DNA from: a virus
Direction: 5' to 3' (one strand)
Virus record (IMG/VR): IMGVR_UViG_3300023184_000340
Location: 1 to 33,604 of that record
Length of the DNA: 33,604 nt
The notes beneath the pieces are model-generated. The model ran no database searches, was not told where the DNA came from, and saw only the letters and a program-made list of their open reading frames with translations. Positions 1 through 33,604 of the stretch are shown here, piece by piece; the stretch's first letter is position 1, and every line of letters starts with the position of its first letter. The translations under genes and the position numbers were made by a program.

Positions 1-12
1 AGAATCAATTAG

Positions 13-768
13 TTACTTTACTCGACCTTCTTGATACGCCAACATAATCTCTGGAGATAATGCGTCATATCTGTCTGGGTCACTCATTTTTAGCCGAATT
101 AGGTCAGCCCTCCTGTAAGTACGCTTGCCAGATTCTCCTGATCCACCAACATCAACTGCGGCGGCTTTTAGACTGCTCTTGCGACTTGACTCTCCGTCAG
201 AAGCCACTTTCTTAGTCTTAACGCCACGCAACTCTTTGAAGGTAGATAACAACTCATTGGCACTATCGTAGTCAAACTCACCATCAGCCTTTGCATACAG
301 CCCCATTCGTACATTTGAGGATTTAACCCAATTTACGAACTCTGGATCAGCAGAAATCTGCTGAAAATCAGGGTGCTCTTGCGATAACTTCTGCTGAATC
401 TGCATCCTTTTGAAGTCATTAGCCGCTTGTTTAGCCGCTAAAACATCGGGATGTCTATCAACTGTGTTCTGAATTGCTCTCTGAGGATTCTCAAAAAAGT
501 CTACTTCAGGCTCAACTTCAGCGTGTTGGACTTTCTGTCCGAGATTTTGCTTAATCAATTCATCGGCTAATTTGCGAACCTCTCCAACCTCTTGTGCTTG
601 ACGACCAACCAGTTTTTCAACCTCTTGGTGCATCTTGATAACGTCTTCTAATGATTTATTCCTATATTTATCAGGAATCTTAGAATCTTCTATCGCATTA
701 TGGTCTTCAATCTTCGTTTCTTCAGCCTCTAACTCGCTAGGCATCTCGTCTTCTTGGTCTACTAACAT
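13..768 (-). CDS. Capsid scaffolding (head assembly) protein
   Basis: A 251-residue acidic, helix-rich protein. The N-terminal half has IPDKYRNKSLEDVIKMHQE, followed by a long charged predicted coiled coil. The C-terminus has RRADLIRLKMSDPDRYDALS and a basic tail, the arrangement usual for podovirus scaffolds, whose C-terminal helix-turn-helix contacts the coat protein. It is the last gene of the terminase-portal operon seen here, and the coat gene is expected directly downstream, off the left edge. I place the start at the ATG at 768 because AAGGA lies six bases upstream; an in-frame GTG at 789 has no ribosome-binding site. The role rests on motif recognition plus position. Confidence 0.8.
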   Translation of the reverse strand: MLVDQEDEMPSELEAEETKIEDHNAIEDSKIPDKYRNKSLEDVIKMHQEVEKLVGRQAQEVGEVRKLADELIKQNLGQKVQHAEVEPEVDFFENPQRAIQNTVDRHPDVLAAKQAANDFKRMQIQQKLSQEHPDFQQISADPEFVNWVKSSNVRMGLYAKADGEFDYDSANELLSTFKELRGVKTKKVASDGESSRKSSLKAAAVDVGGSGESGKRTYRRADLIRLKMSDPDRYDALSPEIMLAYQEGRVK

Positions 769-832
769 ACTGTTTCCTTTTCCTGCCACTAATGGGTTCT
801 AGGAGATACACATGAACTCGACAACATCTTGT

Positions 833-1060
833 TTATGAGTTCGCTTTTTGCTCTGCGGCTAGTTTTTCACGATGGATGCGGTCAAATTTGTTTGCCGCCC
901 CAGGGAAACTCCCCGACCATCCCTCCAACTTAATCGCAGTAGCACTTAGAACACGGGAAGTAATCTCCCCACATTCACACCTAAAACTCTGCGCCTCATA
1001 ATCACAAAGTTTTTCGGTTTTATGCCCGTTTTCACAGGCAAAATCAAACATTCTTTTCAT
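833..1060 (-). CDS. FmdB-like zinc-ribbon protein
   Basis: A 75-residue protein that opens with a short zinc ribbon (C9, H13, then C19 and a CxC pair at about 28-30), resembling the FmdB-type putative regulatory domain (start MFDFACENGH, then FRCECG). Such ribbons are common between portal and scaffold genes of aquatic phages; their function there is unknown. AGGA lies five bases before the ATG. The start overlaps the end of the preceding 112-residue gene by 17 bases, so the two are probably coupled. Confidence 0.65.
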   Translation of the reverse strand: MKRMFDFACENGHKTEKLCDYEAQSFRCECGEITSRVLSATAIKLEGWSGSFPGAANKFDRIHREKLAAEQKANS

Positions 1061-1382
1061 TCAATTCCTCGTATGCTTGTGTGCTGACCTGTCTCAAGGT
1101 TTTCAGCCAGACTAGGATAGAAAGTTCGCCTTTTTTGAATTGTAGGCTTTTTTCATCAGGGATTGTACTAATATTGTTCAACGAATTTATCATGTTGTCA
1201 ATATCCTCCATTAAGTCCTTCCACCCCTCCCTTGACATCATGTCAAAGCGGTTTTCATAGTAGCGTTGCAGTTCAGGGGTCATGTATTCAATCTTTTGTA
1301 GGTTGTCTTTTAGTCTTTTTTTGGCAAATGCCATGAAGATTTCTGCTTGTTGCTCATCAACAGTTTTTATCTTTCTTTCCAT
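1044..1382 (-). CDS. Hypothetical helical protein, late operon
   Basis: A 112-residue, charged, predicted all-helical soluble protein; I recognise no family. It overlaps the preceding gene by 16 bases and the following zinc-ribbon gene by 17 bases. It has no good Shine-Dalgarno of its own, which suggests coupled translation from upstream. It lies between a tail-fibre-associated gene and the scaffold, so a virion or assembly role is possible but not shown. Confidence 0.65.
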   Translation of the reverse strand: MERKIKTVDEQQAEIFMAFAKKRLKDNLQKIEYMTPELQRYYENRFDMMSREGWKDLMEDIDNMINSLNNISTIPDEKSLQFKKGELSILVWLKTLRQVSTQAYEELNEKNV

Positions 1383-1711
1383 GATGTTGTAGTCTCATCC
1401 CATTCATAGAATTTGCCGTCTGTTGGCATTGGAGTTGGCGCATCCCATAAACAAGTTTCTTCATTTAATGTCCATGAAGCAAAGGGTTTAGGTGGAATAA
1501 ATGCGTCTTTTGTGCGGTCATAAGTAAAGCCAATACCTGCGTAGTTCTTACGCAAAGGCGTACCGCCATTTCTATGCTGACCACCATAAGTGTTGTAAGA
1601 AGTCTGAATCCAATCGCCAGGACTTGTGTCCACAAATGTTTGGAAAAACTCAGCCTCTGCAACAATGACTTGTTGAACAATCCCATTAAGAACTTTAGCG
1701 TAATGGCTCAT
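1367..1711 (-). CDS. Conserved phage tail-associated hypothetical protein
   Basis: A 114-residue protein that starts with the pattern [20 protein letters not shown]. It continues with [28 protein letters not shown] and a tryptophan-rich end ([14 protein letters not shown], then YEWDE). I recognise this as a small conserved protein found next to fibre genes in cyanophages and other aquatic phages; its function is not established. Its ATG overlaps the stop of the upstream glycine-rich fibre gene (ATGA), so it is probably made in step with the fibre and could be a fibre partner or chaperone (inference). Confidence 0.7.
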
Positions 1712-3831
1712 GCTGTGTAACTCCCTGATGATTTAAAAATCATAACTGTGTTAGAGCCATTGGTTACAACAGTTGGAGAACCTGTTGTAGTACCAGAATA
1801 ATTAGCACTAGGAACAGAAATCAAAACACATCCAGAACCGCCAGATGAACCTGTTAATCCACCACCACCACCGCCACCACCACTATTTGCAGTCCCAGCA
1901 GTACCGCTTGTTGTAGTTCCATAAGTTCCAGCACCACCACCACCAGAACCTCCCGTACCAGCCGTTGGGCTGTTGTATTGTCCACCACCACCACCGCCAG
2001 CAAAATAAACTGATGAACTAACTACTTGTCCTACGGATGCAGATGTTGCTTGTGCTGTTGTAATTAAAGTTGTTGTTAATCCAACACCACCACTACCAGC
2101 AACACTTCCAGAAGCATTACCACCAACTGCACCAGCACCTCCGCCACCGCCAGCGCCATAAGGCGAACCAGTTACAGCCGACCCACCAGCATTACCTTGA
2201 CCTGAAGTTCCAGAGCCTGGCGTTCCACTTGCCGCATTAGGATAACTATTTGCCGCCCCTCCACCACTACCTCCAGACAAACCATTACTTCCACCAGCAG
2301 CACCATATCCACCGCCACCGCCACCAACAGCCGCAGTTAAAGAGCCTAAAGATGAATTAACACCATTTGTACCAGGCGCACTAGTTCCTGCACCTGCACC
2401 ACCAGCACCCACTGTTACTGTATAAGTTACATTCCCAACAAAAGTTGTTGTTCCTGATAAAAGTCCACCAGCACCACCACCGCCTTGTGCCGCACTTCCA
2501 CCACCGCCAGCCACTAATAGATAAGAAGCGGTATAAGGTGCGGCACTTGCTGGCGCATATTGTTGAGCATAAGAAAGCCAACCTTGTGTGGAATCTATAT
2601 AAACAAAATTAAGTGCCTGCCTGTTTACTACAATAGATGAATTGCCAGTAATTCCTTGTATTTTGTTTCCATTAGGATTTATTAAAATACTATTGGTAGC
2701 AGAAGTACCAGCATAATCAACAATCGTCACAAACTGACCTGCGGTTGGTGATGCAGGCAAAGTAACTGTAATCGCACCTGATGTGGTATTTACTGGATAA
2801 GCACTCCCCGCAGACGCAGTAAAGTTTGCCGTTTGAACTGCCGCCCAAGTTAAGCCACCACTACCTCCACCACTAGGTGTTGCCCATGTGCCATCGCCAC
2901 GCCAAAAAGTTGTAGCAGATGCAGATGTGCCACTACCTAAATTAGTAACAGGCAAATTACCAGTTACTTGTGTTGCAAGACTTACATTTGCTAATGTTCC
3001 ACCGAGGGTTAAATTACCACTTGATGTAACTGTGCCTGTTAATGTAATGCCGTTGACTGTGCCTGTTCCACCAACACTTGTAACTGTTCCGCTACCTTTG
3101 TTATTAAATGTTGTCCAATCTGATGAACTTAATACGCCACGATTTGTAGCCGATGCAGTAGGTACATTTAAAGTAATTACTGGAGTTGTAGTTCCATTAG
3201 CAACAGTAGAACTTAAATCAGTTCCTGTTGTTCCTAATGTAAGTGCTGAAACGCTAGTTACAGTACCTGTGCCATCACCAGCCGACCAAGATAAGTTTGT
3301 TCCATCTGTCTTTAGATATTTATTGGCATTGCCTGTTTGACTTGGCAAAACAGTACCTGCGCCACCAGAAGTAACTAACTTAATCTTTTCTTGTAACTCA
3401 GGAGCAACGACTTCTCCTACATTTATCTCTTGTCCTGTTGACAAAGTAATAACCAACGAACCATCAAAGTCAATCTTGGCATCCGTTACAGAAACACCAT
3501 CTTTACCATCTGCTCCGTCTTTACCATTTATCCCGTCTTTACCATCTTTGCCATCACGACCATCTTTGCCTTGCTTACCATCTAAGCCTCTATCTCCCTT
3601 ATCACCCTTTTCAGGAACAATAGACTTGGCAATCTCTAATTGGGCACTAACTTTATCTTCCATCACTTTGATGGCTTCAACAATCAAGTCAACATTTTCT
3701 TGAACGGCAGTTTCTTCTTGCTGGCGCATAGCCACAAGAGTTTCTTCCATCTGATTGATAGCGGCTAACTTCTCGTCAAATGAGGAATCAAGAGACTCAA
3801 TGCTTTGGATCAGTTCCTTGATGTTAGCCAT
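1708..3831 (-). CDS. Tail fibre with collagen-like and polyglycine-rich domains
   Basis: A 707-residue protein with a clear domain order. Residues 1-72 form a predicted coiled coil. Residues 76-113 are about twelve Gly-X-Y triplets rich in GKD, a collagen-like trimer segment. Residues from about 120 to 430 are Thr/Ser/Gly-rich beta modules, including the common fibre pattern [13 protein letters not shown]. From about residue 440 to 670 lies a very glycine-rich region with repeated runs of four to eight Gly. Such regions form polyglycine-II lattices in the S16 gp38 receptor-binding adhesin, so this end may contact the host surface (inference from fold type). The start overlaps the portal stop by eight bases. 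Confidence 0.85.
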
Positions 3832-5881
3832 TTTGCTTTAGACCATCCGTCAGTTTGGTAAGGAAATCTTGCTTAACTTTTGACTGTGCATTGACCTTAT
3901 CAGCCATCTGCAATTCAACAATCTTGCCTTTATTAGAGATGTCTTTCTCTTTAAGCATCAATTCAGCAATCTTAACTCGTTTATCAAACTCTTTAGATGC
4001 TAATTCGTCTTGGTTTGGCAGATTATTGGTGGTAGATGCAATCACTTTAGCCTTGATTTCTTCAGGCATTAACTGCGCTTCCATCATTGTCTTAGTCGCT
4101 TCAGCCCGATTTTGTTCTGCCTGAGTTGTACTGACTGCAATCTGTGCTTGTGCCGCTTGCATAGCCAATTGTTGCTGTGCTTGTTGCATTTGTTGCGCCT
4201 GTGGATCAGGTGCAGACATCTTTTCCAACGCATCCATCAGTTCATATCGGTTAGTAAACGAACTGTTACCCACAATGCCCTTCAAGATCAATGGCATAAC
4301 AGGGGTATTTGGCCCTAAAGTCTGCAATAGACCAATGAACTGCTGTTGTTCGTACTCACGGGCAATAATGCCAAGCGTAGCCGTAGGAATGAAGTTCATG
4401 TCCACAGAAGGATAACGCTCTGGGTCAAACTGCATATAGCGGAAGGCCGCCTTTTTAATGAACGGCATCAAGAAATCTTCTTGGAAGTTCACTAAAGTGC
4501 GTTTGTACTTTTTGATAATCGAGGCAATTGCCATAGACATACCGCCTTGACCACCATCACGGGCTACGGCAGAGACTAAACCTTGTGAGTCTAGAGTACC
4601 AGTAGCCTGTAAAAGCATCGTTTGGAAAGCAGTAGCAGTTTGGATATTTCCTTGGTCAGTCGTGCCAAACTTGAATGGCATCAAAATCTCAGAAGGTGCG
4701 CCATTGGTAAGGATTGCTTTGCCTGGCTTGACTTCAAACTTAGCACCCCGTGGAAGACGAGTAGCGTCCATAGCAATCATGGGGCTAGTTGTCAGGGCGA
4801 GAGAGTCTAAATGGCTACGGATTTGTGCATCCATCGCCTTTTGCATATTGTAGGCTTTCTCAATCGTTCCTCTGCCCATAATGCGGTTAGGCACAGTATC
4901 GGCTTGATAGGTAATGATTGGGCGATCCTTCATCATGTAAGGATTTGGTTCTGCCTTGAGTAACAAGTTATCGTTGGCAATCACAATGATGGCTTCAACT
5001 AAGTCTGTGTACTCGTCTGCGGCTGAACTCTCAGGGAATAGGTCAACAATGTCTTTTTGCTCTTCAAGATTCTCAAGATGCTCTCTTGGGACTAGGCCGT
5101 AGTAAGTCAACAGGCGAACCTTGTTGTCCTTAAACTGCATATTCTCTTGGGTAGGCTCAAGGTCTTCGTCATCGCCATCTTCACCGATGTCAACTTTGCG
5201 ATACACCCCTGCCTCAATGCCTTGAACAATCTTGTGCATGGAGACAAACTTCTCCACAGCCACGCCAAGGCAGTCTTCAATACTTGTTCCATTAGGATCA
5301 AAGATGAAGTTCTTAGGATTAACAGGATTGATTCGCACAGAAATGCGATCTTTTTCCATTACGCCAATGGCGGCTTGGGTAGTCTCATTAGGAATTCGCT
5401 GAGTCGCAGGGTAGTATTCTTTCTCTGTCTTGACGATGATTTCGCCTATGCCAGAGCCATAGATTTCTCCCATCAGAACGATCTGATCGATAGATTTTCT
5501 TACTTTGTCTTTGGAGAAGTCTTCCATGAGTTGCTCACGGAGTTTGCCCACATCCATTGGATTGCCATCAATGTCTTGGATGTCGTCTTTGATATCAAAG
5601 TATTCGCCTTGACCAAAGATTGCTTCAATAATCTCAGCATGACGGGTTTCAACGGCTTGTTGTGAGCCAGGTGTTATTAGTCGGCTTCTCTCGGATTCAC
5701 GGGTAGAGTCTTCTAAAGCCCACTCACCACGGAAGATACGCTCGTATTCTGTCCAGTTTTGGAGATAGTTTGAATCTCGATAGTCACGCCATCTATCGCA
5801 ATGGTCAACAACAAAAGCAACTAAGTCTTTGTCGGCCTCTGTTGGTTCTACAAATTCGTTTTGATCTAATTCTTTATCCAT
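3824..5881 (-). CDS. Portal protein (head-tail connector)
   Basis: A 685-residue protein and the expected podovirus portal by size, composition and position between terminase and scaffold. The N-terminal part has the pattern [20 protein letters not shown], typical of portal openings. The middle holds the conserved wing and stem region ([20 protein letters not shown], then [20 protein letters not shown]). The C-terminal 130 residues are Gln/Ala-rich and helical, as in a portal barrel or crown. It forms the dodecameric DNA-entry ring and docks the large terminase. AGGT lies seven bases before the ATG, and the gene follows the ADP-ribosyltransferase-like gene by three bases. Confidence 0.9.
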
Positions 5882-5884
5882 AAT

Positions 5885-6979
5885 TTACCTTGTAGTGTCA
5901 GCAAATGGGTCTTTGTATGCTGGATTTGTAGGCATAGACATACTAGGATTATCTACGACTTTTGCAATTTCTGGTCTAAAAATTCCAAGTTGATCGCCAG
6001 CAACTGTTCCCATATATTCTTGTTTATAGGCTTTATCAGCAAACTTTGGAGAAAAATACAACCCATCAATTCCTTTTTTTAGCAAGTCTTGTGTTGCTTT
6101 ATTTGCTTTTTCATATTGACTTTCAAAATTAACAAATTCAGCATATCCTTCTTTTTGTAAATTTAACCAATCTTCAGGAGACATCCCATATCTTTGGGCG
6201 GCATCAGAAAGTGTATTTACAGTTGGGTCTGCTCTTTTAAAATCGTTTAATCTATTTGTTAAAAAGTCTTGAAATGTTCCTTGTCTAACTTGTTCGGCTT
6301 CTTTTCTTATTCCCAAATTGTCTGCCCAAAGAGCATCACGCAACTCTTTACCATCTTTATAACCAACAGATTTTGCTATTTTGTCAAATTGTGCAGGGGA
6401 ATCAATGACTTTTACATTTGCGTCTTTTGATAATCGCATGGAAACTTGATCTTTATAGGACATAGCCCTACCTGCTTCTGCTTTTGTAGGATCAAGCCAC
6501 CAACTTCCTTCTGGTGCAAAGTAAACAGTATTTGGCCCTAATTCAGAATATTCATACATTCTTTTGCCAGCATTAGGATTAAATTGTCCTGACTGACGAA
6601 TTGCTTGTGCGCTTTCTGGAGATGTTCCGTGATACCACTCAAGTGGTAAAGGCGTTGAGCGCATCTCGTTAATCATTGCTGGTACGGCTTTAACACCCCT
6701 TGCAATTCCTGCTACTACGGGAGCAATTTGCAAAGCATTACCTGTTTGGTATCCATAGTAAGCCGCATCTTTAGCCATTTGTGCATTAGGATTTAAGACG
6801 CTCATGCCAAGTTGGTCAGGAGCAGTTCCAAGTAAACCACTTACAAATCCAAATGTTCTTGGATCAGGCAATGTATTTACATCTCTTTGTTGAGCAAGTT
6901 CTCTGGCACGAATACCTTGTCTGGCAATATTGGGGTTGCCAAAATATGCGCCTCCACCACCAAACAAACCATCTGCCAT
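5885..6979 (-). CDS. Putative mono-ADP-ribosyltransferase, virion-module
   Basis: A 364-residue protein in two parts. Residues 1-105 are Gly/Ala-rich (FGGGGAYFG; TAPDQLGMSVLNP; a hydrophobic stretch at 80-100) and resemble the N-termini of ejected or polyvalent phage proteins. Residues 113-345 look like an ADP-ribosyltransferase fold: YHGTS with H117 as first motif, TVYFAPEGSWWLDP at 151-164 as the second, and DGLYFS (305-310) with GDQLGIFRPEIAKVV (328-342) as the closing strand usual in phage and toxin ARTs. The catalytic Glu cannot be assigned confidently. The gene sits flush between large terminase and portal with no gap, so it is a late gene and may be packaged and injected like T4 Alt (inference). 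Confidence 0.6.
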   Translation of the reverse strand: MADGLFGGGGAYFGNPNIARQGIRARELAQQRDVNTLPDPRTFGFVSGLLGTAPDQLGMSVLNPNAQMAKDAAYYGYQTGNALQIAPVVAGIARGVKAVPAMINEMRSTPLPLEWYHGTSPESAQAIRQSGQFNPNAGKRMYEYSELGPNTVYFAPEGSWWLDPTKAEAGRAMSYKDQVSMRLSKDANVKVIDSPAQFDKIAKSVGYKDGKELRDALWADNLGIRKEAEQVRQGTFQDFLTNRLNDFKRADPTVNTLSDAAQRYGMSPEDWLNLQKEGYAEFVNFESQYEKANKATQDLLKKGIDGLYFSPKFADKAYKQEYMGTVAGDQLGIFRPEIAKVVDNPSMSMPTNPAYKDPFADTTR

Positions 6980-8239
6980 TTAAAACCCCGCTATAACATC
7001 CATTGGTTGCCAGTCTTCGTCTTCATCTCCCTCAAAGTAGGAAGTGACTGCTAACTGGTCAAGATAACTGAGTGAGTCAGGCAAATCATCGTGAACGCCT
7101 TGTGCAGGGAACATCAACAGTTGGTCAAGAAAAACATCCCAATCTTCGTCTTGATTCAAGATGATGCGCCCATGCTCAAAACGCCCTTGGAGACTCCAAA
7201 TAATTCGGTCAGCCTTTTTCCTGTTGCCATGCGTCAAGTCAACTATATGCGAATATACATTATTTTTACGCATTAAGTCACTTAAATATGGCAAAACTGC
7301 GTTTTTTAGTGCTCCACGCTCAATTCCAACAGCAATTGGACGATAGTCTCGCATAACCATCAGTATCTTTGCCGCAGTCTCACGGATGTCCCAACGCCCA
7401 TGAATTATCTCTTTTACCCACCATTTTCCATCCTCAGTCACCTTAACCACAGAGATAGCCGACTCGTCTAGTCGCTTCTTGGAGTTAGCCGCTTGTTTGG
7501 CAACCTCTTCAAATCCTGCTAAGTCAATGGCTATGTAATAACTGCCAACTTGGGGTTCTTCCCCATATTTGATCCATTCTTCCTTAAAGATGTCGCTACC
7601 AGCATTGGTGAAACTAGCCATGTATTCTTGTTTGAAAGCAAAGGTAGACAGGGTTTTCTTAGCAGACTCAATCTCAGTTGGGTCAATCAGGGGGTTGTCT
7701 TTTGTGGTGAAGTGCCAAGACTTCCAGTCGGTGTCCTCTGCGCTCTCGCCCAATCTAAACAGATCGTAAAACCAGTTTCTTCCTTTGGGGGTTCCGATGA
7801 ACATGGCTCTACCTTTTTTATCGGAGAGGGAGGCTCGGATAACTTGTTCCCACGCTTCGGGTTTGATGTCTGCGACTTCATCGAGGACTGCATAGGTGAG
7901 TGAAACTCCACGTAGCGTGTCTGGTCTATCTGCTCCTCTGACATAGATAGTCGCTCCATTGATGGTAGTGATGTTTTGATTGTTGATGTGGGCATTTTGA
8001 ATTACCTCCCTGCCTAGTTCCAATAATACGTCCCAAATAATCTGCCTTGCTTGTCCGTTTGTTGGGGCTACATAAAGCACAGCAGAACCTTGAGTACACT
8101 TTAAAGCCTCAATGATAAGAGTTGTGGCGGCAAGTCTTGACTTTCCACAGCGTCGCCCAGCCGCTATAACCTTGAAGCGAGTCTGGTCTTTAAATACCTC
8201 CTCCTGCCACGGCAAAAGTTGGAAATTGAGATCACTCAT
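6980..8239 (-). CDS. Terminase large subunit
   Basis: A 419-residue packaging motor. The N-terminal ATPase has Walker A AGRRCGKS (27-34) and Walker B AVLDE (117-121; D120 and E121 catalytic), with the coupling-type motif FIGTPKG after it. The C-terminal RNase H-like nuclease has acidic residues in YYIAIDLAG and the late HDDLPDSLSY motif. I start it at the ATG at 8239, which overlaps the stop of the upstream HNH gene (ATGA); an in-frame TTG nine bases earlier has no ribosome-binding site. Translation therefore depends partly on ribosomes finishing the homing endonuclease. It cuts concatemeric DNA and pumps it through the portal. Confidence 0.95.
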   Translation of the reverse strand: MSDLNFQLLPWQEEVFKDQTRFKVIAAGRRCGKSRLAATTLIIEALKCTQGSAVLYVAPTNGQARQIIWDVLLELGREVIQNAHINNQNITTINGATIYVRGADRPDTLRGVSLTYAVLDEVADIKPEAWEQVIRASLSDKKGRAMFIGTPKGRNWFYDLFRLGESAEDTDWKSWHFTTKDNPLIDPTEIESAKKTLSTFAFKQEYMASFTNAGSDIFKEEWIKYGEEPQVGSYYIAIDLAGFEEVAKQAANSKKRLDESAISVVKVTEDGKWWVKEIIHGRWDIRETAAKILMVMRDYRPIAVGIERGALKNAVLPYLSDLMRKNNVYSHIVDLTHGNRKKADRIIWSLQGRFEHGRIILNQDEDWDVFLDQLLMFPAQGVHDDLPDSLSYLDQLAVTSYFEGDEDEDWQPMDVIAGF

Positions 8240-8751
8240 ATTGTGCAACCTTCATGGTATTTTCTTTTAGCCAACAGGTATGCTTCATGTGCCTCATCTT
8301 CGTTTGAAAATGTCCCTAAATGTATTTCTTTATGGTCTACAACAATTCTTGCCCTAAATGGCTTGTCTATGTTGTTACCTTTATTGGCAAAACTTACGCC
8401 TAATTTATTTGAAGAAACACTTGATTTTCTTGCTCTTTTTGAATTCTCTACATTTATTCTTTGTTTTACATCCCTAAGATTTTCTATCCTATTGTCGTTT
8501 TTTATTCCGTTAATGTGATCAATGTTGTTTTTTGGGAGTTCACCATAAACATATAACCAAGCAAGTCTATGAGCAAGAAACAATTTCCCCTCAATCATTA
8601 CTTGAACATATCCATCAGGTCTTGGCACTCCAGTTACCGATCCAACCAAATACTTTCTTTTTGGATGATTTTTTGTTCTAGTAAAAATGCCAGTATCTTT
8701 ATCGTATAAGACATTGTTTTTTAAAACATCAAGGCTCAGAGTTGCTTTCAT
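8236..8751 (-). CDS. HNH homing endonuclease with AP2 domain
   Basis: A 171-residue protein with an HNH_3-type nuclease core (AHRLAWLYVYGELP, then IDHINGIKNDNRIENLRDV, near residues 60-100). An AP2-type DNA-binding end follows (LGVSFAN, then FRARIVVDHKEIHLGTFSNE and AHEAYLLAKRKYH). These free-standing elements cut intron- or gene-less alleles and spread into related phages. It lies exactly between the small and large terminase genes and uses AGGA six to seven bases before its ATG. A diverged paralogue lies at 22205-22696. Confidence 0.9.
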   Translation of the reverse strand: MKATLSLDVLKNNVLYDKDTGIFTRTKNHPKRKYLVGSVTGVPRPDGYVQVMIEGKLFLAHRLAWLYVYGELPKNNIDHINGIKNDNRIENLRDVKQRINVENSKRARKSSVSSNKLGVSFANKGNNIDKPFRARIVVDHKEIHLGTFSNEDEAHEAYLLAKRKYHEGCTI

Positions 8752-8753
8752 TG

Positions 8754-9191
8754 TTATTCCTGTTCACTATTCTTCATAGTGTAACTAGCATCCTCTGCAT
8801 TGTCAATGGGTGGCTGTTCTATTGCTACTCCACCAATGCCTGTAATCGTAATATTTACAGCACTACGGGACTTGCCTTCTTTCTCAAACATAGAGACAGG
8901 CAACATTCTGTCCATGCACAACTTAATGGCGGCTAGTTGGGCAGGGTGTTCGTCATTCATGGCTATCTCTACCGCCTTGTGGACAACTCTAGAACCTGCA
9001 CTGTTTATCAGGAGATTCTTTAATTCTTTGAGTTGGGCAGTCTCAGTCTTGGGTAGAGTGATGAGTTCAGGCTTATCAGCATAACTGGTAAGGGAGAACT
9101 GTTTGTTAGTAGCACCTTTTGGTCTACCTCTTGGCTTTGCCAAGTTGTTGACATCCAAAGGAGGTCTACCACGGGGTTTAGTTTGATTCAT
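8754..9191 (-). CDS. Putative terminase small subunit with AT-hooks
   Basis: A 145-residue protein whose first 30 residues contain two AT-hook-like minor-groove motifs (PRGRPP and PRGRPKG). A helical body follows (SRVVHKAVEIAMNDEHPAQL, AIKLCMDRMLPVSMF), then a short beta region (VNITITGIGG). It is the first gene of the leftward late operon and directly precedes the HNH gene and large terminase, the usual place of the small subunit that recognises the packaging site. The family match is from memory of similar proteins annotated this way in aquatic phages; without a search the role is probable, not proven. Confidence 0.65.
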   Translation of the reverse strand: MNQTKPRGRPPLDVNNLAKPRGRPKGATNKQFSLTSYADKPELITLPKTETAQLKELKNLLINSAGSRVVHKAVEIAMNDEHPAQLAAIKLCMDRMLPVSMFEKEGKSRSAVNITITGIGGVAIEQPPIDNAEDASYTMKNSEQE

Positions 9192-9227
9192 GTACTTTTG
9201 TCCACAATAGGGAAGTTGCCTTCATTC

Positions 9228-9256
9228 ATTATCGTCTAGATTTATTTGTTGAACAA
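9228..9256 (-). promoter_or_regulatory. Candidate leftward promoter for the terminase operon
   Basis: Read leftward: TTGTTC, a 17-base spacer, then GATAAT (five of six to the sigma-70 -10), followed about 37 bases later by the small-terminase ATG. The word AGGGTAATCCCT, an imperfect inverted repeat at 9258-9269, lies just upstream of the -35 and could be an operator. This is a prediction from consensus only. Confidence 0.4.
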
Positions 9257-9697
9257 TAGGGTAATCCCTGATATAGTGTCATCACTCCACGGGGATCAGA
9301 ACCCATCCCTCTATGCGGTTGAGCCGACCAAGTAGGATAAACAGGTGAATCATGTGGTCATCAAGTAGTCACTCCTCCCTCGTGATGAGAAGGGAACAAG
9401 ATGAACGGGACGTGTAGCGTGAACTGACTTGCGATGACAAGCAAAGTAAACCAGTAACCAAGATAAACGAGAGGCTCCCTTCTTTTGAAGGACTACCTGT
9501 ATACACGGGTTCCCTAAACTCATCCTTAGACAAACCTAGCAAGTCGGCTTACCTACTTTGCTATACACGTCCTGCTTAACCTGTATAGATTTCCCATTTT
9601 CCTTTACTTGTGGATGGGATGTACCCACAAATATTCCACAGCACGACTACCCCCTCCCCCCCATACATAAGTAAGCACTAACTAACATAAGCAAGAT

Positions 9698-9777
9698 ACG
9701 AATAAGAATCACTCGCATTAAGGTAAACGCGAATGAGAACTACTAGCATTAAGTAATTGCAAATGAGAATCGTTCGC
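9698..9777. repeat. Three operator-like palindromes, Fur-box-like
   Basis: Three related 19-base imperfect palindromes lie at 9698-9716, 9729-9747 and 9759-9777, with centres 31 and 30 bases apart (about three helical turns). The third copy reads GCAAATGAGAATCGTTCGC. All carry the core AATRAGAA and end in a C(G/A)GC-type arm followed by ATTA or ATA. They lie just upstream of the best rightward -10 (TATACT at 9818). Against the 19-base Fur consensus I count 11, 12 and 13 matches. They may bind host Fur, a phage regulator or an initiator. Confidence 0.6.
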
Positions 9778-9794
9778 ATATGGGTGATGCACCA

Positions 9795-9823
9795 TTACAG
9801 TGCAACTAGTCAAACTGTATACT
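9795..9823 (+). promoter_or_regulatory. Candidate rightward early promoter
   Basis: TATACT at 9818-9823 matches five of six bases of a sigma-70 -10. Seventeen bases upstream is TTACAG, a poor -35, so an activator might be needed. The third palindrome ends 18 bases before it. A second, weaker candidate begins with TTGACT at 9872. The first early gene starts about 190 bases downstream, leaving a long leader. Confidence 0.35.
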
Positions 9824-10018
9824 GATATTGCATACAATCCAAGCATAAGTAAGAAAGTATTACAATAGTAATTGACTATCAATATAGTGGAACTGATAGG
9901 AATTATTTTAGATAACTTAGGGTTTGTCCTAGTTACTTTATTGTAGTGGTGACGTTATATTAGTAGCACTGGTTAACAAATAATCAGTGTGTTTTTAACT
10001 AACTTAATAGGTGTCAAT

Positions 10019-10324
10019 ATGGATAAACAAACACAATCTCTAGAATCCCTTAATCGTGCAAAGCATGGGGATTCATTACTTAACTATCAAACTATCCTTA
10101 GTGGTTTTGCATCTAAGGGTATCGCACACAATGACATTATCCCTAGGGAAAACGTTTTCACCTACAAAGCATGGTTAGCCCTTGGTAGACAAGTGCGTAA
10201 GGGTGAAACTGGTGTTAAGTGCGTTACATGGGTAGATACTGAAAGCAAGGAAACGGGTAAACCTAGCAAGTTAGTGCGTAGTGTATCGGTTTTCCATATT
10301 TCGCAAACTGATTCTATTCAGTAA
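10019..10324 (+). CDS. ArdC N-terminal-domain-like protein (possible anti-restriction)
   Basis: A 101-residue protein resembling a stand-alone N-terminal ArdC domain, the ssDNA-binding module of plasmid and phage anti-restriction and polyvalent proteins. Visible hallmarks are NYQTILSGF (22-30), FTYKAWLALGRQVRKGETG (47-65), WVDTESKETG and the closing VSVFHISQT (89-97). It is the first gene of the rightward early region, where host-defence evasion genes are usual. The ATG at 10019 follows the recurring AATAGGTGTCAAT cassette; an in-frame ATG at 9989 lacks a ribosome-binding site. Family assignment is by pattern recognition; activity is inferred. Confidence 0.6.
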   Translation: MDKQTQSLESLNRAKHGDSLLNYQTILSGFASKGIAHNDIIPRENVFTYKAWLALGRQVRKGETGVKCVTWVDTESKETGKPSKLVRSVSVFHISQTDSIQ

Positions 10325-10335
10325 AGCATAGGTTT

Positions 10336-10392
10336 ATAACCCTTGGTTTACTCTAGGGGTTATTTGCCTAGGTTTCACAATCTAGGGTTTTC
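10336..10392 (+). terminator. Intergenic double hairpin A
   Basis: Hairpin 1 pairs ATAACCC (10336-10342) with GGGTTAT (10357-10363). Hairpin 2 pairs CCTAG (10367-10371) with CTAGG (10382-10386) and is followed by GTTTTC and, further on, a run of T. The same two-hairpin layout recurs at 11359 and 12071 with compensating base changes. It could act as a leaky terminator, attenuator or RNA-processing/stability element between early genes. Confidence 0.55.
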
Positions 10393-10416
10393 TTAATCTT
10401 TTTTAATAGGCGTTAC

Positions 10417-10662
10417 ATGACAAACAATCAAATTAAAGCATTGCAAAGCATAGGTAAGGGCATTATTGAATCATGCAATATTGATTCTATCGGTGCACCA
10501 AGTGGCGTTATTTATAGTGCACTAATGGGGCATGGGGCTAGTCTTAATCAGTTTCAATCCATTATGGATACTCTGGTTAAACATGGATTTTTAACGCATG
10601 ATTATGAAAGTCACGTTTACCATGCTACACCTAGTGGCCTTGAATGGGCTAATAAAGTCTAA
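10417..10662 (+). CDS. Hypothetical early protein, possible winged helix
   Basis: An 81-residue protein with a helix-rich N-terminus (NNQIKALQSIGKGIIE) and a second half reading FQSIMDTLVKHGFLTHDYES then YHATPSGLEWAN. This has the shape of a small winged-helix wing (helix, LVKHGFL strand turn, T-P-x-G-L end), though I cannot name a family. Translation starts from the shared cassette TTTAATAGGCGTTAC before the ATG. Confidence 0.65.
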   Translation: MTNNQIKALQSIGKGIIESCNIDSIGAPSGVIYSALMGHGASLNQFQSIMDTLVKHGFLTHDYESHVYHATPSGLEWANKV

Positions 10663-10674
10663 TAGGGGCAATTA

Positions 10675-10800
10675 ATGAAACCTACAAAATGCCCGATTAC
10701 TGGTTACTGGTTTGTAACTGGTTATATTACTGGTAGAAAATATTATGGGGCTAACCCTAGAGATTGTATACAAAATGCACAATCTTATTTTTACCGATAA
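10675..10800 (+). CDS. 41-residue hypothetical early protein
   Basis: A short frame beginning MKPTKCPITGYWFVTGYITG and ending NAQSYFYR, aromatic and threonine-rich. The ATG follows AATAGGGGCAATTA, a variant of the initiation cassette used by its neighbours, and the gene sits tightly between two other cassette-led genes. This context is the main support. I do not recognise the family. Confidence 0.55.
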   Translation: MKPTKCPITGYWFVTGYITGRKYYGANPRDCIQNAQSYFYR

Positions 10801-10802
10801 CA

Positions 10803-10843
10803 AGGGTTTATCCCTATTGTTTAGGGGCTAACAATCCCTAAAC
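10803..10843 (+). terminator. Intergenic double hairpin D
   Basis: AGGG-TTTAT-CCCT at 10803-10815 is followed by a perfect 8-bp stem pairing GTTTAGGG (10819-10826) with CCCTAAAC (10836-10843) across a nine-base loop. It occupies the gap before the next cassette-led gene. It differs in sequence from hairpin pairs A, B and C but has the same two-stem layout. Confidence 0.5.
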
Positions 10844-10880
10844 TATCAATCTCAATCAACTAATTTAATAGGTGTTAAAA

Positions 10881-11060
10881 ATGAAAATCACTGAACAAAA
10901 AAACGGGAATTACACTACGTTTGAACGTATTGCATACAATGGTTATTACATTGTCAAACTGTATAAAAATGGTGAACTATGCGACAAAATCATGGCCGAT
11001 ACTTACCAAGGGGCAAGGGATTACCTAAAATCTTTTAATCTATTGGCTAAAAATTCTTAA
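10881..11060 (+). CDS. 59-residue hypothetical early protein
   Basis: Begins MKITEQKNGNYTTFERIAYN and contains YIVKLYKNGEL then ADTYQGARDYLKSF, a beta-beta-beta-alpha-like small soluble protein. I recognise no family. The start is the ATG at 10881, placed by the conserved upstream TTTAATAGGTGTTAAAA; a GTG at 10872 lies inside that ribosome-binding cassette and is rejected. Confidence 0.65.
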   Translation: MKITEQKNGNYTTFERIAYNGYYIVKLYKNGELCDKIMADTYQGARDYLKSFNLLAKNS

Positions 11061-11072
11061 TAGGTGTTAACT

Positions 11073-11168
11073 ATGCGTCAATTCTTATATGAAACTATTT
11101 GTGGCCTTGTTTTTTGTATAGCATGGGTTATCCTACTGCTTGCATACTTTGATTGTTTAACTTTTTAA
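11073..11168 (+). CDS. 31-residue single-span membrane peptide
   Basis: The 31-residue frame starts MRQFLYETICGL and continues as one hydrophobic segment (about residues 10-26), ending DCLTF. It is preceded by the full TTAATAGGTGTTAACT cassette used by its neighbours, so it is very likely translated. It may be an early inner-membrane peptide, for example for host takeover or exclusion, but nothing in the sequence fixes its role. Confidence 0.6.
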   Translation: MRQFLYETICGLVFCIAWVILLLAYFDCLTF

Positions 11169-11178
11169 AAGGTGTTAC

Positions 11179-11346
11179 ATGGAACTGGTAGAAAATCAAA
11201 CTTATAAAATGCCCATATTTGGCAAAATTAGAACTGTATTAGTTCTAAAAATTCACCCATTTGGCACGATTGACGTGCAATTACAAAATGGTAACTGCTA
11301 TCGTTTAACTGGTTTATCCCTCTATAAACCCTCTAATTACCCTTAA
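11179..11346 (+). CDS. 55-residue hypothetical early protein, small beta barrel-like
   Basis: Begins MELVENQTYKMPIFGKIRTV and runs through alternating hydrophobic stretches (VLVLKIHPFG, IDVQLQNGNCYRL), the pattern of a small beta barrel. The initiation cassette is TTAAAAGGTGTTAC before the ATG at 11179, ten bases after the previous stop. No family recognised. Confidence 0.6.
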   Translation: MELVENQTYKMPIFGKIRTVLVLKIHPFGTIDVQLQNGNCYRLTGLSLYKPSNYP

Positions 11347-11358
11347 TCACTTAGACTG

Positions 11359-11409
11359 CTAACCCTTTTAACTAGGGGTTAGTGGCCTAGGAATTTCCCT
11401 AGGGTTTTT
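11359..11409 (+). terminator. Intergenic double hairpin B
   Basis: Hairpin 1 pairs CTAACCC (11359-11365) with GGGTTAG (11376-11382). Hairpin 2 pairs CCTAGG (11386-11391) with CCTAGG (11398-11403) and is followed by GTTTTTA, a terminator-like end. The outer pair of hairpin 1 is C-G here, A-T in element A and T-A in element C, a compensating change that supports an RNA structure. Confidence 0.6.
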
Positions 11410-11423
11410 AAATAGGTGTCAAT

Positions 11424-12059
11424 ATGAAATTTTCAGTTATGCGTAAAGAGTTAAAAGCCCTTAATCGTTTTAGTTCTACTAAGGACATACGTTATTACCT
11501 ATGCGGTATCCATGTAGTGCAAAATAATCGGGGCACTTATCTAGAATCTACAAACGGGCATATGCTAGGGCGTTTGTTGATAGATGACGCACCAAGGGAG
11601 AAATGTAGCGTTATTATCGGTAATGACGCACTAAAAACCCTTATTGGAACTGCTAGAAATGCCAATGAAATATTGCATTTCACTATTGACGGCGTAAAAA
11701 TACACGTTATAACGCCTACTGGTGAACAAACATTCCAAGCATTAGACGGGGCATTTCCCGATTGCGATAGAGTGTTGCCCTTAGTTTTAAAAGATGATGA
11801 TATTGCGCCCGCTTGCTATAACCCTGAATACGTTTTAGCATTTCACCAAGCCGCACACGATATAAAAGAAAGTAAAAAAGGTGCTACGCCTACTGTATCC
11901 ATTTTGCAACGGGGCAACAATAGTGGCCTAGTTAATATTGGTGTTGATAACTTTATCGGCGTTATTATGCCCATGCGTGACGGCGGCGGCGTATCAATTC
12001 CACAATGGTGTTTTAAACCTACTGTTAAGGCCGTAGAGACTGAAACTGCAACAATCTAA
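11424..12059 (+). CDS. DNA sliding clamp-like protein lacking domain I (DnaN family)
   Basis: A 211-residue protein that lines up with domains II and III of the bacterial polymerase III beta clamp. DIRYYLCGIHV (21-31) and ESTNGHMLGRLL (41-52) match the clamp pattern DVRYYLNG...ATDGHRLA. FQALDGAFPDCDRVLPL (104-120) matches the end of domain II (DGxFPDYxRVLP). YNPEYVLAFHQA (132-143) and FIGVIMPMR (177-185) match the domain III end (YVVMPMR). The normal clamp is about 366 residues in three domains; domain I is absent. No phage DNA polymerase is visible, so it may work with the host replicase. The ATG follows AAATAGGTGTCAAT. Confidence 0.75.
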   Translation: MKFSVMRKELKALNRFSSTKDIRYYLCGIHVVQNNRGTYLESTNGHMLGRLLIDDAPREKCSVIIGNDALKTLIGTARNANEILHFTIDGVKIHVITPTGEQTFQALDGAFPDCDRVLPLVLKDDDIAPACYNPEYVLAFHQAAHDIKESKKGATPTVSILQRGNNSGLVNIGVDNFIGVIMPMRDGGGVSIPQWCFKPTVKAVETETATI

Positions 12060-12070
12060 CCCTTAGACTG

Positions 12071-12126
12071 TAAACCCTTAAAACTAGGGGTTTATGGCCT
12101 ATGCCTTAATTATAGGGCATGGGGTT
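12071..12126 (+). terminator. Intergenic double hairpin C
   Basis: Hairpin 1 pairs TAAACCC (12071-12077) with GGGTTTA (12088-12094). Hairpin 2 pairs ATGCC (12101-12105) with GGCAT (12116-12120), followed by GGGGTTTTTT, the strongest terminator-like T-run of the series. It separates the clamp gene from the next group, whose ribosome-binding sites are of a different type. Confidence 0.6.
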
Positions 12127-12155
12127 TTTTAATGTTTATATAAATGGGAGTTACT

Positions 12156-12443
12156 ATGACTGATAAAACTTACAATGGTTGGGCTAACTATGAAACTTGG
12201 AGAGTTAACCTAGAAATTTTTGATGGTGTCGCATGGTTAGACCAATTTGATGATGGCATGGAAGTTTATGAGGCCGCCGATAGTTTAAAAGAATATGCCA
12301 CTGAAATCCTAGAAATGGAAGGCACTAAGGGGCTTACATTTGACTATGCAATGGCCTTTTTAGATGCTGTTAACTGGAGACAGATAGCACAATCCATGTT
12401 TGACGCATATAAAGAGGAAAACTCTGAGGAGATAGACGCATGA
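12156..12443 (+). CDS. Conserved phage protein (YNGWxNYETW type)
   Basis: A 95-residue acidic protein starting MTDKTYNGWANYETWRVNLE, a signature seen in many small phage proteins of unknown function. The rest is helical (EVYEAADSLKEYATEILEME; WRQIAQSMFDAYKEE). GGGAG lies just before the chosen ATG at 12156; the in-frame ATG at 12144 overlaps that site and is rejected. The gene ends in an ATGA overlap with the next gene. Confidence 0.7.
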   Translation: MTDKTYNGWANYETWRVNLEIFDGVAWLDQFDDGMEVYEAADSLKEYATEILEMEGTKGLTFDYAMAFLDAVNWRQIAQSMFDAYKEENSEEIDA

Positions 12444-12664
12444 AATACGAAATCCAACATTTGACATTGTGTGACGATTGGGTAAATACTTGGACAACTT
12501 ATGACCAAGATGAAAACGAAATCCCTACCATTTTCGATAGTTACCAAGATGCACAAAATGCCCTTAGTGACTTTTTAAAAGAGGAATTAAGGGAATACCA
12601 AGATGGAAATATTGCAAGCCCTTACACATCTGAGGAATTTAGAATTATGGAATTAGTTACATGA
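12440..12664 (+). CDS. Hypothetical acidic early protein
   Basis: A 74-residue protein starting MKYEIQHLTLCDDWVNTWTT, acidic, with an aromatic N-terminal strand region and a helical SYQDAQNALSDFLKEEL segment. Conserved in appearance with small phage and plasmid proteins but without a known role. Both ends are ATGA overlaps: with the preceding gene and with the 17-residue peptide that follows. Confidence 0.65.
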   Translation: MKYEIQHLTLCDDWVNTWTTYDQDENEIPTIFDSYQDAQNALSDFLKEELREYQDGNIASPYTSEEFRIMELVT

Positions 12665-12714
12665 TTTATGCAACTATTGCACTAATTCTACAAATAATCT
12701 TAAAACGTAAATAA
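12661..12714 (+). CDS. 17-residue membrane micropeptide, copy 1
   Basis: The peptide is MIYATIALILQIILKRK: a short hydrophobic helix ending in a positive KRK. Its ATG overlaps the stop of the previous gene (ATGA). A second copy at 13314-13367 differs by one conservative residue (I6 to L), while nine other codons differ only synonymously. That pattern is expected only if the peptide itself is kept by selection. The role is unknown; a membrane-active, toxin-like or holin-modulating peptide is possible. Confidence 0.65.
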   Translation: MIYATIALILQIILKRK

Positions 12715-12729
12715 ACAGGAGTTAATAGC

Positions 12730-13317
12730 ATGAAAAAAGAACGATGGATTCCAAACGGTTACACATTGACCGCCAAAGACGAGCGATATGGTTTTGAGGT
12801 TTACAGCACTACCTTAGACAATGGGCGAATTTATGCCATTGCCTACGGGGGCAAACGCACAAAACCCGATTGGCATTATCGATTCAAAGACGAATTAAGC
12901 CTTAAAAACAAAATTGAAGAGACTTTAGAGGGTTTCATGCAATGGGACGAACGCAAAGCCAAATACAAGGCAGAACGCAATAAACCTCACAATGTCCAAA
13001 TAGGCGATGTTTTTCGCTGTTCTTGGGGCTACGACCAAACAAACATTGATTTTTACCAATGCACCAAGGTTTTAGGGGCTTTTGTAGAGATTCGAGAAAT
13101 ACACCAAATGTCGGAAGAGACTTTATCCATGCAGGGCGAATGTGTGCCGTGTGTTGATAGTTTCAAAGGTGACGCAATGCGAAAAAAAGTAGTTACCTAT
13201 GGGGAAGAGCCAGCAGTCAGAATATACAGTTTTGCTAGTGCCTACCGCATGAAACCTATTGCAAAAATTGCAGATAAAGCAGTTTACGCCTCTAGCCATT
13301 GGACGGCCTACGCATGA
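12730..13317 (+). CDS. Conserved phage/plasmid protein of unknown function
   Basis: A 195-residue protein with a conserved-looking N-terminal part (WHYRFKDELSLKNKIEETLE, WDERKAKYKAERN). A central beta motif follows (IGDVFRCSWGYDQTNIDFYQ, then AFVEIREI), and the end is aromatic (SSHWTAYA). I recognise this as a protein shared by phages and plasmids without established function. AGGAGTTAATAGC precedes the ATG, the second ribosome-binding type in this window. It ends in an ATGA overlap with the second copy of the 17-residue peptide. Confidence 0.7.
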   Translation: MKKERWIPNGYTLTAKDERYGFEVYSTTLDNGRIYAIAYGGKRTKPDWHYRFKDELSLKNKIEETLEGFMQWDERKAKYKAERNKPHNVQIGDVFRCSWGYDQTNIDFYQCTKVLGAFVEIREIHQMSEETLSMQGECVPCVDSFKGDAMRKKVVTYGEEPAVRIYSFASAYRMKPIAKIADKAVYASSHWTAYA

Positions 13318-13367
13318 TCTATGCAACCCTAGCCCTTATCCTTCAAATTATCCTAAAACGCAAATAA
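13314..13367 (+). CDS. 17-residue membrane micropeptide, copy 2
   Basis: The peptide is MIYATLALILQIILKRK, translated by an ATGA overlap from the preceding 195-residue gene and last in its operon. It is a paralogue of 12661-12714. Compare the two: codons 2, 5, 7, 8, 9, 10, 12, 14 and 16 differ synonymously, and only codon 6 changes the residue (Ile/Leu). Confidence 0.65.
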   Translation: MIYATLALILQIILKRK

Positions 13368-13386
13368 TCCCTTAACCCACAATTTA

Positions 13387-13413
13387 AGCCCGCCTAGTGC
13401 GGGTTTTTCTTTG
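13387..13413 (+). terminator. Rho-independent terminator 1 of the early operon
   Basis: CCCGC (13389-13393), loop CTAGT, GCGGG (13399-13403), then TTTTTC. A compact strong stem with a T-run on the plus strand, 20 bases after the last early gene. Confidence 0.85.
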
Positions 13414-13457
13414 CCTATTTTTAAGCCCTTCAAGCCCCAATGACGCCACCACCATAG

Positions 13458-13493
13458 CACCCTAAAATTTTGAGAGCCTTCTAGGGGTGTTTT
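13458..13493 (+). terminator. Second, back-up terminator
   Basis: CACCCTA (13458-13464) pairs with TAGGGGTG (13482-13489, one bulged G), followed by TTTT. It lies in the gap between the converging operons, downstream of the first terminator. Confidence 0.5.
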
Positions 13494-13508
13494 AATGCCC
13501 TTCTTGCC

Positions 13509-13748
13509 CTATTCGTGCGGGTAGTTGTCGGTGCTGGAAACTGTAACCAAGCCGATGTGCTTTAAATCCATCTCAGTATTAAGCCCAAGATTGTAGAAAT
13601 GTGCGCCCCACATTATGCAAATTCTTACCCCTTCTGCATAGTTCCCTTTGCCTATTGTTTTGATAATATGACGTTCCGATTCTGTTAACTTGAATAAATG
13701 CCCATGCATATCGTCATATTTTGGCCTATTTGGTAGGGCTTTTGCCAT
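13509..13748 (-). CDS. Hypothetical protein at the end of the replication operon
   Basis: A 79-residue protein whose middle reads FKLTESERHIIKTIGKGN then YAEGVRICIMWGAHFYNLG. The GKGNYAEGVR part resembles the helix region of small regulator or antitoxin-like proteins (LGxGNxSEGIR), so DNA binding is possible. It overlaps the RuvC-like gene by 23 bases and is the last gene of this leftward operon. Confidence 0.6.
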   Translation of the reverse strand: MAKALPNRPKYDDMHGHLFKLTESERHIIKTIGKGNYAEGVRICIMWGAHFYNLGLNTEMDLKHIGLVTVSSTDNYPHE

Positions 13749-14214
13749 CTCTTAAACCCATTACTTGTTGTCTCCAATAATCCCCGATTAAAAGGGCTTC
13801 TGCTAGGTTGTTGTCCTTCTTTCGCTTTAACGGGGCTTCAGGCCAAAACATACGGGCTATATCGAGCGAATCATCTTTGTCATGTATGTGATAAAACTTT
13901 TTCCAAACTTGAGGGCGCACCATGTGGCAAGGATAGTTAGTTAATTCACAAATGGCGGTTATTGCACCGACTGCCCTTGCGAATGTCCACATGGCACTTG
14001 ATGATTGATTTGGGCGTGAATAGAGCATTTCTATTGCTATCTCTGCGCCTTCCTTTGGGTCAATAGCCCTTAATAAGGCGTTTTTAAGCACCATTGCACG
14101 AATGTGCTTGTCTTGGTGTTCAATCATGAATGAATCCAAATAATCCCCGTTTGAGTGCAAAGCACCCACCGCACCCGAAACCGAGCCTGGGTCTATACCG
14201 ATAAAAATAGTCAT
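13726..14214 (-). CDS. RuvC-like Holliday junction resolvase
   Basis: A 162-residue RNase H-fold nuclease. The first strand carries IGIDPGSVSGAVG with D8. The second motif is AIEMLYSRPNQSSS with E62, and the late motif is NNLAEALLIGDYW with acidic residues E139 and D145. Phage members of this family resolve branched DNA before packaging. Its ATG follows the stop of the PP-loop gene directly (TAAATG). It fits with the annealing protein and exonuclease made from the operon at 19-21 kb. Confidence 0.85.
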   Translation of the reverse strand: MTIFIGIDPGSVSGAVGALHSNGDYLDSFMIEHQDKHIRAMVLKNALLRAIDPKEGAEIAIEMLYSRPNQSSSAMWTFARAVGAITAICELTNYPCHMVRPQVWKKFYHIHDKDDSLDIARMFWPEAPLKRKKDNNLAEALLIGDYWRQQVMGLRDGKSPTK

Positions 14215-15036
14215 TTAATCCCCACAGAAACACTCTATGCTTTCATCGAACATATCGCTTTGTTTGTCAATAAAATTGGAAATTTCTTCATATCTAGGCC
14301 TATCAATCCGAAACCTGTTTCCATCCCCATTTGTTACAGTTTGAGCATATTCCTCTTGTTTTGCCCACCAAATAGCCCGTTCAGGCTCTTTTTTTATCAA
14401 AGTCATTATTTTTGGTGTTGCCTTGAGAAAACATAAATCGCAGTTTCCCTCTATGGTTTCCCCATTTATTACTTCCAATTCCAAATCAAAAGGTTGATTT
14501 TTCCAAAACTCCAACACATCTGTCTTGCTAACTTTAGCCATTGCCAAGGGCATCACAGTATCTTCTCTCTTGCTATCTGGGCGCATTTTTGCCACCCGTC
14601 TAGGTTCATCTGCCCTTATTCCTATGAAATTAACATAAGAATCCCATCCCATTTGCTTTGTAAAACGGCTCATGGTTCGGATTTTTAACTCTACTGTGCA
14701 AAACCTAGCCCTGACATTTGGAAGCATCTTTCTAAGCCTAATAACTTCTTCAAACGGCTGTCCATCCCTACTTGCTGTGCGATAGTCAACAACCCTAACC
14801 TTTGGTTCTTGTGCCGTGTATTCGAGCCAATGGATTTTTACACCCCAATTTGTCTCACAATCATGCACAAATTTCAGGGTGGATTCTGCTTCTTTTCCTG
14901 TATTGCAAAACAAAACCATAGCATCACTCGGGAGGCTCATATCGTGAGCCTGTAAAACCCGCCACAGCATATAAGCAGAGGTTCTACCACCTGAAAAACT
15001 GATACAGGTTGGCTCTTTAATTAAAAATGGGTTCAT
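14215..15036 (-). CDS. PP-loop ATPase of the PAPS reductase family
   Basis: A 273-residue protein with the PP-loop SFSGGRTSAYM (13-23) that binds ATP or a sulfonucleotide, and the family hallmarks VLFCNTGKEAESTLKF and FCTVELKIRTM. Cysteine pairs lie in GNCDLCFLKAT and at the extreme C-terminus (ECFCGD), which could hold an iron-sulfur cluster. Phage members are usually labelled phosphoadenosine phosphosulfate reductase, but the family also includes DndC- and IbrA-like proteins, so sulfur metabolism, DNA modification and tRNA thiolation are all possible. It overlaps the zinc-ribbon gene upstream (ATGA) and abuts the resolvase downstream. Confidence 0.75.
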   Translation of the reverse strand: MNPFLIKEPTCISFSGGRTSAYMLWRVLQAHDMSLPSDAMVLFCNTGKEAESTLKFVHDCETNWGVKIHWLEYTAQEPKVRVVDYRTASRDGQPFEEVIRLRKMLPNVRARFCTVELKIRTMSRFTKQMGWDSYVNFIGIRADEPRRVAKMRPDSKREDTVMPLAMAKVSKTDVLEFWKNQPFDLELEVINGETIEGNCDLCFLKATPKIMTLIKKEPERAIWWAKQEEYAQTVTNGDGNRFRIDRPRYEEISNFIDKQSDMFDESIECFCGD

Positions 15037-15263
15037 TTCCAGAACCTTTTAAGCAAATCGGTCGCAAAGTGCTTTTGATACTCTGTTTGCTTTGGCTCTG
15101 TCAATTTACGGGGCTTTTGTGGCAATACACCTGCGAATATTTCCTCTTTTGTCCTGAATAACTTGAAGCACATATTGCACATTCTCCTTCGATAGGTGAA
15201 TTCCTCATGTTGGATTGTCTCGGTAATCCTGTTTTTATCTGATTGGCATTTAGGGCATTTCAT
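15033..15263 (-). CDS. NrdR-type zinc-ribbon protein
   Basis: A 76-residue protein with CPKC at residues 3-6 and CNMC near residues 29-32 around TYRRRM, the layout of the NrdR or Ogr-like zinc ribbon. The NrdR ATP-cone is missing, so this is a free-standing ribbon, perhaps a transcription modulator or adaptor. The basic C-terminal tail (KPRKLTEPKQ) could contact nucleic acid. ATGA overlaps join it to both neighbours. Confidence 0.65.
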   Translation of the reverse strand: MKCPKCQSDKNRITETIQHEEFTYRRRMCNMCFKLFRTKEEIFAGVLPQKPRKLTEPKQTEYQKHFATDLLKRFWK

Positions 15264-15970
15264 ATTGAAACCTCTTTAATTTTGTAATCGTGGAATATCA
15301 CGCCTTTTGTGGCATCGCCTACTTTGTGTGCTTTGACCCAACAAGTCTTGCCTGTTGATAACCTTCGTAAATGCCCTCTGCGGTCGTGTTGCCTTGGACT
15401 TGCGTGTGTGCCGCCTTGGTGCTGTGACCTTTCAGTGCTTGGCTCAATAACTACTGTCGTCCAATCGTAGGCTGGCATTTTCCCTTTGGATTGCTTACGT
15501 TGATTTGTAAATGTAGGCTTGACAATGGGTTTATGGGCTTGTGTTGACTTGGACATGGATTCAAGCCAATTAGCACAAAATGCAAGCATCATTTCAGCCG
15601 AGGCTTGATGCAGTTCAGCATCATCATCTATTGAGCCATAACGTAACATTTCACCATCAACTAAGTAAACCATTGATGGGCTTTTAATTGGCATTTTGCC
15701 AGTTTGTCCACGCCACATAGATATAACAATACCTTCTTGTGGGTTTGTTCCTACAACCATAAAAATGGTGCTGTATGAAACATGATTAGCAGTTTTTCCT
15801 CTCCAAACAACAATACTTTTCTCAAATGGTGGGCGCAACTTCATCAATGGCTCGGTTGCGGCATAAGTTCTATCGGTAACATAATCAGATAAATCAAACC
15901 ATTGCACATCAGTAGGGTCTATACCACCATCAAAAGCCATTTTTATAGTTTCACGAATTAAGGGAGTCAT
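15260..15970 (-). CDS. Conserved phage protein of unknown function
   Basis: A 236-residue protein. The N-terminal 140 residues are a mixed alpha/beta domain (SIVVWRGKTANHVSYSTIFM, GIVISMWRGQTG). The C-terminal third is a highly conserved-looking basic region (AYDWTTVVIEP, HASPRQHDRRGHLRRLSTGK, CWVKAHKVGD, FHDYKIKE) that I recognise from many phages, where it is annotated hypothetical. The His/Arg-rich end suggests nucleic-acid contact. ATGA overlaps with the genes on both sides. Confidence 0.7.
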   Translation of the reverse strand: MTPLIRETIKMAFDGGIDPTDVQWFDLSDYVTDRTYAATEPLMKLRPPFEKSIVVWRGKTANHVSYSTIFMVVGTNPQEGIVISMWRGQTGKMPIKSPSMVYLVDGEMLRYGSIDDDAELHQASAEMMLAFCANWLESMSKSTQAHKPIVKPTFTNQRKQSKGKMPAYDWTTVVIEPSTERSQHQGGTHASPRQHDRRGHLRRLSTGKTCWVKAHKVGDATKGVIFHDYKIKEVSI

Positions 15971-16215
15971 TCTTTAATTCCTTGATTCTGTTGGCTATCG
16001 AGATACCGAGAGTAGGAAAATCCTTCTTCAGTTCTGCTGTTCTGTGTCTCGCCTGTTCTATCGTCTTTGGGTTCATTGCCATTAGTGCGTAATGGTTTAT
16101 CAGGAAAGGCAGGAATGTCTCCTGTCCGTTGTAGGGCTTGAGTTGCGATAGCCAAGGGCATTGGGTAGCCTTCTCTGATTCGGTCAAGGATTCTGTTTGC
16201 GTCATTTATGGTCAT
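15967..16215 (-). CDS. Small conserved phage hypothetical protein
   Basis: An 82-residue protein with an N-terminal helical part (NDANRILDRIREGYPMPLAI, then ALQRTGDI) that resembles short proteins in other phages; the rest is polar and probably disordered. Another frame (15951-16205) is also open across this stretch. I choose this one because both its ends form ATGA overlaps with neighbouring genes. Confidence 0.65.
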   Translation of the reverse strand: MTINDANRILDRIREGYPMPLAIATQALQRTGDIPAFPDKPLRTNGNEPKDDRTGETQNSRTEEGFSYSRYLDSQQNQGIKE

Positions 16216-16568
16216 TTTCGGGTCAACTTTGCTATGTAATCACGAACAAAACTAGGCATTGGGGCAACATTCCTTGTGTCTTCCTCAATCTTTGCCAAGG
16301 CGGGGTCTTTAAAGTTGACATTGACATTTACAGTCATATCAGGGATTTCAGCCCCATCCCACCGCATTTGGTTGATGTAGACCAAGGGTGAGGGAATAAA
16401 CGCACCTTCTCCCTTTTTCCATTGGTCAGTGGTTTTCATCCATTCAACGTGCTTAATGATTTGGTCAGCCTGTAAGTCCAGTTTCAATTTGACCCATTTT
16501 GCTTGGCAAGTGGCTTTTCCACCCTTTCGTTGGCTTTTAGGCCATGCTGTCCAGAATTGTTCAAACAT
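16212..16568 (-). CDS. Replication-protein C-terminal-domain-like protein
   Basis: A 118-residue protein that matches the pattern at the C-terminal end of phage replication initiators and helicase-loader partners: FEQFWTAWPKSQRKGGKATC, then KLDLQADQIIKHVEW, WKKGEGAFIPSPLVYINQ and RWDG. The usual N-terminal DNA-binding domain is absent, so this short form may recruit a host helicase or loader (inference). AGGAG lies six bases before the ATG, inside the upstream zinc-ribbon gene, which it overlaps by 85 bases. Confidence 0.6.
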   Translation of the reverse strand: MFEQFWTAWPKSQRKGGKATCQAKWVKLKLDLQADQIIKHVEWMKTTDQWKKGEGAFIPSPLVYINQMRWDGAEIPDMTVNVNVNFKDPALAKIEEDTRNVAPMPSFVRDYIAKLTRK

Positions 16569-16681
16569 TCTTCACTCCTTTTAATAATTTGATACCTACC
16601 ACAACTACCACAAGTCCATGCCTCCCTGTTACCAGTTAGTTCATGTTGTCTTACTATCCCTCCACACTTACATACTCTCAT
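16484..16681 (-). CDS. Small zinc-ribbon protein
   Basis: A 65-residue protein with a CxCGG motif at residues 4-8 and CGSCGRYQII (24-33), a four-cysteine ribbon typical of tiny phage proteins. Its last 28 codons overlap the start of the next gene in another frame, an unusually long overlap. The ribbon is entirely outside the overlap, so the tail may be dispensable. The ATG directly follows a TAG stop of a 36-residue frame (TAGATG). Confidence 0.6.
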   Translation of the reverse strand: MRVCKCGGIVRQHELTGNREAWTCGSCGRYQIIKRSEECLNNSGQHGLKANERVEKPLAKQNGSN

Positions 16682-16792
16682 CTAGTAACCCCTATGTAGC
16701 CTTTTGGTGAGTGTTGGAACAAAGCATAGCCTTACCGCATCAAAATGAGGGTTCGCTCTTGCTTTGGATGTAGCCTTTCGGAGCCGTGTCAT
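16682..16792 (-). CDS. Possible 36-residue basic peptide
   Basis: The frame begins MTRLRKATSKARANPHFDAV and ends TKRLHRGY. Its ATG shares one base with the stop of the frame before it (TGATG), and its own stop touches the ATG of the zinc-ribbon gene (TAGATG). The joins suggest coding, but the stretch is GC-richer and lies beside a structured element, so it may equally be non-coding. Confidence 0.3.
   Translation of the reverse strand: MTRLRKATSKARANPHFDAVRLCFVPTLTKRLHRGY
16694..16781. repeat. Direct repeat of 14 bases
   Basis: ATGTAGCCTTTTGG at 16694-16707 and ATGTAGCCTTTCGG at 16768-16781, 74 bases apart and 13 of 14 identical, flank the small basic frame described for this stretch. The significance is unknown. 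Confidence 0.5.
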
Positions 16793-17127
16793 CACTTAGC
16801 ATTGAACAGACTTACATGGCATTGAGGCGCATACGCGAGGCTCTTGCCACTACCACCGAGTTCTATTCTTAGCCCACTCTCCCTGCTCTGGTTTGCTCGT
16901 GTTACAGGGTATCTCATGCCTAACCACCGACGTTCCGCATTAGGCTGTCCAAAAGCAAAAACCCCGCAAGATGCTCTGTGGTCTTGGCTCTTGGCATGAG
17001 CAACAACAAGACGATTGAACTGGTCAAAAGGCTCGCCATGCTGTACGACAAGACCACACAGAAACCTGCGGGGTTTAATAACCAGTTCAACGTCCTGATG
17101 CCACTCAAGACGGGTTGGATTATACAT
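16792..17127 (-). CDS. Questionable ORF across the structured region
   Basis: A 111-residue frame (start MYNPTRLEWHQDVELVIKPR) whose ATG overlaps the stop of the preceding gene by eight bases and whose stop overlaps the next ATG (TGATG). The protein is rich in Arg, His and Gly and unlike its neighbours. The opposite strand is also open over 16978-17166. A long inverted repeat and a second complementary pair run through it. The frame may be a by-product of a structured RNA, so I keep it at low confidence. Confidence 0.3.
   Translation of the reverse strand: MYNPTRLEWHQDVELVIKPRRFLCGLVVQHGEPFDQFNRLVVAHAKSQDHRASCGVFAFGQPNAERRWLGMRYPVTRANQSRESGLRIELGGSGKSLAYAPQCHVSLFNAK
16918..17094. ncRNA. Pseudoknot-like structured element (candidate RNA)
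   Basis: A small stem pairs GCCTAA (16918-16923) with TTAGGC (16940-16945). A long stem pairs AAACCCCGCA (16959-16968) with TGCGGGGTTT (17067-17076) and TGTGGTCTTG (16977-16986) with CAAGACCACA (17049-17058), around a symmetrical 8-by-8 internal loop. Within its loop, GACG and TTGAACTGGT (17010-17024, one bulged A) are complementary to ACCAGTTCAACGTC (17081-17094) outside it, which gives pseudoknot topology. Read leftward, the long stem ends in GCGGGGTTTTTGCTTTT, like a terminator. The flanking genes are leftward, so the minus-strand RNA is the likelier form. Confidence 0.5.
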
Positions 17128-17497
17128 ATTGTTTTGGATAAACCAAATTCTCACCTAATTTACTAGGGTATTTCAAGAAATCAAATGCCCCTACCCTGTG
17201 ATTTCCTTGCTTCAGGTCAGCCCCATCGTAGAGTTCTGTGGTTGTGCCTGCGCTTATCTTGGTGGCAACGGCTCTAGGACGCTTCTTCTCCTCCAATTTA
17301 GCCACTCCAAATCCCGTGATGTGATAGTAATCTCCTATCAAAACCACATATCCATAGTTTTCTAAATCATTGAGATAGCGTTCATAGTGATAGCCTTGGT
17401 TGCCTACCGCTTGGGTGGCATGGGTGAAGTCCTTGAGAGAGCAAGAAGAGTGTTCTAGCCTCTTTAAAAGTGTTGTATGTCCTAATTTGAGTTCCAT
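17120..17497 (-). CDS. Putative winged-helix phage protein, first gene of leftward operon
   Basis: A 125-residue protein. The N-terminal half reads as a winged helix (TTLLKRLEHSSCSLKDFTHA; YERYLNDLENYGYVVLIGDY, then YHITGFGVAKLEEK). The C-terminal part has TELYDGADLKQGN, AFDFLKYPSKLGENLVYP, a motif I recognise from phage proteins in replication regions. It is the first gene read from the divergent promoter region at 17.5 kb, where regulators often sit; self-regulation is possible. AAGGA precedes the ATG by seven bases. Confidence 0.65.
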   Translation of the reverse strand: MELKLGHTTLLKRLEHSSCSLKDFTHATQAVGNQGYHYERYLNDLENYGYVVLIGDYYHITGFGVAKLEEKKRPRAVATKISAGTTTELYDGADLKQGNHRVGAFDFLKYPSKLGENLVYPKQYV

Positions 17498-17628
17498 GTC
17501 AGTCCTTCTGTGATTGTTGACAGCCTATGCTAACTCTAAAAATAGTTTGTCAATATAGGGTTTATCCTAGTTCACAGGACTTTTTTAATCCTTGACAATC
17601 CTATTACCAACTTAAAAAGGAGTTAACA
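17498..17628. promoter_or_regulatory. Divergent promoter region with opposed TTGACA boxes
   Basis: A perfect TTGACA lies on the plus strand at 17517-17522, another on the minus strand at 17548-17553 (TGTCAA), and a third on the plus strand at 17592-17597. The plus box has AATAGT 18 bases downstream as a weak -10; the minus box has CATAGG at a similar spacing. The first two boxes form an inverted pair. They probably drive the leftward operon and the rightward operon in opposite directions. Confidence 0.45.
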
Positions 17629-17904
17629 ATGTCGGTAAAACCTAAAGATTTTCAACATGAGATTTGCGTCTACTTGGAGGGAATCGGAGAGTGCTTAGTA
17701 TGCTTTGACATACTGACACCTGGCGAGGAACTCGATCCTGACCACAACGATGACTATGAGATTGACTTTGCTGTATTTGATGAGCAAGACAAGCACATCA
17801 CCTACGACATTAACAAGAAGCAATACAACCACTGCGAGAACAAAGCAATGGAAGAAATGTTGGAGATAACAACACAATGGCACAAGGAATGGGAGTCTGT
17901 ATGA
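17629..17904 (+). CDS. Hypothetical acidic protein, first of rightward operon
   Basis: A 91-residue acidic protein (starts MSVKPKDFQHEICVYLEGIG; contains DPDHNDDYEIDFAVFDEQD) with two beta-like stretches, then a helical end. No family recognised. AAAAAGGAGTTAACA before the ATG is one of the strongest ribosome-binding sites in the window, fitting a first gene. It ends in an ATGA overlap. Confidence 0.7.
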   Translation: MSVKPKDFQHEICVYLEGIGECLVCFDILTPGEELDPDHNDDYEIDFAVFDEQDKHITYDINKKQYNHCENKAMEEMLEITTQWHKEWESV

Positions 17905-18086
17905 CATACCAAGAGTTATTTGACAATAAATACATGGGCTTTTACAAACCAACACTTTGGTGGCGCATCAAAATGTTTTTTGTTGGAAAAAAGATTGTGG
18001 AAGTATCAGAAGGAATAGTGACTGAATGGTATGCACATGATGGGAAAATTTATTTAACAGAATATAAATCATTGGGAAACAAATGA
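17901..18086 (+). CDS. 61-residue hypothetical protein
   Basis: Starts MTYQELFDNKYMGFYKPTLW and continues with WRIKMFFVGKK, a basic aromatic stretch that might lie on a membrane, then a beta-like end. I use the ATG at 17901, which overlaps the preceding stop (ATGA); the in-frame ATG at 17877 lies inside the previous gene. The end also overlaps the next gene by ATGA. Confidence 0.6.
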   Translation: MTYQELFDNKYMGFYKPTLWWRIKMFFVGKKIVEVSEGIVTEWYAHDGKIYLTEYKSLGNK

Positions 18087-18274
18087 CAAAAGCAGAGATG
18101 ATTCAGCACTTACGCATGGCGGCTTGCTCAGAAAATACCATCACGGGTATGGCAAATGCTTTTGACCTTGGTGCTGAACATGAGAGAGATGTTGTGTGTT
18201 CTTTGTTGTTTAACATGATTAAAGACATACGACTAGCCCAAAACATTGTTGATACGATTAGGGTGAGAGAATGA
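18083..18274 (+). CDS. 63-residue hypothetical helical protein
   Basis: Starts MTKAEMIQHLRMAACSENTI and contains ANAFDLGAEHERDVVCSLL, all predicted helical. The ANAFDLGAEHERD part resembles small phage proteins with AxxxGxExER repeats. ATGA overlaps at both ends place it within a strictly coupled series. Confidence 0.6.
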   Translation: MTKAEMIQHLRMAACSENTITGMANAFDLGAEHERDVVCSLLFNMIKDIRLAQNIVDTIRVRE

Positions 18275-18567
18275 ACGACAAACTTGACCAAGCATTTGAT
18301 TTACTGGAGTTTGATGTGACAGACCAGATTAGAAATAGCACATACCTTGCTGAACAACGCAAGATTTCTACTGGTGTTACGGATGGCAGTATTCAAAGGG
18401 CATTGGTCAGGGATTTGACAGAGAATCTACGCTCGTTACCAGTTAGTAGTGATCCGTTACTGTTGCGTAATGATGTGTTAGAGGAAGTGGCGGTTGAGTT
18501 GGCTAAGTTACCTTTTGGTGATACAGCCGCAAGTTATGCCGCATTTGTGAGAGCGATGAAAAGTTAA
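18271..18567 (+). CDS. 98-residue hypothetical protein
   Basis: Starts MNDKLDQAFDLLEFDVTDQI and is predicted helical throughout, with a C-terminal segment LPFGDTAASYAAFVRAMKS. No family recognised. Coupled to the gene before it by ATGA; the next gene starts 24 bases later with its own ribosome-binding site. Confidence 0.65.
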   Translation: MNDKLDQAFDLLEFDVTDQIRNSTYLAEQRKISTGVTDGSIQRALVRDLTENLRSLPVSSDPLLLRNDVLEEVAVELAKLPFGDTAASYAAFVRAMKS

Positions 18568-18590
18568 TATTTTTTAAACAGGAGTTAATG

Positions 18591-18734
18591 ATGGATAGAC
18601 CTACTGTGGGCATTACAGCCCCATACCGCAAGAGCGACTACACATATCAAAATATGCTGTTAGATCGCATCAAAGACCTAGAAACCTTGGTTGCCAAACT
18701 TGAGCAACGCATCAAAGTTCTGGAGGCAAAATGA
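18591..18734 (+). CDS. 47-residue coiled-coil protein
   Basis: Starts MDRPTVGITAPYRKSDYTYQ. From residue 22 it is a short predicted coiled coil (MLLDRIKDLETLVAKLEQRI, then KVLEAK). AACAGGAGTTAATG precedes the chosen ATG at 18591 with six-base spacing; a second ATG three bases upstream is the alternative start. It ends in an ATGA overlap with the next gene. Confidence 0.6.
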   Translation: MDRPTVGITAPYRKSDYTYQNMLLDRIKDLETLVAKLEQRIKVLEAK

Positions 18735-18931
18735 CACAAGATGAAATCATTAAATTGGCTATAAAGTGTGGATGGGATAACCCCGCAAACAACATGATGC
18801 CTTTGTATGAGTTTGCCAAACTGGTAGCAGAGAAAGAGCGTGAAGCGTGTGCATTGATAGCAGATGAGTGGAGTGGACATTTCCAAGCAAATGCAATAGC
18901 CCAAGCAATTAGAGCAAGAGGTGATGTATGA
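18731..18931 (+). CDS. Small conserved phage protein (MTQDEII...AIRARG type)
   Basis: A 66-residue helical protein: starts MTQDEIIKLAIKCGWDNPAN, middle LYEFAKLVAEKEREACALIA, end ANAIAQAIRARGDV. This helical pattern with a central EREAC recurs in small hypothetical proteins of many phages; the function is unknown. ATGA overlaps at both ends. Confidence 0.65.
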   Translation: MTQDEIIKLAIKCGWDNPANNMMPLYEFAKLVAEKEREACALIADEWSGHFQANAIAQAIRARGDV

Positions 18932-19110
18932 AAATACAAGATGAACTACAAGCCATCTATGAAGATCAAGCAGATGTTTACTATTGTTGCTACTGCTTGC
19001 AACCACAGGGTGAGAAGATTGGCTGTTGCCATGAAAACCACTTTGTCGAGTTCAAGTATCTTGATAACGACTGTAGACAGGAAATTGCACAGGAGATTTT
19101 AAATGGATGA
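18928..19110 (+). CDS. 60-residue cysteine/histidine-rich protein
   Basis: Starts MKIQDELQAIYEDQADVYYC. It has YYCCYCLQPQGEKIGCCHENH in its middle, enough Cys and His for one or two zinc sites, then a helical end. Probably a small zinc-binding protein; no family recognised. ATGA start overlap, and it overlaps the next gene by eight bases. Confidence 0.6.
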   Translation: MKIQDELQAIYEDQADVYYCCYCLQPQGEKIGCCHENHFVEFKYLDNDCRQEIAQEILNG

Positions 19111-19294
19111 TTTCAACCCAACAACCCGTATGTTTCCACGTTCTTTGCGTGAGGCATACCCAAAAGATTATGTCAACGAAAACATTATTGAAGGGCCGTT
19201 TTACAGCGCACCCAACATACACGACATACCCGTTTTATTTGCATTGATTGCTGTTCTCAGCATGATTGCAGTTGCTATTTGGAGATACTTTTGA
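19103..19294 (+). CDS. 63-residue tail-anchored membrane protein
   Basis: The N-terminal 40 residues are soluble (FNPTTRMFPRSLREAYPKDY, then VNENIIEGPFYS), and one transmembrane helix occupies about residues 43-60 (VLFALIAVLSMIAVAIW). The FNPTTRMFPRSLREAYP opening looks conserved in phages. It is a candidate inner-membrane protein with a cytoplasmic N-terminus; no role can be assigned. Confidence 0.6.
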   Translation: MDDFNPTTRMFPRSLREAYPKDYVNENIIEGPFYSAPNIHDIPVLFALIAVLSMIAVAIWRYF

Positions 19295-19476
19295 ACGACT
19301 ACTCAACCATACTAATGAGGATAGAACAATCGGTGAAAAACTTAGATAAAAAATGCTTGAACAGCAAGTATGATGGATTTATCCAAGACATAAGCGCAAT
19401 ACAGAATGATCTGGTTATGCTCAGTCATTGGATAGGTGAACAGCAAGTTAAACAGAGTCAACAAAATAGGAGTTAA
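19291..19476 (+). CDS. 61-residue hypothetical helical protein with TTG start
   Basis: Predicted helical, with the internal run RIEQSVKNLDKKCLNSKYDG. I start it at TTG 19291: this overlaps the previous stop (TTGA) and has GGAG six bases upstream. An in-frame TTG at 19279 overlaps that site and is rejected. No family recognised. Confidence 0.5.
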   Translation: MNDYSTILMRIEQSVKNLDKKCLNSKYDGFIQDISAIQNDLVMLSHWIGEQQVKQSQQNRS

Positions 19477-19478
19477 GA

Positions 19479-20045
19479 ATGAATGTATATCAAAAACTGA
19501 ATGAGGCACGAGCCAAGTTCCACAAGAAAGCCCTCAAGAAGTCTGGTCACAACAAGTTTGCTGGCTACAACTATTTTGAGTTAGGTGATTTCGTAATCCC
19601 CGCAATTGAAATATTTAACGAGGTAGGTCTTACTTCCATCATTCGCTTTGGAAAAGAGATTGCTGAGTTCATTGTTGTCAATACGGAAAAGCCTGACGAG
19701 ATCATCGTCTTCACAAGTCCTATGTCTTCAGCCGCCCTTAAAGGTTGCCATGAAGTGCAAAACCTTGGTGCTGTGCAAACCTACCTTTCCCGCTACCTTT
19801 GGGTGTCGGTGCTACACATAGTCGAGCATGATGCGTTAGACGCTACAACAGGCTCTAAAGCGGTAGAGGAAGGTACTCCTGATGAAGGGAGGATGCTTGA
19901 CTACATTGCCGCCATTGAAGCCACTACAACAGTTGACGAACTAAAGAACATCTACATCGAGGCGTTTGCGGCTACCGATGGAAACAAGGCATGGCAGACC
20001 AAAATGATTGCCGCCAAAGATGCAAAGAAGAAGGGGCTGAAATGA
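19479..20045 (+). CDS. ERF-family single-strand annealing protein
   Basis: A 188-residue ERF-type recombinase that anneals complementary single strands. Family features: the opening NVYQKLNEARAKFHKKALKK, GHNKFAGYNYFELGDF, and the core NLGAVQTYLSRYLWVSVLHI, VEHDALDAT; a lysine-rich end may bind DNA. It is followed directly by the YqaJ exonuclease (ATGA overlap) and an SSB-like protein, the standard exonuclease-annealase-SSB set. AATAGGAGTTAAGA precedes the ATG. Confidence 0.85.
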   Translation: MNVYQKLNEARAKFHKKALKKSGHNKFAGYNYFELGDFVIPAIEIFNEVGLTSIIRFGKEIAEFIVVNTEKPDEIIVFTSPMSSAALKGCHEVQNLGAVQTYLSRYLWVSVLHIVEHDALDATTGSKAVEEGTPDEGRMLDYIAAIEATTTVDELKNIYIEAFAATDGNKAWQTKMIAAKDAKKKGLK

Positions 20046-20659
20046 GTGAAGTAGAACAAGGTAGTCCAGAATGGTTCGCTTTGCGACTTGGCAAAGTTAC
20101 TGCTAGTCGAATCAAAGACGTAATTGCAATTACTAAAACAGGCTATTCAACAAGCAGAGACAAGTACATGACGCAATTGTTATTGGAGCGAATCACCAAT
20201 ACAGTAGCAGAATCTTATACCAACGATGCTATGACTTGGGGAACGGAGCAAGAGCCTTTTGCCAGAGCAAAATACGAGGGATATGCAAGCACCCTTGTTG
20301 AGCAGGTGGCGTTTATAGATCATCCAACAATCCCTATGTCTGGTGCTAGTCCTGATGGATTGGTGATGGACGATGGTTTAGTTGAACTCAAAGCACCCAT
20401 GAGCCACACGCATTTGGAAAGCATATTAGGTGGTATTGATGACCAATATATGCCTCAAGTTCAATGGCAGATGGCAGTAACAGGGCGTAGTTATACAGAC
20501 TTATGCTCCTATGACCCAAGGTTTCCAGAGCATTTGCAGTTAGTTGTTAAGCGAATAAATCGTGATGATGACTACATTGCAAAGTTGGAAAAAGAGGTTG
20601 TTAAGTTCTTAGCCGAACTAGACGACAAAGTTAACAAAGTAAATAAGATAGAGGTTTAA
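20042..20659 (+). CDS. YqaJ-like (lambda exonuclease family) recombinase nuclease
   Basis: A 205-residue 5'-3' exonuclease of the YqaJ/lambda-exo fold. QGSPEWFALRLGKVTASR (6-23) is the N-terminal signature, TWGTEQEPFARAKYE (65-79) follows, and the catalytic residues are D105 in GASPDGLV and E115/K117 in VELKAP. QVQWQMAVTGR (139-149) completes the core. The start is the ATG at 20042, overlapping the annealing gene's stop; an in-frame ATG at 19991 lies well inside that gene. It resects DNA ends for the annealing protein. Confidence 0.9.
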   Translation: MSEVEQGSPEWFALRLGKVTASRIKDVIAITKTGYSTSRDKYMTQLLLERITNTVAESYTNDAMTWGTEQEPFARAKYEGYASTLVEQVAFIDHPTIPMSGASPDGLVMDDGLVELKAPMSHTHLESILGGIDDQYMPQVQWQMAVTGRSYTDLCSYDPRFPEHLQLVVKRINRDDDYIAKLEKEVVKFLAELDDKVNKVNKIEV

Positions 20660-20660
20660 T

Positions 20661-20897
20661 ATGGAAAAACGTGATAACAGCGGCGTACTTTTTGCCAATG
20701 ATAAAAAAGACAACGAGAAAGCACCTAATTATAAAGGGAACATGATGGTAGATGGTCAAGAATATTGGCTATCAGCATGGGTAAAAGAAGGAAAGAATGG
20801 CAAATTTCTTGGTTTGGCAGTATCTCCACGGGATGCACAGCCACCAGCAAGCAAGCCTATGCCTAAAAACTTGGATGACGATCTAATCCCATTCTGA
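20661..20897 (+). CDS. SSB-like single-stranded DNA-binding protein
   Basis: A 78-residue protein with a compact predicted OB-like fold (SGVLFANDKKDNEKAPNYKG, then YWLSAWVKEGKNGKFLGLAV), a proline-rich linker and the C-terminal tail DDDLIPF. That tail closely resembles the bacterial SSB tip (DDDIPF) that docks host repair and replication proteins. It starts one base after the exonuclease stop. Size and pattern also recall DUF736-type proteins. Confidence 0.7.
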   Translation: MEKRDNSGVLFANDKKDNEKAPNYKGNMMVDGQEYWLSAWVKEGKNGKFLGLAVSPRDAQPPASKPMPKNLDDDLIPF

Positions 20898-20956
20898 TAT
20901 ATCAATGGGGAAAGCGTAAGCAAGTACCCACTAACTTAATTAACAGGAGTTCACAA

Positions 20957-21319
20957 ATGAGTTTTAATAGGGATTCACAAATGAGTTTATTAGACAAAAC
21001 ATGGTTTGGCGGTGGAGTAGAAAAGTTCTTTGGTTCACCCGCATTTAAGTTGGCAAGGAAAGACTCGCCACCAACGAGCAAACAAGCGGCATTACTGGTC
21101 AACACGACTAGCCTAGAACAGTTGGTTTACCAGACTATTGCCACATTCCCTGATGGCTGTATCCAAGATGAGGTGTTGGCAAAACTGCCAGGAAAGCCCT
21201 ACTCTAGCGTCACGGCAAGATTTAAAGGATTGCTAGAAAAGGGGTATATTGAGGATACGGGTTTGACAAGGGCGGGTATGTCAGGCAAACAACAACGAGT
21301 TTTAAAGGCAAAACCATGA
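20957..21319 (+). CDS. Winged-helix DNA-binding-like protein
   Basis: A 120-residue protein. Residues from about 35 on read SPPTSKQAALLVNTTSLEQL, FPDGCIQDEVLAKLPGKPYS, SVTARFKGLLEKGYIEDTGL and RAGMSGKQQRVL, a conserved phage winged helix with an Arg/Lys-rich wing. The ribosome-binding and start segment TTCACAAATGAGTTT occurs twice, 24 bases apart, so the ATGs at 20957 and 20981 are both possible starts; I use the first because AGGAG precedes it. Likely a regulator or DNA-structure binder. Confidence 0.7.
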   Translation: MSFNRDSQMSLLDKTWFGGGVEKFFGSPAFKLARKDSPPTSKQAALLVNTTSLEQLVYQTIATFPDGCIQDEVLAKLPGKPYSSVTARFKGLLEKGYIEDTGLTRAGMSGKQQRVLKAKP

Positions 21320-21426
21320 GTGAAGTCTTAATCTTTGTAGCAGGAATGATTGCACCTGCCTTTGTAAGTGCAGTCCTAACCCTCTTTAAATGCTTTGAGG
21401 ATGTAATCAAGAACAGGATTAAGTGA
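21316..21426 (+). CDS. 36-residue membrane peptide
   Basis: Starts MSEVLIFVAGMIAPAFVSAV and ends KCFEDVIKNRIK: one transmembrane helix (about residues 4-24) followed by a basic amphipathic tail. ATGA overlap with the winged-helix gene and TGATG overlap with the next frame. It could be a holin, an antiholin or an early membrane peptide; it lies next to, but on the opposite strand from, the lysis genes. Confidence 0.55.
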   Translation: MSEVLIFVAGMIAPAFVSAVLTLFKCFEDVIKNRIK

Positions 21427-21527
21427 TGGAAAGCCTACTTACCATCATTGTTCTGCTTGGCATAGGTGTCTGCATCGGTGTTATCGTTATAGGTGCAGTC
21501 CTATACATTAGTTGGGACAAAGACTAA
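21426..21527 (+). CDS. 33-residue membrane peptide
   Basis: Starts MESLLTIIVLLGIGVCIGVI and ends YISWDKD, a single glycine-rich transmembrane helix. Its ATG shares one base with the stop before it (TGATG). It is the last gene of the rightward operon, and its stop overlaps the end of the converging endolysin gene by four bases. No separate terminator is visible between them. Confidence 0.5.
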   Translation: MESLLTIIVLLGIGVCIGVIVIGAVLYISWDKD

Positions 21528-22120
21528 CCTAAGACCGCTAGAGCCTGTTGAACGTGCTTTATGCGGTCATCTAGCCCTATCGTGCCACCATTGATTATCT
21601 TGGTTACTTTAGTGTAGTCAAGGGCATCCGCTGGAGCATTACAGTTGTGGGTAGACCAAAACCATCCCCCAGTAAGTGCGGCGAACTTAGGAGTAGCAAC
21701 AAGGTCAGGCTCAAGACCAAAATCCACACCCAATGCTTTACCAGCATGGAAATAGTTTGAGTAACCAGTAAGTTGAATACATCCACGCCCACGGAAACGA
21801 TAACCATCGCCAGAATTTTCGTCACGATTGCCCATGCGAGAAGAATAGACCATATTTGCGATCTTTTTAGGATTTCCACCATATTCATTGGCTTTCTCCA
21901 AATTGGGAAACCTTTTAGGCCACAATTTCATTAGCGTTGCCGCCTTGTAGTTGAGGTTTTCAGATAAAACCTTAAAGTTTCCACATTCGTGCGATAACTG
22001 TCCAATAAACATTGCTTTTTGATTATTGGTAATGATTGCGAATCTATCAAATGCTTCGTTTAGTGGATCAACCCATTCGGCATCAATATGTAACTTTGCA
22101 AGTTTTTCAGCATTAACCAT
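21524..22120 (-). CDS. Endolysin, glycoside hydrolase family 19 (chitinase-like)
   Basis: A 198-residue GH19-type peptidoglycan hydrolase. FIGQLSHECGNFKVLSENLN (38-57) holds the catalytic HE glutamate (E45) and a second Glu at 54; YRFRGRGCIQLTGYSNY is the substrate-groove signature. There is no signal peptide, so release depends on a holin. I start it at the ATG at 22120, six bases after GGAG; the ATG at 22126 touches that site. It is the last gene of the leftward lysis operon, cut off from the spanins by an HNH gene on the other strand. Confidence 0.9.
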   Translation of the reverse strand: MVNAEKLAKLHIDAEWVDPLNEAFDRFAIITNNQKAMFIGQLSHECGNFKVLSENLNYKAATLMKLWPKRFPNLEKANEYGGNPKKIANMVYSSRMGNRDENSGDGYRFRGRGCIQLTGYSNYFHAGKALGVDFGLEPDLVATPKFAALTGGWFWSTHNCNAPADALDYTKVTKIINGGTIGLDDRIKHVQQALAVLG

Positions 22121-22183
22121 CTTCATCTCCTATAATGGCGCAATGGCCCGATGCGTCAACACCGAGCCACTACTTCTCAACCA

Positions 22184-22200
22184 TTGCATAAGGGATGCAA
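22184..22200 (+). promoter_or_regulatory. Hairpin holding the HNH ribosome-binding site
   Basis: TTGCAT (22184-22189), loop AAGGG, ATGCAA (22195-22200): a perfect 6-bp stem with the ribosome-binding site in its loop, five bases before the ATG at 22205. In the RNA this could tune translation of the homing endonuclease. Confidence 0.4.
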
Positions 22201-22204
22201 CAGC

Positions 22205-22696
22205 ATGAGCAATATTGATTTTACCTACGTTCAAAAAATCTTGGATTATTGTCCATTTACAGGAAAATTTACTTGGAAAATTAGAGTAAATAGTAAAGTT
22301 CCTGCTGGAAGTATTGCTGGAACTCCTCACAATCGAGGATATATACATATCACCATTAAAGGGCAAAAGTTTCTTGCACATCGACTTGCTTGGATGTTTG
22401 TTCATAAAACCTTTCCACAAAGAGCAATAGATCATATTAACGGAATTAAGACTGACAACAGGATTGATAACCTGAGAACTGTGACTGCTTCTGAAAACTT
22501 GCAAAATCAAAGAAAACCTAGAGGGAAAAATCCTTATCTTGGCGTTTCTTTTAATAAAAATACGAATAAATGGCAGGCTCATATCACTGTAAACAAAGTT
22601 CAAAAAAATCTTGGAAACTTTGATACTGCTGAACTTGCCAATGAAACATATCTTTCCGCAAAACGCATTTATCATCCTAGCGCACCTGTGAATTAA
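22205..22696 (+). CDS. HNH homing endonuclease with AP2 domain, opposite strand
   Basis: A 163-residue protein with the HNH_3 core (AHRLAWMFVHKTFPQRAIDH, INGIKTDNRIDNLRTV) and an AP2-type end (YLGVSFNKNTNKWQAHITV, then NLGNFDTAELANETYLSAKR). It is a diverged paralogue of the gene at 8236-8751. It is transcribed against the surrounding lysis genes and overlaps the i-spanin 3' end by 20 bases. The ATG at 22205 is chosen for its AAGGG site; an in-frame ATG at 22151 lacks one. Confidence 0.85.
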   Translation: MSNIDFTYVQKILDYCPFTGKFTWKIRVNSKVPAGSIAGTPHNRGYIHITIKGQKFLAHRLAWMFVHKTFPQRAIDHINGIKTDNRIDNLRTVTASENLQNQRKPRGKNPYLGVSFNKNTNKWQAHITVNKVQKNLGNFDTAELANETYLSAKRIYHPSAPVN

Positions 22697-23144
22697 CCTG
22701 ACTCCTTACGGCTTCGTAGGCTGAGATACAGGCGTTGAGTTGGGCGGTGTTCCTGTCTCCTTGGGAGATGATTTCTCCAATAAGCCTAAGTACCTCTCCA
22801 TCAGATTCACTGGTCTGGGCGTTGCTATTTCCACTGGAAGGGGCGGCACTTGGACTGGTTTGTACGCAACTTGTGGACGGGAGGCGCACCCTACCAGCAC
22901 GAATAGCACGATCAAGACTAGACTGTTTTTCAGTAATGGCATTGTTTGCCTCCATCAATTTAGTTGAGTTTTCAGTAAGTTGTTTAGTTAATTCTTGCTC
23001 TTTTACACGGGCTTCCTCGTTCTTGACAGCAATCTCTGACTGCATCTCAATGTCTCGATCAGCCCACCCTTTATGGTGTCCATAGCCATAGAAACCAGCC
23101 AAAGCCAATAGAACGCCTAAGATAACCCAAGGATTTGGAATCAT
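22677..23144 (-). CDS. Rz-like i-spanin
   Basis: A 155-residue inner-membrane spanin. An N-terminal anchor (WVILGVLLALAGFYGYGHH, residues 6-24) is followed by a periplasmic predicted coiled coil (about 30-95, Glu/Lys/Gln-rich). A Ser-rich stretch and a final helix (EVLRLIGEIISQGDRNTAQL) complete it. An Rz1-like gene lies wholly inside it in another frame, the classic nested layout. It links inner and outer membranes in the last step of lysis. Its ATG overlaps the preceding stop (ATGA). Confidence 0.85.
   Translation of the reverse strand: MIPNPWVILGVLLALAGFYGYGHHKGWADRDIEMQSEIAVKNEEARVKEQELTKQLTENSTKLMEANNAITEKQSSLDRAIRAGRVRLPSTSCVQTSPSAAPSSGNSNAQTSESDGEVLRLIGEIISQGDRNTAQLNACISAYEAVRSQVNSQVR
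22706..22942 (-). CDS. Rz1-like o-spanin lipoprotein nested in the i-spanin gene
   Basis: A 78-residue protein with a lipoprotein signal (KNSLVLIVLFVLVGCASRPQ; Cys at residue 19 to be lipidated). A proline-rich mature part follows (YKPVQVPPLPVEIATPRPV, ending NSTPVSQPTKP), the hallmark of Rz1. GGAGG lies seven bases before the ATG. It is entirely embedded in a different frame of the i-spanin gene. Confidence 0.85.
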   Translation of the reverse strand: MPLLKNSLVLIVLFVLVGCASRPQVAYKPVQVPPLPVEIATPRPVNLMERYLGLLEKSSPKETGTPPNSTPVSQPTKP

Positions 23145-23617
23145 TGTTCAGCCTTTGCTAAAGCCCGTTCATTGGCTATTTCTTCCTTGGCAGGGTCAAT
23201 ATAGTCAGGTGGAGTAGTAGGCGGTGGTGGTGCTCTCCATTCCTCATCTAGCGGAGGATTTACCCATACTGGCAAATCATTAGAAGGAACTGCTTGTGGT
23301 GCGCTTGGAGGCGGTGTTGTCAAAACAGCGGGAGCAATCTTTTCTGCCAAGGCTTTAGAACCTTTGTTGACCGCAAACATACTGACAATTGTGGTGATAC
23401 TGCTTGCCATGATTAAGACAATATCGTTGAGCATTTTGGTGAATGCTTGGTCAATTGGAGCCATAGTCTTGATTGGCTGACTCACGAAAATGACCGAATA
23501 GAGCATTGAACTAACGATTCCACCAAAGACAAACATAAGGACAATTACCACAAATGCCCACACAAATGCTTGAATGATTATTACCAGTTCCTCAACAGTC
23601 TTGATTTCAAATCTCAT
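23141..23617 (-). CDS. Membrane protein, possible holin
   Basis: A 158-residue protein with two hydrophobic segments (VIIIQAFVWAFVVIVLMFVF at about 12-31, continuing to about 45, and MLNDIVLIMASSITTIVSMF at about 62-81). A proline-rich acidic cytoplasmic-type tail follows (PPPPTTPPDYIDPAKEEIAN). It sits directly before the spanins in the lysis cassette, with ATGA overlaps at both ends. Position and topology make it the best holin candidate, but it is larger than most and lacks a family signature I recognise. Confidence 0.5.
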   Translation of the reverse strand: MRFEIKTVEELVIIIQAFVWAFVVIVLMFVFGGIVSSMLYSVIFVSQPIKTMAPIDQAFTKMLNDIVLIMASSITTIVSMFAVNKGSKALAEKIAPAVLTTPPPSAPQAVPSNDLPVWVNPPLDEEWRAPPPPTTPPDYIDPAKEEIANERALAKAEQ

Positions 23618-23823
23618 TTTTGTGACTCCGATGAAGTTTGCGCTGGTACTATTGTTTGTTTTTCAAGAATTGGGGCGACTAAATAATCTGGACAATCTTG
23701 ACTAAATTGGCAGTCAGGACGCTGACAACGCTTGGCAGAGAAGTTCTTAGGGTCTTGGCAGAAATACCTCACCCTGTCATCACACGCCACCAGCAGGAAC
23801 AACAGGAGCATTACGAATCTCAT
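23614..23823 (-). CDS. Small cysteine-rich lipoprotein
   Basis: A 69-residue protein with a lipoprotein signal (MRFVMLLLFLLVACDDR; lipobox Cys at 14). Its mature part has four further cysteines (YFCQDPKNFSAKRCQRPDCQ; SQDCPDYL) and a short polar tail. AAGGG precedes the ATG. It begins inside the end of the 73-residue membrane-protein gene. Similar lipoproteins occur in phage lysis regions; it might be an outer-membrane partner of that protein. Confidence 0.65.
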   Translation of the reverse strand: MRFVMLLLFLLVACDDRVRYFCQDPKNFSAKRCQRPDCQFSQDCPDYLVAPILEKQTIVPAQTSSESQK

Positions 23824-24001
23824 TGATTTCCCTTTTTAACTTTCTCAATTCCTTGGCTTCTCGCTTGATCTCAGCCTTCATCCACAATGTCTCAATATAC
23901 GCTAGAAATGTTACAGCAATGACAAGACATAGTGCTACTTGCACCATTATCCTAGCAACAAACTTGATTGTGTCATTGTCTTTACCTGCCACATTATCCA
24001 T
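23780..24001 (-). CDS. Small membrane protein with charged coiled coil
   Basis: A 73-residue protein with one transmembrane helix (IMVQVALCLVIAVTFLAYI, about 18-36) followed by a highly charged helix (KREAKELRKLKREINEIRN). It overlaps the upstream gene by 55 bases and the downstream lipoprotein gene by 44 bases. The layout (anchor plus coil, with a lipoprotein gene starting inside it) looks like a second, miniature spanin-type pair, though neither member matches a known spanin family. Confidence 0.55.
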   Translation of the reverse strand: MDNVAGKDNDTIKFVARIMVQVALCLVIAVTFLAYIETLWMKAEIKREAKELRKLKREINEIRNAPVVPAGGV

Positions 24002-24681
24002 CCCATCACTAGAGAGATAAAAGCCACACCAACTAGACCTGAGACAAAGTAGATAAAGTCAATCTCCCTTTGCTCTTTTGCCCATCTCGCCCGTCTAGTC
24101 TTCCTTATTTCTTCATCCCTAGCCCATTCCTGTTCTTGCTGAATCTTTGCATACATCTTCAGAAACCTTGTATATATTGCCTTCAATTCAGGAGGCGCAT
24201 ATACAGTCATTTGCTCCCGAATTTGTGCATCAAGGTTTTCCATTTGGAGTTCCACCAAGGCACGTTCAATAGCCTTTTTAGAAGTGTTTTGATTTGGGTC
24301 ATAGTGTTCCTTTGATTCTGCCTCTAGAGAGGCGTAATAGTCGTTTAATTGAGCCTGTATGTCAAAGAAGTTGCCAAGTTGGACTCCCACTTCATTGATG
24401 GTTTGTAACTCGATTTCTTCATAAGTTTGTTGCTTCTTGGAAGCGGCTTTCGCTTTCGCCAAAGGCTTGGGGGCATCTTCTGACTTGGACTTGGGTTTTG
24501 GGTTAAAGAGTCCAACAATCCAATCCCAGATTCCCTTGATGGCCTTGACATCAGCCATGACACCTTCAATTGTCTTCTTAGCACCCTCCAGTTCCATGCG
24601 CCCTTCATGGAGCATTGCACAGCCTGACTTGATGGCAGAGACTGCGCCTTGGGCAAGGAGGAGGAGGCTGAAAGGATCAAT
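23947..24681 (-). CDS. Late membrane protein, probable ATT start
   Basis: A 244-residue protein if started at the ATT at 24681: AGGAG lies six bases upstream, while the first in-frame ATG (24615) has no ribosome-binding site. The N-terminal extension reads DPFSLLLLAQGAVSAIKSG. A predicted helical body follows (charged, Lys/Ala-rich near 55-75), with a C-terminal transmembrane helix (FIYFVSGLVGVAFISLVMGW). It lies between the ejection proteins and the lysis genes. The function is unknown; a role in DNA ejection or lysis is possible. Confidence 0.6.
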   Translation of the reverse strand: MDPFSLLLLAQGAVSAIKSGCAMLHEGRMELEGAKKTIEGVMADVKAIKGIWDWIVGLFNPKPKSKSEDAPKPLAKAKAASKKQQTYEEIELQTINEVGVQLGNFFDIQAQLNDYYASLEAESKEHYDPNQNTSKKAIERALVELQMENLDAQIREQMTVYAPPELKAIYTRFLKMYAKIQQEQEWARDEEIRKTRRARWAKEQREIDFIYFVSGLVGVAFISLVMGWIMWQVKTMTQSSLLLG

Positions 24682-24684
24682 GGT

Positions 24685-26208
24685 TTACTCCTGTGGAGGC
24701 ACAGGTTGTTGTCTAGCAAATGCCGCAGATAGTAATCCAGTTAACCCCATGTTTTGTTGAGGTTTAGGAATAGTTCCAGAAAGTAACCCTTGAGAAACCT
24801 TTTGTGCGGCTCGTTGACGCAAGAAGTTTTGCATAGCATCAGCACCAGTTCCAGCAATCATCAATGGAACTCCTATCTCTGGCTTGTTGTATGCACCAAA
24901 CATAGTTCCTGCCGACAAGATAGACCGCTTAGTTGGATCAAACTTGCTGACAAAGTTAAGTAATGGATCTACTGAACCACCCTTGGAAACAGAACGAATT
25001 GCATTTTGTTCATCAGGTGTAAATCCAGACATTTTTTTAGGATCAGACGCTAATCTGATAAATCCTTGTCTAATCAAATCACTTAAATTTGCATTTGGAT
25101 TGTCTGCTTTTACATCAGCAACATTTAATATATCTTCCAATGTGCTTGCACGACTTAGATTTCTCCAATCTTTACGGGCTTGCATGATAGTTTTTACTGT
25201 TTCATCAATACCACCAGCACCAGAAGTAACATCATTTGGGCTTAATCTTGAGATATAAGAATCAATTGTTGAAACCATATCTCTGCCAAGTCTTTGTGTA
25301 TTTGGCTCTTTACTCATCTTTAAATCATTTGCAATCTGGCGCATTTGATCTACATTGCCAAATGAAACATTGCCACGACCAACAATCTTGTCGAACTCAG
25401 ATAAGACAACCCGTACATCAGTATCTTTTTCTGGCAAATATCTAGCCTTATTAAGACTATCTTTGACATCATTCAATAAATTCAATGAACTTTGTTGATT
25501 TAACTCAATTCCCGCTTGCTCAACTTTGTTGTAAGCACGACTTGCTCTTAGTTTGACTTCATCCATAGTCAAAACTGGTTGCCCACGCTGTTCCCATTTG
25601 CTACCAGCCTTACCAGCCATACCACCAGCAACATAGCCAACGCCAAGACCAGCAACAGTTGCCGCTAAGTCACTATCTGTTAATTTGTAAACTTGTTCTG
25701 CAACAGGTTGAGCCGCCATAGGAGCGACCATAGCCGCAGGAATCTCACGCACTAAATTTTGACCAACACTAGGCATCATTGGCTTCATTGTTGGCAATGA
25801 TGCAACTCCTTGCATACCAACTTGAGCAACTTTTTCAGAAGTAGTTTCAGGAGTAGGAAAACCCATTCCTGTTAAACCTTCTTGTTGAACCTGAGAGGTT
25901 GGAAGAAATGGCATTTGTACGGCTTGTTTCCCAGTTGCAATTCTTGCAAGATTTGCCGCACCTTGGGCAAAATCACCCATAGCCGTTACTGGAGAAGACA
26001 ACCCAGAAATTATTGCCCTACCAGCCAACCCTGCTTGCCTACCAATCTCTTGAGGAATAGTTCTTTCTTGAGTAGAGGCAACTGGTTGTTGTTCAGCCAC
26101 TTGAGGGCGCATAGCATCTGCAATTACTGCTAGAGCCTTAGCATCTTCAACATTACCTTGGGCATCTGCAATACGCAATGCCTCAATTACTTGTTCATAA
26201 GTAGCCAT
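24685..26208 (-). CDS. Putative DNA-ejection (internal virion) protein 3
   Basis: A 507-residue protein. The start MATYEQVIEALRIADAQGNV and EDAKALAVIADAMR form an N-terminal helical motif seen in phage internal proteins. The middle has Gly/Ala-rich hydrophobic stretches (DLAATVAGLGVGYVAGGMAG), then a long helical region and a Gln/Ala-rich end. It is the third of three consecutive large late proteins of this composition, matching the three ejection proteins of P22-like and T7-like phages. Order and composition support this; no family match is certain. Confidence 0.6.
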   Translation of the reverse strand: MATYEQVIEALRIADAQGNVEDAKALAVIADAMRPQVAEQQPVASTQERTIPQEIGRQAGLAGRAIISGLSSPVTAMGDFAQGAANLARIATGKQAVQMPFLPTSQVQQEGLTGMGFPTPETTSEKVAQVGMQGVASLPTMKPMMPSVGQNLVREIPAAMVAPMAAQPVAEQVYKLTDSDLAATVAGLGVGYVAGGMAGKAGSKWEQRGQPVLTMDEVKLRASRAYNKVEQAGIELNQQSSLNLLNDVKDSLNKARYLPEKDTDVRVVLSEFDKIVGRGNVSFGNVDQMRQIANDLKMSKEPNTQRLGRDMVSTIDSYISRLSPNDVTSGAGGIDETVKTIMQARKDWRNLSRASTLEDILNVADVKADNPNANLSDLIRQGFIRLASDPKKMSGFTPDEQNAIRSVSKGGSVDPLLNFVSKFDPTKRSILSAGTMFGAYNKPEIGVPLMIAGTGADAMQNFLRQRAAQKVSQGLLSGTIPKPQQNMGLTGLLSAAFARQQPVPPQE

Positions 26209-26215
26209 ATTTATC

Positions 26216-27598
26216 TCACTTTTTAGGTAAGTATTTGTTTACTAAATCATCGGCATATTTGGATGTTTTAGATGGAGTTGTGGATGGGGTAGTTAAATTA
26301 CCAGAATACTTTTCTGAAAAATCAAAGTCATTCAAGTTTCCATACTTATTAGCATGAAGATTCATTTTCTTATAGTAATCAATTTTGCCACGCTGTATTT
26401 CTTCCATCTTATTGAGCAACTCAGTTCTAGCCTTTTCGCTAGTTGTAAGTTGCGGAATACGATCTTCAACAAACTTCCTGTCAGCATCTGATATTTGTGC
26501 GCCTAACTTGCCACCCAAGTCTTGCATAACAAGGTCTTTTGCACTCTTGTCGTAAACCTGTGATGAGGTAAGTTTTCCAGTTTGTTCTTTACTAAGCAAA
26601 CCAATACTAGCCAAAAGGTTAGTAGCACCAACATAAGAATTAGCCAATGGGCCAGTAAACAGTTGACCAGTAGCGTTTTGTTCTTTCATTGCACCAATAG
26701 AATTCAATGCAAGCGAACCACCTCTAGCCAAAGCAGTTGCTTCATCAAGAGCATCAGCCTGTTTAAAGCCCCTACGTTTAGAGAATTCTTCTTCTTGCTT
26801 TTGAGAAACACTTAAATTTGTCTTAGATGTTGTTTGGTCAATTCCACCACTATAAGGAACTCGAACCATCTTACCCGTTGCATCTGCCTTCATAATAAAC
26901 TGTTCATTTGCCTTTTTATCAAAATAAACAGGCTCACGAGTTGACTCAGCAATTCCAACTTTATCAATTGATGGGGCAGTTTCTTTTGTTGTCAATCTTG
27001 CTAGTTCATTACTATAAAGTTCATTAAACTCTGGAGAACCAACTGCAAACTTAGACTTAGCAAACGCATAAGCATTTTTCATCTCATTGGATGTCGCTTC
27101 TGGTTTTGTTATCAACTCATTGAGTTTTGTTTGATAGGCTTGATTAAATTCAGGAGAACCTTGAGGAGCAATAGAAGCCGCATACGACAAAGCGTTGCGT
27201 TGTTCATTAGTCATCTTCTCAGCAGTTCTTTGCTGAATTAAAGCGTAATCACCCTGTGCTTTTCTTAAATAGTCAGACAATTGCAAAGCACCAGCCTGAT
27301 CTCCTGCCGCAGACAACTTTTGTATTGCACTTTGCAATGAATTAGGATTATTAGGGTCAACCTCACGCATTACAGCATTTCTTGCGCTAATTATTTGTAA
27401 CTGTGGGTCTTGACCACCCAACATTCCACCGATAGCACCCGCTAAACGATTAGCACCATAACCAATGCCTGTTTTAGCAAGGGAAAATGGATCAAGTTGA
27501 GCCAATTGAGCCGCTTGATTTAATGCTTGTTGACTTTGTTGTTGCTGGTACATCTCAGGAGTCATACCAAACAAACCACCTACTATTGAATCTGCCAT
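26216..27598 (-). CDS. Putative DNA-ejection (internal virion) protein 2
   Basis: A 460-residue protein with a Gln-rich N-terminus (QQQQSQQALNQAAQLAQLDP), a Gly/Ala stretch (YGANRLAGAIGGMLGG) and a long helical remainder. Residues in the 130-210 range hold two copies of a unit of about 35 residues (APQGSPEFNQAYQTKLNELI and AVGSPEFNELYSNELARLTT). AAGGAG precedes the ATG. It is flanked by two similar proteins; it probably travels inside the capsid and enters the cell with the DNA. Confidence 0.6.
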   Translation of the reverse strand: MADSIVGGLFGMTPEMYQQQQSQQALNQAAQLAQLDPFSLAKTGIGYGANRLAGAIGGMLGGQDPQLQIISARNAVMREVDPNNPNSLQSAIQKLSAAGDQAGALQLSDYLRKAQGDYALIQQRTAEKMTNEQRNALSYAASIAPQGSPEFNQAYQTKLNELITKPEATSNEMKNAYAFAKSKFAVGSPEFNELYSNELARLTTKETAPSIDKVGIAESTREPVYFDKKANEQFIMKADATGKMVRVPYSGGIDQTTSKTNLSVSQKQEEEFSKRRGFKQADALDEATALARGGSLALNSIGAMKEQNATGQLFTGPLANSYVGATNLLASIGLLSKEQTGKLTSSQVYDKSAKDLVMQDLGGKLGAQISDADRKFVEDRIPQLTTSEKARTELLNKMEEIQRGKIDYYKKMNLHANKYGNLNDFDFSEKYSGNLTTPSTTPSKTSKYADDLVNKYLPKK

Positions 27599-27609
27599 TT
27601 GGTTACTCC

Positions 27610-28659
27610 TTAAAATATACCCATGCTTTGATAATTGGAAAATTCGCTAGGAGTTATCCCACCAGTAAATGTTGATTGAGGAATAACACCAGTTCCTGTC
27701 ATCCAATTAGTATTGACTCTGTTCGCTATACCTTGTTGCAGTTGAGGATTGGTAGATGCGTTAATCAATGCTGTTGCATAAGGGTTATACGCATTAGCAG
27801 GTTGCATTGTGTTTGCCGCACCAACTCCACCACGATAAGTGAAATCACCTGATCTTGCGCCATAAGCGGCAGATTGACCACCTAAACCAGCACCCAATGT
27901 CAAATTGCTTTGACCAAGGTTTTCTATGCCAGTTTGTATGCCTAATGTATTTTGGAATGGAGACAATGCACCAACTTGCCCTTGTTGGTAACTACCAAGT
28001 AAATTAGCACCTGTGCCAAACAACCCTGCACCAAAAGCAGTTTGTTGTTGTCCAGCCTGAGTGGCATTTGCCGCCAATTGAAGGTCTTGCATAGCCCTTG
28101 CATTAGCCAAAGCAGATTGTTCAGGATTAGCAGATAACAATCCACCGCCTTGTGCCACGGACAATCCTGTGCGACCTGAATTGGATAATTGGTTTGCTAG
28201 CAAAGCAGACTCACGTTCACGACTAGGAGCAAGTAAAGCCTGTTGATTAGTCATGTATTGTTGAGCCGCCTGTTCAGGAGACTGTGCCAAATACTGCTGA
28301 CCAAGATTAAATAGGCCACCTGCCGCACTAGTTAAAGGTTGATATTGCTGTTGAGCATTTAATCCTTGCTGTAATTGATTTCCCATTAAACCAGATAACT
28401 GTTGTTGATAGGCTTGATACTCAGGAGATACGTTATATCCTGCGCCAGTTAAATTACCTTGGGCATCTGTTGTAAATTGTGATGTGCCATAACGACTTGT
28501 AACACCAACTGGACGGAACTTAGCCGCTTCAGCCGCAATTTGAGCCGCTTGTAACTGAGCATTAGCAGAAGTATTGGCGGCACTACGAGCAGAATCACCT
28601 GCCATTAGTCCACCTACAAGACTACCGCCTACACCTATCGCCGCTGGAATCCAAGGCAT
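27610..28659 (-). CDS. Putative DNA-ejection (internal virion) protein 1
   Basis: A 349-residue Gln/Ala/Gly-rich protein. It opens with a glycine-rich hydrophobic segment (IPAAIGVGGSLVGGLMAG) and continues with helical Ala/Gln runs (SANAQLQAAQIAAEAAKF; QYLAQSPEQAAQQYMTNQQ). It ends in a flexible Asn/Gly/Thr-rich tail. This composition and its place directly after the fibre and tail genes match P22 gp7- or T7 gp14-type ejection proteins. AGGGG lies about seven bases before the ATG. Confidence 0.65.
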   Translation of the reverse strand: MPWIPAAIGVGGSLVGGLMAGDSARSAANTSANAQLQAAQIAAEAAKFRPVGVTSRYGTSQFTTDAQGNLTGAGYNVSPEYQAYQQQLSGLMGNQLQQGLNAQQQYQPLTSAAGGLFNLGQQYLAQSPEQAAQQYMTNQQALLAPSRERESALLANQLSNSGRTGLSVAQGGGLLSANPEQSALANARAMQDLQLAANATQAGQQQTAFGAGLFGTGANLLGSYQQGQVGALSPFQNTLGIQTGIENLGQSNLTLGAGLGGQSAAYGARSGDFTYRGGVGAANTMQPANAYNPYATALINASTNPQLQQGIANRVNTNWMTGTGVIPQSTFTGGITPSEFSNYQSMGIF

Positions 28660-28660
28660 A

Positions 28661-28957
28661 TTATTCCCCTTTAATTAAAACTTCATCTACTTTTGACGGG
28701 TCTTTTTCGTCAGTAGCATGAACACAATACCAAACCACATCGGTGATGGCTTTTACGCCATGATTCTCACCAGCCTTAATATCAATGCAAGCAGGGGCTT
28801 CAACAATCTGAATGTCACCCTCTTTAACAATCACAACCTTACCTTTGGCAATAATCCCAAAATGGGAGTAGTTATGCTTGTGTTGCATAAGCATCTGCCC
28901 CGCCTGAATATGCGTTTCCTTGGCATACAGTCCATCAGTAAAGTGATGCGTAATCAT
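28661..28957 (-). CDS. Small cupin-fold protein
   Basis: A 98-residue single-domain cupin: GQMLMQHKHNYSHFGIIAKG carries the HxH-type metal ligands, and IKAGENHGVKAITDVVWYCV carries the second motif with its His, then HATDEKD. It resembles cupin-like proteins found among phage tail genes, whose substrate is unknown. I start it at the ATG at 28957, which overlaps the fibre stop (ATGA); an in-frame ATG at 28972 lies inside the fibre gene. Confidence 0.7.
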   Translation of the reverse strand: MITHHFTDGLYAKETHIQAGQMLMQHKHNYSHFGIIAKGKVVIVKEGDIQIVEAPACIDIKAGENHGVKAITDVVWYCVHATDEKDPSKVDEVLIKGE

Positions 28958-29664
28958 GCTGTGCGTTTCCACATATAGACAACCACATAAGGCATCAAGT
29001 TAGCACCAGTTGCGCTAGAACCAGTAGAAGCAATGCTTGTTGATACAGAAATACCTGTTGATGCGTAGTTTGTGTAGGTTGTTGGGCCATTTCCTGATCC
29101 TGAATCACGCACAAACTCTTGATTTGGATTTCCACCATCATTTGCTGTAGAGTCATTAGAACCAACATTGTGGCGATGCGTTGGATCAGTAACAGTAGAA
29201 GTAGCAGTATGGGTATGGCTAACAGTAATGGCATCTTTAGAGCCACCAGTATTGCCTACTGTGCTGAATGTGGCATCGCCACTATCCAAGCCAACCATAA
29301 CCTTACCTGCACCAAAGGCCGTCCAAGTACCAAAGCCAATCAAAGTAGCAGGGTTAGTGCTTGATGTAGCGTTTGTATAGATTGAACCAACAGGATACAA
29401 AGTCTGTAAAACAGCCTGTACAAACGCAGTAGTTGCTAACTTAGTAGAACTATCTGAGGAACTTTGCGTTACTCCAATTGTTCCAGTAGGCAATGTAGGC
29501 GTACCCGTAAAGGTAGGCCCAGATAAATCTGCTTTGGTAGCAATGGCAGTAGCAATATTATTGAACTCTGTATCAATCTCAGTACCCTTAACAATCTTTA
29601 AGGAGTTGCCAGAGGAAAGACTATCCTTACTGGCGAAATTGGTTGCTTTGGTGTAATCTGACAT
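28954..29664 (-). CDS. Tail fibre / collar-type receptor-binding protein
   Basis: A 236-residue protein. The N-terminal part (DYTKATNFASKDSLSSGNSL, KIVKGTEIDTEFNNIATAIA) is the usual attachment module of podovirus fibres. FTGTPTLPTGT and LATTAFVQ follow, then a collar-like domain (LYPVGSIYTN; FGTWTAFGAGKVMVGLD) with SHTHTATSTVTDPTHRHN, a histidine cluster like the metal-binding HxH of T4 gp12. The end is LMPYVVVYMWKRTA. It probably binds the receptor as a trimer; it is one of two fibre proteins in the window. Confidence 0.85.
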   Translation of the reverse strand: MSDYTKATNFASKDSLSSGNSLKIVKGTEIDTEFNNIATAIATKADLSGPTFTGTPTLPTGTIGVTQSSSDSSTKLATTAFVQAVLQTLYPVGSIYTNATSSTNPATLIGFGTWTAFGAGKVMVGLDSGDATFSTVGNTGGSKDAITVSHTHTATSTVTDPTHRHNVGSNDSTANDGGNPNQEFVRDSGSGNGPTTYTNYASTGISVSTSIASTGSSATGANLMPYVVVYMWKRTA

Positions 29665-29673
29665 GACAGTTCC

Positions 29674-31233
29674 TTAATAAATCTTGCCTTCTTTGGCAAA
29701 TATCTCAATCTTTTGGATGCTCAACGGGAAAGTATTGATGTCTGCCTCGTAACCAGTTTGGATAACCTTGCCCGAACCAGTTGGGTAAACACTCAATGTC
29801 TGCAAAGTCACGCCACCAGAGTATTCTGCAACCACAGTAGCATTTGCTCCATACTCGGCTATACCATAATATGAAACAGACTGAGTAGGAATTTTAGCCG
29901 ACTGTGAGTAATAATTACCAGTAAAGTCGTAACCCCATTTAAAAGTTACATACTGATTGCTACCACCAATCACCACAGTCCTAAGTTTCTTTAGAATAGA
30001 CGTAGCAGAGGGCGTACCAAGATCAGTATGGTTCGTAAAATATTGAAAACGATATATGGCGGTATCATCGTTATAACCAGAATAGGTAGCAAGATAGCCC
30101 CCTTTACCGATGTACAAAGTACCATCTTGTTTGGTCAACAAGGATTTAGGTTCAATTGAGTCCCAAGTTGTAACCCTAGAAGAACCATCTTGCAAAGTAC
30201 CCTTCATATCAAAGCAGTAGACTGACTTCAATACGGGCAAAGTCAACAAGTAAATTGCTTCTTTACTGTTGTATACAGACTTAATGGTAGGTAAAGACTC
30301 GCCAGCAATAGCAGTAATCAGGTCATTACGGACATTCTTAGACAAGTCTCGCAAGGGCATAGACTTCTCTTGGATAGTCCTCAAGGCACTACGCACACCC
30401 GTGGATGACAAGAATATCAGATCAGTACCCGTGTAAGCCAAGGAATCCCTAGACACACAGCCAATTCCCGTGATTACATCTTGCAAAGTCATGGTGGATG
30501 GCGTTGTCGCACCTTGGTAAACCAAGATATTGTTCTTACCAAAGATGAACAAAAAGCCATTGTGAGCACCCAAAGCGATAATTACATCGCCACCTTTAGG
30601 CCAAACAGTAGTGGTATCTAGCGTTCCCGCAGTACCTGTATTCCATTTGTTTGCCAACTTGGTATCGCACCATTGAACAGTTAATTTGTCTGACGTTACA
30701 TCTGCCGTCCAAAGCCTTCCATAGGCACTCAGAGCCGTGTTAGCCAACTGAACAGTACCAGCATAGCCTGACAATTCACTAATGCGTCTAAACGTGGTTG
30801 TAGACAAGGCAGGGTCAAAGACCAAAGGATCGTATCCTGACTGAAACAGATAAAGTGCGCCAGCCAAGGAAACCATCTGCCAATTGCTTGCAGTAATAGT
30901 GGGGGCAGTACCTCCCCCCCCATAGGTAAGGGTAACAATGGTTGAGCCACTCAATTTATAGAGTTTATTGTTACCAGCCATGATGGTGTAAGAGGTAGCA
31001 TCAGCAGTTACCACTTCACCAATCGAGGTAATGTCATTGGTAGATAAGTCAGTATTGACAACAGAATTAACCTTTGTCCAGCCTTTTCTAGCCCCAATAC
31101 GTCCATATTGGTCAATTACACAGTTATTCGCAATAAGTGCAAAGCCACTAGCCAAGTCCAAAGACGAGTCTTGGGTGTTTAGCCCATAGAAGCCTGGGGC
31201 TGTAATCGAGTAGGCTTGTACTGCTTCTGCCAT
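29674..31233 (-). CDS. Tail nozzle / stabilisation-type protein
   Basis: A 519-residue, beta-rich protein: repeated blades with Trp/Tyr and Gly turns (WQMVSLAGALYLFQSGYDPL; FLFIFGKNNILVYQG; DLIFLSSTGVRSAL) suggest a propeller like P22 gp10 or T7 gp12. The N-terminus APGFYGLNTQDSSLDLASGF is typical of this class. It follows the adaptor gene with a TGATG overlap, the fixed adaptor-nozzle order of short tails. It should close and extend the tail tube below the portal. Confidence 0.75.
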   Translation of the reverse strand: MAEAVQAYSITAPGFYGLNTQDSSLDLASGFALIANNCVIDQYGRIGARKGWTKVNSVVNTDLSTNDITSIGEVVTADATSYTIMAGNNKLYKLSGSTIVTLTYGGGGTAPTITASNWQMVSLAGALYLFQSGYDPLVFDPALSTTTFRRISELSGYAGTVQLANTALSAYGRLWTADVTSDKLTVQWCDTKLANKWNTGTAGTLDTTTVWPKGGDVIIALGAHNGFLFIFGKNNILVYQGATTPSTMTLQDVITGIGCVSRDSLAYTGTDLIFLSSTGVRSALRTIQEKSMPLRDLSKNVRNDLITAIAGESLPTIKSVYNSKEAIYLLTLPVLKSVYCFDMKGTLQDGSSRVTTWDSIEPKSLLTKQDGTLYIGKGGYLATYSGYNDDTAIYRFQYFTNHTDLGTPSATSILKKLRTVVIGGSNQYVTFKWGYDFTGNYYSQSAKIPTQSVSYYGIAEYGANATVVAEYSGGVTLQTLSVYPTGSGKVIQTGYEADINTFPLSIQKIEIFAKEGKIY

Positions 31234-31895
31234 CAGACAGCCTCAAATGTGTCGTTTTCAGGCGATCTAGCCAATTCCAAAGCAATCAGGTCAGACATAC
31301 AAGACTTGTACATGGCATAGGCTTCTGAACTACTCAGACCACCATCTTCGCCACGCTCAACCAATGCCCTAGCAAATGCACCCAAAACAATAGGTTCTTT
31401 TGCCAACAAAGTGGTAGATGTATCTGTCGTGAAATCTGCTTCAGGAACGATCAGGCTAAACCGAATGCTATACACGGCATCAGGAACAGGCCAAAAGTTG
31501 ACCTTAATATCGCCATTTGTATCTACACCCTTAATAGAGTAATACATTGGCAAACCCTTTGTAGGAGTAGGCGTTGTATAGTAAAACGAATCGTAATTAG
31601 CATGAGACAAAGGTTGCATCTCATAAAAACTAGTGGTGTTAATCACATCCATAGTCTTAAAACGAACCCCAGCACCCGTAATGCTATATGGGCCAGTTGT
31701 ATTAGCAATCGTACTTACAGTAATTGGGGTATTAAAAGCATCCCAATCATAGGCATCAGATACCTGACGTTTGGCATCATTGATGTACTTGCCAACAAGG
31801 TTTGAGACTGTGTTTTCAGCAACAGTAGTAACTTCTGGTTCACGCATACGAACCAAAACATCGTTAACCAAATCTAGATAGGTAGGTAATGCCAT
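31233..31895 (-). CDS. Tail adaptor protein (gp11/gp4-type head-tail joining)
   Basis: A 220-residue protein with the opening TYLDLVNDVLVRMREPEVTT, then VGKYINDAKRQVSDAYDWDA, and a helical end (EPIVLGAFARALVERGEDGG, AYAMYKSCMSDLIALELARS). These features match the adaptor ring between portal and nozzle (T7 tail tubular protein A type). TAATG at the start and TGATG at the end couple it to its neighbours. Confidence 0.8.
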   Translation of the reverse strand: MALPTYLDLVNDVLVRMREPEVTTVAENTVSNLVGKYINDAKRQVSDAYDWDAFNTPITVSTIANTTGPYSITGAGVRFKTMDVINTTSFYEMQPLSHANYDSFYYTTPTPTKGLPMYYSIKGVDTNGDIKVNFWPVPDAVYSIRFSLIVPEADFTTDTSTTLLAKEPIVLGAFARALVERGEDGGLSSSEAYAMYKSCMSDLIALELARSPENDTFEAV

Positions 31896-32194
31896 TACTT
31901 CTTCCCTTTATTTCTCGCAGAAATCGCTTTTGCTTTTGCCTTTGCGTCAGCCTTGGAGGAAGCCCCCCATGCCTTAAGAGAAAGAAGCAGTCTTGTCGGT
32001 TCACCATTCTTGTACTCAGGGCCACTTGCACCGCCCATTCGAGCCAAGAAACTTGCTCTACGGGGATTATCCCCTGATTTAACTGGCGGTTTCAAGTCTC
32101 CACCAGTTGTCGCATTATAAGATGCTCTTCCCTTTTCGTTCAACCCTCCTTTAGGGTTTTTACCTTCGGAGCGTTGCCAAGCAGGAGTTTTCAT
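31895..32194 (-). CDS. Small basic conserved phage protein (DUF6321-like)
   Basis: A 99-residue lysine-rich protein: TPAWQRSEGKNPKGGLNEKG, PPVKSGDNPRRASFLARMGG, TRLLLSLKAWGASSKADAK. I recognise this conserved pattern as a DUF6321-type protein of phage virion modules; the function is unknown, perhaps DNA- or head-associated. The start is the ATG at 32194, sharing one base with the stop before it (TGATG); the GTG one codon earlier is the alternative. Confidence 0.7.
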   Translation of the reverse strand: MKTPAWQRSEGKNPKGGLNEKGRASYNATTGGDLKPPVKSGDNPRRASFLARMGGASGPEYKNGEPTRLLLSLKAWGASSKADAKAKAKAISARNKGKK

Positions 32195-32358
32195 CACTTC
32201 ACCTTTTTTGTCTTCTTCGCTGTTTTAGCAGAATCAATAAAGTCTTGTTTAGTTGGTGCGCCTTTGCTACCAACTTTACGCATCTTCTCACCTGAGCCAG
32301 CCTTTATCCTTGCCTGTTTAGCATGGATATTGGCATACAAGCCCTGTTTAGTAGCCAT
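32194..32358 (-). CDS. 54-residue basic hypothetical protein
   Basis: Starts MATKQGLYANIHAKQARIKA, continues GSGEKMRKVGSKGAPTKQDF and ends in a lysine-rich tail (KTAKKTKKVK). This KQGLYANIHAKRxRIKxGSGEKMR pattern is common in tiny phage proteins, often beside DUF6496-type proteins. It overlaps the preceding gene by eleven bases. The lysine tail suggests DNA or capsid-interior contact. Confidence 0.65.
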   Translation of the reverse strand: MATKQGLYANIHAKQARIKAGSGEKMRKVGSKGAPTKQDFIDSAKTAKKTKKVK

Positions 32359-32533
32359 AGCCACCACTCATTTTCTTCTTCTTTGGTTTGCTCATGCCAG
32401 CCTCAGATAAAGCGATAGCAACGGCTTGCTTTTGAGACTTAACGACAGGGCCTTTCTTTGAGCCAGAGTGCAGTTTTCCTGCCTTGTACTCTTTCATAAC
32501 CTTGCCAACTTTAGCCATCTTAGGTGCTTTCAT
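32348..32533 (-). CDS. 61-residue basic protein (DUF6496-like)
   Basis: Contains VMKEYKAGKLHSGSKKGPVV and KSQKQAVAIALSEAGMSKPK, the highly conserved core of DUF6496-type proteins, with a short Gly/Tyr tail. Very basic and probably nucleic-acid-associated. AGGAG lies seven bases before the ATG. No function is established for the family. Confidence 0.75.
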   Translation of the reverse strand: MKAPKMAKVGKVMKEYKAGKLHSGSKKGPVVKSQKQAVAIALSEAGMSKPKKKKMSGGYGY

Positions 32534-32542
32534 GGATACTCC

Positions 32543-32860
32543 TTAGATAAGTTCTGTTACAGAAACAGTTGAAGTGGTAATAGTCGCATCTTTGATAAAT
32601 GCGATCTTTTGACCAGGCGTGACTTTGACGATTTCCACACAATTTTGTGGAATCATTGCTGAAGTTGTAATGCTTGCTGTTGGGCTAGTGCCAATTGCAT
32701 AATGGCAATGGCCTTGAGAACAAGCAATACGAATCATTGTGGTGTTTGCACCAAAAGCGGTCATCTGAACGTTTGAGGTTGTGACTGTTGCCACTTGAGT
32801 TGTGCCATTGCTTGCCACGCCATAGGCAACTTGGTTTGGGTCTAATTGGAAGGTACTCAT
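32543..32860 (-). CDS. Small beta-rich virion-module protein
   Basis: A 105-residue Thr/Ser-rich protein with alternating strand pattern (TQVATVTTSNVQMTAFGANT; IRIACSQGHCHYAIGT; VKVTPGQKIAFIKD; TVSVTEL). It resembles short decoration- or head-fibre-like proteins in aquatic phages. AGGA lies before the ATG. The place among virion genes favours a structural role, but this is inference. Confidence 0.65.
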   Translation of the reverse strand: MSTFQLDPNQVAYGVASNGTTQVATVTTSNVQMTAFGANTTMIRIACSQGHCHYAIGTSPTASITTSAMIPQNCVEIVKVTPGQKIAFIKDATITTSTVSVTELI

Positions 32861-32869
32861 GATTTTTCC

Positions 32870-33262
32870 TTACTGAAGGGTAAGTTGATAAAGGGTGTTT
32901 TGGTACAAAGCAACGATTTCATCAATCTTGTTTTGCAAAGCAGTCTCTGTACGAGGAACGATCTGTTGGCGATTTCCCTCAATCCATTCCATTTCCTGAC
33001 GCAAGACTTCTGAGACAGTACCTTTGTACTTGTTGTTCACATAAGGAATGTCTAAGCGAATGGAATAGCGACCCATAAACTGTTGGGCAAAGTCGTCTGC
33101 CAACGGAATGATTGCCTCATAAAACTCATTCAAAGTCTTGTGTTCAGCAAAAGATAGGGTTTTGAGGTGGATGCGATGGGTTATATCTCTAGCGAGAAAT
33201 AGCATCCCAACAAACTCACCTGCCGTATTGTTCATTCCTACAAATTTATTATCCGTTGCCAT
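32870..33262 (-). CDS. Ferritin-like helical phage protein (DUF5856-like)
   Basis: A 130-residue, predicted four-helix protein: FLARDITHRIHLKTLSFAEH, KTLNEFYEAIIPLADDFAQQ, a loop with RLDIPYVNN, then NRQQIVPRTETALQNKIDEI and VALYQNTLYQLTL. The pattern of H, E and D residues recalls Dps-like or DUF5856-type phage proteins. Start at the ATG at 33262, six bases after AAGGA; an in-frame TTG at 33268 lies next to that site and is rejected. Confidence 0.6.
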   Translation of the reverse strand: MATDNKFVGMNNTAGEFVGMLFLARDITHRIHLKTLSFAEHKTLNEFYEAIIPLADDFAQQFMGRYSIRLDIPYVNNKYKGTVSEVLRQEMEWIEGNRQQIVPRTETALQNKIDEIVALYQNTLYQLTLQ

Positions 33263-33264
33263 AC

Positions 33265-33604
33265 TCAATCCTTAGTTATTGGGCCACCCGATTTCCATGC
33301 GTCACAGGTGCGTTTAGCGGCACAAGTAAAGTGGAAAAGTTCACAAAATCCTAGATTTGCCGCATCAATAAACTGCTGATCGTAGGACAACTCTTTTTCA
33401 GAAGTATTCATTGCCTCTAAGCCACCCTTGATGCACTCCATCATCTTTGGAGTCTGGATAAATGCGGCACAGTTGCCACAACGCATATCCATAATATCTT
33501 TGGTAGGGGCTTTGTACATCTTGGCTTTCTTTAGCCAAAACGCATGATTCGGTTCATCAGGGTTAGGAGGGCCATATCCATACTCTTTGAAAGCATGGTT
33601 TCTG
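33265..33604 (-). CDS. Cysteine-rich protein, HiPIP-like, cut by the window edge
   Basis: The frame is open through the right edge, so at least 112 residues are visible and the true start is off the window. Upstream of an internal Met (33519) the frame continues with HAFKEYGYGPPNPDEPNHAF, so that Met is not the start. The cysteines (CGNCAAF, MECI, GFCELFHFTCAAKRTCDAW) match small phage proteins related to high-potential iron-sulfur proteins. Whether it carries a cluster is unknown. Confidence 0.65.
   Translation of the reverse strand, partial: RNHAFKEYGYGPPNPDEPNHAFWLKKAKMYKAPTKDIMDMRCGNCAAFIQTPKMMECIKGGLEAMNTSEKELSYDQQFIDAANLGFCELFHFTCAAKRTCDAWKSGGPITKD

Follow-up and report, generated by a model that had tools for sequence, protein, structure and literature searches.

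A Short Sliding-Clamp Homologue of Phages, Composed of One and a Half Domains and with a Conserved Peptide-Binding Pocket

Results

Gene Content of the Locus

The short clamp gene is located at nucleotides 11424–12059 (plus strand) of the window, which is the whole stretch of viral DNA analyzed here. The window corresponds to a whole virus record of 33,604 bp; virus records are classed as linear and may be fragments. The gene starts with ATG and encodes a protein of 211 aa, which was assigned to the sliding clamps based on profile matches and an AlphaFold model. The same record encodes an Erf-like annealing protein, a YqaJ/RecE-type exonuclease, SSB, a RuvC-like resolvase, and an O-like replication protein. 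A phosphoadenosine phosphosulfate reductase-like gene (14215–15036, minus strand) adjoins the RuvC-like resolvase gene. An earlier reading based on the sequence alone had stated that no polymerase is visible here, and Pol A, Pol B, and Pol III alpha are indeed all absent from the record.

A two-hairpin RNA element is seen at 10331–10395, 11350–11410, and 12062–12130 on the plus strand. It lies between early genes and flanks the clamp gene on both sides. Its pattern is AGACUG-NN-AACCCUU...UAGGGGUU-NN-UGGCCU with a second hairpin. When the NN pairs are left free, 85 stretches of viral contigs match this pattern. The free positions are complementary in all of the 94 elements examined (UA/UA in 61, CA/UG in 17, CU/AG in 15, and AU/AU in 1). 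No ORF of at least 70 aa contains any of these 94. The median distance from the conserved AACCC to the next start codon is 67 nt. The element has no Rfam match, and an E-value search of the region against Rfam yielded hits below threshold only. The element is possibly a new structured intergenic RNA. About one third of the loci with the element hold a short clamp; it is therefore not specific to the short clamp.

Homology to Sliding Clamps

The homology of the 211-aa protein to sliding clamps is beyond chance. TIGR00663 (DnaN) matches it with an E-value of 7e-7 at the DnaN positions 136–249. The Pfam model DNA_pol3_beta_2 matches the window protein alone with an E-value of 6e-5, which falls short of the curated cut-off, and in a Pfam scan 53 of the 62 family members match this model at E ≤ 0.01. 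The match of the phrog_3007 profile is full-length (positions 1–186 of 190) with an E-value of 1.4e-24. Solved beta clamps are also matched by a family profile built from 16 diverse members (E about 1e-25; 1.5e-25 for E. coli beta). The match has two parts, the stronger on domain II and the weaker on the residues 312–366 of E. coli beta.

For structure prediction with AlphaFold2, the window protein was aligned with 61 relatives from viral contigs. The pLDDT of the model is 94.0 and its pTM is 0.86. Aligned to solved beta clamps by VIA-align, the model shows a best Z of 16.9 over 176 residues (rmsd about 3.0 Å), and its aligned range in E. coli beta is 126–366. A second AlphaFold model was made for L106, a relative whose short clamp gene comes after a Pol A gene; its best Z against solved beta clamps is 17.3 over 167 residues (rmsd 2.5 Å). 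Because both models superpose on solved clamps, the two pieces of the protein, described below, are predicted to be placed as in the beta clamp. The sequence-only reading had proposed a sliding-clamp homologue, and named profile search and structure prediction as the way to check it. Both agree with the proposal, as TIGR00663, phrog_3007, and the family profile gave clamp matches and the predicted fold is that of the beta clamp.

The family is found in databases under the names “DNA polymerase III beta subunit”, “DNA clamp protein”, “DNA Pol III b subunit fragment”, and “RusA-like resolvase”. phrog_3007 is itself named RusA-like Holliday junction resolvase, and several phage records carry the same name. 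This name is what speaks for a resolvase. However, the RusA domain is matched by none of the 62 members in the Pfam scan (E ≤ 0.01). The Pfam matches of these members are to clamp domains only, mostly to domain II as given above and in one member weakly to domain I, and the predicted fold is that of the beta clamp. The name RusA-like resolvase is therefore regarded as wrong, and it is scarcely conceivable that the protein is such an enzyme. The label appears to be wrong and to be spreading through phage annotations.

Domain Composition

Based on the alignment with E. coli beta, the residues 1–121 (11424–11786, plus strand) represent a complete clamp domain II, corresponding to about 127–250 of E. 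coli beta. The residues 125–186 (11796–11981, plus strand) correspond to 312–366 of E. coli beta, the C-terminal half of domain III, and show no match to PF02768. They end with VIMPMR, and the beta counterpart is VVMPMR. The N-terminal half of domain III, beta 251–311, has no equivalent in the protein. The residues 187–211 (11982–12056, plus strand) form a C-terminal tail, in which a P-x-W-C motif is conserved (IPQWC in the window protein). The tail is common to the clade of the window protein and is absent from members such as 4316, Ab9, and ZC3; its residues 191–200 have a pLDDT of about 95 in the AlphaFold model.

Alignment and models thus show that the short clamp is composed of domain II and half of domain III, 1.5 domains in total. 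The sequence-only reading had assumed two complete domains, II and III, and this has to be revised, as domain III is present only as its C-terminal half. It was correct in that domain I is missing. An in-frame stop codon is present 4 codons upstream of the start, and neither PF00712 (domain I) nor PF02768 (domain III) is matched anywhere in the record. In the clade of the window protein, no more than 69 codons separate the upstream in-frame stop from the start.

The trimer that had been suggested for two-domain subunits falls together with the two domains, because the count of six domains cannot be applied to a chain of 1.5 domains. PCNA and T4 gp45 share the clamp fold and, like the short clamp, have fewer repeats per chain than beta, but each of their subunits consists of two complete domains and that of the short clamp of 1.5. 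A ring has twelve beta-alpha-beta3 units; the 1.5 domains supply three of them, and therefore four copies would be needed to complete it.

Ring Interface and DNA-Facing Surface

In the beta dimer, I78, F106, K74, R96, R103, and R105 of domain I face I272, L273, and E298–E304 of domain III (PMC11139829). The short clamp lacks both halves of this interface, the one in domain I and the one in the N-terminal half of domain III. Neither PF00712 nor PF02768 was matched in 49 short-clamp records searched over their whole length; the full-length clamp of phage RR1-A, used as the control, matches both. A domain I or domain III encoded separately as a partner was considered and rejected, as none is present in the short-clamp records searched.

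It had been suggested that the protein mixes with the host clamp and spoils it. Such a poison subunit, which enters and breaks the host ring, would draw on the homology to the host clamp. However, the short clamp has neither of the two native interface elements (domain I and the N-terminal half of domain III), and spoiling through the native interface is therefore unlikely; a poison subunit as a whole is very improbable.

The helix 1 and the following loop (residues 5–20; 11436–11483, plus strand), which would face DNA, contain the basic residues R7, K8, K11, R15, and K20. The mean charge of the 16 residues preceding the D-x-R-Y motif is +2.9 in short clamps versus +0.4 in full-length clamps, as calculated from the raw sequence with only seven full-length clamps and with short clamps that are related to each other, so that the p value of this comparison is no more than indicative. 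The position of beta E140 is occupied by K or R in 84% of short clamps. The DNA-facing helix is thus retained and is more basic than in full-length clamps.

These features could also be explained by a clamp that does close a ring but is assembled in a new way, with four 1.5-domain copies (twelve beta-alpha-beta3 units altogether) joined by a new interface. The number of units per chain, the beta-like arrangement of the two pieces, and the retention of the basic helix are consistent with it. The tandem paralogues described below could be two kinds of subunits. On the other hand, the parts that form the native interface are lost, and no conserved replacement for it was identified. Besides, the connection of domain II with a C-terminal half breaks the alternation of N- and C-terminal halves around the ring. 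A ring of this type is considered unlikely.

Conservation of the Peptide-Binding Pocket

The pocket of the bacterial beta clamp holds QLxLF-type motifs of polymerases, the clamp loader, and repair proteins. The pocket residues of beta are R152, L155, T172, G174, H175, R176, L177, P242, R246, V247, V360, and M362, and further ones are N320, Y323, V344, P363, M364, and R365 (PMC11139829). In the alignment, five motifs of the window protein, all on the plus strand, contain their counterparts. DIRYYLCG (11484–11507) contains R23 and L26 (beta R152 and L155), and TNGHML (11550–11567) contains T43, G45, and H46 (beta T172, G174, and H175). FPDCDRV (11754–11774) contains P112, R116, and V117 (beta P242, R246, and V247), and NPEY (11820–11831) contains N133 and Y136 (beta N320 and Y323). 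VIMPMR (11961–11978) contains V180, M182, P183, M184, and R185 (beta V360 and M362–R365). Every region of E. coli beta that bears a pocket residue is retained in the phage protein.

In the family alignment, the entropy is 1.09 bits at the pocket columns versus 2.67 bits at other columns. The identity to E. coli is 74% at the pocket columns versus 18% elsewhere (permutation p = 1e-5). This first test is partly biased, because viral contigs had been retrieved by motifs that share residues with the pocket; it was therefore repeated on named phages and on the half-domain III. The conservation of the pocket is also seen in 13 named phages found by tblastn and not by motif (p = 5e-5), and in the half-domain III alone, which is free of the fetch patterns (p = 3e-4). 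Four pocket positions, the equivalents of R176, L177, V344, and M364, are variable in the family. The equivalents of M362 and P363 are lost in BcepC6B. Alignment and models indicate that both walls of the putative pocket are present and strongly conserved in short clamps.

The suggestion that the protein replaces the host clamp can be kept in part. Replacement of the host clamp or competition with it is possible at the docking pocket, and the conservation of the pocket supports this; it is the mixing through the native interface that is unlikely.

Distribution in Phages

The window protein matches 34 named phage records, a few of which are full-length clamps. At least 442 relatives, which may include full-length clamps, were confirmed in one scan of viral contigs. 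More than 200 ORFs fit the short-clamp model, from loci of three scans, some of which overlap on one contig. Nearly all of these are 177–230 aa in length counted from the start. The only longer clamps among the fetched loci are the known full-length proteins of E. coli, Rhizobium phage RR1-A, and Aurantimonas phage AmM-1. The clamps of RR1-A and AmM-1 are encoded by phages and have a homologous domain II, but they are full-length (371 and 380 aa). Similarly, bacterial DnaN shares sequence, fold, and pocket residues with the short clamp, but has about 370 aa with three complete domains, against a chain of 180–230 aa without the native dimer interface. The phrog_3007 members Bcep781-15 and BcepC6B gp31 belong to the same family and have the same short architecture as the window protein, with 25–32% identity. 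The record of Bcep781-15 carries the remark “DNA Pol III b subunit fragment”. One further known protein is similar in size to the short clamp and matches it structurally, and the available part of its paper does not mention the missing parts.

The dN/dS ratio is 0.08–0.19 among close relatives; short clamps are under purifying selection. A scan of bacterial and archaeal genomes for relatives gave three distant loci only. In the tree of domain II, short and full-length clamps are on the two sides of one branch, whose support is only 26. In addition to its main DnaN, a Polynucleobacter genome encodes a divergent second one, which is also full-length (about 367 aa; L234, G037:C30:116677-117747) and possibly of prophage origin.

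Short-clamp genes are found in tandem at two loci: L177 (6254–6832 and 6835–7380) and L208 (ORFs at 7303 and 7929). Pocket residues are lost in the upstream one of the two paralogues, which has A at the equivalent of G174 and E at that of H175. The tandem pairs may represent either a two-subunit clamp or a diverged copy.

No paper on the architecture or function of a truncated phage beta clamp was found among open-licence papers. The short phage clamp was previously known only as a database annotation.

Gene Neighborhood and Polymerases

Pol A is encoded in 18 of 50 short-clamp records, and in none of the clade of the window protein. Pol B and Pol III alpha are encoded in none of the 50. In BcepC6B, 4316, L106, L107, and L150, Pol A is located 13–370 bp upstream of the short clamp gene on the same strand. 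No canonical clamp-binding motif was seen in the neighboring Pol A of BcepC6B, 4316, and Xhv1. The Pol A of L107, with one weak motif match, is the sole exception among the adjacent Pol A proteins. As the adjacent Pol A lacks the canonical motif, another contact may be used, or none. In the proteins of the window, the count of loose clamp motifs is at the level of chance (5 versus 3.9 expected). A MutS-type clamp motif was suspected in QMSLL, with which the ORF at 20957 begins. It was rejected because comparison with relatives places the probable start of the gene at the M of MSLLDK and shows no conservation of the Q.

It can be speculated that the short clamp is a decoy. A monomeric copy of the pocket would soak up clamp-binding proteins of the host, above all delta and Pol III alpha, and shut off or redirect host replication. 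The retained pocket, the loss of the ring parts, and the absence of an own polymerase in the lineage of the window are in line with this. delta binds a monomeric variant of beta about 50 times tighter than the dimer (PMC11139829). Phage proteins that attack host clamps or loaders are also known: Twort gp168, G1 gp240, and N4 gp8 (PMC3594737). However, a decoy would not need the DNA-facing basic helix, which is conserved and strengthened, and many carrier phages encode their own Pol A, some of them directly upstream in an apparent operon. A decoy is thus thought to be rather unlikely, although the pocket would suit it.

In Bcep781, ZC3, Shewanella 1/41, and 13VV501A, the short clamp gene is present amid structural genes; in the first three, it is between head and tail genes. 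By analogy with T4 gp45, such positions might indicate a pocket adaptor outside replication, for example in late transcription or in packaging coupled to replication. In other phages, however, the gene sits with replication genes. Besides, T4 gp45 activates late genes as a closed ring, and its role is known for that form (PMC2988020). An adaptor of this kind is improbable.

Discussion

The explanation preferred here is a mini-clamp that, without a ring of the beta type, uses its pocket to keep replication or recombination proteins tethered to DNA. Its probability is considered to be slightly below even. As sequence and predicted structure show, the peptide-binding pocket of beta is rebuilt from domain II and the C-terminal half of domain III. 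Replication or recombination proteins with a QLxLF-type motif could be docked there and held at the phage DNA, which would be contacted through the basic helix 1. The tether would act without the closure of a beta-type ring, either as a monomer on DNA or in a new oligomer. The phage of the window has no polymerase of its own, and its client would be Pol III or the repair polymerases of the host. Elsewhere, the phage Pol A encoded beside the short clamp may be the client. UL42 of herpesvirus is a processivity factor that is not a ring and binds DNA directly; it would be a precedent, as a lead only.

The basic helix and the operons with Pol A seem to favor the tether. That the adjacent Pol A proteins lack canonical motifs would count against a simple link between the pocket and the polymerase. 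The location of the gene among structural genes in several phages and the loss of the M362 and P363 equivalents in BcepC6B also count against the tether, as does the need of a protein that is not a ring for some means of staying on DNA.

More broadly, this could be a widespread phage clamp that either does its work on DNA without a topological ring or forms a ring of four 1.5-domain subunits, an architecture undescribed in the literature found; the chances for and against this are judged to be equal.

Sliding clamps are the textbook example of function by ring closure, and their pocket is a drug target. A clamp family with the pocket and the DNA-facing charge, without the ring interfaces, and with strong purifying selection acting on it asks whether the ring is needed. 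The short clamp would be a module of 200 residues for testing this need, and might serve as a naturally occurring minimal scaffold for the pocket.
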